Assembly (NCBI GenBank): GCA_019459525.1
Contig: JAIBEY010000042.1
Location: 62,001 to 126,000, forward strand
DNA from: Prolixibacteraceae bacterium
GTDB lineage: Bacteria > Bacteroidota > Bacteroidia > Bacteroidales > Prolixibacteraceae
Direction: 5' to 3'
DNA: 64,000 bases
Of the stretch, positions 1-64,000 are shown in pieces. The notes under the pieces are model-generated. The model searched no databases and was not told the DNA's origin. It worked only from the letters and a program-made list of their open reading frames with translations. Position 1 is the first letter of the stretch. Every line of letters starts with the position of its first letter. Position numbers and translations under genes: made by a program.

Positions 1-691
1 CTTCCAAAACCCTTTTCAAAAGAACCAGGTACCACGATGGAACACCGGCAAATGAGGTTACATTTTCGTTGAGCGAGTGCTCAATAATCTTTTCTATCTT
101 CTCCTCAAATTCTTCGAGCAGTGAAATCTCGGTGGACGGAGTGCGGTAAAAATCGGTCCAAAAAGGTATGTTTTCGATTATAATTGCAGAAAGGTCGCCG
201 TAATAACTGTTATTGTTGTAATTGCTCACCCGGTGGCTCCCGCCCAAAGTAAGGGCTTTGCCCGAAAGAACTCCTGAATCGGGGTAGTTTTTTAGGTAAA
301 TAGCCAGTACATCGCGTCCTCCGCGAATATGAACATCTTCGAGCGAATCTTTGCTTACCGGGATAAATTTACTCTTATCGTTTGTGGTTCCAGATGATTT
401 GGCAAACCATTTGGTTTCGCCAGTCCATAGCAGGTTTTTTTCTCCCTGCATCATCCGTTCAACGGTCGGTTTGATATCGTCGTACCCCTGAATGGGTACA
501 AATTCCCGAAATTCTTTTTCGGAACGAATACCCTTAAAGTTATATTTTATGCCAAATTCAGTACTCGAAGCGTTATCTAAAAGTGCAAACAGCACTTCAC
601 GCTGAACTTCGTGGGGGTGTTTCTTAAATAGCTCAATCTGATATATTCGCTTAAAATTGACCCAATTAATGATGGAATTGATAACTGGCAT
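1..691 (-). CDS. GH3 auxin-responsive-promoter family protein (acyl-acid amido synthetase-like), 3' end cut by window edge
   Basis: Minus-strand reading frame from ATG at 691 translates MPVINSIINWVNFKRIYQIELFKKHPHEVQREVLFALLDNASSTEFGIKYNF...LLWTGETKWFAKSSGTTNDKSKFIPVS; the SSGTTNDKSKFIPVS motif is typical of bacterial GH3 proteins. Not in the supplied ORF track. Confidence 0.85.
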   Translation of the reverse strand, partial: MPVINSIINWVNFKRIYQIELFKKHPHEVQREVLFALLDNASSTEFGIKYNFKGIRSEKEFREFVPIQGYDDIKPTVERMMQGEKNLLWTGETKWFAKSSGTTNDKSKFIPVSKDSLEDVHIRGGRDVLAIYLKNYPDSGVLSGKALTLGGSHRVSNYNNNSYYGDLSAIIIENIPFWTDFYRTPSTEISLLEEFEEKIEKIIEHSLNENVTSFAGVPSWYLVLLKRVLE

Positions 692-864
692 GTAAAATCG
701 TTTTCAGTGCCGTCAAATTTATTAAAAATTCTGACTTTACTTAAGCCTGTACGACTGCTTCAGGCCAAAGCCCAAAATGGCCAACTAAAACGATTACCAC
801 GTAAGCTGAAATTTTTTTTTCTACTTTTACTTCCGATTTCAGTTATCACATCAAGCTTTATCTT

Positions 865-1413
865 ATGAATTACATTGATCTGGTTCTTGCCATTATCCTG
901 ATTATAGCCGCAGTACAGGGGTTTCGGAAAGGTTTTATTGTTGAGCTTGCTTCGTTGGCAGCCTTAGTTCTGGGTATCTGGGGAGCAATCAAATTTTCGG
1001 ACTGGACTTCGGGTTTTATTACTGATACTTTTAACTACCATTCGGAGCACCTCAGCACCATTGCTTTTGTGATAACCTTTATTGTCATCGTGATACTGAT
1101 TCACGTATTGGGGAAAATGCTCGATAATGTGGTAAAAGCAGTTGCATTAGGTTTTCTGAATCGTTTGGCCGGAATTATTTTTGGCATTTTAAAAACGGCT
1201 GTAATCTTGAGCATTTTTCTTTTGTTGTTCGATAGTGTGGATGAGAATGTACACCTTTTACCCGCCAAACAAAAAACCGAATCAAAAATTTATTCACCAA
1301 TGAAACAGTTGGTTCCAACGTTATTCCCTTTCATAAAACTTTGGGATTTCGATAAAGATACGAAACCTGAAGAAAAGGCGACTGGCTCTAAAACGACAAC
1401 AAAAACGACTTAA
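865..1413 (+). CDS. CvpA family membrane protein
   Basis: N-terminal MNYIDLVLAIILIIAAVQGFRKGFIVELASLAALVLGIWGA is a classic CvpA pattern; multiple TM helices. Confidence 0.85.
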   Translation: MNYIDLVLAIILIIAAVQGFRKGFIVELASLAALVLGIWGAIKFSDWTSGFITDTFNYHSEHLSTIAFVITFIVIVILIHVLGKMLDNVVKAVALGFLNRLAGIIFGILKTAVILSIFLLLFDSVDENVHLLPAKQKTESKIYSPMKQLVPTLFPFIKLWDFDKDTKPEEKATGSKTTTKTT

Positions 1414-1665
1414 CGAATTTCGGTTCAGGTTCCCGGTAAATTCATTTTCAATACCCCGGATACCTATACCGGCGCCGTATTCAGGAATAGTACCGTTGCC
1501 TCCCCTGCTCTCAAAATTTTAGTCAAACAACCCGTCAATCATATACGGCCTGATTTTCTCAGGCGATAGTTCAGCGTTAAGCCGTTGATTTTATATCTTT
1601 GGGCGGTTTTTATATCAAAAACGCGTTTCAATTTTACTGACGTTTAACTCACAATACAAAGTACG

Positions 1666-2958
1666 ATGAATTTTGTTGACGAATTGACCTGGAGGGGCAT
1701 GATACACGACATGATGCCCGGAACCAAAGAACAACTGGACAAAGAATTAACCTCAGCATATGTCGGGATTGACCCAACCGCCGATTCGCTGCACATCGGA
1801 CACCTGGTAAGTGTGATGATGCTGAAGCATTTCCAGATCGCTGGCCATAAACCTATTGCCCTGGTTGGTGGCGCAACCGGTATGATTGGCGATCCTTCAG
1901 GCAAGTCGCAGGAAAGGAATTTGCTGGACGAACCAACCCTTCGCCACAATCAGGAATGCATCAAAAAGCAACTGTCGAAATTTCTTGATTTTGAATCGGA
2001 TGCCCCCAACGCTGCCGAAATGGTCAACAATTACGATTGGATGAAAGATTTCAGCTTCCTGAATTTCATCCGCGACATTGGCAAACACATTACTGTCAAC
2101 TACATGATGTCGAAAGATTCGGTAAAAAAACGACTGGATTCCGATAGCGGTGCGGGTATGTCGTTCACCGAATTTACTTATCAGTTGGTTCAGGGAACAG
2201 ATTTCCTACATTTATACCAGACAAAAAATACAAAGCTCCAAATGGGCGGTTCTGATCAGTGGGGCAACATCACCACCGGAACCGAATTAATCCGCCGGAA
2301 AACCGGTGGCGAAGCATTTGCGCTTACCTGTCCGCTCATTAAAAAAGCTGACGGCACCAAATTCGGAAAAACCGAATCGGGCAATGTTTGGCTCGACCCC
2401 AAGCTGACCTCGCCTTACAAATTTTACCAGTTCTGGTTGAATACCTCGGATGACGATGCCGTTCGTTACATCAAAATTTTTACCCTGCTTGCAAAAGAAG
2501 AGGTGGAAGATTTAGTTGCAAAACATGCCGAAGCGCCACATTTGCGTTTGTTGCAAAAACGGCTTGCCGAAGAAGTTACCGTGATGGTTCATTCGCGCGA
2601 AGAGTACGAACTGTCGGTTGAAGCCTCGCAAATTCTTTTCGGACAGGGAACCGCCGAATTGCTTAATAAACTGGATGAAGCAACTTTTCTCTCCGTTTTT
2701 GAAGGCGTCCCTCAGTTCAAAATTTCGGCAAACGAATTGGAAAATGGCATTAAAGTAGTTGATCTTTTAGCCGAAAAAGCGATGGTATTTCCTTCGAAAG
2801 GAGAGTTGCGCCGCACCATTCAGGGCAACGGATTAAGCATCAATAAAGATAAAGTTTCTGATGCGGAACTGACGATTAACCGTAATTTCCTGATTGCTGA
2901 AAAATACATGCTGGTGCAGAAAGGAAAGAAAAATTACTTCTTGTTAATTGCCGAATAA
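1666..2958 (+). CDS. tyrS: Tyrosyl-tRNA synthetase
   Basis: [16 protein letters not shown] (HIGH), [14 protein letters not shown] and [12 protein letters not shown] (KMSKS-like) motifs; C-terminal S4-like domain. Confidence 0.97.
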
Positions 2959-3026
2959 ATTTCAGGAATACGCCATATACTAAAAGCACAAATGTTTCGT
3001 TAAAACAACGACCAAAAGCCCCTTCT

Positions 3027-3980
3027 ATGACAAACTTTTTTGATAATCAGAATTTGCTCGAAACACTCTGGAAATGGAAAAAACATTTGATTGTTGTTAG
3101 TATTCTGGCCATTACGCTTTCTGCCATTTTTTCGTCCTCCACATTTATTCAGCCGAAGTATAAATCTTCCGCAAGAATTTACCCCAGCGTTAATATGTTT
3201 CCTTTTAGCGATGAATCCGAAACGGAGCAGTTGCTCGAAATTGTCAACTCCCAGGATATCAAACTAAAGGTAATGGATGCTTTTAAACTGGATGAAGTCT
3301 ATAAAATTAACAGACAGGATCCGTTATACATGACGTATATGCTGGCTGAATTTAACGACAATGTTTCGTTCAAAAAGACTGAATACGAAACGGTTGAAAT
3401 TCAGGTTCTGGATATCGATCCGGTGAGGGCAAGTAATATGTGCGATTCGATCATTGTATTTCTTGACAGAAAAGTAGGAAATCTGCACCAAACCAAATAC
3501 GGCGAGGTGGTAGCCATCGCAAAAAAAGATTTAACTAAGCTGGATTCGGAAATCGATTCCATCAACTCGAAATTAGACGAACTGCGCAAAAACTACCAGA
3601 TATTCGACTACGATTCCCAGTCGAAAGAGATTACCAAAGGAATGGTTAAAATTCTGACCGAACAGAAAAAAAACACTTCCGGAGGAAAGGAACTGGAAAA
3701 ATGGATGAAAAACTTATCGGAAAAGGGCGGCGAATATGCCATTCTTGACTCTGAAATTAAGAACTTATTCCTTCAAAGAGACTCTGTAAAACAAGCCTAC
3801 GACTGGTCGTTAAGCAATTATGAAAAGAAAATAGTGTATGGCCAACGGGTACAGAACCCAATACCTGCCGATAAAAAATCATATCCTATCCGCTGGTTGA
3901 TTGTTTTGGGTTCAACAGTAGCTGCTCTTTTTGTATCTATACTGGTAGTTCTGGTTCTTGACAATAAAAATAAAGCCTAA
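3027..3980 (+). CDS. Wzz/chain-length determinant-like polysaccharide co-polymerase
   Basis: N- and C-terminal TM segments around a coiled-coil periplasmic region; adjacent to an O-antigen ligase gene. Confidence 0.7.
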   Translation: MTNFFDNQNLLETLWKWKKHLIVVSILAITLSAIFSSSTFIQPKYKSSARIYPSVNMFPFSDESETEQLLEIVNSQDIKLKVMDAFKLDEVYKINRQDPLYMTYMLAEFNDNVSFKKTEYETVEIQVLDIDPVRASNMCDSIIVFLDRKVGNLHQTKYGEVVAIAKKDLTKLDSEIDSINSKLDELRKNYQIFDYDSQSKEITKGMVKILTEQKKNTSGGKELEKWMKNLSEKGGEYAILDSEIKNLFLQRDSVKQAYDWSLSNYEKKIVYGQRVQNPIPADKKSYPIRWLIVLGSTVAALFVSILVVLVLDNKNKA

Positions 3981-3983
3981 GCG

Positions 3984-5465
3984 GTGTATCAAATCCGGAA
4001 AAAAGTTGTTCTCTTTTACCTGATTTCGGCATTGTTTATTTTGCTGAATGCATTTTTTATGGTGCATAAGCATTCTATGATTATCAATGCTTTACCTTTT
4101 GTTTTTGGAATTATCCTGCTTGCGATATTTGCTTTCGACAAGCTTCTTTATCTGGTTGTTTTCTTTACCCCGCTTTCACTTCCGCTTAAAGAAATAATGC
4201 CAGGCTTATCGTTCGACATGTTTTTGCCTACCGAACCCCTCCTGGTAGGAATACTACTCATCTTCATCCTGAAATGCTTTACTAACGGACGGTTCGATCG
4301 TGATATTCTGACTCATCCCGTATCTCTGGCCATCTATTTCAGTTTATTTTGGATACTGGCCACCAGCTTTACAAGCACCATGCCTCTTGTTTCGTTTAAA
4401 TTCCTCTTGTCGCGAATCTGGTTTATTGTTAGCTTTTACCTGTTAACAGCCAAACTTTTCGAATCGGGCAAAAACATAGAGAAGTTTATCTGGCTATACA
4501 CTTTGCCCTTGTTAATTGTCATTTCGTATGCCACCACCCGCCATTTGAGTTACGGTTTGTGGGATAAACAAGCAGCGAACTTCGTGGTTAATCCGCTGTA
4601 TAACGACCACACGGCCTACGGAGCAGCTTTGGCCATGTACCTGCCTTTTTTATTTGGTTTTTCGTTTACAAAAATATACACCCCAAAAGTAAAGTTGTTT
4701 GTATATGCTGTATTGGGCATATTGCTTGCAGGACTTATTCTTTCGTATGCCAGGGCCGCATGGCTAAGTATGATTGTAGCATTTGGCGTGTGGGGAATTA
4801 TGCGCCTGAAAATTCGGTTTAAGCCGCTATTTATTACCTTTCTGGCCACAGTTTCCATCATCCTTGTTTTTCAGAATCAAATACTGATGTACCTGGAACG
4901 AAATGATACCGAGTCATCGGCCAACCTCACCGAACACATTTCGTCCATTTCAAATATTTCGTCTGACGCCTCCAACCTGGAACGTATTAACCGGTGGAGC
5001 TGTGCAATCAGGATGTTTGAAGATAAACCCTTTTGGGGCTGGGGCCCGGGAACCTACATGTTTAAATATGCTCCCTACCAGCTAACCGCCGACCGGACTA
5101 TCATCAGCACCAATTCGGCTGACGGAGGAAATGCGCACAGCGAATACCTTGGACCAATGGCCGAATCAGGACTTTTAGGAGTTATAACTTTCCTGATTTT
5201 GATTTCAGTAGTTGTTTATACTGCCATTCATGCCTATACCCGCGCAAAAGACAAACGTTTAAAAACCCTTGTTATGAGCGCTTTGCTCGGATTAATCACC
5301 TATTACATACACGGAATCCTGAATAATTTTCTGGATACCGATAAACTTTCCGTTCCTTTTTGGGGGTTTACAGCTATTATTGTGGCCATTGATATTCATA
5401 CCAGGAAAATAGTCAAAGCCGAAGGATTACCCGAACCGGATGCTACCGTTACCAACAGGATTTAA
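3984..5465 (+). CDS. O-antigen ligase/polymerase (Wzy/WaaL) family membrane protein
   Basis: About 10-12 TM helices; GWGPGTYMFKYAPYQ...NAHSEYLGPMAESGLLG motif typical of the Wzy_C/O-antigen ligase domain; GTG start. Confidence 0.8.
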   Translation: MYQIRKKVVLFYLISALFILLNAFFMVHKHSMIINALPFVFGIILLAIFAFDKLLYLVVFFTPLSLPLKEIMPGLSFDMFLPTEPLLVGILLIFILKCFTNGRFDRDILTHPVSLAIYFSLFWILATSFTSTMPLVSFKFLLSRIWFIVSFYLLTAKLFESGKNIEKFIWLYTLPLLIVISYATTRHLSYGLWDKQAANFVVNPLYNDHTAYGAALAMYLPFLFGFSFTKIYTPKVKLFVYAVLGILLAGLILSYARAAWLSMIVAFGVWGIMRLKIRFKPLFITFLATVSIILVFQNQILMYLERNDTESSANLTEHISSISNISSDASNLERINRWSCAIRMFEDKPFWGWGPGTYMFKYAPYQLTADRTIISTNSADGGNAHSEYLGPMAESGLLGVITFLILISVVVYTAIHAYTRAKDKRLKTLVMSALLGLITYYIHGILNNFLDTDKLSVPFWGFTAIIVAIDIHTRKIVKAEGLPEPDATVTNRI

Positions 5466-5468
5466 GGC

Positions 5469-5505
5469 AAAAAAAAAAAGCTGAGGCCCCTGACCATCAG
5501 CTTTT
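5469..5505 (-). terminator. Intrinsic terminator downstream of the orphan cobalamin riboswitch (minus-strand sense)
   Basis: On the minus strand AAAAGCTGA-tggtcaggggcc-TCAGCTTTTTTTTTTT: 9-bp stem followed by a long U-tract; the plus-strand orientation has only a short CTTTTAG tail. Confidence 0.75.
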
Positions 5506-5566
5506 AGAACAGTTACACGGTTTCAAACTTGGCAGAAGTGAAACCTGTGAAGCCAGGGATTTTGGC

Positions 5567-5770
5567 TCTTACCCCGAAAGCTTCTCGTTGCCGGCAGGTC
5601 TTCTGGCTCTCCTGATTTTTGCCAACCTTCCCATCTTGCCTTAGGCAATACAGTGGTTATTTTCGGCAAAACCTCCTTGCGGATAAAGGATTACAGCTGC
5701 GGGGACAGCTCCTGTTTTGAACAGGATTCCCTTTTCATTCCGGGTAAACGGAAACCAACAACACGTCTGC
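5567..5770 (-). ncRNA. Cobalamin riboswitch (orphan: no sense CDS downstream)
   Basis: Reverse complement contains GGGAATCC-tgttcaaaaca-GGAGCTGTCCCCGCAGCTGTAATCC...GCCTAAGGCAAGATGGGAAGG...GGAGAGCCAGAAGACCTGCCGGC, the conserved B12-box/aptamer core, same as the two riboswitches at 48.8 and 53.4 kb. Confidence 0.93.
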
Positions 5771-5916
5771 AATAATACAGAGAAAATTCAGATTGGATCA
5801 TTAGTTAAAAGTTAATAAATTCGGAAGTTTTGGCCGCACCCGCCCATTACAAATTATACACCCACCCGGTAGATTTGTAATTTTTTCGAATTACCTTTGA
5901 ACCCGAAATTAATGAT

Positions 5917-6303
5917 GTGAAAATGAAACAATTCATTGGAATCCTGCTTTTTGCAGCCATACTTTCAGGACTTTCATCCTGCTATTCAACCTCGATTGAA
6001 AAACCAGACCAGCTCATTAAAAAGGAAAAGTTTGTGAAAATGATGGTTGACATGTACCTTGTTCAAGGAAAAGACATGAACTTTAACGAGGCCGATAGCC
6101 TGAAAAAAATCACTCAAACCGATCTTTATTTCTCGGTCCTGAAAAAATATGATGTTCCGGATACTGTTTTTGTCCGCTCCTTGCTATACTATTCCAGTTC
6201 TCCGAAAGAATATGAAAAATTACATGTTCAAATCGTGAATATTCTGAACGAATCGGAACAGCAATTTAAGCCCAAGGAGAAATTGAATACCGATACGAAA
6301 TGA
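5917..6303 (+). CDS. DUF4296 domain lipoprotein
   Basis: Lipobox LSSCYST; short Bacteroidota protein with KFVKMMVDMYLVQGKD...YYSSSPKEYEKLHVQIVNIL pattern. Confidence 0.75.
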   Translation: MKMKQFIGILLFAAILSGLSSCYSTSIEKPDQLIKKEKFVKMMVDMYLVQGKDMNFNEADSLKKITQTDLYFSVLKKYDVPDTVFVRSLLYYSSSPKEYEKLHVQIVNILNESEQQFKPKEKLNTDTK

Positions 6304-6776
6304 AAAAACTGGCAGCCAACTACCTGATTGCTGAAGATGGAAAATTTCTGAAAAACGGGATTGTAGTTGCTGAAGATGATGGAACTGCGACCGCATTTAT
6401 TGATACCACCAATGACCTGAAGGAAATTGCCCGGCTAACGTTTCATAACGGCATATTACTCGCCAACTTTATTTTCCGAAAAGGAACCAATATCGTTTCG
6501 TCTTCCGAATCAGAACCACGGCTAAAGCAGTTTATTTTCGAAACGGTCCTCCCATTGGAGGCGTTTTCAATTCAGGAACTGATTGATCTGGGAAAACAAG
6601 TTCAGGAACAATTTCCGGAAATGAAAATTCCCGAAATTTTAAAACACATATCTGAAGTTTTAGTAGCGAATAACAACTTTGTAAAAGAGAATCTCCCCGG
6701 CATTTTTCTCATCATTGGTGTCGATCTTTCCGGATTACATTTTACCCCCAAAAGTTGCCTGAAAAAAATCCTTTAA
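6300..6776 (+). CDS. Uncharacterised 158-aa protein; N- and C-terminal segments resemble the beta-sandwich ends of an amidohydrolase lacking the TIM barrel
   Basis: N-term ANYLIAEDGKFLKNGIVVAEDDG...LTFHNGILLANFI and C-term NLPGIFLIIGVDLSGLHFTPKSCLKKIL resemble amidohydrolase termini; no HxH or catalytic barrel. Confidence 0.6.
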   Translation: MKKLAANYLIAEDGKFLKNGIVVAEDDGTATAFIDTTNDLKEIARLTFHNGILLANFIFRKGTNIVSSSESEPRLKQFIFETVLPLEAFSIQELIDLGKQVQEQFPEMKIPEILKHISEVLVANNNFVKENLPGIFLIIGVDLSGLHFTPKSCLKKIL

Positions 6777-6790
6777 TTTGAAATTTTACT

Positions 6791-7570
6791 ATGTCAACAT
6801 TTTTATTCGATCAAATCATATTCGGACCCATAAAAAGTCGTCGCCTGGGCATCTCGCTAGGCGTAAACTTATTACCGACTGACAGCAAAGTTTGTTCGTT
6901 CGATTGCATCTACTGCGAATGCGGCTGGACTCCCCGAAAACGGGAGCAAAAAGCCATTTTGCCAACCCGAACCGAAGTACAGCAAAAAATGAAAGAAAAG
7001 CTGGAAGAAATGATCGGAAGAAATGAATTTCCGGATGTAATTACGTTTGCCGGAAATGGCGAACCGACCCTTCATCCTGAATTTGAGGGAATTATTGATG
7101 ACACTATCAAACTTCGTAATCAACTGACGCCCAACGCACGGATTGCCGTTCTGTCGAATGCCACCATGCTGCACAAACCTTCCGTTATCAGGGCTTTGTT
7201 GAAAGTGGAAGATAATATTCAGAAACTGGATTCGGGATTTGAAGAAACCATCAGGAAAATTGACTGCCCATCATCGAATTTCAGACTGAAAGATGTCGTC
7301 GAAAACCTGAAATTATTTAACGGGAAGGTTATTCTTCAAACCTTGTTTCTGCACGGAAAATTTAAAGACGAAATCATTGACAATACCACGGAAGAAGAAC
7401 TTTCGGAATGGCTTAAACTGGTTCAGGAAATCAGTCCGTCGCAAGTGATGATTTATACCATCGACCGGGATACTCCGGCATCCGGGCTTGAAAAAGTAAA
7501 ACTTGAGGAATTAAACCGTATTGCCGACCGGGTTCGGGAAATTGGATTCGAAGTTCAGGTTTCCGGATAA
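6791..7570 (+). CDS. Radical SAM protein (COG0731-like)
   Basis: CSFDCIYCECGW (CX3CX2C) Fe-S motif, FAGNGEPTLHPEF motif. Confidence 0.88.
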   Translation: MSTFLFDQIIFGPIKSRRLGISLGVNLLPTDSKVCSFDCIYCECGWTPRKREQKAILPTRTEVQQKMKEKLEEMIGRNEFPDVITFAGNGEPTLHPEFEGIIDDTIKLRNQLTPNARIAVLSNATMLHKPSVIRALLKVEDNIQKLDSGFEETIRKIDCPSSNFRLKDVVENLKLFNGKVILQTLFLHGKFKDEIIDNTTEEELSEWLKLVQEISPSQVMIYTIDRDTPASGLEKVKLEELNRIADRVREIGFEVQVSG

Positions 7571-7613
7571 AAGATAAAAGAAAGTGATCAGTCCCGGTAC
7601 ACTGTAAAGTGCA

Positions 7614-7662
7614 ATTGGTGGTCGTTACAGTCTGTAAATTGCTGAGTGCAACGACTACCAAT
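7614..7662. repeat. Imperfect palindrome between convergent genes
   Basis: Arms ATTGGTGGTCGTT (7614-7626) and AACGACTACCAAT (7650-7662), 12/13 complementary. Confidence 0.6.
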
Positions 7663-7678
7663 GACAAGGAATGACTCT

Positions 7679-8125
7679 TTATTTTGTTGTCCGGGTCCAG
7701 GTGGTTGATCTTCCCATCCATTTAATTCCGGCCACATAGCCTTTAAGATTCAGCGTATTGGCATCTTTATCGAACCAGGCAAAACAGTCGTATGTTTTTC
7801 CGTTATCCGGATCATAAATCCGGCCATTCTGCCATTCTTTGTCCGAAACATTGTACTTTAATCCCGAAAGAATCTGCAATCCCAATCTGGATTTCGATCT
7901 TAATTTAGCATCCGGATTGTTGAAATCTTTTTCCGGTTCGCCGTTCACGTATTTCTCCGGATTAATATAAACCACCGTTCCAACGAACTTTCCATCTTCT
8001 TCTTTAACCTCAATTTTCGAAGTCTTTTTATCGTTCCACCAAATACCGGTAATCTTTTGCGCGTCCTGGGCAAATACAGGTAAAATCATCAAGCTGAGCA
8101 ACAAAGCAAATACCATTCGTTTCAT
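7679..8125 (-). CDS. DUF2147 domain-containing secreted protein
   Basis: Signal peptide plus GIWWNDKKTSKIEVKEEDGKFVGTVVY...DPDNGKTYDC pattern of DUF2147. Confidence 0.85.
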   Translation of the reverse strand: MKRMVFALLLSLMILPVFAQDAQKITGIWWNDKKTSKIEVKEEDGKFVGTVVYINPEKYVNGEPEKDFNNPDAKLRSKSRLGLQILSGLKYNVSDKEWQNGRIYDPDNGKTYDCFAWFDKDANTLNLKGYVAGIKWMGRSTTWTRTTK

Positions 8126-8282
8126 AAGCTTATTTTTTTCAGCAATTTATGAATATTTTTTTTGGTTTGGCGCTTTCCCTGTTGAATAGCTATTTTTGAA
8201 CACTTTTTTTCTGAAGGCTTAATTGATAAAAATCCTGTTTCTGAAAGCTGGTTTGGAGTACGTTTATTAAAAATTTAGTTGA

Positions 8283-8990
8283 ATGAATCGCTACCTCTTT
8301 TTTTGTGTTTTTCTGTTTGTTTCTGTTTTCGTATCAGGTCAAAAAATTGAACTGGAGGCCGAACTTTTGGTGCAAAGCCGCCACGTTTGGCGCGGGTCAA
8401 AACTTGGGACTGCCCCCGCCGTTGAGCCTTCGGTAACTTTTGGGTTTGGCCGTTTCAGTTTTAATTTGTGGGCAGCAAAAACGACCAACAACACGTATTC
8501 CGAAGTTGATCTCATTCCGTCCTGGCAATTCAATGAGTTCTCACTCACGCTTTTTGATTATTACAATCCGGTTTCGGGCGAAAGCAACCGTTACCTGAAC
8601 TTTCAGGAAGGGCGAAACCGGCACTCGATTGAACTTTCGGTGGATAACTATTCCATTGAAAAGCGGCGAATAAAATGGATGATCGGTACTTTTTTGCTGG
8701 GCGACCGAAATGAAGAAACCGACAAACCGTTCTACTCCACCTACCTCGAACTCAAATATCCCTTCACAGTTTTAGGCATCGAAACCGAACCTTTTGCTGG
8801 CCTTACTCCTTTCTGCGGATATTACGCCGAAAAATTTGCGGTAATCAACACCGGTATTTCGTTCAGCAAAAGTTTTGAACTGTCTTCAACACTTTCAATT
8901 CCGGTAAATCTATCATTTATCGCCAATCCTCATCAAAACACCCAATTTTTTGTACTCTCCTCCGGAATTGTATTCGCTAAAAGCAAATAA
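8283..8990 (+). CDS. Hypothetical secreted/outer-membrane beta-rich protein
   Basis: Signal peptide; alternating beta-strand pattern, RHVWRGSKLGTAPAVEPSV. Confidence 0.55.
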   Translation: MNRYLFFCVFLFVSVFVSGQKIELEAELLVQSRHVWRGSKLGTAPAVEPSVTFGFGRFSFNLWAAKTTNNTYSEVDLIPSWQFNEFSLTLFDYYNPVSGESNRYLNFQEGRNRHSIELSVDNYSIEKRRIKWMIGTFLLGDRNEETDKPFYSTYLELKYPFTVLGIETEPFAGLTPFCGYYAEKFAVINTGISFSKSFELSSTLSIPVNLSFIANPHQNTQFFVLSSGIVFAKSK

Positions 8991-9094
8991 GTACCTAATT
9001 AAAAGACCATTTTATCCTTAATGTTTATTTAACACATATTGGTTGCACAAGTCAACTAATTCGAACTATTTTTGGCCCGAACTAAGAATAGTAA

Positions 9095-9538
9095 ATGGAA
9101 CTGAATAAACCATTGGGATATATGCTGGGCATGACACTTCGGGTTTTTAAAACCAGAATGATGACCGAGTGTAAAAAAAAGGACATCGAACTCTCGCTTG
9201 AGCAGTTTGTTATTTTAAACATGTTGAATGCAAATTGCGACCTGATTCAACAGGATCTGGCCAATCATCTGCAAAAAGATAAATCCATTATCGTTCGACA
9301 AATCGACGGTTTAATTGAGGATCAATACGTTGTTCGACTAACCAACAAAGAAGACAAACGAAAAAAAAACCTCATCCTTACAAAAAAAGGATTCGAGCGA
9401 TTAAACGAAATGGAAAGAATCGCATCTGAGGTATCAAAGAAACTACTTACGGGTGTTTCCGATAGCGAGCTTGAAATTTTCAAGGATGTACTGGTGAAAA
9501 TTCAGGAAAATGGGGAGCTTGAAGAAGAAGCCATTTAA
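9095..9538 (+). CDS. MarR family transcriptional regulator
   Basis: Winged-helix pattern QQDLANHLQKDKSIIVRQIDGLIEDQYVVRLTNKEDKRKKNLILTKKG; directly upstream of RND operon. Confidence 0.88.
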   Translation: MELNKPLGYMLGMTLRVFKTRMMTECKKKDIELSLEQFVILNMLNANCDLIQQDLANHLQKDKSIIVRQIDGLIEDQYVVRLTNKEDKRKKNLILTKKGFERLNEMERIASEVSKKLLTGVSDSELEIFKDVLVKIQENGELEEEAI

Positions 9539-9584
9539 TTGTTGACTCAAACAACCAAATAAGAAACACAATCAAAGAAACAAT

Positions 9585-10775
9585 ATGAAAACAATGATCA
9601 GAATCAGAAACTTTAGTTTAATTGTATTGGCACTTGCGGCCTTTTCGTGCGCGAAAAAACAGCAAGGCGGTGGGCAAGCCGGGGCTGCTGGCCAGATAAA
9701 GGAATATCCGGTTATCGCTGTTAGTTCGCAGTCAACCCAACTTTTTAAGGATTACCCGACCAAACTGGAGGGTCAGCAAACGGTTGAAATCCGGTCGAAA
9801 ATTGCCGGATATATCGAGCAGGTTATGGTTGATGAAGGTGCATTTGTAAAAAAAGGGCAAGTCCTTTTCCGCCTGAACGCCAACGATATTCAGGCAACAG
9901 TGCGCTCGGCCGAAGCTCAGGTAAAAGTTGCCGAAGCCGAAGTTAACTCAGCCAGAATAAACCTGGAAAAAACCAAACCACTCGTTGAGAAAAACATTAT
10001 CAGCAAGTTTGATCTTGAATCGATGGAATCGGTTTTTAAATCCAAAGAGGCACAACTCGCCCAGGCCAACGCCAATCTCCAGAATGCCAGGGCCAATCTT
10101 CAATACACGTTGATTACCAGTCCGGCTGAAGGAACAATCGGAACTTTTCCATACCGGGTTGGAAGCCTGGTAAGCAGCGCTACTGCCGAACCATTGACTA
10201 CCGTTTCGAATACGGTAAAAATGTATGCATACTTTTCGTTTAACGAAAAAGAATTTCTGGCCTTAACCAACGGATTGGAAGGAAAGAACCTTCAGGAAAA
10301 ATTTGCCAAACTGCCCGATGTTACGCTGGTTTTGGCCGACAATTCGGTGTACGAAACTCCCGGCCGCATTGAAACAGCAAGCGGATTGGTTGATGCACAA
10401 ACAGGCGCTGTTAATATCAGGGCCAGCTTTCCGAACGCAGAAGGACGTTTGCGTAGCGGCGGAAGCGGATTGGTTCGCATTCCGCAGTATGTCGATTCGG
10501 CTATTATCATTCCACAAAAAACCACTTACGAATTGCAGGGCAAACACTTTGTTTTCCTGGTTGGGGCCGATAACAAGGTTCACAATACCGAAATTCAGAT
10601 TTTGGCAGGGAACCTGAAAGACTCCTACGTGGTAACCAGCGGGTTGAAAGCCGGCGACCAAATTGTGTTTGAAGGAATTGCTGCTTTACGAAACGACACC
10701 GAAATCAAACCGAAATTGGTTGATGCCGGAAGCCTTTCGGAAAATGTGCCGGCCGCAAATCAGGTTAAAAACTAA
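9585..10775 (+). CDS. RND efflux periplasmic adaptor subunit
   Basis: Lipobox FSCAKK; biotinyl-lipoyl-like IRSKIAGYIEQVMVDEGAFVKKGQVLFRL; upstream of RND permease. Confidence 0.92.
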   Translation: MKTMIRIRNFSLIVLALAAFSCAKKQQGGGQAGAAGQIKEYPVIAVSSQSTQLFKDYPTKLEGQQTVEIRSKIAGYIEQVMVDEGAFVKKGQVLFRLNANDIQATVRSAEAQVKVAEAEVNSARINLEKTKPLVEKNIISKFDLESMESVFKSKEAQLAQANANLQNARANLQYTLITSPAEGTIGTFPYRVGSLVSSATAEPLTTVSNTVKMYAYFSFNEKEFLALTNGLEGKNLQEKFAKLPDVTLVLADNSVYETPGRIETASGLVDAQTGAVNIRASFPNAEGRLRSGGSGLVRIPQYVDSAIIIPQKTTYELQGKHFVFLVGADNKVHNTEIQILAGNLKDSYVVTSGLKAGDQIVFEGIAALRNDTEIKPKLVDAGSLSENVPAANQVKN

Positions 10776-10787
10776 ATTCAGAAAATC

Positions 10788-13700
10788 ATGTTCAGAAAAT
10801 TTATAGAACGGCCGATTTTATCATCGGTCATTTCCATCATTATCGTCATTCTGGGGGCGCTCGGGTTGGTCAGCCTCCCCATCGAGCAATATCCCGACAT
10901 TGCTCCCCCAACCATTCGGGTATCCGCATCATATACGGGAGCCAATGCCGAAACCGTATTGAAAAGTGTGGTCATTCCGCTCGAAGAACAAATCAACGGG
11001 GTTGAAAACATGACCTACATGACTTCGACTGCCAGCAACGACGGTTCGGCATCAATAGAAGTTTACTTCAAGCAGGGGATTAACGCCGACATGGCCGCAG
11101 TGAATGTGCAAAACCGTGTTGCACGGGCAAACAGCCTGCTTCCTGCCGAAGTTACGCGCGCCGGGGTAATCACCGCTAAACGCCAAAACAGCATGTTATT
11201 GGTATTCTCGTTGTACAGCGAAAATGGTGAGTTCGACGAAACATTCCTTCAAAACTACAGCAAAATCAACCTTCTACCTCAAATTCAGCGGGTTAACGGA
11301 GTTGGTGAAGCCATGGTTTTCAGCGGAAAAGATTATTCGATGCGTATCTGGCTAAAACCGGATGTAATGGCTTCGTACAATTTAATGCCTTCGGATGTAA
11401 CCGCTGCGCTGAGCGAACAAAACCTGGAGGCAGCTCCCGGACGTTTAGGCGAACTGAACGGACAATCGTTTGAATACGTGATCAAATACAAAGGGAAACT
11501 CTCGCAACCCTCCGAATTTGAAGACATCGTTATAAAAGCGGACAAGGACGGAAATATACTTCGGTTAAAAGATGTAGCCCGTGTTGAAATGGGAGCTTTG
11601 AACTATTCCGTTTCGACCTCGGCCATGAACAAACCGGGAATTACAATGGCGGTGTTTCAGGCTGCCGGATCGAATGCCCGCGAGGTCATTGTAAATGCTC
11701 AAAAAGTACTCGACGAGGCTTCTAAATCATTTCCGGAAGGAGTTAAATACAAAGTATTGGTTAATGCCAACGAATTCCTCGACAGTTCAATAACCAAGGT
11801 TCTCCACACTTTGCTCGAAGCTTTCGTGCTGGTTTTCATTGTGGTGTTTATATTCCTGCAAAATTTCAGGGCAACTTTAATCCCGGCTATTTCTGTGCCG
11901 GTATCCATTATTGGTACCTTCTTTTTCCTGAATATATTTGGCTTTACAATCAACCTGCTCACGTTGTTTGCGCTTGTTTTGGCTATCGGTATCGTGGTTG
12001 ACGATGCGATTGTAGTGGTTGAGGCCGTTCATGCCAAACTCGACCAGGGCGCCAGAAATGCTAAGGAAGCTGCCGTTTCGGCCATGGACGAAATTTCTAC
12101 TGCTATCGTTTCTATCACGTTGGTCATGTCGGCAGTATTTATTCCGGTTACATTTATTACCGGAACCACTGGTGTATTTTACAAACAATTTGGGATTACA
12201 CTAGCCGTGGCCATTGTTATTTCGGCCATCAACGCACTAACCCTGAGCCCCGCACTTTGCGCCATATTCCTGAAGCCACACAACGAAAATGAGTTGCATA
12301 ACAAAGGATTCAAACAGCGCTTTTACACTTCGTTTAATGTGGCATTCGAATCGATGACCAAACGTTACCAGAAAACGACCAATTTCTTCATCACCCGTAA
12401 ATGGGTAGCTGTTGCGCTAATTGTTCTTTTTTTAGGAGGGCTGTGGTTCCTGATGAAAACTACACCAACCGGATTTGTTCCTGCGGAAGATACCGGAAGA
12501 ATGTTTATTGATATCAGCCTGCCACCGGCAACTTCGTTGGAAGAAACAAAGAAGGTTGTGCAACAGGTGGATGATATTCTGGCAAACACCCCATTGACAG
12601 ATGGCCGTACCATGATTGTCGGAAATTCGCTGATCAGCGGACGAGGCAGTTCATACGGGATGATTATTTGTAGTCTTCTGCCATTTGAAGAGCGCAAAGA
12701 AAAAGGACAGGATTTAAATACTGTGATTGCAAAACTTTACGGTGCCACATCGCACATTAAAGCAGCAAAAATCATCATCTTTTCGCCGCCAATGGTTCCG
12801 GGTTTTAGTATCTCAGGAGGATTTGAGCTAAAACTGGAAGATAAAACCGGTGGCGACATCAAACAATTTGAGCAAAACGCCAAACAGTTTTTGGGTGCTT
12901 TAAACCAGCGGCCCGAAATCCAATACGCCATGACTTCCTTCAATACGAACTTCCCGCAATACCAGGTTGATGTCAATGTTGCCCGGTGTAAACAGTCCGG
13001 AATTACTGTCAACTCGGTGCTCTCAACCTTGCAGGGATATGTTGGCGGGCTTTATGCTTCCGACTTTAACCGCTTCGGAAAACAATACCGGGTTATGATT
13101 CAATCCGACCCGCAATACCGTGGAAATCCGGAAGATTTAAACAACATTTTTGTCCGCACTTCGGGAGGGGAAATGGCACCAATTACTGAATTTATTACGC
13201 TAAAAAGGGTTTTCGGTCCTGAAAACATTACCCGTTTTAACATGTACACGTCTATTGCTGTAAACGGGGCGCCAAATTTCGGATACAGTTCGGGTGATGC
13301 AATTAAAGCAGCTCAGGAAGTAGCAGCCCAAACATTACCACAGGGCTACGGATACGAATTCTCTGGTTTGACCCGCGAGGAAATGTCTTCGGGCAACCAA
13401 TCCATCCTGATTTTTGCACTGAGCGTAATTTTCGTCTATTTTTTGCTTGCAGCGCAGTACGAAAGTTTCATTTTACCACTTTCTATTCTGTTCTCGTTAC
13501 CTATTGGGATCGCCGGTTCGTTCATTTTTGCTAAAATAATGGGCGTTGAAAACAACATTTACCTGCAAATTTCGCTGATCATGCTCATCGGGTTGCTGGC
13601 CAAAAATGCCATCCTGATCGTTGAGTTTTCGCTACAGCGCCGCCACCGGGGAATGAGTATTATGCAATCGGCCATTGAAGGGGCAACCGCCCGTTTACGA

Positions 13701-13961
13701 CCAATCCTAATGACTTCTTTTGCTTTTATTTTCGGATTGATTCCGCTGGTAATCGGCGGAGGGGTTGGCGCTAATGGAAATCGCTCCATCGGAGTTGGTG
13801 CTGTAGGCGGAATGTTAATTGGTACCATGATCGGTATTTTGGTTATCCCGGCTATGTTTGTCATTTTCCAAACCCTTCAGGAAAAATTCAAAAAACCCGA
13901 AAAACAAATGATTTCGGAAATGAATTGTATGGAAGGCGAAGATGTCGGATTTGAAGGCTAA
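10788..13961 (+). CDS. RND multidrug efflux permease (AcrB/HAE1 family)
   Basis: 1057 aa; FRKFIERPILSSVISIIIVILGALGLVSLPIEQYPDIAPPTIRVSASYTGANAETV; DD in TM4 (GIVVDDAIVVVE). Confidence 0.97.
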   Translation: MFRKFIERPILSSVISIIIVILGALGLVSLPIEQYPDIAPPTIRVSASYTGANAETVLKSVVIPLEEQINGVENMTYMTSTASNDGSASIEVYFKQGINADMAAVNVQNRVARANSLLPAEVTRAGVITAKRQNSMLLVFSLYSENGEFDETFLQNYSKINLLPQIQRVNGVGEAMVFSGKDYSMRIWLKPDVMASYNLMPSDVTAALSEQNLEAAPGRLGELNGQSFEYVIKYKGKLSQPSEFEDIVIKADKDGNILRLKDVARVEMGALNYSVSTSAMNKPGITMAVFQAAGSNAREVIVNAQKVLDEASKSFPEGVKYKVLVNANEFLDSSITKVLHTLLEAFVLVFIVVFIFLQNFRATLIPAISVPVSIIGTFFFLNIFGFTINLLTLFALVLAIGIVVDDAIVVVEAVHAKLDQGARNAKEAAVSAMDEISTAIVSITLVMSAVFIPVTFITGTTGVFYKQFGITLAVAIVISAINALTLSPALCAIFLKPHNENELHNKGFKQRFYTSFNVAFESMTKRYQKTTNFFITRKWVAVALIVLFLGGLWFLMKTTPTGFVPAEDTGRMFIDISLPPATSLEETKKVVQQVDDILANTPLTDGRTMIVGNSLISGRGSSYGMIICSLLPFEERKEKGQDLNTVIAKLYGATSHIKAAKIIIFSPPMVPGFSISGGFELKLEDKTGGDIKQFEQNAKQFLGALNQRPEIQYAMTSFNTNFPQYQVDVNVARCKQSGITVNSVLSTLQGYVGGLYASDFNRFGKQYRVMIQSDPQYRGNPEDLNNIFVRTSGGEMAPITEFITLKRVFGPENITRFNMYTSIAVNGAPNFGYSSGDAIKAAQEVAAQTLPQGYGYEFSGLTREEMSSGNQSILIFALSVIFVYFLLAAQYESFILPLSILFSLPIGIAGSFIFAKIMGVENNIYLQISLIMLIGLLAKNAILIVEFSLQRRHRGMSIMQSAIEGATARLRPILMTSFAFIFGLIPLVIGGGVGANGNRSIGVGAVGGMLIGTMIGILVIPAMFVIFQTLQEKFKKPEKQMISEMNCMEGEDVGFEG

Positions 13962-13983
13962 CGAAATCAGTAAAACAACAATT

Positions 13984-15375
13984 ATGAGAACACATTCAAT
14001 AAAAAATATCATCCTGATTGCCGGACTTGCGGCTGTTCTGTATTCGTGCAGCACCACGCGCCACTTCACGCGCGAAACAGTCAATACGAATGGACTTTAC
14101 GGCAATCTGGCAACAACCGATTCGGTAACCTTAGCCGATAAACCGTGGCACGAACTATTTACGGAAGCATACCTGCAAAAGCTTATTGAGGAAGGGTTGA
14201 ATAACAACCCCGATTTGCAGATAGCCATACAAAAAGTTATGCAAGCCGAAGCCTATTTCTCGCAAAGCAAAGCCGCCATGCTGCCCGGAATTTCAGCCAA
14301 AGGAACCGGAACGTATGTCCGGAATCCGGAATCGATTTATCCGGATGGCCCGCGCGAAGTAAACAACTTTCAACTGGGGGCAGAAGCAAGCTGGGAAGTT
14401 GACCTCTGGGGCAAATTGCGAAGTTCCAAACGGTCGGCTTATGCCAATTTGCTGGCCAGTGATGCCGGGAAAAAGGCTGTAGAAACCCGCCTGATTTCGA
14501 GCATTGCAACGGCTTATTACAGTTTGGCCGGACTGGATGCCAAGTTGGCCATTACCCGCCAGACGGTAAAAAACAACATCGACCTGGTTGAAACAATCAA
14601 AGTACTGAAGGAAAGCGGAAGGGTTACCGGTGCGGCTATCGTGCAAAGTGAAGCTGCCCGTTATGCTGCCGAAGTCACCATCCCGGATCTGGAACAGCAA
14701 ATCCGCGAAACCGAAAATACGCTTTGTCTTTTGCTTGGACGTGCTCCGGGAACCATTGAACGCGGAAAGATCGACGAACAGACTTTATCTTCAGTTTTAC
14801 AAACCGGTGTTCCGGCCCAGTTGCTAGATAACCGTCCGGACGTGATGCAGGCCGAATTTGCCGTGATGAGCGCATACGAAACAACCAACAGCGCCCGTGC
14901 CTACTTTTATCCGGCACTCACGTTAACCGCGTCAACAGGCTTTGCGGCTACCGACCTGGATCAACTGCTCGACCCCAAATCGTTTGCAGCCAATGTGATT
15001 GGTGGACTGACCCAGCCGGTATTCAACAAAAAGGTCAATACCACCCGGTTAAAAGTGGCACAGGCACAACAGGAAGAAGCATTGATCAATTTCCGGAATA
15101 CCTTGCTCAAAGCCGGGCAGGAAGTACACAATGCAATGGGCTCGTACGAATCGTCGGTTCAGAAAATAGCATTGCGCCAATTGCAATTGGAGGCACTCAA
15201 CAAATCGGTTGACTACACCAAAGAGTTACTGACATACGGCTCGGCCACTTATACTGAAGTACTGAATGCACAAACCAGTTTGTTGTCGGCACAACTGAAC
15301 AGTGTGAATGACCAGTTGCAGCAACTCAATGCCGTGGTAACCCTGTACCGTGCATTGGGCGGTGGCTGGAAATAG
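13984..15375 (+). CDS. TolC-family outer membrane efflux lipoprotein
   Basis: LYSCSTTRHF lipobox; DNRPDVMQAEFAVMSAYETTNSARAYFYPALTLTAS NodT/OprM motif; start chosen at second Met (ORF opens at 13942 inside the permease gene). Confidence 0.92.
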   Translation: MRTHSIKNIILIAGLAAVLYSCSTTRHFTRETVNTNGLYGNLATTDSVTLADKPWHELFTEAYLQKLIEEGLNNNPDLQIAIQKVMQAEAYFSQSKAAMLPGISAKGTGTYVRNPESIYPDGPREVNNFQLGAEASWEVDLWGKLRSSKRSAYANLLASDAGKKAVETRLISSIATAYYSLAGLDAKLAITRQTVKNNIDLVETIKVLKESGRVTGAAIVQSEAARYAAEVTIPDLEQQIRETENTLCLLLGRAPGTIERGKIDEQTLSSVLQTGVPAQLLDNRPDVMQAEFAVMSAYETTNSARAYFYPALTLTASTGFAATDLDQLLDPKSFAANVIGGLTQPVFNKKVNTTRLKVAQAQQEEALINFRNTLLKAGQEVHNAMGSYESSVQKIALRQLQLEALNKSVDYTKELLTYGSATYTEVLNAQTSLLSAQLNSVNDQLQQLNAVVTLYRALGGGWK

Positions 15376-15389
15376 CAAATGACTATTCG

Positions 15390-15451
15390 ACCACAGATTA
15401 CCCGGATTAACACAGATTATATTTCTCTGTGGGAATCGGTGTAATCTGTGG
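15390..15451. repeat. Intergenic palindromic repeat (ACCACAGATTAC... / ...GTAATCTGTGGT family)
   Basis: ACCACAGATTACCCGGATTAACACAG ... CTGTGGGAATCGGTGTAATCTGTGGT, arms inverted. Confidence 0.8.
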
Positions 15452-15495
15452 TTTATTTTTTTGTTTTTTTGTAGCTCAACAAATTCAGCAACCCA

Positions 15496-16071
15496 ATGGC
15501 AAAAATCAACTGGAAACCCGGAACCATGATTTACCCGCTTCCGGCAGTGCTGGTTACCTGTGGCGAAACTCCTGAAGAATACAACCTGATTACAGTAGCC
15601 TGGACAGGAACCATTAGCAGCGACCCACCGATGTGTTACATTTCGGTGCGGCCATCGCGCCACTCGTACGAAATCATTAAACGCACCGGTGAATATGTAA
15701 TCAACCTCACCACCGAAGAACTGGCCCGTGCCACCGATTGGTGTGGTTGCCGATCGGGTGCCAAATACAACAAATGGAAAGAAATGGGATTAACACCGGT
15801 GCCGGCAACCATCGTAAAAGCGCCTATTCTGGCCGAAGCTCCCATCAGTATCGAGTGCAAAGTGAAACAAATCATTGAACTGGGCGTTCATCACATGTTT
15901 ATTTCCGACGTAGTAAATGTGATTGCTGATGATCGGTACATTGATCCGGAGACCGGCGCTTTCAGCCTGAAGAAATCAAATCCGATTGTTTATTCGCACG
16001 GCCATTATTTTAAAATGGGCGAGCCGATTGGCAAGTTCGGTTGGTCGGTGGAGAAGAAAAAGAAGAAGTAG
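15496..16071 (+). CDS. Flavin reductase family protein
   Basis: WKPGTMIYPLPAVLVTCGETPEEYNLITVAWTGTISSDPPMCYISVRPSRHSYEII flavin reductase-like pattern. Confidence 0.88.
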   Translation: MAKINWKPGTMIYPLPAVLVTCGETPEEYNLITVAWTGTISSDPPMCYISVRPSRHSYEIIKRTGEYVINLTTEELARATDWCGCRSGAKYNKWKEMGLTPVPATIVKAPILAEAPISIECKVKQIIELGVHHMFISDVVNVIADDRYIDPETGAFSLKKSNPIVYSHGHYFKMGEPIGKFGWSVEKKKKK

Positions 16072-16157
16072 AGGCGCGATTTATAGCGTCTTAAATTTAA
16101 TGCAAACATTACCAGCAAAACGCTGTTCTATCAGGATTAAAAATTTTAAGATAAGAC

Positions 16158-18209
16158 ATGACAAACAAAAACATACTTTCAGAAAACCCCTTGTTAAAAC
16201 CCTTTACGGGAATTCACGAAACGGCTCCGTTCAACTCGGTTAAAATCGAACATTATCTTCCGGCATTTGATGCGGCCATTGAAGAAGCAAAGTCTGAAGT
16301 TCAGCAAATCATTGACAATCCGAAGCAGCCTGATTTCGCCAATACCATCGTGGCACTCGACCTGGCTGGCGATCGGCTCAACCGGATTCAGAACATTTTC
16401 TTTAATCTGAATTCAGCCGAAACATGCGACGAAATGCAGGAAATCGCACAGGAGATTGCCCCTAAACTTTCCGATTTCGGGAACGACATTACCCTGAACG
16501 AGCAGCTTTTTGCCCGGATCAATACGGTGTATAATCAACGCGAAAGCTTGGTTTTGAATACAGAAGAAAGCACATTGCTCGAAAAAACATACCGCCGTTT
16601 TGTACGAAGTGGTGCCAACCTGAACGAAACCGACAAAGCGAAATACCGCGAAATCACCAAAGAATTATCGACGCTCGGTTTGCAGTATCAACAAAATGTA
16701 CTGGCCGAAACGAACGCTTACGAATTGCAGATTACCGACAAAAACGATTTGAGCGGACTTCCGGATTCGATTATCGAAATGGCGGCTCAAACTGCGCAAT
16801 CGAAAAACAAAGAAGGCTGGCTTTTCAATCTGCAATACCCCAGCTACGTTCCATTCCTGAAATATGCTGATAACCGCGAATTGCGCGAGCAGATTTTCAG
16901 GGCTTCAAGCTCGCGGGCAAACCATGGAAACGAGAACGATAACAATGCAATTATCAAACGTATCGTTGAACTGAGAATAGAAAAAGCCCACTTGCTGGGT
17001 TTCAAAACGCATGCGGAATACAAACTTCAGGAACGAATGGCCGAAACTCCAGAAAAAGTAATTCGGTTTTTAGATGAACTTCACCTGGAATCAAAACCAT
17101 TTGCGGTTAAAGAATTTGCCGAAGTGCAGGAATTTGCCCAAAAATCGGGTTTTACCGGATTGGTTCAGCGCTGGGACTGGGCTTATTATTCGGAAAAACT
17201 GAAATCGGAGAAATACAACTTTACCGATGAAGAAGTAAAACCCTATTTGCAACTCGAAAAAGTGATTGACGGCGTATTTTCTCTGGCTCAAAAACTGTAC
17301 GGCTTACGGCTTCAGGAAAATAAGAATATCGAAGTTTACCATCCGGAAGTAACTGCCTACGAAGTGTTTGACGAGCAGAGCCGGTTTATTGCAGTTTTGT
17401 ACCTCGACTTTTTCCCACGCGAAGGAAAACGTTCCGGAGCATGGATGACCGACTATCGCTCGCAGTCGAATGTTGACGGAAATCAAATCCGTCCGCACAT
17501 TTCGCTGGTGACCAATTTCAGTAAATCAACAGAAAACACTCCTTCTCTACTCACGTTCGACGAGGTAACTACTTTCCTGCACGAGTTTGGACACGGGCTG
17601 CACGGGATGTTATCGCAATGCCAGTTCCCCGGAACTTCGGGAACCAACGTGTATTGGGATTTTGTGGAACTTCCGTCGCAAATTCACGAAAACTGGGCTT
17701 ACGAAAAAGAGTGGCTCGATCAGTTTGCGGTGCATTACCAAACCGGTGAAAAGTTGCCCGAAGAACTGATTCTGAAAATACAGAAAGCGCAGAATTTCCA
17801 GGCGGCATACATGATGGAACGGCAGATCAGTTTCGGTATGCTCGATATGGCTTACCACCATCGTGAAATACCGGTTGCTGGCGATCTGAAAGAATTTGAA
17901 ATGAATGCCATTGCATCGACCGATTTGTTTGAACCGGTTGACAGAAGCATGCAAAGTACCGCATTTTCGCATATCTTTTCGGGAGGGTACGACGCCGGAT
18001 ATTACAGCTACAAATGGGCCGAAGTGCTGGATGCTGATGCATTTTCGGTGTTTCAGGAAAAAGGTATTTTCGACCGCAAAACGGCAGATTCGTTCCGGAA
18101 AAATATTCTGGAAAAAGGAGGAAGCCAACATCCAATGATTTTGTACAAAGCTTTCCGTGGACAAGAACCTACAACGGCAGCCTTACTGAAAAGAAACGGA
18201 TTGGTATAA
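16158..18209 (+). CDS. M3 family oligopeptidase (PrlC/Dcp-like)
   Basis: TFLHEFGHGLHGMLS (HEXXH variant of M3), MTDYRSQSNV, FSHIFSGGYDAGYYSYKWAEVLDADAF. Confidence 0.95.
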   Translation: MTNKNILSENPLLKPFTGIHETAPFNSVKIEHYLPAFDAAIEEAKSEVQQIIDNPKQPDFANTIVALDLAGDRLNRIQNIFFNLNSAETCDEMQEIAQEIAPKLSDFGNDITLNEQLFARINTVYNQRESLVLNTEESTLLEKTYRRFVRSGANLNETDKAKYREITKELSTLGLQYQQNVLAETNAYELQITDKNDLSGLPDSIIEMAAQTAQSKNKEGWLFNLQYPSYVPFLKYADNRELREQIFRASSSRANHGNENDNNAIIKRIVELRIEKAHLLGFKTHAEYKLQERMAETPEKVIRFLDELHLESKPFAVKEFAEVQEFAQKSGFTGLVQRWDWAYYSEKLKSEKYNFTDEEVKPYLQLEKVIDGVFSLAQKLYGLRLQENKNIEVYHPEVTAYEVFDEQSRFIAVLYLDFFPREGKRSGAWMTDYRSQSNVDGNQIRPHISLVTNFSKSTENTPSLLTFDEVTTFLHEFGHGLHGMLSQCQFPGTSGTNVYWDFVELPSQIHENWAYEKEWLDQFAVHYQTGEKLPEELILKIQKAQNFQAAYMMERQISFGMLDMAYHHREIPVAGDLKEFEMNAIASTDLFEPVDRSMQSTAFSHIFSGGYDAGYYSYKWAEVLDADAFSVFQEKGIFDRKTADSFRKNILEKGGSQHPMILYKAFRGQEPTTAALLKRNGLV

Positions 18210-18245
18210 AAAAATCCTTGACCTGGAAGTGTCTTTCGGCCTGTT

Positions 18246-18860
18246 TCAGATGAACATGATGACCATATTCATAATAAGCAATCCGAGTAAAAAACCGGCG
18301 TAAACCTGAGAACTGGTATGCTTTTCGAGAATAAGCCTTGCCGTTCCTACCATGCCGGCAATAAAAATGAGAGTTATCAGAATTAAAACCGGACTTTCCT
18401 GGAGGCGGAATGCCAAGGCAAAAAATCCGCCGACCAGCCCGCCAATGGCTGCCGAATGTGCACTTATTTTCCAACGCAGTGAAATGATAATCAATGCAAT
18501 CTGAACTAGAATTGACGCAATCAAAAACAACTGGTAAATGGGAAACAGCGGTACGCGTTGTAAAATAAGATAACCGATATAATAAAAGAACGAACTGAGT
18601 ATTAATGGTAATACCCGGTCGGTTCCTTTTTCCATTTTAATGTCGAATCTTGGGCTGAAAGATAATAGTCTGATGCTAAGCGCCGGCAAAATGCAGGTTG
18701 AAAGAAAAACCACCAATAAGATGAAGCGCTTCAGGCTCCAGGGAATGACAGCAAAGTAAAATCCGGAATTGAACAGGAGCAAAAATCCCAGGGTTGGAAT
18801 CAAAAGCGGATGAAATAGAATTGAAGTTACGCGGGCCGTAAGGGAGATTGCTTTGTTCAT
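18246..18860 (-). CDS. PAP2-like membrane protein
   Basis: Multi-TM; ISAHSAAIGGLVGG motif resembling the PAP2 SxHS motif. Confidence 0.6.
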   Translation of the reverse strand: MNKAISLTARVTSILFHPLLIPTLGFLLLFNSGFYFAVIPWSLKRFILLVVFLSTCILPALSIRLLSFSPRFDIKMEKGTDRVLPLILSSFFYYIGYLILQRVPLFPIYQLFLIASILVQIALIIISLRWKISAHSAAIGGLVGGFFALAFRLQESPVLILITLIFIAGMVGTARLILEKHTSSQVYAGFLLGLLIMNMVIMFI

Positions 18861-18861
18861 G

Positions 18862-20313
18862 TTACAGTTCTTTTCTCATTCGGGCAACCGGAATTCCGAG
18901 TTGTTCCCGGTATTTGGCCACGGTTCGGCGTGCTACGATGTACGATTTTTCTTTCAGGATTAATGCCAGTTTTTCATCGGTAACGGGGTGACGTTTGTCT
19001 TCGTTGGCAATACATTCCTGCAGAATTGATTTAATTTCGCGGGTAGAAACTTCCTCGCCGGTGTCGGTCTGCATTCCTTCAGAAAAGAAATATTTCAGCG
19101 GATAAATTCCGAAATGTGTCTGTATATATTTGCTGTTCGAAACGCGCGAGATGGTCGAAATATCGAGCCCGGTAATATCGGCAATGTCTTTCAGGATCAT
19201 TGGCCGGAGCTTGGTTTCATCACCTTCCTCAAAAAATTCCTTTTGAAATTTAATGATTTCGGCCATGGTTACCATGAGGGTTTGCTGGCGCTGACGGATA
19301 GCATCGATGAACCATTTGGCCGAGTCGAGTTTCTGCTTCATAAACATCATCGCCTCTTTTTTGTCCTTCGAAACCAGATTTTTATTTCCTGAATACGATT
19401 TCATCAGGTCGATGTATGTTCCGCTTAACTGCAGATCGGGGACATTTTTTTGATTCAGACTGAGCAGCAATTCACCTTCCTGGTTATCGAGCAAAAAATC
19501 GGGAACAATAACCTGGTTCGATTTGCTCATGGGGTTATTGTAAGAACTTCCGGGTTTAGGGTTCAGCTTCAGAATTTCATCAATAGCCTCTTTCAGCTCC
19601 TCTTCGGTGATGTCGTATTTTTTAATGATTTTGTCGTAGTGTTTCCGGGTGAATTCTTCAAAATTATCCTGAAGAATTTTTGATGCCAGGCAAGTCGAAT
19701 TCTTTCCCTTTTTCCGGAGAATCTGCAACAGCAAACATTCCTGAAGGTAGCGTGCACCAATGCCCGGTGGATCAAAATCCTGAATAATTTCCAGGTACCT
19801 TTCCAGATCTTCCAGTTTCACGTCAATGCTCCGATGGAAAGCCATGTCGTCAGAAATAGCCAGCAAATCCCGTCGCAGATAGCCGTCTTCATCAATGTTT
19901 CCGATAATGTATTCGGCAATTTGTTTTTCATCTTCATTCAGCTCCGATAGCCCAAGTTGTTCGATCAGTGAATCGTGAAAACTAACTCCTGATGAGTAGG
20001 GCATGTCCACCTGCTTATCGTCTTTCGAATAATTATTGGCGGCTAAACGGTAGCTGGGTATGTCTTCTTCATTGAGGTAGTCATCGAGCGAGAATTCGTC
20101 ATCTGACGATGAATCGTCGGAATCGTCTTCGCTGTAATTTTCGTCAGCATTTTCATCTTCAATCAGCTCCAGGATCGGGTTCTCTTCCAGCTCACTTTTT
20201 ATTCGTTGCTCAAGCTGCATGGTAGGTATTTCCAACAACTTGATAACCTGTATCTGCTGTGGAGAAAGTTTCTGCAATAACCGTTGCTGTAAGCTAATTC
20301 TCTGATCTGCCAT
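18862..20313 (-). CDS. rpoN: RNA polymerase sigma-54 factor
   Basis: N-term LQQRLLQKLSPQQIQVIKLLEIPTMQLEQRIKSELEENPILE; C-term RPON-box-like YIVARRTVAKYREQLGIPVARMRKEL. Confidence 0.96.
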   Translation of the reverse strand: MADQRISLQQRLLQKLSPQQIQVIKLLEIPTMQLEQRIKSELEENPILELIEDENADENYSEDDSDDSSSDDEFSLDDYLNEEDIPSYRLAANNYSKDDKQVDMPYSSGVSFHDSLIEQLGLSELNEDEKQIAEYIIGNIDEDGYLRRDLLAISDDMAFHRSIDVKLEDLERYLEIIQDFDPPGIGARYLQECLLLQILRKKGKNSTCLASKILQDNFEEFTRKHYDKIIKKYDITEEELKEAIDEILKLNPKPGSSYNNPMSKSNQVIVPDFLLDNQEGELLLSLNQKNVPDLQLSGTYIDLMKSYSGNKNLVSKDKKEAMMFMKQKLDSAKWFIDAIRQRQQTLMVTMAEIIKFQKEFFEEGDETKLRPMILKDIADITGLDISTISRVSNSKYIQTHFGIYPLKYFFSEGMQTDTGEEVSTREIKSILQECIANEDKRHPVTDEKLALILKEKSYIVARRTVAKYREQLGIPVARMRKEL

Positions 20314-20459
20314 TCTTGATTACTCTTTGCTCAAAATTACAATTTTTAATCGAATGCCATAACCTCTTTATTTAAAAAGAAAGGCCAGTGAAAAGACATC
20401 TCAAATTAAACAATTAATAAACAGACACTTAATAACAACACACAATGTCATACAGCACT

Positions 20460-21920
20460 TTAATGTAATCCTTTTTTATCCTCGGGCCTATTTTTCAACC
20501 TCTTATAAAAAGGCAGATATTCTACGTTGTCATATTTAACCCGCTGGCGGAATAAATAAAAACTGGTACCGAATGAGATTCCTGAAAACTCTGATATTCC
20601 AGGCAATAAAAACGATGTGAGATTATCGGTACCCAGGTAAGTTTGGCCATGTTTCCACTTATACAAAAACCCAAGAGGAATATTAAAATAAGAATCGCCG
20701 ATGATGGAATACCCGAAAGAAATATTGAAGTTTTTATTCACATCAAAACCTGAAGTGAACGACATACTGTTATGTTTTAATCCTTTATAGTCGATTAAGC
20801 GATTAACAAAACCCAAACTAACAATTGGACTAAGCTTGTACCTGATTCCGGCATAATAAGTTGTGGGCAAAGAAAGGGAATACTCTTCCTGATCTTTTTC
20901 AACCTTAAATAATCCATGAACATCTTCCGTTTCTGTTGAAAAATTTGGGGTTTTGGATAAATAATTATCGCCCTTTTCAAAAATGAATTCATCGGGAAAC
21001 TTGTACTGACCTTTTAAAATCAACGAATTAAGGTTACTCTTCCAATTTATCTTTCCCAGATCGACCACACTGGCTGAAACAACTATTCTTGAATTTATCC
21101 GGTAACTAAATCCCAGGTCAATGCCAAGCCCAAGGTTCTTCGAATTCATCAAATAATCTTTTACATTATAATTGTTGGCAACAGCAACCCCATCCAAAAG
21201 GGTATCGGCATCAAGTTTAAAATCTAACGGAACGGATAACCTTACCGGCCCGTATGTGTTCAAATAATAATCGCCGTCTTTGATCAGCGCCTCTCCCTCA
21301 GCCTCGGAATACATGGAAGCTTTCCCAAAATACAGCTTCGCCCGGATTCCTACCTCTAGTTTATTATTAATCTGCTTTCCGTATCCCAGGCTATATTCGC
21401 GGTAATGAACGATTTCCGACGGAAAAAACTGGCGCCTGTCGGTATAAACCGTAGAGTAATCAGGATCGGATAAAAAATTGGAGAAATTGCCCTCCAGATT
21501 CGTTATAAACTGTTCGGCTTCTTTAATGCGAAAGTTAAACGAACCAATAGCGGAGTTATAATAACCCAGGTTTAAAAGTGCGATTTCCATTCGCTGGTAA
21601 AACAGGCCTGTTTTCACCAAATCATCAAAAACTTGATTATAATCCGCATCGGTAATGGTGCCTTTAACAAATTTGGTCAGCATGTCTTGTATGATTTCTT
21701 GCTTGTTGTAACCAACGCCCATGCCCGCAAGTGGTAGTATGCTGAAGGTAAATCTTTCTTTTTGCGAAGTAAGAAAGGCAGGATTTAAATTGGAAGAGTT
21801 AATATGGCCTTCGGTATGGTAAAAAAACAAACTTGATTGAGCATGGCCCAAAACCACCGTTAATAGTAGAATTACCAGGATTAAGTAACACTTTCTGACT
21901 GCCATTAAAGTATTATTCAT
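20460..21920 (-). CDS. DUF5723-like outer membrane protein
   Basis: Signal peptide after internal Met; SSLFFYHTEGHINSSNLNPAFLTSQKERFTFSILPLAGMGV pattern; beta-barrel-like. Confidence 0.65.
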   Translation of the reverse strand: MNNTLMAVRKCYLILVILLLTVVLGHAQSSLFFYHTEGHINSSNLNPAFLTSQKERFTFSILPLAGMGVGYNKQEIIQDMLTKFVKGTITDADYNQVFDDLVKTGLFYQRMEIALLNLGYYNSAIGSFNFRIKEAEQFITNLEGNFSNFLSDPDYSTVYTDRRQFFPSEIVHYREYSLGYGKQINNKLEVGIRAKLYFGKASMYSEAEGEALIKDGDYYLNTYGPVRLSVPLDFKLDADTLLDGVAVANNYNVKDYLMNSKNLGLGIDLGFSYRINSRIVVSASVVDLGKINWKSNLNSLILKGQYKFPDEFIFEKGDNYLSKTPNFSTETEDVHGLFKVEKDQEEYSLSLPTTYYAGIRYKLSPIVSLGFVNRLIDYKGLKHNSMSFTSGFDVNKNFNISFGYSIIGDSYFNIPLGFLYKWKHGQTYLGTDNLTSFLLPGISEFSGISFGTSFYLFRQRVKYDNVEYLPFYKRLKNRPEDKKGLH

Positions 21921-22429
21921 GATTTTCCAATAGCTAAAACACCGTAATGGATAAGATTTCTGTTTACTCTGCTCAGTTATTTCGACATGCAAATATGGCC
22001 AAATTATACGTTTTAGGAAACAACCAACTTAACCGCTTGTTCGAAATCGTATTCATTTCCCATACTCAGCCCAATGAAAAGGATCATTTTGCTTTCAAAC
22101 ATTGCAAAAAAATACAATTGTTTTCATTTAGCTAAACAGGATCATTTATAGAACTTTACTATACAAGTTACGCATTTTTTTGCCAAAAATTGTTAATCCC
22201 TGTAACGAAATGCCCGTTCAATCGTCCTATCCCTTTGTAAAGAAAACTCAGAAACAGAAAACAGAAGGTTCATTAAATTTCGTTCACCGGTGTTTTAAGT
22301 ATGTATTTGTCGGTTAAAACTGACATTTTAATCGTTTTACAGTTCGAAATCGGCCATTCATCGAAAAAAACAGAACCTATTGTGCATTAATAACGAATTT
22401 TGACTTGAAAACTAGCAGAAAACAAAGCC

Positions 22430-23155
22430 ATGATTAAATTAAACAACATTCACAAATCCTATGTAATGGGAAACAACAGTCTCCACGTCCTGAAAGGCAT
22501 CGACCTTCATATCGAACAAGGAGACTTTGTTTCTATCATGGGTTCATCCGGTTCCGGAAAATCGACTCTTTTGAATATTTTAGGAATGCTCGACAACTAT
22601 GACAATGGAACTTACCATTTGTCGGGTAACCTGATTTCGAACATGAGCGAAACAAAAGCGGCCAAATACCGCAACGACCTCGTAGGTTTTGTATTCCAGT
22701 CGTTTAACCTGATTTCGTTTAAAAACGCGATGGAGAACGTAGCACTGCCACTTTATTACAAAGGAGTTCCGCGGAAAAAACGAAACCAGATTGCGTTGGA
22801 ATACCTTGAAAAATTAGGGTTGAAAGATTGGGCGAATCACATGCCAAACGAAATGTCGGGAGGTCAGAAACAACGTGTCGCCATCGCCCGTGCATTGATT
22901 TCGAATCCTAAAATTATTTTAGCCGACGAGCCAACCGGTGCCTTGGATACAGCAACCTCGTACGAAGTTATGGAAATCCTGAAACAGGTTAATGACTCAG
23001 GTATTACCGTGATTATTGTTACCCACGAACACGACATTGCTGCCATGACCCGCCAGATTATCAGGCTCAAAGACGGACGAATCCACGAGATTATCCGCAA
23101 CGGAGAACTGAAACAGTTCCAGAAAAGCTACATGAAAGAACTGGAAACCGCTTAA
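22430..23155 (+). CDS. ABC transporter ATP-binding protein (MacB/LolD type)
   Basis: Walker A GSSGSGKSTLL, signature NEMSGGQKQRVAIARAL, Walker B IILADEPTGALD. Confidence 0.95.
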   Translation: MIKLNNIHKSYVMGNNSLHVLKGIDLHIEQGDFVSIMGSSGSGKSTLLNILGMLDNYDNGTYHLSGNLISNMSETKAAKYRNDLVGFVFQSFNLISFKNAMENVALPLYYKGVPRKKRNQIALEYLEKLGLKDWANHMPNEMSGGQKQRVAIARALISNPKIILADEPTGALDTATSYEVMEILKQVNDSGITVIIVTHEHDIAAMTRQIIRLKDGRIHEIIRNGELKQFQKSYMKELETA

Positions 23156-23165
23156 TCCTGAAAAC

Positions 23166-24416
23166 ATGTTTGACATTGACAAATGGCAGGAAATTCTTGC
23201 CACCATCAAAAAAAATAAGATGCGGACTTTCCTCACGGGTTTCTCTGTGGCCTGGGGGATTTTCATGCTGATGATTTTGCTGGGTTCAGGAAACGGGCTG
23301 AGTAACGGTGTTGCCTCCAATTTCATGAACGATGCAGTAAATGCCATGTGGATTTGGCAAGGAGAAACCACCATTCCTTACGAAGGGATGAAAACCGGAC
23401 GCCCTATCCAATTTCACAACCAGGATCAGGAAGTTGTACAGAAAGTTTCAGGAGTTGGTGCTTCTTCCGGACGTTACTTTATGGGAAATACCCGCTATTC
23501 CTACTTAAAAGAATCGGGCGAATATACCACCATAACCTGCCAGCCCGAATTAAGAGAGGTGGAAAACCTGATTCTGAACGAAGGCCGGTTTATCAATCAG
23601 ATTGATATCCTACAGAACAGAAAAGTGGTAGTCATCGGCGCTGATATAAAAACAGCCCTCTTTAAAGATTCAGTTGCCTTAGGCGAGTATGTCAATATAA
23701 ATATGGTACCTTTTAAAGTGGTGGGTATTTGCACCGAACCCGGATCGACCCGGAACAGGAATGCTTATATGCCGCTTTCAACCGCCCAAATGATCTTCAA
23801 CGGATCTAACAGGCTTCATAACCTGGCACTTACGATTAATGCCTCCACCCTTGAAGAAAGCCAGGCTATTGAAGAACAAATCAGGACAGCATTAGGCAAA
23901 CAACATAAATTTGATCCCAAAGACGAAGGCGCCATTGGCTTGTACAATAAATTGGAAAATTACATCCAGACGATGAAAATATTCCAGGCCATTAAAATAT
24001 TTATCTGGATCATTGGCATTGGAACCTTGATTGCCGGAATCGTTGGCGTAAGCAACATTATGCTCATTGTTGTAAAAGAACGAACCAAAGAAATCGGAAT
24101 CCGTAAAGCCATCGGCGCAAGCCCATCTTCAGTAATTGGGTTGATTTTGCTCGAATCGATCATGATAACCACCATCGCCGGATACATTGGTCTCGTTTTG
24201 GGTACCGGATTGATGGAAATGATCAACTACTTTATGATGCAATCTGCCGGACCGGCAACCGACCAAAGCGAAACCATATTCCTGAATCCGACTGTTGATA
24301 TCAACATAGCCATCTATTCCACTCTGCTGCTCATCGTTGCAGGGGCGATTGCAGGTTACATTCCAGCCAAACGGGCCGCCAGTATTAAACCGATTGTTGC
24401 CCTGCGCGACGAATAA
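23166..24416 (+). CDS. ABC transporter permease (MacB/FtsX type), copy 1
   Basis: MacB_PCD plus FtsX: KNKMRTFLTGFSVAWGIFMLMILLGSG; IMLIVVKERTKEIGIRKAIGASP. Confidence 0.93.
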   Translation: MFDIDKWQEILATIKKNKMRTFLTGFSVAWGIFMLMILLGSGNGLSNGVASNFMNDAVNAMWIWQGETTIPYEGMKTGRPIQFHNQDQEVVQKVSGVGASSGRYFMGNTRYSYLKESGEYTTITCQPELREVENLILNEGRFINQIDILQNRKVVVIGADIKTALFKDSVALGEYVNINMVPFKVVGICTEPGSTRNRNAYMPLSTAQMIFNGSNRLHNLALTINASTLEESQAIEEQIRTALGKQHKFDPKDEGAIGLYNKLENYIQTMKIFQAIKIFIWIIGIGTLIAGIVGVSNIMLIVVKERTKEIGIRKAIGASPSSVIGLILLESIMITTIAGYIGLVLGTGLMEMINYFMMQSAGPATDQSETIFLNPTVDINIAIYSTLLLIVAGAIAGYIPAKRAASIKPIVALRDE

Positions 24417-24434
24417 CAAAGAGGAGAATTTACT

Positions 24435-25694
24435 ATGTTTGATTTAGACCTTTGGAGCGAAATAATTAGTGCCCTGAAAAAGAATCGGATGCGAAGCTTT
24501 ATGACTGCCTTTGGTGTTTTCTGGGGAATTTTCATGCTGATTGTTATGTCGGGAGCCGGGAAAGCACTGGAAAATGGGGTACTCGACGGGGTGAGGGCTT
24601 TTGCAACCAACTCGGCCTTCTTCTGGACAGAACGAACCAGTGTGCCTTATGAAGGATTTCAGCGCGGACGCCGCTGGAATTATGAAACAAGCGACATGGA
24701 TTATATTCGGGACAACGTGAAGGAAGTTGAATATTTATCTCCCCGTTTGTTCGGAAACCAGCAAGCCGGAAACAATACTATCCGTGGTGAAAGAGCCGGA
24801 GCATTTAATGTTTATGGCGATTATCCTGATTATTTCAAAATCGATCGCTGGACACCCATTCAGGGACGATTGATCAACGATATTGACATGATCCAGGAAC
24901 GCAAAGTCTGCAACATTGGCGAACGCGTGGTTGAAGTCATGTTCGGGAAAGATGAAAACCCAATCGGGCAATACTTAAAAGTAAGTGGCGTATATTTTCA
25001 GGTTGTGGGTGTTATTCATGCCGAAACCCGCATCAACATTGGTGGAGGGAAAAAAGAAGAAACCATTATCATTCCGTTCAGTACCATGCGGAAAGCCTAC
25101 AACTACGGCAACCGGGTCTATTTCTTTTCGGTAACCTCGAAACCCGGAACCAAAGTAAGCGATCTGGAAGAAAAACTGAAAACCATCTTAAAAGACAGGC
25201 ATAAAGTTGCCCCGGAAGATCAGCAAGCCATCGGTTCGTTCAATATCGAAAAGGAATTCGTCAAATTCAACGCCTTATTTATAGGAATTCAGGCACTAAC
25301 CTGGATTGTAGGAATCGGAACCTTGTTGGCTGGAGTTATCGGCGTTAGTAACATCATGCTGGTAATTATCAAAGAACGAACTCAGGAAATCGGGATACAG
25401 CGGGCCATTGGCGCCACACCTGCAACCGTTATTAAACACATTGTTGCCGAAAGCGTGTTCCTCACTGTAATGGCAGGATACATTGGCCTGTCGTTGGGTG
25501 TCGGGGTACTCGAAATCTTGAATCAGATATTGCTTAAGGGTGGCGATAAATTGTTCTTCCGTAATCCTGAAATCAATCTGACCATGGCCCTCTCAGCTTT
25601 AGCCGTACTTGTTGTTTCCGGAATTATTGCTGGCCTTATTCCGGCAAAAAGAGCTGTAAGTATAAAACCAATTGATGCCATCCGCGACGAATAA
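24435..25694 (+). CDS. ABC transporter permease (MacB/FtsX type), copy 2
   Basis: Paralogous to preceding ORF: KNRMRSFMTAFGVFWGIFMLIVMSGAG; IMLVIIKERTQEIGIQRAIGATP. Confidence 0.93.
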   Translation: MFDLDLWSEIISALKKNRMRSFMTAFGVFWGIFMLIVMSGAGKALENGVLDGVRAFATNSAFFWTERTSVPYEGFQRGRRWNYETSDMDYIRDNVKEVEYLSPRLFGNQQAGNNTIRGERAGAFNVYGDYPDYFKIDRWTPIQGRLINDIDMIQERKVCNIGERVVEVMFGKDENPIGQYLKVSGVYFQVVGVIHAETRINIGGGKKEETIIIPFSTMRKAYNYGNRVYFFSVTSKPGTKVSDLEEKLKTILKDRHKVAPEDQQAIGSFNIEKEFVKFNALFIGIQALTWIVGIGTLLAGVIGVSNIMLVIIKERTQEIGIQRAIGATPATVIKHIVAESVFLTVMAGYIGLSLGVGVLEILNQILLKGGDKLFFRNPEINLTMALSALAVLVVSGIIAGLIPAKRAVSIKPIDAIRDE

Positions 25695-25760
25695 AAAGTT
25701 TTCAACTTAACAATGAACTTTAGAAAATAAGAAAACAGAAACATATAAAAAGACCGAATC

Positions 25761-26885
25761 ATGAAAAGAATTTTCAAAATCTTAGGAATTGTAATCCTTG
25801 TAGGGATTTTTGGGGGAACAATTTATTTCCTCTACACCAAATCAAAAAAGGCGCCGGAAGTATATGAAACCAAAAATCCGTTTGTGACGAACATTGTTCG
25901 TAAAACGGTTGCCACCGGATCAGTTGTTCCGCGAAAAGAAATTGATATTGTTCCACAGGTTTCAGGAATTATTGACGAATTGTATATTGTTGCCGGCGAT
26001 TTTGTAAAAAAAGACCAGGTGATTGCCAAAATCAAGATTATTCCTGACATGGTGAACCTGAACAATGCAGAAACCCGCCTGAACCGAGCCAAATTGGGTT
26101 TCGACGATGCTAAAATTGATTATGACCGTCAACAGAAACTGTACGATCAGAAAGTAATTTCGTACGAAGAATACAAAAAATCCAAGGTTGGGTACGATTC
26201 GGCCAAGGAAGAATTGTCGGCAGCCGAAAATAATATGGAATTAATTAAAAACGGTGTAACAAAAAGGGCTACAACTGCTACTAATACGCTTGTTCGTTCA
26301 ACAGTTAACGGAATGGTGCTCGATGTGCCTATTAAAGAAGGGAATTCGGTTATTCAATCGAACACCTTCAACAACGGAACAACAATCTGTACTGTGGCCG
26401 ACATGCAGGACATGATTTTCAAAGGTAAGGTTGACGAAACCGAAGTAGGTAAAATCAAAGAAGGCATGAACATTGAACTGGAAATTGGCGCCATTGAAAA
26501 AGATAAATTTGGCGCTATCCTGGAATACATTGCCCCTAAAGGGAAAGAAGAAAACGGTGCCATACAGTTTGAGATTAAAGCGAATGTGGTACTGAAAGAA
26601 AACCAGTTTATCCGCGCCGGGTACAGCGCCAACGCCAATATTGTTCTCGAAAAGAAAGACAGCGTGCTGGTTATTCCGGAAGGATTACTGAAGTTCGAAA
26701 AAGATTCTTCGTTTGTTGAGATTGAAACGGCCACACCACAGACGTTCGAAAAACGGATGGTAAAAACCGGAATCTCCGATGGAATGAACATTGAGGTAAC
26801 CGAAGGATTAACAAAAACGGATAAAGTAAAAGGTGCCAAAATTGATCCGAAGAAAGTAAAAGAAGAAGAAAAGAAAAAGGCATAA
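25761..26885 (+). CDS. Periplasmic adaptor (HlyD/MacA-like)
   Basis: TM plus VVPRKEIDIVPQVSGIIDELYIVAGDFVKKDQVIAKIKI; in operon with MacB-type ABC genes. Confidence 0.92.
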   Translation: MKRIFKILGIVILVGIFGGTIYFLYTKSKKAPEVYETKNPFVTNIVRKTVATGSVVPRKEIDIVPQVSGIIDELYIVAGDFVKKDQVIAKIKIIPDMVNLNNAETRLNRAKLGFDDAKIDYDRQQKLYDQKVISYEEYKKSKVGYDSAKEELSAAENNMELIKNGVTKRATTATNTLVRSTVNGMVLDVPIKEGNSVIQSNTFNNGTTICTVADMQDMIFKGKVDETEVGKIKEGMNIELEIGAIEKDKFGAILEYIAPKGKEENGAIQFEIKANVVLKENQFIRAGYSANANIVLEKKDSVLVIPEGLLKFEKDSSFVEIETATPQTFEKRMVKTGISDGMNIEVTEGLTKTDKVKGAKIDPKKVKEEEKKKA

Positions 26886-26903
26886 GAAACCTTTAGTTTC
26901 GGG

Positions 26904-26935
26904 CCACAAACCCTGAATAATTTTTAGGGTTGTGG
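26904..26935 (+). other. Intercistronic stem-loop between adaptor and TolC genes
   Basis: CCACAAACCCT ... AGGGTTGTGG stem with one bulge. Confidence 0.5.
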
Positions 26936-26952
26936 TGCTTTAATACGGATAC

Positions 26953-28323
26953 ATGATAGTAAAACAAATTTTTAAAAATATACGAATGAAACGAGTGTAC
27001 AGCTTTATCGCAGCAATCGCACTGCTTGTTGTGTCCACGAGTGCTCAAGGGCAGTCAACATGGTCGTTGCAGAAATGTATCGATTATGCCCTTCAGAACA
27101 ACATTCAGATTAAACAACAGGCACTGAATTCTGAATATTATAACAACCAACTCGGGCAGGCCAAGTTTAACCGCTTACCTAACCTGAATGCCGGGTTTCA
27201 GAACAACATGAACTTCGGACGAACAATCGGATCGGATAATACCTACCTCGATATCAACTCCAACTCGACCTCGGGAAGCTTAACCACTAACGTTACAGTT
27301 TGGAACGGCTTTACCCTGCAAAACTCTATCAAGGCCGCAGAAATGGATTTGCGTGCCAGCCTCGAAGAAATGCAAAAAGCCAAAGACGACATCATGCTCA
27401 ATATAGCAGCATCGTACCTTGAGATCCTTTTTGCTGACGAGTTACTTATTGTTGCCGAGGATTTGTTGAAGATTACACAGCTCCAGCTCGATCGGACCAG
27501 CAAGCTGGTTGAAGCCGGAAGCCTGGCTAAAGGAAGCCTGCTCGAAATTGAAGCTCAGTTTGCCCGCGAAGAACTTAATGTAGTTAATGCTCAAAACAGG
27601 CTTCAGTTGGCTTACCTGGCACTTTATCAATTCCTCGAAGTTCCATCTACCGAAAGTTTTAAAATTGAGAAACCAACGCTTCCGGAAATTGGTGCAAACC
27701 TGAGCCTTTTGAATTCGATGGATGTATTTAAAAATGCTGTTCAGTTGAGACCTGCCGTTAAAGGTGCAGAATTTAAGCTGGAAAGCGCCCGTAAACAATT
27801 GCTGGTTGCCAAGGGAAACCTGATGCCATCGCTTTCGTTTGGAGGTAACTATTACAACTTTTATAACAATAAATACACCGACTACCAGGGCAATAAAATT
27901 GAATTTAACGATCAGCTTAAAAGCAACGAACGTTATGGTTTTGGTGCCACACTCAACATTCCAATTTTCAATCGTTACCAGGGTAAAACAAGTGTGAATA
28001 ATGCGCAGATTCAGGTAGAGAACAACGAACTTCTGGTGCAGAATACTAAAAACCTGCTCCGGAAAGACATCGAACAATCGTACACCAACGCCCTGGCTGC
28101 ATTTAAACGATATGTAGCCAACCAAAAAACGGTGGTATCGTCAAAAGAAGCATTCCGTTACACCGAAGAAAAATTTAATGTTGGGATGATTAACTCGGTA
28201 GAATACAACCAAAGTAAAAATAACCTGTCGAAAGCCCAGAGTGATCTGCTTCAGGCTAAATACGAATACATTTTCAGGACAAAAATTCTGGATTTTTATA
28301 ACGGACAACCCATTGAGCTGTAG
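26953..28323 (+). CDS. TolC family outer membrane protein
   Basis: WSLQKCIDYALQNNIQIKQQALNSEYYNNQLGQAKFNRLPNLNAG typical TolC start; OEP repeats. Confidence 0.93.
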   Translation: MIVKQIFKNIRMKRVYSFIAAIALLVVSTSAQGQSTWSLQKCIDYALQNNIQIKQQALNSEYYNNQLGQAKFNRLPNLNAGFQNNMNFGRTIGSDNTYLDINSNSTSGSLTTNVTVWNGFTLQNSIKAAEMDLRASLEEMQKAKDDIMLNIAASYLEILFADELLIVAEDLLKITQLQLDRTSKLVEAGSLAKGSLLEIEAQFAREELNVVNAQNRLQLAYLALYQFLEVPSTESFKIEKPTLPEIGANLSLLNSMDVFKNAVQLRPAVKGAEFKLESARKQLLVAKGNLMPSLSFGGNYYNFYNNKYTDYQGNKIEFNDQLKSNERYGFGATLNIPIFNRYQGKTSVNNAQIQVENNELLVQNTKNLLRKDIEQSYTNALAAFKRYVANQKTVVSSKEAFRYTEEKFNVGMINSVEYNQSKNNLSKAQSDLLQAKYEYIFRTKILDFYNGQPIEL

Positions 28324-28367
28324 ATGCAAGAATAGCGACAACTCATAACGCAAGTAAAAATGGTTTT

Positions 28368-28396
28368 AACCGCCGGTGCAAATCGGCGGTTTTTTT
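28368..28396 (+). terminator. Intrinsic terminator of MacB-type efflux operon
   Basis: AACCGCCG-gtgcaaat-CGGCGGTTTTTTT. Confidence 0.88.
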
Positions 28397-28478
28397 ATGC
28401 CGGCTTAAGGGTGGATTTTAAATCGGTATAAAATCATATTTTTTTTACGGGTTACGGATATTCTAAACTCAATTAACT

Positions 28479-28486
28479 TACCTTTG
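28479..28486 (+). promoter_or_regulatory. Candidate Bacteroidota -7 element for corA
   Basis: TACCTTTG matches TANNTTTG; about 115 nt upstream of corA start. Confidence 0.5.
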
Positions 28487-28602
28487 CACCGAAATCATTA
28501 TAAATCCAAAATGGACGATTATCATTCGACACAGTTATTTAAGTTATTAATCCGGTAAACAGAGCCCGTCATAGTCTCTGCTTGTCGAAAAAAGGAGAAA
28601 CT

Positions 28603-29532
28603 ATGATTACTTATTGGGAAACCGGTACTTCCTTTACACGTCTGAATGAATACCAGCCAAACTGCTGGATCAACTCACAGGAACTTACCAACGAAGAAGT
28701 AGAAATTTTAATCAGCGAATACCACGTACCCCGCGATTTTGTGATGGATGCGCTGGATACCGACGAACGTTCGCGTATTGAAGTTGACGAAGATATGGTT
28801 ATGATCATTCTTCGGGTTCCGCTTAACAACCAGAACAATGGTATTCCTTTTATAACTGTACCTCTGGGTATTGTTATTTCGGGCAACCAAATCATTACCA
28901 TCTGTTCACGCCGGACCGAGATCATCCCGTCCTTAATTAAAGCCATAAACGAGAACAAAATCACCATCGTTAACCAATTCGACTATGTGTTGCGTATTTT
29001 CCTGATTTCTGCAGTTTGGTTCCTTCAGTTCCTGAAAGAGATAAACGTACAAACCGCGCTGATTGAAAAAGACCTGGAAAATGCTACCAAAAACAAGGAA
29101 TTACACCGCTTGCTGCGCATGGAAAAATGCCTGGTTTTCTTCATCACCTCACTGAAATCGAATGAAATGGTTTTGGCCAAAATGCGCAACAGCCGCAACA
29201 TGCAAGGTATTGAACACGACGAAGATTTGATGGAAGACGTCATTATTGAAACCAAACAGGCCCTCGAAATGGCAAACGTTTACAGCGACATCCAAAGCGG
29301 AATGATGGATGCCTTTGCCTCGGTGATTTCGAATAACCTGAACGTGATCATGAAACAACTCACGTCAGTAACCATTATCCTGATGATCCCAACTTTGGTC
29401 GCCAGTTTATACGGAATGAACGTCCCGAATAACCTGGAAGGAACCCCGTTTGCTTTTGCTTATGTCATTGCTATATCGATCACATTATCGCTGGTCGGCG
29501 TTCTGCTCTTCAAATGGAAAAACTGGTTCTAA
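28603..29532 (+). CDS. corA: Magnesium/cobalt transporter CorA family
   Basis: C-terminal YGMNVPNN (GMN motif) between two TM helices; SD GGAG just before ATG at 28603. Confidence 0.93.
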   Translation: MITYWETGTSFTRLNEYQPNCWINSQELTNEEVEILISEYHVPRDFVMDALDTDERSRIEVDEDMVMIILRVPLNNQNNGIPFITVPLGIVISGNQIITICSRRTEIIPSLIKAINENKITIVNQFDYVLRIFLISAVWFLQFLKEINVQTALIEKDLENATKNKELHRLLRMEKCLVFFITSLKSNEMVLAKMRNSRNMQGIEHDEDLMEDVIIETKQALEMANVYSDIQSGMMDAFASVISNNLNVIMKQLTSVTIILMIPTLVASLYGMNVPNNLEGTPFAFAYVIAISITLSLVGVLLFKWKNWF

Positions 29533-29550
29533 ACACCTCGATGACTGGAT

Positions 29551-30555
29551 TTACCAAAGTTTAGGCAACTGCCACGAAAATTGTAGAAATACAACAGCAG
29601 CGATCAACACATACAGAAATATTTCGGCCCAGACTAACCGTTTCATAAATATCAGATAATTCGAAATCAGGTAAGTTAGTGGTATGGCCAACACCATAAT
29701 AATTTCCTGGGAAACCGCCGGACTGGCCATAATCAGTGTAATCGAAATAAGAAAAATCCAGAAGAAGGCTTTAAAATATTTGCGGGAACTGATTTTTTTA
29801 CCGTCGTACTGCGAGAGAAGAAAAAGACTACCCAAAAGAGTCAGTAAAATCAACAATCCGATATAAATCTGAATCGCTAGATTTTCGCGAAGGAAAGTCT
29901 GATGAGAAGTAAAATTCGCTTTTAAAGTCAGTTGTAATTCATCAGAACTCCCTGTTGCCAAATAGTAAGTGAGGGCAGCTACCCAGGGCAAAGCAAATCC
30001 GAGAGTCGTTAAAACATATTCGCGCCAGTTTACTTTTGGTTTAATAATTATAAATCCGATCCAAAGAAAGGGAAAAAAGAAAACCAGATTCAAGTAAAAC
30101 AATGACCCGATAGCCAGAAAAATGCCGGAATCGAACGCATTGGAATGAATAACTTCCTTCTCGTAAGTATTAAAAATACGGTCGATTGCCAATATCAGAA
30201 ACAGTGAGGCCGGATAAACCGGGTGCATGGAATGAAGATCAGGCAGGCCACTGGTTATCAATACAAAAAGGCTTGCCGGAAGTACCGTCCTGATTTTAAT
30301 AAAGGCATACTGCACATTCAGTTTTAAAATCAGAAATGCCAGTAGAATAGTAAACAGCAAGGCTGTAACAGTGCTGGCCAATGGATTTTCACCAAGTAAA
30401 TAATCAATAGGCTTATACAAAATCATCATGTCTTCGCCCTGATAAAAAGGGAAAGCCACCGAATTCATTAATGATTTAACCCATAAAGCTATTGCAATAA
30501 ATGGGATCAGCAGAAAATGAAATGGTTGATTTGTTCTTAACGTTTTGAGTAACAT
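29551..30555 (-). CDS. Multi-TM membrane protein (DUF6427-like)
   Basis: About 9 predicted TM segments; Bacteroidota-type membrane protein, no catalytic motif recognised. Confidence 0.5.
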   Translation of the reverse strand: MLLKTLRTNQPFHFLLIPFIAIALWVKSLMNSVAFPFYQGEDMMILYKPIDYLLGENPLASTVTALLFTILLAFLILKLNVQYAFIKIRTVLPASLFVLITSGLPDLHSMHPVYPASLFLILAIDRIFNTYEKEVIHSNAFDSGIFLAIGSLFYLNLVFFFPFLWIGFIIIKPKVNWREYVLTTLGFALPWVAALTYYLATGSSDELQLTLKANFTSHQTFLRENLAIQIYIGLLILLTLLGSLFLLSQYDGKKISSRKYFKAFFWIFLISITLIMASPAVSQEIIMVLAIPLTYLISNYLIFMKRLVWAEIFLYVLIAAVVFLQFSWQLPKLW

Positions 30556-30605
30556 GACCGAAAAATTACTTCAGTAAATATTCTAATTTTAGTGGATGGG
30601 TGCCT

Positions 30606-31877
30606 TTAAAGATCGAAACCCAAATCTTTCCGGAAATACATGCCATCAAAACCGATCAGTTGCGCATTTTTATACGAACAGTCAAGCGCTTCTTTCATGT
30701 TTTCGCCGTATGAGCTGATAGCCAGAACACGTCCGCCATCCGTACAAACAACCTCGCCTTTTTGTGTGGTTCCGGCATGAAAAACCATGCTGTTTTCAAT
30801 CCGGTCAAGACCAGTTATCGCTTTCCCTTTCACATAATCGCCCGGATAACCTCCTGAAACCAGCATAACCGCAGCCGCGGTCCTCGTATCTATTTCAATG
30901 TTTTTTTCGGATAAAGTTCCTTCGGCAGCACCAATCAGCAGATCAACAAAATCAGATTTTATCCTTAGCATTACGGCCTCTGTTTCCGGATCGCCCATCC
31001 GCACATTGTACTCAATCACCATAGGCTCTCCTCCACAACTGATCAGTCCAAAAAAGATAAACCCGTTGTACGGGATGTCATCTTTTCGTAACCCTTCAAC
31101 TGTTGGACGAATAATCCGATCTTCCACTTTTTTCATGAAAATTTCATCGGCAAACGGAACGGGCGAAATGGCTCCCATACCACCTGTATTTAAACCAGTA
31201 TCACCTTCGCCAATGCGTTTATAATCTTTGGCAACCGGTAAAATCCGGTAATCTTTTCCATCGGTAATGGCGAAAACAGAACACTCAATTCCGCTCAAAA
31301 ATTCTTCAATCACAACCTTGCTGCTTGCAGAACCAAACTGGCCATCGAGCATTTCTTTCAACGAATCTTCTGCTTCCAGGAGGTCATTTATAATCAAAAC
31401 GCCTTTCCCGGCAGCTAATCCGTCAGCTTTCAAAACGTACGGAGCAGCCATTGTTTTCAGGAAAGCCAATCCTTCCAAAAGGTTTTCTGAAGTTACGGCC
31501 AGGTATTTGGCTGTCGGAATCTGATGACGCATCATAAATTCCTTGGCAAAATCCTTGCTTCCTTCCAATTGAGCCCCCAGCTTTTGCGGACCAACAAAAC
31601 GAACCGCTTTTAATTGCTCATCAGAACTAAAAAAATCGTGAAGCCCTTCACATAAAGGCACTTCAGGTCCGGCCAACACCAAATCAATCTGATTTTCGAT
31701 TACTGCCCTTTTTATTCCATCAAAATCAGAAACCCCAACCGGAATATTTGTTCCCAAAAGCGAAGTTCCGGCATTTCCGGGAGCAATAAACAGTTGATTA
31801 AGTTTGGTGGACTGTTTGATTTTCCATGCCATGGCATGCTCTCTCCCTCCTGACCCAACAATTAAAATATTTAACAT
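30606..31877 (-). CDS. purD: Phosphoribosylamine--glycine ligase
   Basis: MLNILIVGSGGREHAMAWKIKQS; APYVLKADGLAAGKGVLI; NVRMGDPETEAVM. Confidence 0.97.
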   Translation of the reverse strand: MLNILIVGSGGREHAMAWKIKQSTKLNQLFIAPGNAGTSLLGTNIPVGVSDFDGIKRAVIENQIDLVLAGPEVPLCEGLHDFFSSDEQLKAVRFVGPQKLGAQLEGSKDFAKEFMMRHQIPTAKYLAVTSENLLEGLAFLKTMAAPYVLKADGLAAGKGVLIINDLLEAEDSLKEMLDGQFGSASSKVVIEEFLSGIECSVFAITDGKDYRILPVAKDYKRIGEGDTGLNTGGMGAISPVPFADEIFMKKVEDRIIRPTVEGLRKDDIPYNGFIFFGLISCGGEPMVIEYNVRMGDPETEAVMLRIKSDFVDLLIGAAEGTLSEKNIEIDTRTAAAVMLVSGGYPGDYVKGKAITGLDRIENSMVFHAGTTQKGEVVCTDGGRVLAISSYGENMKEALDCSYKNAQLIGFDGMYFRKDLGFDL

Positions 31878-31879
31878 CT

Positions 31880-32518
31880 TTATTTTCGTTTATGGTATGG
31901 TATTGTTTCAAAACAGTAACCTTGTTCCTTCAGCCAGCCAATGGATTCGGGCAAGGCTCTTTCCAGGTTCTTCCACGCTTTAATTGAATCATGAAACGTA
32001 ATAACCGACCCTGGCCGAACAAAATCTTTGATATTATCTAAAACGGCCTGCGAACTTAAGCGGGAATCGTAATCACACGAAATCAGGTCCCACATAACGA
32101 TCCTGAACCGTTTTTTTAGATAGCGGTATTGCGAAAGTTTTAACCAGCCGTGCGGTGGCCTGAAAAGATCGGAATCGATATATTTCCCGGCCTTTTCGAT
32201 ATTCCGGAAATATTCCTGATCTGCTTTCTTCAATCCCTGCCAATGGTTGTATGTGTGGTTTCCAACGGAATGACCATCGTTCAGTATTTGCTGGTAAACC
32301 TCCGGATATTTCACCACATTTTCGCCCACACAGAAGAAAGTGGCTTTTAGGTTTTCTTTCCGGAGAAGTTCAAGTACCCAGGGTGTTACTTCAGGAATTG
32401 GCCCGTCGTCAAACGTCAGATACACTGTTCGTTTGGTTTGATCAAATCTCCATGTAGCTCCACGGAACAGCGATGTGATAAAACCGGGCAGACGAACCCT
32501 GGGGTCGAAACGCTTCAT
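31880..32518 (-). CDS. Polysaccharide deacetylase family protein
   Basis: VYLTFDDGPIPEVTPWVLELLRKENLKATFFCVGENV...GNHTYNHWQGL NodB motifs. Confidence 0.93.
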   Translation of the reverse strand: MKRFDPRVRLPGFITSLFRGATWRFDQTKRTVYLTFDDGPIPEVTPWVLELLRKENLKATFFCVGENVVKYPEVYQQILNDGHSVGNHTYNHWQGLKKADQEYFRNIEKAGKYIDSDLFRPPHGWLKLSQYRYLKKRFRIVMWDLISCDYDSRLSSQAVLDNIKDFVRPGSVITFHDSIKAWKNLERALPESIGWLKEQGYCFETIPYHKRK

Positions 32519-35500
32519 TATTTCAACGAACTGTATCTTTCGAGATAGCTGTTAAATGAACCTGATACTTCTTTCAACAATTCCGGTTGATTATTTCGGG
32601 TACAAATCATACTCATTTCCCGCATAAAATATAAAATCCGCTGGATTTCTTCGTCAACCGAATTGCGTAATGGCTTTTTCAGTTTAAAGAAATAGTCCAG
32701 TTGTTCCTTATAATCGGTCATAATCGTAGTGATAATTTCCTTCCCCTTTTCGGCCTGCCCGGCTTTAAAATAGGTTTCAGACATCATCATCGAGAAATAA
32801 TTGTAAGGTACAACCTTGTGCGGAATCAATTCACCACAGCGGTCGAGAACTTTGGTTGCCTTGTCGTTCTGGCCTTCTTCAACAAGCGTTTCGGCCAGGC
32901 GGTTAAAGGTATTCCGGATGTTCATCATCATGCGGCTATTGTTCTCGTCGATATACACATCCGAACGTTCCATGTTACCCCATTTGAAGTTTTCCATCAC
33001 GTTTTGATACATCAATCTCGAATTCACTTTCCCCATGTTAATTCCGTTTTCGTCGGATGAGGTTTTAATTGGCACCAGCTTATAAGCCAACCCTTCGAGT
33101 TGGAAATAATCCTGAAGATTCAGGTATTTATCGCGGCCAATAGTAATAGCGAAATAAATCGGACGTTCCCAGTTGTTGTTGGCAATCATATCCAACACCA
33201 TCAATTCGTCTTTTGAAATGTAATGTTTGTTGCTGAAATCTATTTCGAGCGTATCCACAATCTTATCGTAATCTTGTGGTTCAACAACTTTATTTTTAAT
33301 TACAGCAGCTTTGTCAACCACCATAAACAGTTTCTTGGAAGGAATGTATGATGCGAAATCGGCTTGTTCGAGTTTAGTTCTCGGATTTTCGTCCTTCACA
33401 AAATCAATTGCCTTTTTCAGTTCAACAGAGCCTTTCAGTCGCGGATCTTCCATCAGGTAAACCACATCGCGTTTCCCCTGCACATAAAGGTCGTGTGTAA
33501 AACTGATGGGCAGTGGTTCTGATTGGTATGCTTTGCTTTTCATCTGATCGATGTACCAATCGGTCTGGAAATAGCTTAGGTTACACACACGAATATCGGT
33601 ACGAACACCTTCAACTTCCTGATTGTACCACAATGGGAACGTATCGTTGTCGCCATTGGTAAAAATAATGGCATTTGGGGCACAGGTATTCAGATAATTG
33701 GCCCCAAAATCGCGGGCAGTGTAACGGTTCGAACGATCATGATCGTCCCAGTTTTCGGCAGCCATGATAACCGGAACCAGCAAAAGTGCCAGACCGCTTG
33801 CAACACCTGCACTAGGTACTTCAGGTATATATTTCTTCAGCCCTTCGTAAAGAGCCAAAACTCCAATTCCAATCCAGATGGTGAATGCGTAAAACGAACC
33901 GGCATAAGCATAATCGCGTTCACGGGGCTGTAGCGGCGATTGATTCAGGTAAACGACAATGGCCAAACCAGTCATCAGAAAAAGCAAAGTAACTGTCCAT
34001 AGATCTTTCTTACCTTCCACACCCTTATTGTACATAAACACGATCCCAATAACACCAAGAATAAATGGCAGCAAATAATAAGCATTGCGCCCCTTGTTAT
34101 TCTTAAATTCCTGCGGAAGATTCTTTTGATCACCCAAGCGAATCTCGTCAATAAAGTTGACCCCGGTTATCCAGTTTCCATTGGTAATTTCGCCATGGCT
34201 CTGAATATCGCTCTGGCGGCCAGCAAAATTCCACATAAAATAACGGAAATACATGTGCCCAACCTGATAGCGGAAGAAAAAAGTCAGGTTTTCGCCAAAC
34301 GTTGGTACCTGAATTGTTTTAGATTGGCCTTCATCATCAGTAACCTGTACTTTGCGCCCTTTAATGCCGGCCCATTGCTTATACTGCTCGATATGAGAGT
34401 CTTCACGGCTATACATACGTGGAAAAATGGTACTCAGATTAGAGTCAAAAACTGGTTTCTGACGCATATCGGCTACCACATATTTTCCGTCCTTCTGAAT
34501 ATAATAGGGTTTATCATCCTCGTATTTTTCTAACGGAGTATTGTAATACTGACCATAAACCAATGGGCGGTCACCGTATTGTTCCCGGTTCAGGTAGCCT
34601 AGTAACGAAAATACATTGTCCGGACTATTCTGATCCATTGGAGGATTGGCAGATGAACGAATAACAATCATTGCAAAGGAAGAATAGCCGATCAGGATAA
34701 CCACAAAGCTTAGCAGAACAGTATTCCAGAGAATCATTTTCTTCTGCACAGTGTATATAATTCCGTATATGATAGCGGCAACAAGTAACAGGGCATAAAT
34801 AATCACACCGGTGTTGAATGGTAATCCCATCCCGTTAACAAACATCAGTTCGAACCAGGTTGCAATAGTTATTACCCCAGGAATAATTCCATACATGATA
34901 ACACCAAGAATCACAAACGAAATAGCCAGGCTTAACAATATTCCGTTGCGGGTAACTTTATATTTTCTGAAATAATAAACAAAGACGATAGCCGGAATCG
35001 CCAGCAGATTAAGAAGATGAACTCCAATAGAAAGTCCCATCAGGTAGGCAATCAGAATAATCCAACGATTGGCATGAGGTTCATCGGCTGAATCTTCCCA
35101 TTTTAAAATGGCCCAGAATACCAGCGCTGTAAATAACGATGATGAAGCGTAAACTTCTCCTTCAACCGCTGAAAACCAAAAAGTATCAGAAAATGTATAA
35201 GCCAACGCGCCAACAACTCCGCTTCCAAGAATGGCAACCGTTTGGCCCAATGTATATTCACCTTCAGGCTTAATTAATTTCTTTGCCAAATGGGTAATTG
35301 TCCAGAACAGGAATAGGATGGTAAATGCACTGGCCAAACCCGACATGGCATTAATCATGAAAGCGGCATTCGATGGACTACCGCCAAAGAAGGTAAAAAA
35401 TCGCCCCAATATCATAAAAAACGGCGCACCCGGGGGATGTCCTACCTCCAACTTAAACGAGGTGGTTATAAACTCACCACAATCCCAAAAGCTTGCAGTT

Positions 35501-35586
35501 GGTTCAAGGGTTAACAAATAAGTGATAGCTGCTACCAGGAAAGTAAGCCAGCCAACAATATTGTTCAGTTGTTTAAAGTTTCTCAT
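32518..35586 (-). CDS. DUF2723 family glycosyltransferase-like membrane protein
   Basis: 1022 aa; LEPTASFWDCGEFITTSFKLEVGHPPGAPFFMILGR is the DUF2723 hallmark. Confidence 0.93.
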   Translation of the reverse strand: MRNFKQLNNIVGWLTFLVAAITYLLTLEPTASFWDCGEFITTSFKLEVGHPPGAPFFMILGRFFTFFGGSPSNAAFMINAMSGLASAFTILFLFWTITHLAKKLIKPEGEYTLGQTVAILGSGVVGALAYTFSDTFWFSAVEGEVYASSSLFTALVFWAILKWEDSADEPHANRWIILIAYLMGLSIGVHLLNLLAIPAIVFVYYFRKYKVTRNGILLSLAISFVILGVIMYGIIPGVITIATWFELMFVNGMGLPFNTGVIIYALLLVAAIIYGIIYTVQKKMILWNTVLLSFVVILIGYSSFAMIVIRSSANPPMDQNSPDNVFSLLGYLNREQYGDRPLVYGQYYNTPLEKYEDDKPYYIQKDGKYVVADMRQKPVFDSNLSTIFPRMYSREDSHIEQYKQWAGIKGRKVQVTDDEGQSKTIQVPTFGENLTFFFRYQVGHMYFRYFMWNFAGRQSDIQSHGEITNGNWITGVNFIDEIRLGDQKNLPQEFKNNKGRNAYYLLPFILGVIGIVFMYNKGVEGKKDLWTVTLLFLMTGLAIVVYLNQSPLQPRERDYAYAGSFYAFTIWIGIGVLALYEGLKKYIPEVPSAGVASGLALLLVPVIMAAENWDDHDRSNRYTARDFGANYLNTCAPNAIIFTNGDNDTFPLWYNQEVEGVRTDIRVCNLSYFQTDWYIDQMKSKAYQSEPLPISFTHDLYVQGKRDVVYLMEDPRLKGSVELKKAIDFVKDENPRTKLEQADFASYIPSKKLFMVVDKAAVIKNKVVEPQDYDKIVDTLEIDFSNKHYISKDELMVLDMIANNNWERPIYFAITIGRDKYLNLQDYFQLEGLAYKLVPIKTSSDENGINMGKVNSRLMYQNVMENFKWGNMERSDVYIDENNSRMMMNIRNTFNRLAETLVEEGQNDKATKVLDRCGELIPHKVVPYNYFSMMMSETYFKAGQAEKGKEIITTIMTDYKEQLDYFFKLKKPLRNSVDEEIQRILYFMREMSMICTRNNQPELLKEVSGSFNSYLERYSSLK

Positions 35587-35690
35587 TTTTTAGGGCATTT
35601 TAACGCTTGCGAAGATAGTACATTCTTTCAAATCAGGGCAGTAAGGATTTGAATTTTATCTGAATTAATTGGTTGTTTACCGCGAATTTC

Positions 35691-35721
35691 GGGTTCACTA
35701 AATCGCTGATTTAATGAACCC
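35691..35721. repeat. Short inverted repeat / stem-loop
   Basis: GGGTTCACTAAATC-gct-GATTTAATGAACCC, 13/14 complementary. Confidence 0.65.
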
Positions 35722-35740
35722 GATTGGCAGGGAATCAGTA

Positions 35741-35774
35741 AAAACAAAAAAGCCTTCCGGTTTACGGAAGGCTT
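35741..35774 (-). terminator. Intrinsic terminator after tsf
   Basis: Minus strand AAGCCTTCCG-taaac-CGGAAGGCTTTTTTGTTTT. Confidence 0.9.
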
Positions 35775-35799
35775 CGTATATCAATCATACCTGATTAAA

Positions 35800-36627
35800 T
35801 TAATCGGCTAAATTGTAACGGTAAAATTTAGTGGCAGTCAGTTCTTTATCCTGACTTTTCAAAAATTCTTTTACCGTTTGCTTGTTTTCTTTAATGAAAG
35901 CCTGATTTAACAACGTACTTTCTTTAAAGAATTTCTCCAATGCACCTTGAGAAATTTTATCGAGCATTGCTTCCGGTTTACCTTCCTGACGGAATTTTTC
36001 TTTGGCAATTTCTAACTCTTTGGCAACAACTTCTGCCGGAACATCAGCTTTATCAACCGCTACAGGGTTCATAGCTGCTACTTGCATAGCAACATCTTTG
36101 GTAACCTGAGCGTCAACACCTGCTTTGTTAAAGCCAACCAATGTTGACAATTTATTTCCCGGGTGAATGTATGCTACAACAGTTTCGGCGTTAAGCTTAG
36201 CATAATATGGTAAATCCAATTTTTCACCAATAACACCTGTTTGCTCAATAACGTGGTTTTCAACGGTACGACCATCGAGAACAAGAGCTTTTACAGTATC
36301 CAGATCTGCTGCATCGTTTGCAATAGCAGCATCCAGAATCCGTTCAGCAAAAGCAACGAAATTTTCGTTCTTAGCAACAAAGTCAGTTTCGCAGTTCAAT
36401 ACGATCAGCGCACCTGAATTTCCGGCTGCATTAACTTTAGCTAAAACTACACCTTCTGAAGCGTTTCTGTCAGCTCTTTTGCTGGCAACCAACTTACCTT
36501 TTTCACGGATAATATCGATGGCACGGTTAAAATCGCCTTCTGCATCAGCAAGAGCAACTTTACAGTCCATCATACCAGCACCAGTTGCTTTACGCAACTT
36601 CATTACATCTGCTGCACTAATTTCCAT
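35800..36627 (-). CDS. tsf: Translation elongation factor Ts
   Basis: ISAADVMKLRKATGAGMMDCKVALADAEGDFNRAIDIIREKG. Confidence 0.97.
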   Translation of the reverse strand: MEISAADVMKLRKATGAGMMDCKVALADAEGDFNRAIDIIREKGKLVASKRADRNASEGVVLAKVNAAGNSGALIVLNCETDFVAKNENFVAFAERILDAAIANDAADLDTVKALVLDGRTVENHVIEQTGVIGEKLDLPYYAKLNAETVVAYIHPGNKLSTLVGFNKAGVDAQVTKDVAMQVAAMNPVAVDKADVPAEVVAKELEIAKEKFRQEGKPEAMLDKISQGALEKFFKESTLLNQAFIKENKQTVKEFLKSQDKELTATKFYRYNLAD

Positions 36628-36659
36628 AATATTTTCCTATTTAATGGGTTGTTGAACGA

Positions 36660-37496
36660 TTACTCATCAATTTCTTCATCTTCATCTTCCGAATCGAAGT
36701 CTTCGTCGTCTTCGTCTTCAATAGCTAAAGAATCTGCATCGTCAGCAACTTTTGCTTTTTTACTTTTTACTTTAGTTTCTTTGTCATCACCTTCTTTTTC
36801 GCGTTCAACTTTACGTTCCGAAAGTCCTTCGCGGATGGCATCGGTCATCACCTGTACAATCAGGCTGATTGACTGAGAAGCATCGTCGTTAGCTGGAATA
36901 ACAAAGTCAATTCCTTCTGGCTGCGAATTGGTATCAACCATTGCAAATACAGGGATTCCAAGACGTTGAGCTTCACGAACTGCGATTTTTTCTTTCAACA
37001 CGTCAACAATGAAAAGAGCTGCAGGAAGACGAGTCAAATCGGCAATACTTCCGAGCATTTTTTCGAGTTTAGCACGCTGGCGGCTAATCTGAAGTTTTTC
37101 ACGTTTTGAAAGAACATCCCATGCGCTTTCTTTGGTCATTTTATCGATGGAGATCATTTTCTTAACCGCTTTCCGGATAGTCGGGAAGTTGGTAAGCATA
37201 CCACCGGGCCAACGTTCAGTAACGTATGGCATGTTAACGCCACCAACCAAATCAGCTACGATGTCTTTGGCTTGTTTTTTTGTGGCAACGAATAAAATTT
37301 TGCGACCTGATTTTGCAATCTGTTTGATAGCAAGGGCTGCTTCGTCAACTTTGACGATTGTTTTTTGAAGATCGATAATGTGAATCCCGTTTTTCTCCAT
37401 AAAGATATACGGAGCCATGTTTGGATTCCACTTTCTTTTCAAGTGTCCGAAATGAACACCTGCATCCAATAAATCTTGAAAATTTGTTCTTGGCAT
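36660..37496 (-). CDS. rpsB: 30S ribosomal protein S2 with acidic C-terminal tail
   Basis: NFQDLLDAGVHFGHLKRKWNPNMAPYIFMEKNGIHIIDLQKT; start chosen at MPRTNF. Confidence 0.97.
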   Translation of the reverse strand: MPRTNFQDLLDAGVHFGHLKRKWNPNMAPYIFMEKNGIHIIDLQKTIVKVDEAALAIKQIAKSGRKILFVATKKQAKDIVADLVGGVNMPYVTERWPGGMLTNFPTIRKAVKKMISIDKMTKESAWDVLSKREKLQISRQRAKLEKMLGSIADLTRLPAALFIVDVLKEKIAVREAQRLGIPVFAMVDTNSQPEGIDFVIPANDDASQSISLIVQVMTDAIREGLSERKVEREKEGDDKETKVKSKKAKVADDADSLAIEDEDDEDFDSEDEDEEIDE

Positions 37497-37613
37497 CTTT
37501 TTACTTTTTTTTAAAAAAAATAGTCTCTTGAAAAGCAATTGCTAAGTAGTTCCGGAAATTCCGGAAGTCTGGGCAATTTAGATCCAAAGCAGAATATTTT
37601 TGTACTAAAAATA

Positions 37614-38000
37614 TTAACGTTTTGAGAACTGGAATCTTTTGCGTGCTTTTGGCTGTCCTGGTTTTTTACGTTCAACCTCACGTGGATCCCTGGTCAAGAA
37701 TCCGGCAGCTTTTAATGCGCCTCTTGATTCAGGATTGATTTCAATCAATGCACGTGAAATTCCTAAACGTAATGCTTCTGCCTGACCGGTGATACCACCA
37801 CCATCAAGGTTAACATTGATGTCATACTGACCAGCAACACCTAACAGATTCAACGGTTGCAAAACAACATACTGCAGGATTCCTGTAGGAAAATAATCAG
37901 CCAATTCTCTGTTATTGATTGTGACTTTTCCTTTACCATCGCTTACATAAACTCTGGCAACCGCAGATTTCCTACGACCTAACGCGTTTACTACTTCCAT
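37614..38000 (-). CDS. rpsI: 30S ribosomal protein S9
   Basis: [15 protein letters not shown]...[17 protein letters not shown]. Confidence 0.97.
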
Positions 38001-38006
38001 TAGTTA

Positions 38007-38462
38007 TTATTTAATTGTATTTAAATCAATTACTTTTGGGTTCTGGGCTTCCTGTTTGTGTTCTGAACCAACATACACTTTCAGGTTTCCATAGACTTTA
38101 CTTCCCAGTTTGTTTTTTGGCAACATCCCTTTTACTGCTTTTTCAATCAGTCTTTCAGGATATTTGCTTAATAATTCGGATGGGGTTTGTTTCCTTTGTC
38201 CACCTGGGTAGCCCGAATAACTCAAATAAATTTTGTCATTCAGTTTGTTTCCTGTCAGACGTACTTTCTCTGCATTGATGATAACCACATTATCACCGCA
38301 ATCAACATGAGGAGTGAAGCTCGGTTTGTTTTTACCTCTCAGGATTTTAGCCACTTTACTGGCCAAACGTCCGAGAACCACATCAGTGGCATCGACAAGA
38401 ACCCACTCTTTTGTTACCGTAGCTTTGTTCGCTGAAACGGTTTTGTAACTTAGTGTATCCAC
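38007..38462 (-). CDS. rplM: 50S ribosomal protein L13
   Basis: [54 protein letters not shown]. Confidence 0.97.
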
Positions 38463-38611
38463 TTGCTTATTTTTAATAAATTACGCAATAAATTAAATTT
38501 CAATCGTTTAGAGGACCAGAGGTTATCAACCCGGAATTGTTAATAAGATCTGCACACTCAACATTTTCAGTTATTTACAACAACTGCAAGTACGGACTAT
38601 AATCGGGACTG

Positions 38612-38642
38612 CAAAAGTATTTTCTTTTTTTTGAATTTGCAA
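38612..38642 (-). promoter_or_regulatory. Promoter for rplM-rpsI(-rpsB-tsf), Bacteroidota consensus
   Basis: Minus strand TTG-N20-TACTTTTG (-33/-7 TTTG/TANNTTTG pattern), about 150 nt upstream of rplM. Confidence 0.65.
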
Positions 38643-39008
38643 GAATTAATTTGAGCGAAATAGAAAATTAACACAAAGATTCTCAAAGTGTAATCGTGTT
38701 TAAATCTAAAACAGTTGTCTCCGGATACCCGCATTTTCGAAAAGCCCTAACCAAAAGTGCAGTAAAGTTTCTTTTTTTTGCTTCTGCACACCAAAAAAAA
38801 GTCCGGTTTGGTATCGGAAAGTACCGTGTTTTTAAGAGATTCTTCGTTTGGGGTTTAACAGTTCATGAGTAAAAAGCCACTATTCATACTTAAAACCGAT
38901 AGATTCATTGACATTTCCAGAAAATTAAGTCCGTTCCATTTTTAGTTTACTTAACTTTAATCATCAGGATGTATTAATCAGACAATAAAAAGGACAAATT
39001 CCAAACGC

Positions 39009-39269
39009 ATGAAAATAATACTTAAACGAATCAGCACAGGACTTTTGGTTACCATTGCCATTTTGGTACTTTCTGGAATTATTATGCTGGCCAACAACAA
39101 TGACGAGCTTTCAACTGAACTACTCTTTTTGGCATCATTGGTATTTCCGTTTTTAATTGCCGCCAAAGGTATTGAATTTATCATTGATAATCAACTCATT
39201 AAGGCATCAATGTCTTTTCTGCTTTTGTCGCTGGTTTGCGTTTTATCTCTTATCCTTGTTTTTGGTTAA
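39009..39269 (+). CDS. Small hypothetical membrane protein
   Basis: 86 aa with three hydrophobic segments; intergenic position, no overlapping better ORF. Confidence 0.5.
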   Translation: MKIILKRISTGLLVTIAILVLSGIIMLANNNDELSTELLFLASLVFPFLIAAKGIEFIIDNQLIKASMSFLLLSLVCVLSLILVFG

Positions 39270-39281
39270 AATGCCCACTAG

Positions 39282-40166
39282 TTATTTCAGGCTTTTCGTA
39301 TGAATGAGATAGTTCTTGTACTCGAAAAGCCGGATACCTGTTCTTTTTTCGAAGTAATAGAGAATTTTATATTTCCATTTCATCCTGATTTTACTGGTAT
39401 CAACGTCGATTTTCCAGTTTTTGCTTTCGATCCTACTCCTCATCACCTCCGGATGAGTTCCCTGAAACCGGGTCAGGGCATCAAAACGCTGAGCATAATC
39501 AAATTCAAAAACAGGTTTTTCTATAATTTCTCCGGAATAATATTGTTTTACCACATCGCACTTTTGCTGCATAATTGCCGGTGGACGAACCCAGCCATAA
39601 TGATACACAGCGGCGTCAACAGGAACAACCGATAATTTTTGTCCTTGTTTCCTGAATCCTTGCGCATCGCGGTACGATCGGATGGTTTTATCGTTCCGGA
39701 TTATTCGAATCTCATTCCGGTACCATTTACGCGTATCACCCACATAATCATAGCTTCCGTAAAAATGATAGTACTTAAAAAGTAATCCGTCAACATTGGG
39801 ATGTTCGTTCCATTTATCCATTGCATTTCGGATTGCAGAATAATCTTTTTCGTGCAGAACCTCATCGGCCTGAATATAAAGGCACCACTCGAATTCAGCA
39901 CCCACGGACTGAAATGCCTTATCGGTTTCGAGCGCGTAAACCCGACCTCCCGATTTTTGTGTTTCGTCCCAAACCGAATCGATAATCTGAATTTTGCTGT
40001 TTCCAATACGTTCAATTAATTCCCTCGTTCCATCATTGCAATCGCCCAGAACCACAACAAATTTATCGCAAAGTGGCAACGCCGAACTGATTGATTCCAC
40101 AAGAGGAAAATCTAGTTTTACCGCATTCTTAACAAAAGTAAATCCGCATACGCTCATAGTATTCAA
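39282..40166 (-). CDS. Family 2-like glycosyltransferase
   Basis: SVCGFTFVKNAVKLDFPLVESISSALPLCDKFVVVLGDCNDGTRELIERIG...EWCLYIQADEVLHEKDY. Confidence 0.85.
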   Translation of the reverse strand: MNTMSVCGFTFVKNAVKLDFPLVESISSALPLCDKFVVVLGDCNDGTRELIERIGNSKIQIIDSVWDETQKSGGRVYALETDKAFQSVGAEFEWCLYIQADEVLHEKDYSAIRNAMDKWNEHPNVDGLLFKYYHFYGSYDYVGDTRKWYRNEIRIIRNDKTIRSYRDAQGFRKQGQKLSVVPVDAAVYHYGWVRPPAIMQQKCDVVKQYYSGEIIEKPVFEFDYAQRFDALTRFQGTHPEVMRSRIESKNWKIDVDTSKIRMKWKYKILYYFEKRTGIRLFEYKNYLIHTKSLK

Positions 40167-40341
40167 ACTTATTTTGATTTCGCATTAAATTAGTGCGACA
40201 GGAGTACTAAACTCAAATTCAGCACATTGAAGAACCGATGATAGTACCCGACCGAATTTAAAATAAAATAACGGCAATATGCAATTATTTTATTTGCATT
40301 TTCGTTTTGCTTTGTAGTTTTTATGAAACAAACTAACCCGG

Positions 40342-41913
40342 ATGATGCTCTTGAAAAAAGATCGAAAAGCAATTCATACTACTATTTATTTTGCCTTGCT
40401 TCTGGCTATGGCAGTGAGTTTGCCCCTGTCGAAAGCGCTAATGAGTATTGTTCCCGGATTCCTGATGTTTAACTGGCTGGTAGAAGGGCAATTCAAAACC
40501 AAATTTCAGAGGCTAAAAGAGAAAAAATCAATCCTTCTGATCATCTCCGTATTTTTTATATATCTGATTGGTTTATTATGGACCAACAGCATGAAATGGG
40601 GCATGCACGATGTTAAAATTCAACTTCCGTTACTGATTTTACCACTTGTTATCGGGACGTCATCCCAATTGAATTATCAGCAGGTTAAACGGATTATTTA
40701 TACTTTTTCGGCGGCAGTAACAATCGCATCTCTTTGCAGCATCTGGGTTTTTCTGGGTTTATCCGGAAAAACAATTCAGGATCCGCGCGAAATGTCGCTG
40801 TTTATCTCCCATATCCGCTTTTCCCTCCTGATCAACATCAGCATCTTTTCAATGGGTTGGTATTTGGCCAATTCGGAGCGAAAACAAATTGCCGAAAAAA
40901 CGATTCTGACACTGGCAATACTCTGGTTAAGCCTGTTCCTGGTTATCCTGAAATCGGTTACCGGTTGGGTCGTTTTTCTGACTGTATCATCCATCGTGAT
41001 CTTTTGGGGGATTTTCCGAATAAAAAAGATGGTTTGGCGGATGGCCATGCTGGGCACATTACTCGCCCTTTTCGTAGTACCGGTCACTTACATCGCTTAT
41101 GTAATCCACCAATTCTATGATATCGAAACGTTGCCTCAAAATATCGACCAGGAAAAAACCAGCAAAGGCAATCCGTATTCGCACGACATGGAAAATAAAC
41201 AACTCGAAAACGGACACTATATCTTTTATTTTATAAACGAAAACGAGTTGCGCGAAGAATGGAACAAAAAGAGTACAATTAATTATGACAGCACTTCGGT
41301 TTCAGGTTATAACCGATATGTACTCATGCGATACCTGACTTCGAAAGGGCTACGCAAAGATGCCGAAGGTCTTGGAAAATTAAGCGATACCGATATCCGG
41401 AACATTGAAAACGGTATGACCAACTACCGTTTTGTGAATCCGCTTTCGTTTTATAACCGGATTTACCAGATTGTATGGGAAACCGATATTTACCGCAAAG
41501 GCGGAAACCCTTCCGGGCATTCGGTAACCCAGCGGATTGAGTACTACAAAATGGCAACGCAGATCATCAGTGAAAACTTCTTGTTTGGCACCGGTACAGG
41601 CGGATATTATGAGTCTTACCAGGAAAAGTACGATCAAAATAAGTTTTTTCAGAACCAACAGTTCCGGCAACGTTCGCACAACATGTTCCTGAGCTACTGG
41701 ATCGATTTCGGGGTCATTGGGCTTATTTACATTTGTTTTGCCTTGTTTTCACCAATTATGCTCGAACGCAAAACAAAAAGTTTCCTGCTCCTGATTTTTA
41801 TGCTGATTGTGCTGCTTTCTTTCCTGAACGAAGATTCGCTGAATAACCACGATGCCATTTCTTTTTTTGCATTTTTATACCCTTTGTATTTATACTCCAA
41901 CCATGAAATTTGA
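40342..41913 (+). CDS. O-antigen ligase family protein with large extracytoplasmic insertion
   Basis: Multi-TM; GTGTGGYYESYQEKYDQNKFFQNQQFRQRSHNMFLSYWIDFGVIGL resembling O-antigen ligase domain. Confidence 0.8.
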   Translation: MMLLKKDRKAIHTTIYFALLLAMAVSLPLSKALMSIVPGFLMFNWLVEGQFKTKFQRLKEKKSILLIISVFFIYLIGLLWTNSMKWGMHDVKIQLPLLILPLVIGTSSQLNYQQVKRIIYTFSAAVTIASLCSIWVFLGLSGKTIQDPREMSLFISHIRFSLLINISIFSMGWYLANSERKQIAEKTILTLAILWLSLFLVILKSVTGWVVFLTVSSIVIFWGIFRIKKMVWRMAMLGTLLALFVVPVTYIAYVIHQFYDIETLPQNIDQEKTSKGNPYSHDMENKQLENGHYIFYFINENELREEWNKKSTINYDSTSVSGYNRYVLMRYLTSKGLRKDAEGLGKLSDTDIRNIENGMTNYRFVNPLSFYNRIYQIVWETDIYRKGGNPSGHSVTQRIEYYKMATQIISENFLFGTGTGGYYESYQEKYDQNKFFQNQQFRQRSHNMFLSYWIDFGVIGLIYICFALFSPIMLERKTKSFLLLIFMLIVLLSFLNEDSLNNHDAISFFAFLYPLYLYSNHEI

Positions 41914-42427
41914 AACTATGGGAGATCGTTTACCTCTTGATTTTTTCATTCGCGATGTATTGGAAGTAGCTCCTGAGCTGCTCGGCAAATTATTGGTCCG
42001 CCAATTTGACGACGGACGGATTGAACGCTACCGGATTACCGAAGTTGAAGCCTACCGTGGTATAGAAGACCGTGCCTGTCATGCCAGCAAAGGACGTACT
42101 CCCCGCACTGATGTGATGTTTGCCCAAGGCGGAACGGTTTACGTTTACCTTATTTACGGACAATACTGGCTACTAAACCTGGTCACTGGCTTTGAAGGCG
42201 ATGCTTCAGCGGTTTTGATTCGTGGGGTCAACGGTTTTCCGGGACCGGGGCGTGTTGGGCGTGAACTTCAGCTCGACCGCTCGTTTTATGGCGAAAGCCT
42301 CACCCATTCCCCCAGAATTTGGGTGGAAGATGCCGAACCTGTTTCTGAAATCAAAACCTCAAAACGCATCGGAGTTGAGTATTCGGGCGAGGAATGGGCT
42401 GGAAAATTGTGGCGGTTTTACCTCTGA
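41903..42427 (+). CDS. DNA-3-methyladenine glycosylase (AAG/MPG family)
   Basis: LGKLLVRQFDDGRIERYRITEVEAYRGIEDRACHASKGRTPRTDVMFAQGGTVYVYLIYGQYWLLNLVTG; start likely at 41903 or 41918, overlapping preceding gene. Confidence 0.95.
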   Translation: MKFETMGDRLPLDFFIRDVLEVAPELLGKLLVRQFDDGRIERYRITEVEAYRGIEDRACHASKGRTPRTDVMFAQGGTVYVYLIYGQYWLLNLVTGFEGDASAVLIRGVNGFPGPGRVGRELQLDRSFYGESLTHSPRIWVEDAEPVSEIKTSKRIGVEYSGEEWAGKLWRFYL

Positions 42428-42429
42428 TC

Positions 42430-43545
42430 TCAAAACCTCTTCAGCAAAAAATCCTGATTAATGACCAAATAATAACCGAAGGCAAACGAAAAATTGGAGG
42501 TCAGGAAGTCGTAAAGGGCTTCGCCCTGAAACGCAAATTCGATATCTTTCAATATATGCTGCTTCATCATGTAATTAAAAGCTACCTGTGAGCGGTCTTG
42601 CTGCGACAGGGCAATATCGCGGTCTGAAATAGACATGTAAATCCGTTTTCCGTAGGGTGCAATAAATTGGTAGGCATTCCAGTAATCGAGCGAGAATTTT
42701 CCCAAACGGGTGTCACCAGCCAAAGTTACCGAATAACCATATCCATTGTCGTAACCATAAGGTGCGGGGCCATCAGGACATTGGTAACCAACCCAGTGCA
42801 GGTTTAAATCCACATTTTTTAAAAATCCTTGACCAACTTTGAAATTTGTTTCCAGCCCGGTAGCATAATTGTAATGCGTTATCACAGGTAGCGGACTCGA
42901 ATCAATTTCGCCACCCCGGTGATAAACCAGTAATTGTAACGGAACGTGAACGGTTGTAACTGAATTGGAGAGCAACTGTCCACGACCACTCAACCCAAAA
43001 GTAAAATGTTCCTGGTACGGATCACCCCTCAAAATAAACTGTTCCCAACTCATCCAGTTTTGAAGTTCAATATATTTCGATTGGTACATAAACTGAATAC
43101 CTTCGCGCGGGGCATCGGTCATTATTCGCTCGGGCTCCCAAAGCTGTTTCACCAAACCCTGATTGTTATTCTGATTCAGGTTGCCAAATACGACTTTCAT
43201 TTTATCGAACATCTGGTATTGTGCCGAAAACCAGGGGCGCACAATTGTAAAATCGTCACGACTGTGGTAACGCAGGAAATGCCCACCCACATCCAGTTTC
43301 AGTTTTTCAGAAAAGGTATAACTCAGTTTCGGGCGCAACCATGCACCTGTCCAGGTGTAGCCATCCACAATATCGCCCATGTATTCGGTATTGTGAAAGA
43401 AACTCATGTTCTCTATTCTGAAATTCAGCGTCTTAACTTCAGTGGTATCGAGATTTTTGTATGGATAATTCAGGTCAGAAAGTGATTGTGCATTCAACTG
43501 GTTAACAGCTAAAATCAGGCAAAATAAGTAAATGAGTTTTCGCAT
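42430..43545 (-). CDS. Hypothetical outer-membrane beta-barrel protein
   Basis: Signal peptide; amphipathic beta-strand pattern; C-terminal aromatic residue region. Confidence 0.5.
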   Translation of the reverse strand: MRKLIYLFCLILAVNQLNAQSLSDLNYPYKNLDTTEVKTLNFRIENMSFFHNTEYMGDIVDGYTWTGAWLRPKLSYTFSEKLKLDVGGHFLRYHSRDDFTIVRPWFSAQYQMFDKMKVVFGNLNQNNNQGLVKQLWEPERIMTDAPREGIQFMYQSKYIELQNWMSWEQFILRGDPYQEHFTFGLSGRGQLLSNSVTTVHVPLQLLVYHRGGEIDSSPLPVITHYNYATGLETNFKVGQGFLKNVDLNLHWVGYQCPDGPAPYGYDNGYGYSVTLAGDTRLGKFSLDYWNAYQFIAPYGKRIYMSISDRDIALSQQDRSQVAFNYMMKQHILKDIEFAFQGEALYDFLTSNFSFAFGYYLVINQDFLLKRF

Positions 43546-43550
43546 GGTAT

Positions 43551-44996
43551 CTAATTCTTTTTCGGGAGGATAAACCTGTCGTACAAAAATAAGAGAACTA
43601 CGGCACTTAAAGCCAGCGAACTGAAAATAATCCAGATCGATTGCGGATGGTAATTACCCCAGAGCAAGTCGGTCAACTGTTGCTGGGTCATACTCATTTG
43701 CCGTGCCGCTTCATTAAAATAGTCGGTTTTGGTAAACGAATCGCCTATCTCGGGAACAGATAGTCCGCGTTTGGCCACTTCGGCTTTCAGTAGAAAAAGT
43801 TTATCGGCAATTTTTTCATAAGGTGCCCCCGAAAGAAAACCGGCAATCTGGTGACCTAAAGCATACGGCAAAAATGAAGAGCCCATATAGAGTGCCTTTT
43901 TATCGGCCGGGGCAATGCTACCCACATATTCGGTAAACTTGGGCGAACTGCTCATTTCACCGAGCCCAAATATGAGCAAGCCAAAAAGAACAACCCAGCC
44001 GCTCTGAAAAGCAAACATCAGGAAAAGGCCAACAGACAAGACAAAAATACCTCCCATCATGGCATTCAACGGCCTGAAGCGCATCACGAATGCCGAAACT
44101 GCAATTTGAAAGGCAATGATAAAAAATGAATCCATGCTGCTTAGCGTAACTGCCGAAATGGTTCCGCTCTCGGTTCCGATCAGGTTAGCCAATGCCGGAA
44201 ACACCGAACGAATTCCTTCATAAATAACAGATGTATTTACCCAATCTTCAACAAAATTTGGGAACGAATAATACAATTGATTAAAAGCTGCCCAAAACAA
44301 CGACATGATTATCAGGAATAACGAATATCGCCAGTTTGCCAGCGTAATAAATATATTTTTGAATGGTTGAAGAATCGATTGGAGTAGCGGTACTGCTGCT
44401 TTTTTCTCTTCGGGTTCTTTAAAAAACAACAAGGTAATCAGAAAGTTAATGGCAATGGCCACAATCGAAAGCATAAACACGAAGTTCCAACCTTTGCCCA
44501 AAACAATTCCGGCAACAAAAGGGCCAATAAACCCACCAATGTTTACGATCATATAAAAAATTCCGAACCCGATGGAAGCTGTTTCTTCATTAGTCGATTT
44601 CGAAATCATTGCTGAAATAATTGGTTTAAAAAAAGAGCCCCCCACACAAATCCAGATAAACGACACAAAAACCATATTGAAACTATCGAATTGCTGGATC
44701 ATATAAAATCCCGAACTATAAAGCAGGAACGACAGCAACAAGACCCGTTTGTACCCGACTTTATCGGCAATGGCTCCCGTTAAAATGGGCAAAAAATACA
44801 ATAACATGGAGCCGGTTCCCATAATCGCCCCTTTTTCGACAGGAGAAAACCCCATCGCCCCCGTTTCTTTCGAGCCAACCAGGAAAAGGCCAAAACCCAT
44901 GTAAAAACCGTACCAGGCATAGCGTTCGAACAATTCGATGAGGTTTGATATCCAGAATATGGAAGGATATTTCTTAAAAATCTGAAGTTGTGACAT
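43551..44996 (-). CDS. MFS transporter (POT/oligopeptide-like)
   Basis: About 12 TM helices; FWISNLIELFERYAWYGFYMGFGLFLV and GAIADKVGYKRVLLLSFLLYSSGFYM resemble POT-family signatures. Confidence 0.75.
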   Translation of the reverse strand: MSQLQIFKKYPSIFWISNLIELFERYAWYGFYMGFGLFLVGSKETGAMGFSPVEKGAIMGTGSMLLYFLPILTGAIADKVGYKRVLLLSFLLYSSGFYMIQQFDSFNMVFVSFIWICVGGSFFKPIISAMISKSTNEETASIGFGIFYMIVNIGGFIGPFVAGIVLGKGWNFVFMLSIVAIAINFLITLLFFKEPEEKKAAVPLLQSILQPFKNIFITLANWRYSLFLIIMSLFWAAFNQLYYSFPNFVEDWVNTSVIYEGIRSVFPALANLIGTESGTISAVTLSSMDSFFIIAFQIAVSAFVMRFRPLNAMMGGIFVLSVGLFLMFAFQSGWVVLFGLLIFGLGEMSSSPKFTEYVGSIAPADKKALYMGSSFLPYALGHQIAGFLSGAPYEKIADKLFLLKAEVAKRGLSVPEIGDSFTKTDYFNEAARQMSMTQQQLTDLLWGNYHPQSIWIIFSSLALSAVVLLFLYDRFILPKKN

Positions 44997-45360
44997 TGAA
45001 AAGTAAATAAGAATTCGGAAGCGCAAAATAGCAAAAAAAGGTTAGCATTTGAAAGCAGAGAAAGACAGTTAAAAAGAGCTGGGGTCATTGATGCAAAAGC
45101 AATCGGTAGTTTGCAAAACGATGACTTCGATTGCTTTTATTTTATCCAATGGTCATCGAAAAAAGCCCTTTAAGAATAATTAACGAATAAGGCTGAAAGG
45201 CAGACCGATAAAAACAAAGGTTTTACTATTTTTGTTCTTCTTTTTACGAATCAGGGTCATGAAAACATTGGTGTTCAAAAAGAACGCAATTGTATGTCGG
45301 TAACGAACATTAAATTTTCATCATTCTGTTCAGAAAATATTAATTAACAACACCTTAGAG

Positions 45361-47043
45361 ATGAATATTTCAAAAGCAAAAAAAGCAGGGATTGTTATCG
45401 TTGGGGTTATCGTATTTGCCATAAGCTTTTATAGTTTCAAGCAAGACGATAAAAACTTCCAGATAGCCAAGAACCTCGATATTTATTACACCCTTTTCAG
45501 GGAACTGAATCTGTTCTATGTTGATGACGTTGAGCCGAATAAACTGGTAAAAACCAGTATCGATAAAATGCTCGAATCGCTCGATCCATACACCAATTTT
45601 ATTCCCGAAGACGATGTGGAAGACTTCAGGTTTATGACCACAGGTGAATATGCAGGTATCGGGGCACTCATCAGTAAACAAAACGGGCAGATCGTGATTT
45701 CTGAACCTTACGAAGGATTTCCGGCGCAGAAAAGTGGCTTGAGGGCGGGCGATATTTTACTCGAAGTAGCCGGAAAAGCAACCGAAAAACTTTCGACTGA
45801 AGACGTAAGCAATCTGCTGAAAGGCCCTGCCAGCAAACCCGTTGTAGTTAAAATACAGCGCTATGGGCAAAAAAAACCGATGGATATCGAAATTGTCCGC
45901 GAAAAAATCCAGATCGATCCGGTACCATACTACGGAATGCTCGATAAAGAAACCGGATACATCCGCCTGTCGAATTTTACTGTGGATTGTACCGAACGGG
46001 TAAAAATTGCATTAATAGACCTGAAAGAAAAACAAGGAGCCAAATCGCTGGTGCTCGACCTTCGCTCTAACCCCGGAGGATTACTGATGGAAGCTGTACG
46101 CATTGCAAACCTGTTTATTCCAAAAGGTGAGGAAATTGTAAGCACTAAGGGAAAAGTGAAACAATGGGATAAAGTTTATACTGCCACTGAAAATCCGGTG
46201 GACACGCTGATGCCTATCGCCGTTTTGGTTAACCGCGGATCGGCTTCGGCCTCCGAAATCGTGGCAGGCGCCATACAGGATCTCGACCGCGGAATGATTA
46301 TCGGAACCCGCACTTTTGGGAAAGGTTTGGTTCAAACAACCCGGGATTTAAGCTACAATGCCAAACTTAAAATCACCACAGCCAAATACTACATTCCCAG
46401 CGGACGATGCATTCAGGCACTCGACTATACCCACCGAAACGAAGACGGTAGTGTCGGCGTTGTTCCCGATTCGCTGATTACCAAATATACCACTAAAAAA
46501 GGGCGTATTGTATTTGATGGCGGCGGTGTAGTTCCGGATATTACTGTTGAAGATGAAGCTCTGAGTAACCTGGCAGTGAACCTGGTAACCCAGTCGGTAA
46601 TTTTTGATTATGCCACTTACTTCAACAGCAAAACCGAAAAAATAGCTCCACCAGAAACGTACTCCATTTCTCCTGAAGTTTATACCGATTTTGCCCAGTT
46701 TGTAAAAAATAAAGATTTTAAATACGAATCGAAAACTGAAGAAGAACTGGACAACTTGCTTGAGGTGGCAAAAAAAGAAAAGTACTACGACATTTCTAAG
46801 GATGAATTTGAGAAACTAAAAGCCAAACTTGGCCATAATCTCGATCAGGATCTGGAACATTTTAAAACAGAAGTTTCCGAACTATTGGCTGATGAGATTA
46901 TTTCGAGATATTACTACCAAAAAGGAGCCATTAAAGCGGCCCTGAAAGACGATACAGATGTTAAGAAGGCCGTAGAAATTTTGCATAAACCCGATGGCTA
47001 TGCAGCTATATTCGATAAGGGAAGAATAATTAAATCCAATTAA
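45361..47043 (+). CDS. S41 family C-terminal processing peptidase
   Basis: PDZ (EGFPAQKSGLRAGDILLEVAG) plus S41: LVLDLRSNPGG, VNRGSASASEIVAGAIQD, GTRTFGKGLVQT. Confidence 0.95.
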   Translation: MNISKAKKAGIVIVGVIVFAISFYSFKQDDKNFQIAKNLDIYYTLFRELNLFYVDDVEPNKLVKTSIDKMLESLDPYTNFIPEDDVEDFRFMTTGEYAGIGALISKQNGQIVISEPYEGFPAQKSGLRAGDILLEVAGKATEKLSTEDVSNLLKGPASKPVVVKIQRYGQKKPMDIEIVREKIQIDPVPYYGMLDKETGYIRLSNFTVDCTERVKIALIDLKEKQGAKSLVLDLRSNPGGLLMEAVRIANLFIPKGEEIVSTKGKVKQWDKVYTATENPVDTLMPIAVLVNRGSASASEIVAGAIQDLDRGMIIGTRTFGKGLVQTTRDLSYNAKLKITTAKYYIPSGRCIQALDYTHRNEDGSVGVVPDSLITKYTTKKGRIVFDGGGVVPDITVEDEALSNLAVNLVTQSVIFDYATYFNSKTEKIAPPETYSISPEVYTDFAQFVKNKDFKYESKTEEELDNLLEVAKKEKYYDISKDEFEKLKAKLGHNLDQDLEHFKTEVSELLADEIISRYYYQKGAIKAALKDDTDVKKAVEILHKPDGYAAIFDKGRIIKSN

Positions 47044-47068
47044 TCCCCGAAACGGACGTAAAAAAATA

Positions 47069-47104
47069 AACCCGGACAGGAAAACTGTACCGGGTTATTT
47101 TTTT
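47069..47104. terminator. Bidirectional intrinsic terminator
   Basis: AACCCGGACAG-gaaaa-CTGTaCCGGGTT with T-run on + and A-run (U-run on -) flanks, between convergent genes. Confidence 0.85.
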
Positions 47105-47121
47105 ATTGATGTGAGAAATAT

Positions 47122-47622
47122 TTACATCCCAAATATATGAGGATACATGATAGCGAGAACAAGAGTTATGAGAACCAAAACTCCTAAACCAATAAAGAAC
47201 ATGATAACACCTATTTTATATCTTTTATTCGATTTCACCAACTCGGTAACCGATGTTATTTTGTAGATTTTGTTTACCAATTTCTGAAGTGCCATTTGGT
47301 CTTTTACGATGTAATCGTATGCCCCGTATTTCATGCTGTTAATGGCTATCTCAATGCTGTCTTGTCCCGAAAGAAAAATAAACTCGACATTAGGATTGGT
47401 CTTTTTTGCTTTTATGAGTACCTCAATTCCGGTCATCCCTTCCAGTAAATAATCCTGAATAACAATATCCGGATTTTTATCCATATTTTTTAGTACATCT
47501 TCTCCTGAAAGAAAAGACATAACATTCGTAAACTTATTAGTTTTCAGATAACTGACTACGAGTTTGTTGTACATTTGATTGTCTTCAACAACAAATATCA
47601 GAGGATTCTTGGCGTTTTGCAT
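47122..47622 (-). CDS. Response regulator receiver protein with C-terminal transmembrane helix
   Basis: Receiver: FVVEDNQMYNKLV...DIVIQDYLLEGMTGIEVL...FLSGQDS...YIVKDQ; C-term GVIMFFIGLGVLVLITLVLAIMYPHIF. Confidence 0.9.
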   Translation of the reverse strand: MQNAKNPLIFVVEDNQMYNKLVVSYLKTNKFTNVMSFLSGEDVLKNMDKNPDIVIQDYLLEGMTGIEVLIKAKKTNPNVEFIFLSGQDSIEIAINSMKYGAYDYIVKDQMALQKLVNKIYKITSVTELVKSNKRYKIGVIMFFIGLGVLVLITLVLAIMYPHIFGM

Positions 47623-47891
47623 GCTGTAAATATAGATATTTATCCAAAATTATTGTGTAGTCGATAAATTTGATTCCGTACTAACTTAGCTTTAACAGCT
47701 ATACGGATTAACCAAATTTAGAAAAAAAACTAAATATAACCGAAGATTCTCTATCTGGAACGATTTTTTTTATTTTTTAGTGTAGCCAACTCATTATTTA
47801 CCTCCTTTAATTCCTAATTTTGGCTTTTATCCACAACATTTCAGGTAAATACGCGATCAGGAAGAACACATATTTTACGGATAAAACAAGT

Positions 47892-48653
47892 ATGATTTTA
47901 ACTATCGACATCGGCAATACCAATATCGTTTTCGGGGTTTCACGAGAAAACAATTGGTTGAAAATTTGGAGAATACAAACAGACTGGTCAAAAACAGCCG
48001 ATGAATATGAAGTCATTTTCAGGTCGCTGTTCACCGGTTCAAAGATTTGTAAAGAAGAAATCTCCAAAACGGTATTAAGCAGTGTGGTTCCGAGCCTGAT
48101 CAGGCCTTTTCGGGAAATGTTGAGCCATTTGCTGGGCCATTTCCCAATTCTTGTAGAACCTTCAATTTACGACAAATTGCCTGTTGAAATATTGAATCCA
48201 TATGAGATAGGTACAGATTTGGTTGCCGATGCCACAGCGGCCTTTATTCGTTATGGCGGGCCTTGTATGGTTATCGATTTTGGTACTGCACTTACCTTTA
48301 CCACCATCGGGAAGTCTGGTAAAATACTCGGCGTTGCCATTGCTCCCGGATTACAAACGGCACTCAAATCACTCACCGGAAATACGGCCCAGCTTCGTGA
48401 TGTACAATTGGCGGCTCCTCCTTCAGTGCTTGGAGAAAATACGATTCATGCCATTCAATCGGGATTGGTGCTTGGCTTTGCCGGACTGGTCGATTCCATC
48501 ATTGGCCGAACCGAAGCTGAACTTGGAGAAAAACTCACGGTAATTGCTACTGGTGGGTTGTCGTCTGTCTTACAAAATGTATCTTCAGGCATACAGCTTA
48601 TTGATGAAAACCTCACCTTGGATGGCCTGAAATTTATAGCAGAACACGTCTAA
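47892..48653 (+). CDS. coaX: Type III pantothenate kinase
   Basis: MILTIDIGNTNIVFGV; NPYEIGTDLVADATAAFIRYGGPCMVIDFGTALTFTTI; start at 47892. Confidence 0.95.
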   Translation: MILTIDIGNTNIVFGVSRENNWLKIWRIQTDWSKTADEYEVIFRSLFTGSKICKEEISKTVLSSVVPSLIRPFREMLSHLLGHFPILVEPSIYDKLPVEILNPYEIGTDLVADATAAFIRYGGPCMVIDFGTALTFTTIGKSGKILGVAIAPGLQTALKSLTGNTAQLRDVQLAAPPSVLGENTIHAIQSGLVLGFAGLVDSIIGRTEAELGEKLTVIATGGLSSVLQNVSSGIQLIDENLTLDGLKFIAEHV

Positions 48654-48741
48654 TTGTGTTTAAACAATTAATTCTTCCGAATGAATCTGATTCTGACAAA
48701 AATAGTTTTTCTCCGAAACAGAATTAATCAAGGCTATTTTC

Positions 48742-48749
48742 TACTTTTG
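48742..48749 (+). promoter_or_regulatory. Candidate -7 element for riboswitch-1 transcript
   Basis: TACTTTTG just upstream of cobalamin aptamer. Confidence 0.55.
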
Positions 48750-48759
48750 TGGCGTATTG

Positions 48760-48965
48760 GTTGACGAGCTTCCGGAGTTTTGGAAGCAAGTCTGAAAAGG
48801 GAATCCGGTGCAATACCGGAGCTGTACCCGCAGCTGTAAACCTCTGAATAACTTTTTGCAACCTCTGCCACTGTCAAGCCTAAAGCGAGACGGGAAGGCC
48901 GCAAAAAGTGAGGTGAGCCAGAAGACCTGCCAGTTCAAAATCAATGTAAGTCGAATCTTCGGGAA
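48760..48965 (+). ncRNA. Cobalamin riboswitch 1
   Basis: GGGAATCCGGTGCAATACCGGAGCTGTACCCGCAGCTGTAAACCTC...GCCACTGTCAAGCCTAAAGCGAGACGGGAAGGCCGCAAAAAGTGAGGTGAGCCAGAAGACCTGCC. Confidence 0.97.
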
Positions 48966-49028
48966 AAAAGATCGGTGAAGGGCAACTGCTGTTTCCATTT
49001 CATTTCTTCCGGAATAACATTTTGTATT

Positions 49029-49676
49029 ATGCTATTATTTTCGTCGTGGAGTGGCGGTAAAGACTGCATGTTGGCACTTTACCGTATCCAAAAATCAGGT
49101 ACTCACCAGGTAAAAGTTCTCCTGAACATGTGCGATGCCGGATCGGATGTTTCGCGTTCGCACGGAATCAGGCAAGAGTTGGTAGCCCGACAAGCCGAAG
49201 CGCTGGGTATTGAATTGCTTCAACCTAAAACCGACCGCGCTGGTTACGAACAGAATTTTAAAGCAGCCATCCTGAAACTGAAAGAGCAAGGAATTGCCGG
49301 CGGGGTTTTTGGCGACATTTACCTTTGGGAACATCGCCATTGGATAGAGCACGTATGCAGCGATTGCGGCGTTGAAGCCATCTTTCCGCTGTGGGACAAT
49401 CCGGTAAACGAACTGGCTGCCGAAATTATTGGTGAAGGCTTTAAAACACTGACCGTTTCGGTAAATGCCAAACAACTGACCGAAAATTTCATCGGTCGTA
49501 TTTACGATCAGGAATTTGTTGCCGAGCTTTCTGAATTCGAGGGTATCGACGTTTGCGCCGAGCTGGGTGAGTTTCACACCTTCGTGTACGATGGCCCCAA
49601 TTTTAAGCATGCGGTTTCGTTTCAGAAAGGAGCCGTTCATTTTCGGGATAATCATTGGTTTCTGGAGATAATATAG
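49029..49676 (+). CDS. Dph6/COG2102-like ATP pyrophosphatase (annotated generically as diphthine--ammonia ligase), B12-riboswitch controlled
   Basis: LFSSWSGGKDCMLALYRIQKSG PP-loop; GGVFGDIYLWEHRHWIEHVCSDCGVEAIFPLW. Confidence 0.88.
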   Translation: MLLFSSWSGGKDCMLALYRIQKSGTHQVKVLLNMCDAGSDVSRSHGIRQELVARQAEALGIELLQPKTDRAGYEQNFKAAILKLKEQGIAGGVFGDIYLWEHRHWIEHVCSDCGVEAIFPLWDNPVNELAAEIIGEGFKTLTVSVNAKQLTENFIGRIYDQEFVAELSEFEGIDVCAELGEFHTFVYDGPNFKHAVSFQKGAVHFRDNHWFLEII

Positions 49677-49682
49677 AAATAG

Positions 49683-49790
49683 CCTCATCCCCAACCCTTC
49701 TCCGGGGGAGAAGGGAGTTTTGAGAGCACATTAATGTGAATTTATACTTCCTAAAGTCCCCCGTTTGGGGGATTAGGGGGGCAAAAAAGT
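49683..49790. repeat. Intergenic repeat-like element with two hairpins
   Basis: CCTCATCCCCAACCCTTCTCCGGGGGAGAAGGG (9-bp perfect stem 49695-49715) and TCCCCC-gttt-GGGGGA (49757-49772). Confidence 0.6.
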
Positions 49791-49794
49791 AGAT

Positions 49795-50604
49795 ATGAAA
49801 AAAATAGTTTTCCTCAGTATTTTATTGATTCTTTGTTTGTTTGGTCAGGCACAGGAAGCCAAGCGCATTGTGTCGCTGGTTCCGTGGATGACCAAAAGCC
49901 TTTACCTGATGGGCGAACAGGGCCGGTTGGTTGGCTGCACCAGTTATTGTCCGGTGGTAGCTACCGATAAAATCCCTGTAGTGGCTACTGCCGTAAATGT
50001 CAGTCTCGAAAAAACGCTGACGCTTAAACCCGACCTGGTTTTTGCGTCGTCGCTCATCAAGCCCGAAACCATCGAAAACATGAAGAAGCTAGGCATTAAG
50101 GTCGAATACATGCCCTATCCGAAATCGTTCGAGGAGATTTGTATCAACTTTATCCGAGTGGGCGAATTGGTTGGCCAGGGTGCCAAAGCCAAAAACATAG
50201 TTTCGCAGCAAAAAGCGCGTTTAGCACAATTAAAAACTGGTATTCCCGCCGGAAAGAATCCGAAAATGTTCATCCAAATCGGAGCCAAACCGCTGTTTTG
50301 TGCCGTGCCAGATACGTTCATGGAAGATTTTATTCAGTTTGCCGGAGGTAAAAATATTGCAGGCGAACTGAAAAACGGTAGCATCACCCGCGAATACGTG
50401 CTGAAGCAAGACCCGGATATTGTTTTTATCGTAACCATGGGAATTGTAGCCGAAGAAGAACGCGACACCTGGCTGAACTATCCGTCGCTTTCGGCCAGCA
50501 AAAGTAAACGGGTTTTTATTCTTGATGCAGATAAAACCTGTAGCCCCACTCCTGTTTTATTTGTCGATGCGTTGGAAGAAATGATCAAATTGTCGTACAA
50601 ATAG
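49795..50604 (+). CDS. btuF: BtuF-like periplasmic substrate-binding protein
   Basis: Signal peptide; AKRIVSLVPWMTKSLYLMGEQGRLVGCTSYCPVV...LKPDLVFASSLIKPETIENMKKLGIKV. Confidence 0.87.
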   Translation: MKKIVFLSILLILCLFGQAQEAKRIVSLVPWMTKSLYLMGEQGRLVGCTSYCPVVATDKIPVVATAVNVSLEKTLTLKPDLVFASSLIKPETIENMKKLGIKVEYMPYPKSFEEICINFIRVGELVGQGAKAKNIVSQQKARLAQLKTGIPAGKNPKMFIQIGAKPLFCAVPDTFMEDFIQFAGGKNIAGELKNGSITREYVLKQDPDIVFIVTMGIVAEEERDTWLNYPSLSASKSKRVFILDADKTCSPTPVLFVDALEEMIKLSYK

Positions 50605-50617
50605 ATAGGTTGCGAGT

Positions 50618-51643
50618 ATGATTTCAGGACATGGCGATGACAGTTTTCGCTTGAAGATACCCATCCTGGCCGATTTTAGTTCGAATGTATGGTTTGGCGG
50701 AACACCGCCGGAATTGATCAGCCATTTGCAGCAAAACCTGCATCTTATCGGGAATTATCCCGAACCCGATGCGGTTGAATTGTGTTGTAAAATGGCTGTT
50801 TTACACGATGTAACTCCGGAACAGGTATTGGCTTTTAACGGCTCAGTCGAGGCTTTTTATACCATCGCCCTGGCTTTTCGCGAAAAGCATTCGGCTATTT
50901 TTTCGCCAGCGTTTGCCGAATACGAAGATGCCTGCCGGATGCACAACCATCAAATCAGTTTTTTTACTTCTGCCGAAAGCCTGAATGATTCGGTGAAAGA
51001 AGCAGATCTTTGCTGGTTGGGCAACCCGAATAATCCCGATGGGCATATTTTTCAGTTTGCTGAAATCGAAGAATTCCTGAAAAAAAATCCGAAAACAATT
51101 TTGGTTATCGACGAAGCTTATGCCGGTTTTATTCCGGGCTTTCAATCGGTAATTGAGCTGACTACGAAGTTCGAAAACCTGGTTGTGGTGCGTTCGGTGA
51201 CTAAATGTTGCGCCATTCCGGGTTTGCGGTTGGGCTATGTGGTCGCTTCCGCCAAACTGGCCAAACGGCTCCGGAAATTTCAGCAGCCCTGGTCGGTCAA
51301 TGCGTTGGCACAGGAAGCCGGGAAGTTTCTGATTGAAGATTTGAAAGCGCACATGCCCGATGCCGTTGTCGTCCAACAGCTCTCGAAGAAACTGCAGCAA
51401 TCGGTTGGCCAGCTCAAAGGTTTTCGGGTAATCAATTCAGAAGCACCCTATTTTCTGGTTGAAATGCAATCGGGAACGGCTACCGAACTGAAAGAATTCC
51501 TGATCCAGAAACACGGCATTTTAATCCGTGACGCTTCGAATTTCAGAGGATTGAACGAACGGCATTTCAGGGTTTGTACGCGGAATGAAAACGACAACCA
51601 ATTACTGATTGATGGTTTGAAAAGCTATATGCAATTGAAATGA
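50618..51643 (+). CDS. PLP-dependent aminotransferase, CobD-like (threonine-phosphate decarboxylase / HisC-like)
   Basis: WLGNPNNPDG, LVIDEAYAGF, VVVRSVTKCCAIPGLRLGYVVAS; adjacent to cbiB. Confidence 0.83.
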   Translation: MISGHGDDSFRLKIPILADFSSNVWFGGTPPELISHLQQNLHLIGNYPEPDAVELCCKMAVLHDVTPEQVLAFNGSVEAFYTIALAFREKHSAIFSPAFAEYEDACRMHNHQISFFTSAESLNDSVKEADLCWLGNPNNPDGHIFQFAEIEEFLKKNPKTILVIDEAYAGFIPGFQSVIELTTKFENLVVVRSVTKCCAIPGLRLGYVVASAKLAKRLRKFQQPWSVNALAQEAGKFLIEDLKAHMPDAVVVQQLSKKLQQSVGQLKGFRVINSEAPYFLVEMQSGTATELKEFLIQKHGILIRDASNFRGLNERHFRVCTRNENDNQLLIDGLKSYMQLK

Positions 51644-52569
51644 CACCCGAACAATTGATTATTATCCCACTTCTCATTGGCTTTTTGCTCGATTGTTTGT
51701 TGGGCGATCCGCTTGGATTGCCACATCCCATCAGGCTTTTCGGCAACTCCATCTACTTTTTTACAGAAAAACTAAATTCAGGAAGCTACCGGAAAGCGAA
51801 AGGCGCTGCAATGGCAGTTGGATTAATTGCCGTTACTTTTGGCACGGTTTGGCTGATACTCCATCTGGCTAAATCTATTGAACTATTATACGTTGGATTA
51901 GCTAGTCTGGGTGTTTTTTATGGTTTGGCCAACCGAAGCCTGATTCAGGAATCATACAAGGTAATGAAAGCTTTGCAATGGGAAGGACTGGGGGCAGGAC
52001 GAAAACAACTAAGTTACATTGTTGGCCGCGAAACCAGTAACCTGAACGAGCAGCAGATACGGATTGCGGTACTCGAAACGCTGGCCGAAAACCTGAGCGA
52101 CGGGGTAATTGCACCGCTGTTTTTTTATGCCCTTGGCGGCGTTCCGGCCATGATGGCCTACAAAATGGCGAACACGCTCGATTCGATGATTGGCTACAAA
52201 AGCGAAAGGTTCAGGCAGTTTGGTTGGTTCGCAGCCCGGTTCGACGATGTCATCAATTTTATTCCGGCACGAATTACAGCGTTGCTTATGGTTGTACTCA
52301 GTTTTAGCTGGCGCGGGTTGGTATCTGTTTTCCGCTACGGGCACCAACACAGCAGCCCCAACGCCGGTTATCCCGAGGCCGCATTGGCCGGAATCCTGAA
52401 TTGTAGGTTTGGAGGCCCGAATGTGTATCACGGCACATTGGTCGAAAAACCGTACATTGGAAATAATGACAGGAAAATCACCAACCGCGACTTTTACAAA
52501 ACCTGCGTTCTGAATTTCTTTACTTGCCTGGCGATGATTGGGTTAATTTGCATAATCAGAATGATTTAG
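51640..52569 (+). CDS. cbiB: Adenosylcobinamide-phosphate synthase
   Basis: GFLLDCLLGDPLGLPHPIRLFG; LSYIVGRETSNLNEQQIRIAVLETLAENLSDGVIAPLFFYALGGVPAMMAYKMANTLDSMIGYKSERF. Confidence 0.96.
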   Translation: MTPEQLIIIPLLIGFLLDCLLGDPLGLPHPIRLFGNSIYFFTEKLNSGSYRKAKGAAMAVGLIAVTFGTVWLILHLAKSIELLYVGLASLGVFYGLANRSLIQESYKVMKALQWEGLGAGRKQLSYIVGRETSNLNEQQIRIAVLETLAENLSDGVIAPLFFYALGGVPAMMAYKMANTLDSMIGYKSERFRQFGWFAARFDDVINFIPARITALLMVVLSFSWRGLVSVFRYGHQHSSPNAGYPEAALAGILNCRFGGPNVYHGTLVEKPYIGNNDRKITNRDFYKTCVLNFFTCLAMIGLICIIRMI

Positions 52570-52581
52570 CAAGAATTTGGC

Positions 52582-52607
52582 ACCACAGATAACACCAATT
52601 TTCACAG
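52582..52607. repeat. Left arm of ACCACAGAT palindromic repeat flanking TA module
   Basis: ACCACAGATAACACCAATTTTCACAG, about 20/26 identical to reverse complement of 53301-53326. Confidence 0.65.
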
Positions 52608-52620
52608 TAAACATCGCGTG

Positions 52621-52929
52621 TCAATAACCGTAGTTTGTATTTTCAGTATTTTTGTCTTGCCTGTTATCCCAGAAAGAAACTATTTCAATATTGCCTAGAT
52701 TTATTTCGTAGAAAATCAAGTATATTTTCATTGGGATCACACGAGTGAATTTGTTTGAGGTTAATCTTCCAATCGATTCATTTTTCGAAAGACTTCTGGT
52801 TAAATTCTCAATGTCATTTAAAAGTTTGAGACTATATCGCGTACTTTCGTTACGTTGGTTGAAATATTCAAGAATATGTCTTAATTCTTTACTTGCACGA
52901 GTTGACCAGATTATTTTTTTGTCAGCCAT
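52621..52929 (-). CDS. Type II toxin, RelE/ParE family
   Basis: IIWSTRASKELRHILEYFNQRNESTRYSLKLLNDIENLTRSLSKNESIGRLTSNKFTRVIPMKIYLIFYEI...IEIVSFWDNRQD. Confidence 0.88.
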   Translation of the reverse strand: MADKKIIWSTRASKELRHILEYFNQRNESTRYSLKLLNDIENLTRSLSKNESIGRLTSNKFTRVIPMKIYLIFYEINLGNIEIVSFWDNRQDKNTENTNYGY

Positions 52930-53153
52930 TCTTTCATCTCAGAGATTAATTGGTCATTCTCAATATAATCGCCACTTTTAATTTCCTCCCTGCCTTTTAT
53001 AATAGAATCATTTTGCTCTGGGGACAATTGATACAGAGATTGTTCCGATGAATCGAATATTGTTTGAAGTGCTTTTAAAAAATTCATGTCATTCGAGTCT
53101 TTAATTCTCGAAATCAAACTATTTTTCAGTTGAGTTGTCATGTCCATAACCAT
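52911..53153 (-). CDS. Cognate antitoxin-like protein
   Basis: 80 aa, overlaps toxin start by 19 nt, GREEIKSGDYIENDQLISEMKEWLTKK typical antitoxin C-terminus. Confidence 0.78.
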   Translation of the reverse strand: MVMDMTTQLKNSLISRIKDSNDMNFLKALQTIFDSSEQSLYQLSPEQNDSIIKGREEIKSGDYIENDQLISEMKEWLTKK

Positions 53154-53300
53154 CAGTTTTCAATCATATTCAAAAATAAACAATTTTTCCGAATCAGGTG
53201 GTTTGTCAGATTTATTTACGTCAGTTTGATTTCTATCTTCTTGATCTATATTAACTTAACTTGAAACTGCATTTGGCATCTTTCAAAATTTCATTTTTAT

Positions 53301-53326
53301 CTGTGTTTATCTGTGTAATCTGTGGT
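53301..53326. repeat. Right arm of ACCACAGAT palindromic repeat flanking TA module
   Basis: CTGTGTTTATCTGTGTAATCTGTGGT. Confidence 0.65.
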
Positions 53327-53336
53327 AAATAATCCA

Positions 53337-53344
53337 TAGTTTTG
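53337..53344 (+). promoter_or_regulatory. Candidate -7 element for riboswitch-2/btuB transcript
   Basis: TAGTTTTG matches TANNTTTG immediately upstream of the aptamer. Confidence 0.5.
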
Positions 53345-53346
53345 CC

Positions 53347-53560
53347 TTCGGAAATGGTTCCGATGTTGGTTTGCGCCAACAAGGACTAATAGGGAATCCG
53401 GTGAAAAACCGGAGCTGTACCCGCAGCTGTAAGCCTTAATACAAACTTTTTGAAACTCCTGCCACTGTTCCGGTTTACCGGAATGGGAAGGCCTCAAAAA
53501 GAAGGCGAGCCAGAAGACCTGCCAATTCCACGCACGTTAATCATAGCTTTCGGGATAAAA
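53347..53560 (+). ncRNA. Cobalamin riboswitch 2
   Basis: GGGAATCCGGTGAAAAACCGGAGCTGTACCCGCAGCTGTAAGCC...GCCACTGTTCCGGTTTACCGGAATGGGAAGGCCTCAAAAAGAAGGCGAGCCAGAAGACCTGCC. Confidence 0.97.
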
Positions 53561-53689
53561 GCAATGGGGTGATCGTTTTCATCTAGTTTATCCATTTGTT
53601 CCTTTTTTGTCAGCCCGGGATGTTTATCGGGGAACATGTTGAAAGTTTATGGTCGACATTTTTTAATGTTTAACCATAAAAGAAGTGTT

Positions 53690-55795
53690 ATGAATTTTAA
53701 ACAAATGACCTTTGTTTGCATGGGATTGCTCTGCTCTTTAGGCGCCACAGCCGACCTGCTCGACTCGACCAAAGTGTACCCAATCCAGGAAGTTACCGTT
53801 CATGCGTCGCGGATGGAACAAAAACTGAAAAACCTTCCGCAGAAAGTCGAAATTATTTCCTCAAGCCTGATCCAGTCGTTGCCGGCCGAAAACCTGGCAG
53901 AAGTGCTTAAACGCACTACCAACCTCGATATTATTCAATATCCGGGATTGTCGGCTACTATTGGGATGCGTGGTTTTTCGCCAAGTGCACATGCCCGCAG
54001 TTATACTTTGCTCCTGATCAACGGGAAACCTGCCGGAACAACTAACCTCGCAACCATAAACCTCGACAATGTAGAGCAGATCGAAATCGTAAAAGGTTCG
54101 TATTCGGTGCTCTACGGATCGGATGCGATGGGCGGTGTGGTCAACATCATCACCAAACGCGGCAGTGCTGTTCCTGAAGGCCATGTTTCGGTTGAATCCG
54201 GAAGTTTTGGTTACCGCAAATTTTCAGGAAATTTCACCGGGAATTCGGGGACGAAACTTACTTATGGCTTGGGTTACAGTCGTCAGGAGCAAACCAAAGA
54301 TTACCGCATCGGACAGAAAAACCAGCTAAAAATTTCGGATGTTGATAAGCTGATTCTCGATAAAGCTTCGTATGGCGATGCGATGGACAACTCGCAGTAC
54401 GAGCTGAATGCAGCCAATGCGTTCGTGAATTACGACATCAGCAAGCAATGGAAAATTAGTGCTGAAGGCGCCTACACTTTTGCTTACGATGTGGAAACTG
54501 CCGGAAATTACTGGGGAACCTACGGGCAAAGCAAAAAAGATGTGAACCGCCTCAACCTGTATGTGACGGCGGAACAAAATAGCGAGAAGAATCACTTCCG
54601 GTTCAGCCCATATTACACCAACGACCAAAACCCCAATTATTCCGACAACACCGACAAGGGCTTTATCAGCTTTAAAAGTACAGTAAAAGAATTGGGTTAT
54701 CAGCTTCAGGATAACTATAAACTGGGCAATTTTGATGTGCTTTTGGGAACCGACCTGAAAATTTACGACTACCAGTCGGATCGTTTTTCGGCCATCGGAA
54801 CACCAGCCGATCCGTATAAACCCAACAACAAATTCACCAATGTGGATGCTTTTACGCAACTCGCTTATTCGGTTAAAAACCTGGATTTGAATGCCGGTGT
54901 GCGCTTCGATCGTTTTACTTATCACATTGATGCGAACGACGGGCTAAAAGCTCCGGAAGCCGACGCCCATTACAACACGCTGAATCCTTCGGTAGGCGCG
55001 CAATACCAATTTCTGAAAAACTTCAAGGCCCATGCTTCGTTCGGAACGGCTTTTTCGGTTCCCGATGCGTTTAAAGTCGCCGGGAAATATACCGTTTCAG
55101 GAAAAGCGTATGTGGGAAACCCTGATCTTGATCCAGAGAAATCGCGCACAACCGATTTCGGTGTCGGCTATTTATCACCAAAAAGCAGCCTGAGATTAGA
55201 TGTGTCGTATTTCCAGACTTTGCACGACCGTAAGATTGTGGAAGAAAAAATGGCTTCGGGCGAATACACTTACGTGAATGCCAACGATTCGAAGATGGAA
55301 GGTATCGAACTGATGTCGTCGTTCAATCTGGGGCAATTTCTGCCTGAAAAGCCGGAACTGGAAGCTTACGCCAATTTTACCTGGATTCTGAAAAACGATT
55401 TTACGCAGTTGGTGGGCACCGAAATGCTGACCCGTGACATGCAATATGTGCGCAATGCCAACGGAAACTTTGGACTGAACTACCGGCACGACCGCATCAG
55501 TATGCGCCTGAACAGCCGTTTCATTGGTTCGCGTCTCGAAAAAGATTCGTTTAGCAGCCTGCGTACCGGAATTGTGGCGGCCAATTATTATGCCGAAGGT
55601 GGCTATAAAGCGACCGACAAAATCCTGCAACATCCAGAATATTTGCTGTTCGACTATTCGATTGGCTACGCGTTCACCGAAAAGGTAAATTTTGGAGTTA
55701 CTGTATCGAATCTGCTCGACGAAAACTATTCAGAAAAAGACGGGTACAACATGCCCGGACGAAGCATTGTTGCCAAACTGGCTTATAAATTTTGA
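53690..55795 (+). CDS. btuB: TonB-dependent receptor, BtuB-type (cobalamin/corrinoid)
   Basis: QEVTVHASRMEQKLKNLPQKVEIISSSLI plug; VLYGSDAMGGVVNIITKRG; C-terminal NLLDENYSEKDGYNMPGRSIVAKLAYKF; directly under a cobalamin riboswitch. Confidence 0.93.
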   Translation: MNFKQMTFVCMGLLCSLGATADLLDSTKVYPIQEVTVHASRMEQKLKNLPQKVEIISSSLIQSLPAENLAEVLKRTTNLDIIQYPGLSATIGMRGFSPSAHARSYTLLLINGKPAGTTNLATINLDNVEQIEIVKGSYSVLYGSDAMGGVVNIITKRGSAVPEGHVSVESGSFGYRKFSGNFTGNSGTKLTYGLGYSRQEQTKDYRIGQKNQLKISDVDKLILDKASYGDAMDNSQYELNAANAFVNYDISKQWKISAEGAYTFAYDVETAGNYWGTYGQSKKDVNRLNLYVTAEQNSEKNHFRFSPYYTNDQNPNYSDNTDKGFISFKSTVKELGYQLQDNYKLGNFDVLLGTDLKIYDYQSDRFSAIGTPADPYKPNNKFTNVDAFTQLAYSVKNLDLNAGVRFDRFTYHIDANDGLKAPEADAHYNTLNPSVGAQYQFLKNFKAHASFGTAFSVPDAFKVAGKYTVSGKAYVGNPDLDPEKSRTTDFGVGYLSPKSSLRLDVSYFQTLHDRKIVEEKMASGEYTYVNANDSKMEGIELMSSFNLGQFLPEKPELEAYANFTWILKNDFTQLVGTEMLTRDMQYVRNANGNFGLNYRHDRISMRLNSRFIGSRLEKDSFSSLRTGIVAANYYAEGGYKATDKILQHPEYLLFDYSIGYAFTEKVNFGVTVSNLLDENYSEKDGYNMPGRSIVAKLAYKF

Positions 55796-55856
55796 TAATG
55801 AAAAACTAGTGAGCGGGCGACATCGAGTCACCCGCTCACTTAATAAACAACAAAAT

Positions 55857-56366
55857 ATGGCTCAAATTACATTCATCACCGGAGGCGCCCGTTCAGGAAA
55901 AAGCAGTTTTGCCCAGCAAATGGCCGAATCTGCCAGCCCAAACCCGGTTTACCTGGCCACTGCCCGAGTGTGGGACGACGATTTCCGCCGCCGCATCGAA
56001 CGGCACCAGAACGATCGCGGACCGCACTGGATCAACATCGAAGAAGAAAAGCAACTTTCGGCTTGCAAGGTTGAAGGCCAAACCGTTTTGCTCGACTGCA
56101 TTACCTTGTGGCTAACCAATATCTTTTTTGACAATCAGTTCGATGCTGATCGTTCGCTCGAAGAAGCCAAATCCGAATGGAACCGATTTGTTCAGAAAGA
56201 AATGAACCTGATTGTGGTAAGCAATGAGCTGGGCATGGGCGTTCATCCGGTAGAAGAATCAGCCCGCCAGTTTGCTGATTTGCAAGGCTGGATGAACCAA
56301 CACATCGCCCGGCAAGCCAGCGAAGTTTTCCTGATGATCTCGGGAATTCCTGTGAAAATAAAGTGA
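55857..56366 (+). CDS. cobU: Bifunctional adenosylcobinamide kinase / adenosylcobinamide-phosphate guanylyltransferase
   Basis: ITFITGGARSGKSSFAQQMAE; VLLDCITLWLTNI; VVSNELGMGVHP; start at 55857. Confidence 0.96.
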   Translation: MAQITFITGGARSGKSSFAQQMAESASPNPVYLATARVWDDDFRRRIERHQNDRGPHWINIEEEKQLSACKVEGQTVLLDCITLWLTNIFFDNQFDADRSLEEAKSEWNRFVQKEMNLIVVSNELGMGVHPVEESARQFADLQGWMNQHIARQASEVFLMISGIPVKIK

Positions 56367-56395
56367 TCAGTCGCAGTGGTCAGTTTACTGATTGG

Positions 56396-56423
56396 AACCA
56401 CAGTAGGCACATAGGTCACATAG
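56396..56423. repeat. Interspersed repeat copy A (AACCACA..AGGCACATAGGTCACATAG)
   Basis: Reverse complement CTATGTGACCTATGTGCCTACTGTGGTT matches copies at 60556 and 62132. Confidence 0.7.
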
Positions 56424-56449
56424 AAAAAACCGCGGATAATGGTTTTAAT

Positions 56450-56484
56450 TAGTCAGGGCTTCACTTTGAGTGAAACCCTGACTA
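56450..56484. repeat. Strong stem-loop between cobU and cobT1
   Basis: TAGTCAGGGCTTCACT-ttg-AGTGAAACCCTGACTA, 15/16 complementary. Confidence 0.8.
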
Positions 56485-56529
56485 TAATCGACAACAATTT
56501 CAACAACGACAACATTTAAAACACAACCC

Positions 56530-57534
56530 ATGAACCTCAACGAACAACTCAAACACAAAATTGATTTTAAGACCAAACCACTTGGTGCGCTTGGTCTTCT
56601 CGAAGATCTGGCCCTCCAAATCGGGTTAATCCAAAACACGCTGACTCCCGAGCTTAAAAATCCGGCATTGCTGGTTTTTGCTGCCGATCACGGACTAACC
56701 GACGAAGGTGTCAGCCCTTACCCAAAAGAAGTAACCTGGCAAATGGTCATGAATTTTGTGGCCGGAGGCGCTGCCATCAACGTGTTTTGCCGCCAAAACG
56801 GTATCAATCTGAAAGTCGTCGATGCCGGTGTCGATTTCGATTTTCCGGCCGATGCACCAATTATCAATGCGAAAGTGGCCCGTGGATCGCGAAACATGCG
56901 CCGCGAACCCGCGATGACCGAAGATGAATGTGCTGTAGCCATTCAAAAAGGCCGCGAACTGGTTCAGGCTGAAGTAGCGAACGGTTGCAACATCATTGGT
57001 TTTGGCGAGATGGGCATTGGCAACACTTCGGCTTCGTCGCTGTTGATGCACCGTTTCCTGAATATCCCGATTGAAGAGTGTACCGGCGCCGGAACGGGTT
57101 CGCACGGCGAACAACTGACACGCAAAATGCAGATACTGAAAGAAGTTTCGGAGAAATACGATCCGAAAACCCCGGAGGAAACGCTGGCTACCTTTGGCGG
57201 ATTGGAAATTGCGATGATGGTAGGCGCCATGCTCGAAGCCCGCGATCGGAATATGATTTTGCTGATTGATGGTTTTATTGCCACTGCCGCTGCTTTAACC
57301 GCCGTCAGGTTCAATCCTGAAGTCCGGGGCAATTGTGTATTTTGCCATTCGTCAGACGAGCGCGGCCACAAGCTGATGCTCGAAAAGCTGAATGCGCGGC
57401 CCATGCTTCAGCTCGATTTACGGCTTGGCGAAGGAACCGGAGCCGCTTTAGCATTACCTTTGGTACAGGCTGCCGTTAATTTCCTGAACGAAATGGCCAG
57501 TTTCGAAGCGGCCGGAGTGGCAAATAAAGAATAG
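56530..57534 (+). CDS. cobT: Nicotinate-nucleotide--dimethylbenzimidazole phosphoribosyltransferase, paralog 1
   Basis: KTKPLGALGLLEDLALQIGLIQ; AADHGLTDEGVSPYPKEVTWQMVMNFVAGGAAI; GFGEMGIGNTS; LGEGTGAALALPL. Confidence 0.96.
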   Translation: MNLNEQLKHKIDFKTKPLGALGLLEDLALQIGLIQNTLTPELKNPALLVFAADHGLTDEGVSPYPKEVTWQMVMNFVAGGAAINVFCRQNGINLKVVDAGVDFDFPADAPIINAKVARGSRNMRREPAMTEDECAVAIQKGRELVQAEVANGCNIIGFGEMGIGNTSASSLLMHRFLNIPIEECTGAGTGSHGEQLTRKMQILKEVSEKYDPKTPEETLATFGGLEIAMMVGAMLEARDRNMILLIDGFIATAAALTAVRFNPEVRGNCVFCHSSDERGHKLMLEKLNARPMLQLDLRLGEGTGAALALPLVQAAVNFLNEMASFEAAGVANKE

Positions 57535-57625
57535 TTCCAGGTTTCAAGTTCCAGGTTCGCTGCGAACAATATCTCCTGAACTTGATATTTTTGTTCAATA
57601 TTCGATATTGGAAATTGGGTATTAT
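57535..57625. repeat. Intergenic repeat-like sequence
   Basis: GTTCCAGGTTTCAAGTTCCAGGTT direct repeat followed by ATATTCGATATTGGAAATTGG; non-coding gap between cobT1 and cobS. Confidence 0.45.
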
Positions 57626-57670
57626 TTTCTTTAATACTTGATGCCTTTGTGGCAATTTTAAAACAACATC

Positions 57671-58435
57671 ATGCAAAACCAACTACACATATTCCTGAAC
57701 GCTATCATGTTTTACACGCGCATCCCGGTGCCGAAAAACCTGCCGTATTCCGACCAGATGCTGAACCAGGCTACCCGCTGGTTTCCTTTTATTGGCTGGA
57801 TTGGTGGCGGCATTGGGGCGGGAGTTTTCTATGGATTGCAGTTTATTTTTCCGCCTGAACTAGCCATTTTGCTAAGTATGCTGGTTACGATTTTTATCAC
57901 CGGCGCTTTTCACGAGGACGGCTTTGCCGATTTCTGCGACGGTTTTGGGGGTGGATACACGAAGGAGAAAATCCTAACCATCATGAAAGACAGCCGTATC
58001 GGCACTTACGGAAGCATCGGCCTGATCGGAATGTTGGCAACCAAGTTTATGGGTTTGCATTCCATCGATTCGGCTACGATACCGTTGATTTTGGTTGCTG
58101 GCCATGCGTTGAGCCGGTTGATGCCGGTTGTGGTGATTTTTACTTCGGAATACGCCCGTGCCGACCTCGAAAGCAAAAGCAAACCCATTGGCCAGAAAGG
58201 AAAACCCATCGATTTGCTCGTGGCGGTTTTCTTTGGGTTGGCACTTCTGGCTTTCGTGCCGCTAACGTTTTCCGTGATAATTATTCCTGTTTTGCTGATA
58301 ACCGCCTTTGTTTTCAGGAATTACATTGTCGGGAAACTTGGAGGTTACACCGGCGATTGCCTGGGCGCTTTGCAGCAAATTTCGGAGGTTCTTTTTTATT
58401 TGGCCTGGGTGGCCTTTCAAAACCACGCGATATGA
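57671..58435 (+). CDS. cobS: Adenosylcobinamide-GDP ribazoletransferase (cobalamin synthase)
   Basis: AIMFYTRIPVPKNLPYS; TGAFHEDGFADFCDGFGGGYTKEKILTIMKDSRIGTYGSIGL. Confidence 0.97.
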   Translation: MQNQLHIFLNAIMFYTRIPVPKNLPYSDQMLNQATRWFPFIGWIGGGIGAGVFYGLQFIFPPELAILLSMLVTIFITGAFHEDGFADFCDGFGGGYTKEKILTIMKDSRIGTYGSIGLIGMLATKFMGLHSIDSATIPLILVAGHALSRLMPVVVIFTSEYARADLESKSKPIGQKGKPIDLLVAVFFGLALLAFVPLTFSVIIIPVLLITAFVFRNYIVGKLGGYTGDCLGALQQISEVLFYLAWVAFQNHAI

Positions 58436-58959
58436 TCATTACGGCAATCCGACATACTTCAGTCGATGTTCCTTCAGGAATTTGCTACGGAAAAACCGAG
58501 GTTCCGCTCGCCCTTACCTTCCGGAGTGAGCTGGATTCAATCAAGCAAAAGCTGGCCGACGAAACATTTGATGCTGTATTTTCGAGCCCGTTGAGTCGTT
58601 GTACAAAATTGGCAACCGAACTTTTTCTTGAAGAGCCGCTCCGAATTGATCACCGGCTGACTGAACTTGATTTTGGCGATTGGGAAATGATGCCTTGGGA
58701 TACCATTTTTGAATCGCCGGAAGGCAAAGTCTGGTTTGGAGATTATACCCGAGCCTGCTGCCCCAACGGAGAATCGTTAATTGATTTGATTTTCAGAACG
58801 AAAATATTTTTAGACGATTTATACAAGATGAAACATGAACGCATCGTTTTGGTTACCCACGCCGGAGTGATTCGCGCCCTGATGTGCCTGATTCAGAACA
58901 GAACTCCTGAAGAGGCTTTTCAAACACCGTTGGTGTACGGACAGATAGTGAATTTCTAA
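58432..58959 (+). CDS. cobC: Alpha-ribazole phosphatase, histidine phosphatase family
   Basis: ITAIRHTSVDVPSGICYGKTEVPLA (RHG variant RHT), FSSPLSRCTKLA, VTHAGVIRAL; start at 58432. Confidence 0.92.
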   Translation: MIITAIRHTSVDVPSGICYGKTEVPLALTFRSELDSIKQKLADETFDAVFSSPLSRCTKLATELFLEEPLRIDHRLTELDFGDWEMMPWDTIFESPEGKVWFGDYTRACCPNGESLIDLIFRTKIFLDDLYKMKHERIVLVTHAGVIRALMCLIQNRTPEEAFQTPLVYGQIVNF

Positions 58960-58960
58960 T

Positions 58961-59308
58961 CTACGCCTTTTTATAATAATTGAAAAACATTAACCCGGCT
59001 ATGAACAGATTTGTCAGAATGATAAGCGATCCAACAACCAGAAGCTTCGCTGCTGCCGAATTGAATGTAGGAAACTCACTGAGCTCCGAAAGCATAGCCA
59101 GAATCATGTAAAGGTTGATTAATATGAACGAATTGGCGAGCATGATACCGGTGATTGCATTTCTGAAAATAAGCTGCAATGCAACAATACCGGCTATGAT
59201 CAATACCAATGGGTGGACTGAAAATGGCGGATTAAAACCGGAAAGAAGAACTAGAACAATAAGGTAACTTTCGGGAAGAACTTCTAATAGTTTGGCTGGC
59301 ATTTTCAT
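58961..59308 (-). CDS. Small hypothetical membrane protein, counter-oriented within B12 cluster
   Basis: 115 aa, 3-4 hydrophobic segments; no family recognised. Confidence 0.55.
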   Translation of the reverse strand: MKMPAKLLEVLPESYLIVLVLLSGFNPPFSVHPLVLIIAGIVALQLIFRNAITGIMLANSFILINLYMILAMLSELSEFPTFNSAAAKLLVVGSLIILTNLFIAGLMFFNYYKKA

Positions 59309-59379
59309 AATCTGTTGGTTTTAAACGACTATTTAACGAGAAGTGATCAGTTTTAGTATGTTAGATAAAATTAAATAGC

Positions 59380-60459
59380 ATGAAAATGATGACGAATTTT
59401 AATATTCCAGAGCTAAATAACGATCTGGTTGCCCGGCTTCAGCATAAACTCGACAACAAAGCCAAGCCGGTTGGTTCGCTCGGGCAATTGGAATCGTTGG
59501 CTTTGCAACTTGGATTGATTCAAAATTCACTTTCTCCGGAATTGAGAAATCCGGTCATGCTTACTGTTGCTGCCGATCATGGAATTACAGCCGAAGGTGT
59601 GAGTGCCTGTCCGGTCGAAATTACCTGGCAACAGGTGCATAATTTTCTGGCGGGTGGTGGTGGAATTGGCTTGCTTTCGCGCGTTTACGAAATGGATTTG
59701 TGGGTGGTTGATGCCGGTGTTAATTACCAGTTTGAACCTCATCCGAAACTGATTGATGCAAAAGTGGCTTTTGGCTCCGAAAACTTTAGGTATCAGCCAG
59801 CCATGGGCATGGAAAACTGCACGAAAGCTTTTAACAATGGAAGAGAAATTGTCAGGAAGTTTGCCGGGCAAGGAACCAATGTGATTGGTTTTGGCGAAAT
59901 GGGCATAGGGAACACCACCCCCGCATCGGCACTGATGTCGATTATTTGCGGATTGCCGGTTGAAGAATGCGTTGGGCCGGGAGCCGGATTAAACAGCGAA
60001 GGCGTTCAGCATAAAGCAAAAGTTATTCAGGATGCTATCGATAAACTTGGCATTTCAGAATCGGCGTTCGAAAACCTGGCTAAGTTTGGCGGATACGAAA
60101 TAGCAACCATTGCCGGTGGGATGATTGAAGCCGCCTGTAATCGCATGGTGATTCTGGTTGATGGGTTCATCACGACTTCGGCTTTGCTGGTAGCCCAGGA
60201 AATGGATCGTCGGGTGCTGGATTATTGCATTTTCTCGCACGAATCTGACGAACAGGGACACCGGAAAATGCTTCGGCACATGAATGCTTCGGCTGTCCTG
60301 AAACTGGGCTTGCGACTCGGAGAAGGAACGGGAGCCGCTATTGCCTATTCGGTGCTGAAAGGCGCAGTGGCTGTGCTTTCGGAAATGACCTCGTTTGAAG
60401 AGGCCCAGGTGATCAACACCAGCCATATACGAATGGAAGAAGTGCCTAAAGTGAGCTAG
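59380..60459 (+). CDS. CobT-family phosphoribosyltransferase, paralog 2
   Basis: KAKPVGSLGQLESLALQLGLIQ; AADHGITAEGVSACPVEITWQQVHNFLAGGGGI; GFGEMGIGNTT; CVGPGAGLNSEGVQHK; LGEGTGAAIAYSV. Confidence 0.95.
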   Translation: MKMMTNFNIPELNNDLVARLQHKLDNKAKPVGSLGQLESLALQLGLIQNSLSPELRNPVMLTVAADHGITAEGVSACPVEITWQQVHNFLAGGGGIGLLSRVYEMDLWVVDAGVNYQFEPHPKLIDAKVAFGSENFRYQPAMGMENCTKAFNNGREIVRKFAGQGTNVIGFGEMGIGNTTPASALMSIICGLPVEECVGPGAGLNSEGVQHKAKVIQDAIDKLGISESAFENLAKFGGYEIATIAGGMIEAACNRMVILVDGFITTSALLVAQEMDRRVLDYCIFSHESDEQGHRKMLRHMNASAVLKLGLRLGEGTGAAIAYSVLKGAVAVLSEMTSFEEAQVINTSHIRMEEVPKVS

Positions 60460-60555
60460 AGTTCGGAGTGTCTAAAGTAAGCGTGTGTCGCAGAGTCCAA
60501 TTGGGACGAATAATTAATCGCGTTAGATTTTAACGCCAATGAAAAAACAAAGGCA

Positions 60556-60580
60556 ATGTGACCTATGTGTCTATGTGGTT
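60556..60580. repeat. Interspersed repeat copy B (ATGTGACCTATGTGTCTATGTGGTT)
   Basis: Near-identical to 62132-62158. Confidence 0.75.
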
Positions 60581-60595
60581 CAATAGATAAAAAAA

Positions 60596-62083
60596 ATGAA
60601 ACAAAAACTTCGTCCAATCATGTTTGTCGGAACAGGTTCCGATGTGGGCAAGAGCATCATCAATGCCGGGTTCTGCCGAATTTTTAAACAGGACGGTTAT
60701 TCGCCGGCTCCGTTTAAGGCGCAGAACATGTCGCTCAATTCGTTCGCGGGCATCGATGGGCTGGAGCTGGGTCGCGCCCAGGCTGTTCAGGCCGAAGCCT
60801 GCGGCGTTGAACCCTGTAGCGAAATGAATCCCATTTTGCTGAAGCCAACCAGCAATCAAAATGCACAGGTGGTTTTGAACGGAAAACCCATGGGAAACCA
60901 GTCGGCTAAAGAATATTTCCTGGGAACCGACCGCGATGCCCTTTTTGCCGAGGCCATGAAAGCCTACCAAAAGCTGGCTGATCAATACAATCCGATGGTG
61001 ATTGAAGGCGCCGGAAGCATTTCGGAAATCAACCTGCGTGAGAAAGACATCGTGAATATGCGGGTTGCACTTGCTGTTGATGCTGCCGTTATTTTGGTAG
61101 CCGATATTGATCGTGGAGGCGTGTTTGGCAGTGTTTACGGCACATTGGAACTGCTTCCTCCCGAAGAACGCGCTTTGGTGAAAGGCATTTTGATCAACAA
61201 ATTCAGGGGCGATATCGATCTTTTTGCGGAAGGAAGGAAAATACTCGAGAACATCACCGGAGTGCCTGTTGTGGGCGTAGTGCCCTATTTTCGCGACATT
61301 CATATTGACGATGAAGATTCGGTGGTGATCGACCACAAATCAGGAAAAACACGCGATGGATTGGTGAATGTGGCGGTGGTTTTACTTCGGCATATGTCGA
61401 ATTTCACCGACTTTAATGTGCTGGAACGTGTACCTGAAATCAACCTGTTTTACACGGCCAATCCCGAAGAAATTGAAAAGGCTGACGTAGTGATTATTCC
61501 AGGATCAAAAAATACCATCGCCGATCTCGATCACCTTCGGAAAAGCGGACTCGCAAAAGCTATCCTAAACAGTCATCAAAATGGGAATGCGGTGTATGGC
61601 ATTTGCGGTGGCTACCAGATGATGGGCCACGAAATTCATGATCCGGAAAATGTGGAAGGCGCCATTTCGTACATGCCCGGATTGGGTCTTTTGCCTGTTG
61701 TAACTATGCTGACAGCCGAAAAACGGACAGTTCAGAGCGCATTTACCTTCAGGAATGAACCGGAAAACTGCAAGGGCTACGAAATACACATGGGACAAAC
61801 CGAGTTGCTTGATGGTTCGCCGCTGGCAAGCCTGAGCGACGGATCGAAGGATGGCTGTTTCCTGAATGAAAAAACATGGGGGACTTACCTGCACGGCATT
61901 TTCGACAACCTGCCTGTCATCCAGTCTATCCTGAAAAGCTGCGGAAAAGAAACCCGGCTTCAGGAATTTAACTATGCCGAATACAAAAACGAGCAGTACG
62001 ATAAGTTAGCCGATCACATCCGCAAAAGCTGTGAGTTGGAATACATTTATAAAATAATGAATTATAACCACATAGGCACATAG
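60596..62083 (+). CDS. cobQ: Cobyric acid synthase
   Basis: IMFVGTGSDVGKSIINAGFCRIFKQDGYSPAPFKAQNMSLNSF; ILVADIDRGGVFGSVYGTLELL; YGICGGYQMMG. Confidence 0.97.
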   Translation: MKQKLRPIMFVGTGSDVGKSIINAGFCRIFKQDGYSPAPFKAQNMSLNSFAGIDGLELGRAQAVQAEACGVEPCSEMNPILLKPTSNQNAQVVLNGKPMGNQSAKEYFLGTDRDALFAEAMKAYQKLADQYNPMVIEGAGSISEINLREKDIVNMRVALAVDAAVILVADIDRGGVFGSVYGTLELLPPEERALVKGILINKFRGDIDLFAEGRKILENITGVPVVGVVPYFRDIHIDDEDSVVIDHKSGKTRDGLVNVAVVLLRHMSNFTDFNVLERVPEINLFYTANPEEIEKADVVIIPGSKNTIADLDHLRKSGLAKAILNSHQNGNAVYGICGGYQMMGHEIHDPENVEGAISYMPGLGLLPVVTMLTAEKRTVQSAFTFRNEPENCKGYEIHMGQTELLDGSPLASLSDGSKDGCFLNEKTWGTYLHGIFDNLPVIQSILKSCGKETRLQEFNYAEYKNEQYDKLADHIRKSCELEYIYKIMNYNHIGT

Positions 62084-62158
62084 AACACAATAGATTTTAA
62101 ACATACAAATCCTTCGGATTTAAAAATTACTCTATGTGACCTATGTGTCTATGTGGTT
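62066..62158. repeat. Interspersed repeat copy C: complete inverted-repeat element
   Basis: AACCACATAGGCACATAG (62066-62083) ... CTATGTGACCTATGTGTCTATGTGGTT (62132-62158), with inner AAATCC-ttc-GGATTT hairpin; left arm overlaps 3' end of cobQ. Confidence 0.8.
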
Positions 62159-62173
62159 CAAAAATAATTAATT

Positions 62174-62701
62174 ATGAAAACAGGATTAATACACATTTAT
62201 ACCGGCGAAGGAAAAGGAAAAACCACCGCGTCGGTTGGATTGGCTGTTCGGGCGCTGGGACACGGCCTGAAAGTTTGTTATGCGCATTTCAATAAGCGGC
62301 CTGAATTGTATGGTTACAACGAGATTCAGAGTTTGCAGAAGCTGGGAGCCACAATCCTCGGATTTACCGAAGGGCATTGGTCGTTTAACCCCAAAGTCAC
62401 CCGCGAGAGTAGCCGCGAAGACGTTAAAAACGGGCTGATCCAGTTGTCGGGATTTATTCAGGCTGAAAACCTGGATTTGCTTATTCTGGACGAAATCCTG
62501 ATCTCGGTGCGCGATGGCATACTGGCCGAAGACGAATTGCTCGAATTTATCGCACAAAAACCAGCCAAACTCGAACTGGTATTGACAGGCCGTGGCGCCA
62601 GCGACGGATTGATTGAAGTGGCCGATTACGTCAGCTACATCCAGAAAGTAAAGCACCCATTCGACCGGAAAATATACAGCCGCGAGGGCATCGAGTTTTA
62701 A
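62174..62701 (+). CDS. cobO: Cob(I)yrinic acid a,c-diamide adenosyltransferase
   Basis: TGLIHIYTGEGKGKTTASVGLAVRALGHGLKVCYAHFNK; LDLLILDEIL; LVLTGRGASDGLIEVADYVSYI. Confidence 0.96.
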   Translation: MKTGLIHIYTGEGKGKTTASVGLAVRALGHGLKVCYAHFNKRPELYGYNEIQSLQKLGATILGFTEGHWSFNPKVTRESSREDVKNGLIQLSGFIQAENLDLLILDEILISVRDGILAEDELLEFIAQKPAKLELVLTGRGASDGLIEVADYVSYIQKVKHPFDRKIYSREGIEF

Positions 62702-62826
62702 TTCGTGACTTAAAAGGCCCGGATCGGACAAAAAAGAAACAGAATGTGGCTCAGGATGGTGACGAATGCCTGCGAATGACTAATTTTGGCATGTTTTTAA
62801 TAAAAAAACACACTCGCGTGATTGAA

Positions 62827-63849
62827 ATGCAGAAAAAATACCTTCAATGGGTACTCTATCTGGCCGGATTGCTTGTCCTGCTTGTTGCTTCGGTGATTTT
62901 GTCGCTGTCGGTTGGCGAAATGAACCTCGGGTTTATGGATGTTTTCAGCATTCTCAGCAAAGGCCACGAAAGCATGGAATATACCATTGTAAGCCAGATT
63001 CGTCTTCCGCGCGTCCTGCTCGGGATTGCTGTCGGAGGCGCGCTTAGTCTTTCTGGAATATTGTTACAAGGCGTTTACCGCAATCCGCTGGTCGAACCTT
63101 ATACGCTGGGTATTTCAGGAGGTGCGTCGCTGGGTGTGGCTTTTGTCATTGTGTTCGGGTTGCATCAGCTCGTTGGGTCGTTTATGCTCCCGGCCGCTGG
63201 TTTTGCCGGGTCATTCCTGATTATTTTTCTGGTTTACACCATCAGTACCCGAAATGGCCGGGTGAATATCCAAACCATGCTGCTTACCGGGGTGATGGTC
63301 AGCTTTATTGCGTCGTCGTCGATGATGTTGCTGATGGCTACCACCAGTTCCGAAAACCTGCACGGTATTGTTTTCTGGATCATGGGCTCGCTCGACGAAC
63401 CCGACATGTCGTTGATTTACATCACGCTGGCGCTTTCCATTTGCTCGCTGTTTGCTTCCTACCTGTTTGTGCAGCCGCTTAATGCCTTGCGTTTGGGTGA
63501 GGAAAAAGCCAAACACCTCGGAATTAATACCGATACCGCCATCAAACTTTTGTTTCTGCTGGCTTCGTTGCTGGCCGGCGTTTCGGTTGCTGTGGCTGGT
63601 GTCATTGGTTTTGTTGGTCTGATTATCCCGCATTTGATGCGGCTTTTGGTAGGCTCTGATTACCGCATTCTACTGGTTACTTCTTTTTTGTCGGGTTCTA
63701 TTTTCCTGGTTATTTCAGATGTTATTGCCCGAACCATCATATCGCCCAACGAATTACCCATTGGTGTTATCACCGGAATTGCCGGTGGTATTGCTTTTCT
63801 GCTGATGATGAGCCGCACTTCCATCCGTTCACTCAATAAAAGCCGATGA
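62827..63849 (+). CDS. btuC: FecCD/BtuC-family ABC transporter permease
   Basis: IVSQIRLPRVLLGIAVGGALSLSGILLQGVYRNPLVEPYTLGISGGASLG; GVIGFVGLIIPHLMRLLVGSDYR; start at 62827. Confidence 0.93.
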   Translation: MQKKYLQWVLYLAGLLVLLVASVILSLSVGEMNLGFMDVFSILSKGHESMEYTIVSQIRLPRVLLGIAVGGALSLSGILLQGVYRNPLVEPYTLGISGGASLGVAFVIVFGLHQLVGSFMLPAAGFAGSFLIIFLVYTISTRNGRVNIQTMLLTGVMVSFIASSSMMLLMATTSSENLHGIVFWIMGSLDEPDMSLIYITLALSICSLFASYLFVQPLNALRLGEEKAKHLGINTDTAIKLLFLLASLLAGVSVAVAGVIGFVGLIIPHLMRLLVGSDYRILLVTSFLSGSIFLVISDVIARTIISPNELPIGVITGIAGGIAFLLMMSRTSIRSLNKSR

Positions 63850-64000
63850 GCAACATCCTAACTATACAAAACCTGAATTGCGGATATCCCAAATTCCAGT
63901 TGTCCGACATCAACTTCGACATTCCAAAAGGTTCGTTTGCCGGAATTATAGGCCCCAACGGATCGGGAAAAACCACACTTTTCAGAGCTATTACCGGAAT
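63846..64000 (+). CDS. btuD: ABC transporter ATP-binding protein (BtuD/FecE-like), truncated by window edge
   Basis: ATG at 63846 overlaps btuC stop; translation MSNILTIQNLNCGYPKFQLSDINFDIPKGSFAGIIGPNGSGKTTLFRAITG. Confidence 0.93.
   Translation, partial: MSNILTIQNLNCGYPKFQLSDINFDIPKGSFAGIIGPNGSGKTTLFRAITG

Follow-up and report, generated by a model that had tools for sequence, protein, structure and literature searches.

What is the function of a complete cobalamin riboswitch that ends in its own terminator and is followed by no gene? Such an element lies on the minus strand of the 64,000-nucleotide stretch of Prolixibacteraceae DNA analyzed here (the window, to which all positions refer). 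The first-pass annotation, made from the letters of the window, had described an orphan riboswitch that would yield a B12-controlled small RNA, or an antisense transcript coupling O-antigen ligase and Wzz genes to corrinoid status, or that could be a relic of a lost btuB. In this report, we conclude from sequence comparisons that a terminator-type, gene-less B12 riboswitch is real and conserved at this locus. Its output is probably the RNA itself, a stand-alone B12-responsive noncoding RNA of about 295 nt with no downstream gene. The riboswitch-gated noncoding RNAs that we found described in the literature come from Firmicutes (Listeria, Enterococcus), and our literature search found no such RNA described for Prolixibacteraceae. 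If the proposed reading is true, a gene-less B12 riboswitch at one locus in six Bacteroidota genera would mean that such a mode of action had arisen outside the Firmicutes as well.

Architecture of the Element

The first-pass annotation had suggested that the Rfam Cobalamin model be run on this region. A search of the window with RF00174 returned three matches. The match on the minus strand at 5774-5576 scored 100.2 bits (gathering score 31.5, E 7e-24) and was full length (model positions 1-189 of 189); the other two, at 48741 and 53338, belong to ordinary gene leaders. The coordinates and anatomy first given for the aptamer, the stem-loops, and the terminator (5505-5469) were right. The features of the element and its two neighbors are as follows.

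5770-5777, minus strand: -7-like box TATTATTG of a predicted Bacteroidota-type promoter; octamer conserved among relatives
5576-5774, minus strand: AdoCbl riboswitch aptamer; RF00174 100.2 bits, scorable orthologues 95-120 bits
5701-5705, minus strand: aptamer L5, UCCCC, half of the L5-L13 kissing loop; 17 of 17 orthologues with the aptamer available
5569-5579, minus strand: L13 loop UUUCGGGGUAA, complementary to L5 (CGGGG with CCCCG); CGGGG in 18 of 18
5549-5584, minus strand: P13-like helix, GAAGC (5584-5580) with GCUUC (5553-5549), inner GGGG with UCCC; 98.8% and 98.4% of cells paired
5551-5558, minus strand: switch segment CCCUGGCU, 3' side of P13 and first strand of the antiterminator; pairs with 5495-5488
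5518-5547, minus strand: middle hairpin with invariant CUGCC loop (5535-5531); compensatory changes in 4 of 7 stem pairs, loop in 18 of 18
5509-5517, minus strand: unpaired spacer UGUAACUGU; GUAACUG invariant in 18 of 18, related UACUGUU in the g12 cousin described below
5488-5495, minus strand: GGUCAGGG, 5' part of the terminator and second strand of the antiterminator
5469-5505, minus strand: intrinsic terminator, AAAAGCUGA/UCAGCUUUU stem, inner 4 bp, 11-U tract; conserved in 18 of 18
3984-5465, plus strand: O-antigen ligase (PF04932), convergent neighbor outside the element; antisense to any read-through
5917-6303, plus strand: DUF4296 gene (PF14129), divergent; fixed neighbor in 18 of 18 genomes

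Of the 17 relatives for which the upstream part is available, 15 have an octamer resembling TAnn(A/T)TTG on the 5' side of the aptamer. A clear -33 element is absent beside the predicted -7-like box, and the RNA start is predicted at about 5760-5768. The terminator is composed of a 9-bp stem (AAAAGCTGA/TCAGCTTTT), a bulged base, 4 bp more, and 11 U, with a calculated energy of -15.0 kcal/mol; a simple terminator scanner misses it, and the bulge is probably why. The ACAGGTTTCA...TTGAAACCGTGT hairpin pointed out in the first-pass annotation is present at about 5547-5518. The convergent ligase gene (Wzy_C family) ends 3 nt short of the U-tract.

Downstream of the terminator, no sense minus-strand ORF of at least 90 amino acids is kept for 4.78 kb, as had been proposed; the first such ORF, named GH3 in the first-pass annotation, begins at that distance near the left end of the window. 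The minus-strand ORFs that overlap the element are at most 48 amino acids long and have no start or stop codon common to relatives. A relaxed-threshold Rfam search of the 3' module gave no second family.

Distribution and Genomic Context

A DNA search of 60 relatives demonstrated that the whole RNA is 77-92% identical in genomes of the same genus. Conservation across genomes begins at about 5788, just upstream of the -7-like box, and ends at about 5472 within the U-tract, past which the sequences are unrelated (background identity of 31-50%). A covariance model (R1) built on the 121 positions of the post-aptamer module matched 18 of 141 Prolixibacteraceae genomes, which represent six genera, with one copy in each. 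All 18 have the same parts, namely the aptamer, the L13 hairpin, the antiterminator/terminator, and the CUGCC-loop hairpin. The aptamer is full in every one and scores 95-120 bits where it can be scored; the element of G013 is divided between two contigs. When 85,488 prokaryote species were scanned with a pattern, 22 stretches were found, 15 of which were recognized by R1. By name or matching contig these 15 are all Prolixibacteraceae, including Mangrovibacterium, Sunxiuqinia, Gaoshiqia, and Puteibacter; neither R1 nor Rfam gives a score for the remaining 7. In an order-wide sample scored with R1, where few candidates were scored per genome, only the genome studied here matched. The module was absent from the other riboswitches of this genome at the loci examined, and a plasmid search gave a 50-base aptamer piece and nothing more. 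Cobalamin aptamers are found in 136 of the 141 family genomes, and thus the orphan is a special locus and not the sole riboswitch of the family. Four genomes, G033, G474, and G476 (g12) and G510 (g225), carry 10-13 cobalamin riboswitches each, versus about 2 in most family members.

All 18 elements are divergent from an operon that encodes DUF4296, an uncharacterized protein, and a radical-SAM protein. In the window, a 158-aa protein is encoded at 6300-6776, between DUF4296 and the radical-SAM gene; it has no Pfam match and is syntenic throughout the family loci examined.

The gene on the 3' side varies. Convergent radA, O-antigen ligase, HlyD-like, TolC/RND-like, glyoxalase-like, and ispG-like genes were found there, with the ligase checked by Pfam and the other names read from sequence. 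In 6 of the 18 genomes radA abuts or overlaps the terminator, and in several others it is the first convergent gene to follow. The neighbor is antisense wherever it can be assigned (14 of 18), none of these genes is a known B12 gene, and a sense gene is absent in 14-15 of 18; the contig of G502 ends 269 nt past the element. The specific coupling to O-antigen ligase and Wzz is not supported, since those genes adjoin the element in this genome alone and radA or other genes take their place elsewhere.

A DUF4468 gene (PF14730) lies in the sense direction 56-150 nt past the terminator in three genomes (G022, G013, and G016). The gene is still present in three genomes where the riboswitch has decayed (G009, G011, and G015) and is therefore not the general target of the element; it has promoter-like sequence of its own. 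No TonB or cobalamin gene stands behind the element in any of the 18 genomes, no sense gene is conserved there across them, and no broken receptor gene was apparent in G036 or G501, the two in which a long stretch past the element is empty. The expectation that riboswitch and terminator would be conserved in relatives without a coding sequence was borne out in these 18 genomes of six genera. Neither a conserved small ORF nor a close relative with a TonB receptor gene behind the riboswitch, either of which the first-pass annotation had held would speak against it, was found.

Structural Support and Proposed Switching

The predicted structure as a whole is paired in 94.8% of cells, versus 35-62% when it is slid along the alignment. 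Compensatory changes were found in 29 cells (11.2 in shuffles), and the covariation score was 0.188 (0.104 in shuffles). Covariation supports the P13-like helix, whose outer stem has compensatory C-G/U-G/U-A and G-C/A-U changes, and the middle hairpin. The antiterminator formed by CCCUGGCU and GGUCAGGG is paired in 97.7% of cells and is nearly invariant, and for that reason it has no covariation support. At about -15.9 kcal/mol it is nearly isoenergetic with the terminator. P13, the antiterminator, and the terminator are mutually exclusive, with their pairings possible in nearly all cells. The complementarity of L5 and L13 is complete, with UCCCC in 17 of 17 and CGGGG in 18 of 18. A similar (U)UUCGGG(A/G) P13/L13 hairpin, located outside the RF00174 model, follows other cobalamin aptamers that were examined in the family (L001, L002, L004, L018-L029, and L033), and the L13 block is thus ordinary riboswitch anatomy.

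L5-L13 is the kissing-loop pair of corrinoid riboswitches, and the layout of the orphan matches the rules for the repressing metE riboswitch of P. megaterium and the activating cobT riboswitch of A. halodurans (PMC10653944). The orphan differs from both in that no gene follows it and in the extra covarying CUGCC-loop hairpin between P13 and the terminator. With AdoCbl bound, L5 (UCCCC) would kiss L13 (CGGGG) and stabilize P13, which would leave the 5' strand of the terminator free, and the short RNA would be released. When AdoCbl is absent, the 3' side of P13 (CCCUGGCU) would pair with GGUCAGGG as an antiterminator and allow partial read-through into whichever convergent gene adjoins. The sign, with B12 giving P13 and the terminator and its absence giving the antiterminator, would be that of P. 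megaterium metE. The full-length minimum free energy structure was the terminated form in 18 of 18, and a crude folding test in which the L13 bases were blocked did not reproduce the expected regulatory sign.

Selection and Loss

Within the genus, the post-aptamer module is 90-98% identical to the copy in this genome, while identity at the 4-fold sites of the linked radical-SAM gene is 38-48%. This makes a dead relic very unlikely, and that part of the btuB-relic proposal is disfavored. As a control, the post-aptamer regions of orthologous gene-linked riboswitches from the same genus were found to be equally conserved (up to 96%). Conservation was therefore dropped as proof of action in trans; it shows an active switch. 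Among the gene-linked orthologues of the riboswitches at 48741 and 53338 (L150-L163), the post-aptamer regions were often more conserved than the aptamers (e.g., 0.95 vs 0.85), against the usual expectation.

Thirteen members of the genus lack the element. In 7 of them radA and DUF4296 are about 40 bp apart and in the same direction. In G009, G015, and G011 (L064, L057, and L058, respectively) a decayed copy of the 3' end of the module (AATGTAACTGGGATAAAAG...) is located upstream of DUF4296, beside DUF4468; by sequence these remnants are element loss caught in progress, and G007 probably has a worse-decayed remnant. An unrelated insert occupies the site in G006, and the contig of G002 starts within the gene. 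In a protein tree of the linked operon, the element is present from the base and was lost about five times within the genus; although some nodes are weak, the tree favors repeated loss. The element is, on this phylogenetic evidence, old, vertically inherited, and dispensable.

Origin

A cousin riboswitch in another genus, g12 (L125, L148, and L149) is divergent, lies 3' of a PBP1A-like gene, and has both a CUGCC-loop hairpin and a UACUGUU spacer. The cousin precedes DUF4249 and a TonB receptor in G475 and a broken DUF4249 with an inserted gene in G033; in G474 no comparable gene follows for 2 kb. The cousin in front of DUF4249 and a TonB receptor suggests a receptor-leader origin for the orphan, which probably descends from such a leader. 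The leader would have belonged to a B12-regulated outer-membrane receptor operon that was lost in the ancestor of these genera while the element was kept. As an account of origin, the btuB proposal is thus plausible. If this is true, the loci line up as a natural series, with the gene leader in G475, gene loss in G033 and G474, and then the stand-alone RNA and its decay, and they would put clearly to the test whether the RNA alone can be the reason that a riboswitch is kept.

Comparison with Known Riboswitch RNAs

The closest precedent by layout is AspocR of Listeria monocytogenes, which in the account given in PMC8079631 (citing Mellin 2013) is a short RNA with B12 and a 1.4-kb antisense RNA without it, directed against pocR, a regulator of B12 and propanediol genes. 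As AspocR is described there, both loci have a B12 riboswitch and terminator with no sense gene, tail-to-tail and antisense to the neighbor, and the orphan would likewise make a short terminated RNA with B12 and read through without it. Measured against the same account, the orphan differs in that its antisense gene varies, is never B12-related, and has no conserved long antisense product. No B12-related regulator gene was found in conserved antisense overlap with the orphan.

The first-pass annotation had cited EutX and Rli55, which are found in Enterococcus and Listeria, as precedents. The resemblance is sound insofar as each is an AdoCbl riboswitch RNA that stands alone, has a conserved 3' module, and leads into no gene; their defining early terminator and dual hairpin were not found in the orphan, and AspocR is closer by layout. 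In EutX and Rli55 an early terminator is followed by a dual hairpin that binds EutV (ANTAR) (PMC5821096, PMC8079631), whereas the orphan has no early terminator and its sole terminator is at the 3' end. No EutV/ANTAR dual hairpin past an early terminator was found, as judged from the position of the terminator and the conserved blocks (L13, the CUGCC loop, and UGUAACUGU) rather than from an ANTAR-site motif. The ANTAR domain (PF03861) has no match in this genome and none in the control genomes either. The SAM riboswitches SreA and SreB of Listeria are terminated riboswitch RNAs that act in trans on an mRNA (PMC8079631); SreA in addition leads into an operon in cis, which the orphan lacks. Control of a sense downstream gene, as in terminator-type riboswitches, has no counterpart here, since no such gene is conserved in the 18 genomes.

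Possible Functions

We infer that the RNA is expressed, responds to its ligand with the sign given above, arose from a leader, and works by means of its switched 3' module, either in trans or as a decoy. One tentative form of this reading is a B12-switched trans-acting sRNA of Bacteroidota, in which AdoCbl would alter the conformation or length of a conserved 3' module (the CUGCC loop and UGUAACUGU), which would base-pair with mRNAs or bind a protein, with neither an ANTAR partner nor a cis gene. No intramolecular partner was assigned to the CUGCC loop or to the UGUAACUGU spacer, and both are candidates for the contacts in trans. As a counterpoint, the CUGCC loop and an ACUGU spacer recur in the g12 cousin, apparently with a cis gene in one genome. 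Targets were sought within the window by duplex energy, and none was convincing. The strongest hit, a hairpin at 56452-56482 upstream of a cobT-like gene, pairs with the stem of the middle hairpin, which is not conserved, and was attributed to chance.

If the element worked in the manner of AspocR, low B12 would permit read-through, and the antisense RNA would lower the expression of the convergent gene, ancestrally radA and here O-antigen ligase/Wzz. The convergent neighbor in most genomes, with radA at or across the terminator in 6 of 18, is consistent with this, as is the intact antiterminator, which implies selection on read-through or switching; a B12 riboswitch that governs an antisense RNA is documented in Listeria in the account of PMC8079631. 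The antisense gene is not conserved, however, none is a known B12 gene, and the sequence beyond the U-tract is not conserved, and we consider such cis antisense control unlikely. It is improbable that transcription or termination of the element tunes the divergent DUF4296-radical-SAM operon or insulates it from radA. That operon is the only neighbor fixed in all 18 genomes, and without the element radA and DUF4296 lie so close together in one direction that they are likely cotranscribed. Yet the operon is kept in genomes that lost the element, plain vertical inheritance can explain the fixed synteny, and no linking device was found in the sequence beyond the divergent promoters.

Two further readings are very improbable. 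A functionless relic of a lost btuB-type operon would fit the use of the same type of platform for a receptor operon in another genus, the stages of gene loss in g12 (broken in G033, empty in G474), and the repeated loss of the element; strong purifying selection with compensatory changes in six genera argues against it, and the true relics in G009, G011, and G015 look decayed. The least probable reading is a cis riboswitch for an unrecognized downstream gene, such as the secreted DUF4468 protein of G022, G013, and G016, or for a short unannotated peptide. The sense orientation of DUF4468 shortly after the terminator in those three genomes is offset by its absence from the other 15, its persistence beside the decayed riboswitches, and its promoter-like sequence, and the ORFs in the element keep no start or stop across genomes. 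A stand-alone noncoding RNA remains the reading that we favor.

Gene-Linked Riboswitches in the Window

The two gene-linked cobalamin riboswitches of the window belong to a B12 gene cluster at 48741-60459, in which the gene names were read from sequence. The first precedes an ATPase-like gene, btuF, a cobD-like gene, and cbiB. The second is followed by a btuB-like TonB receptor, cobU, cobT, cobS, a cobC-like phosphatase, and a second cobT-like gene. A near-perfect inverted repeat with 14-bp arms lies at 56452-56482, upstream of the first cobT-like gene (56530); it is the single one of its kind in the window and may be a terminator or a processing hairpin.
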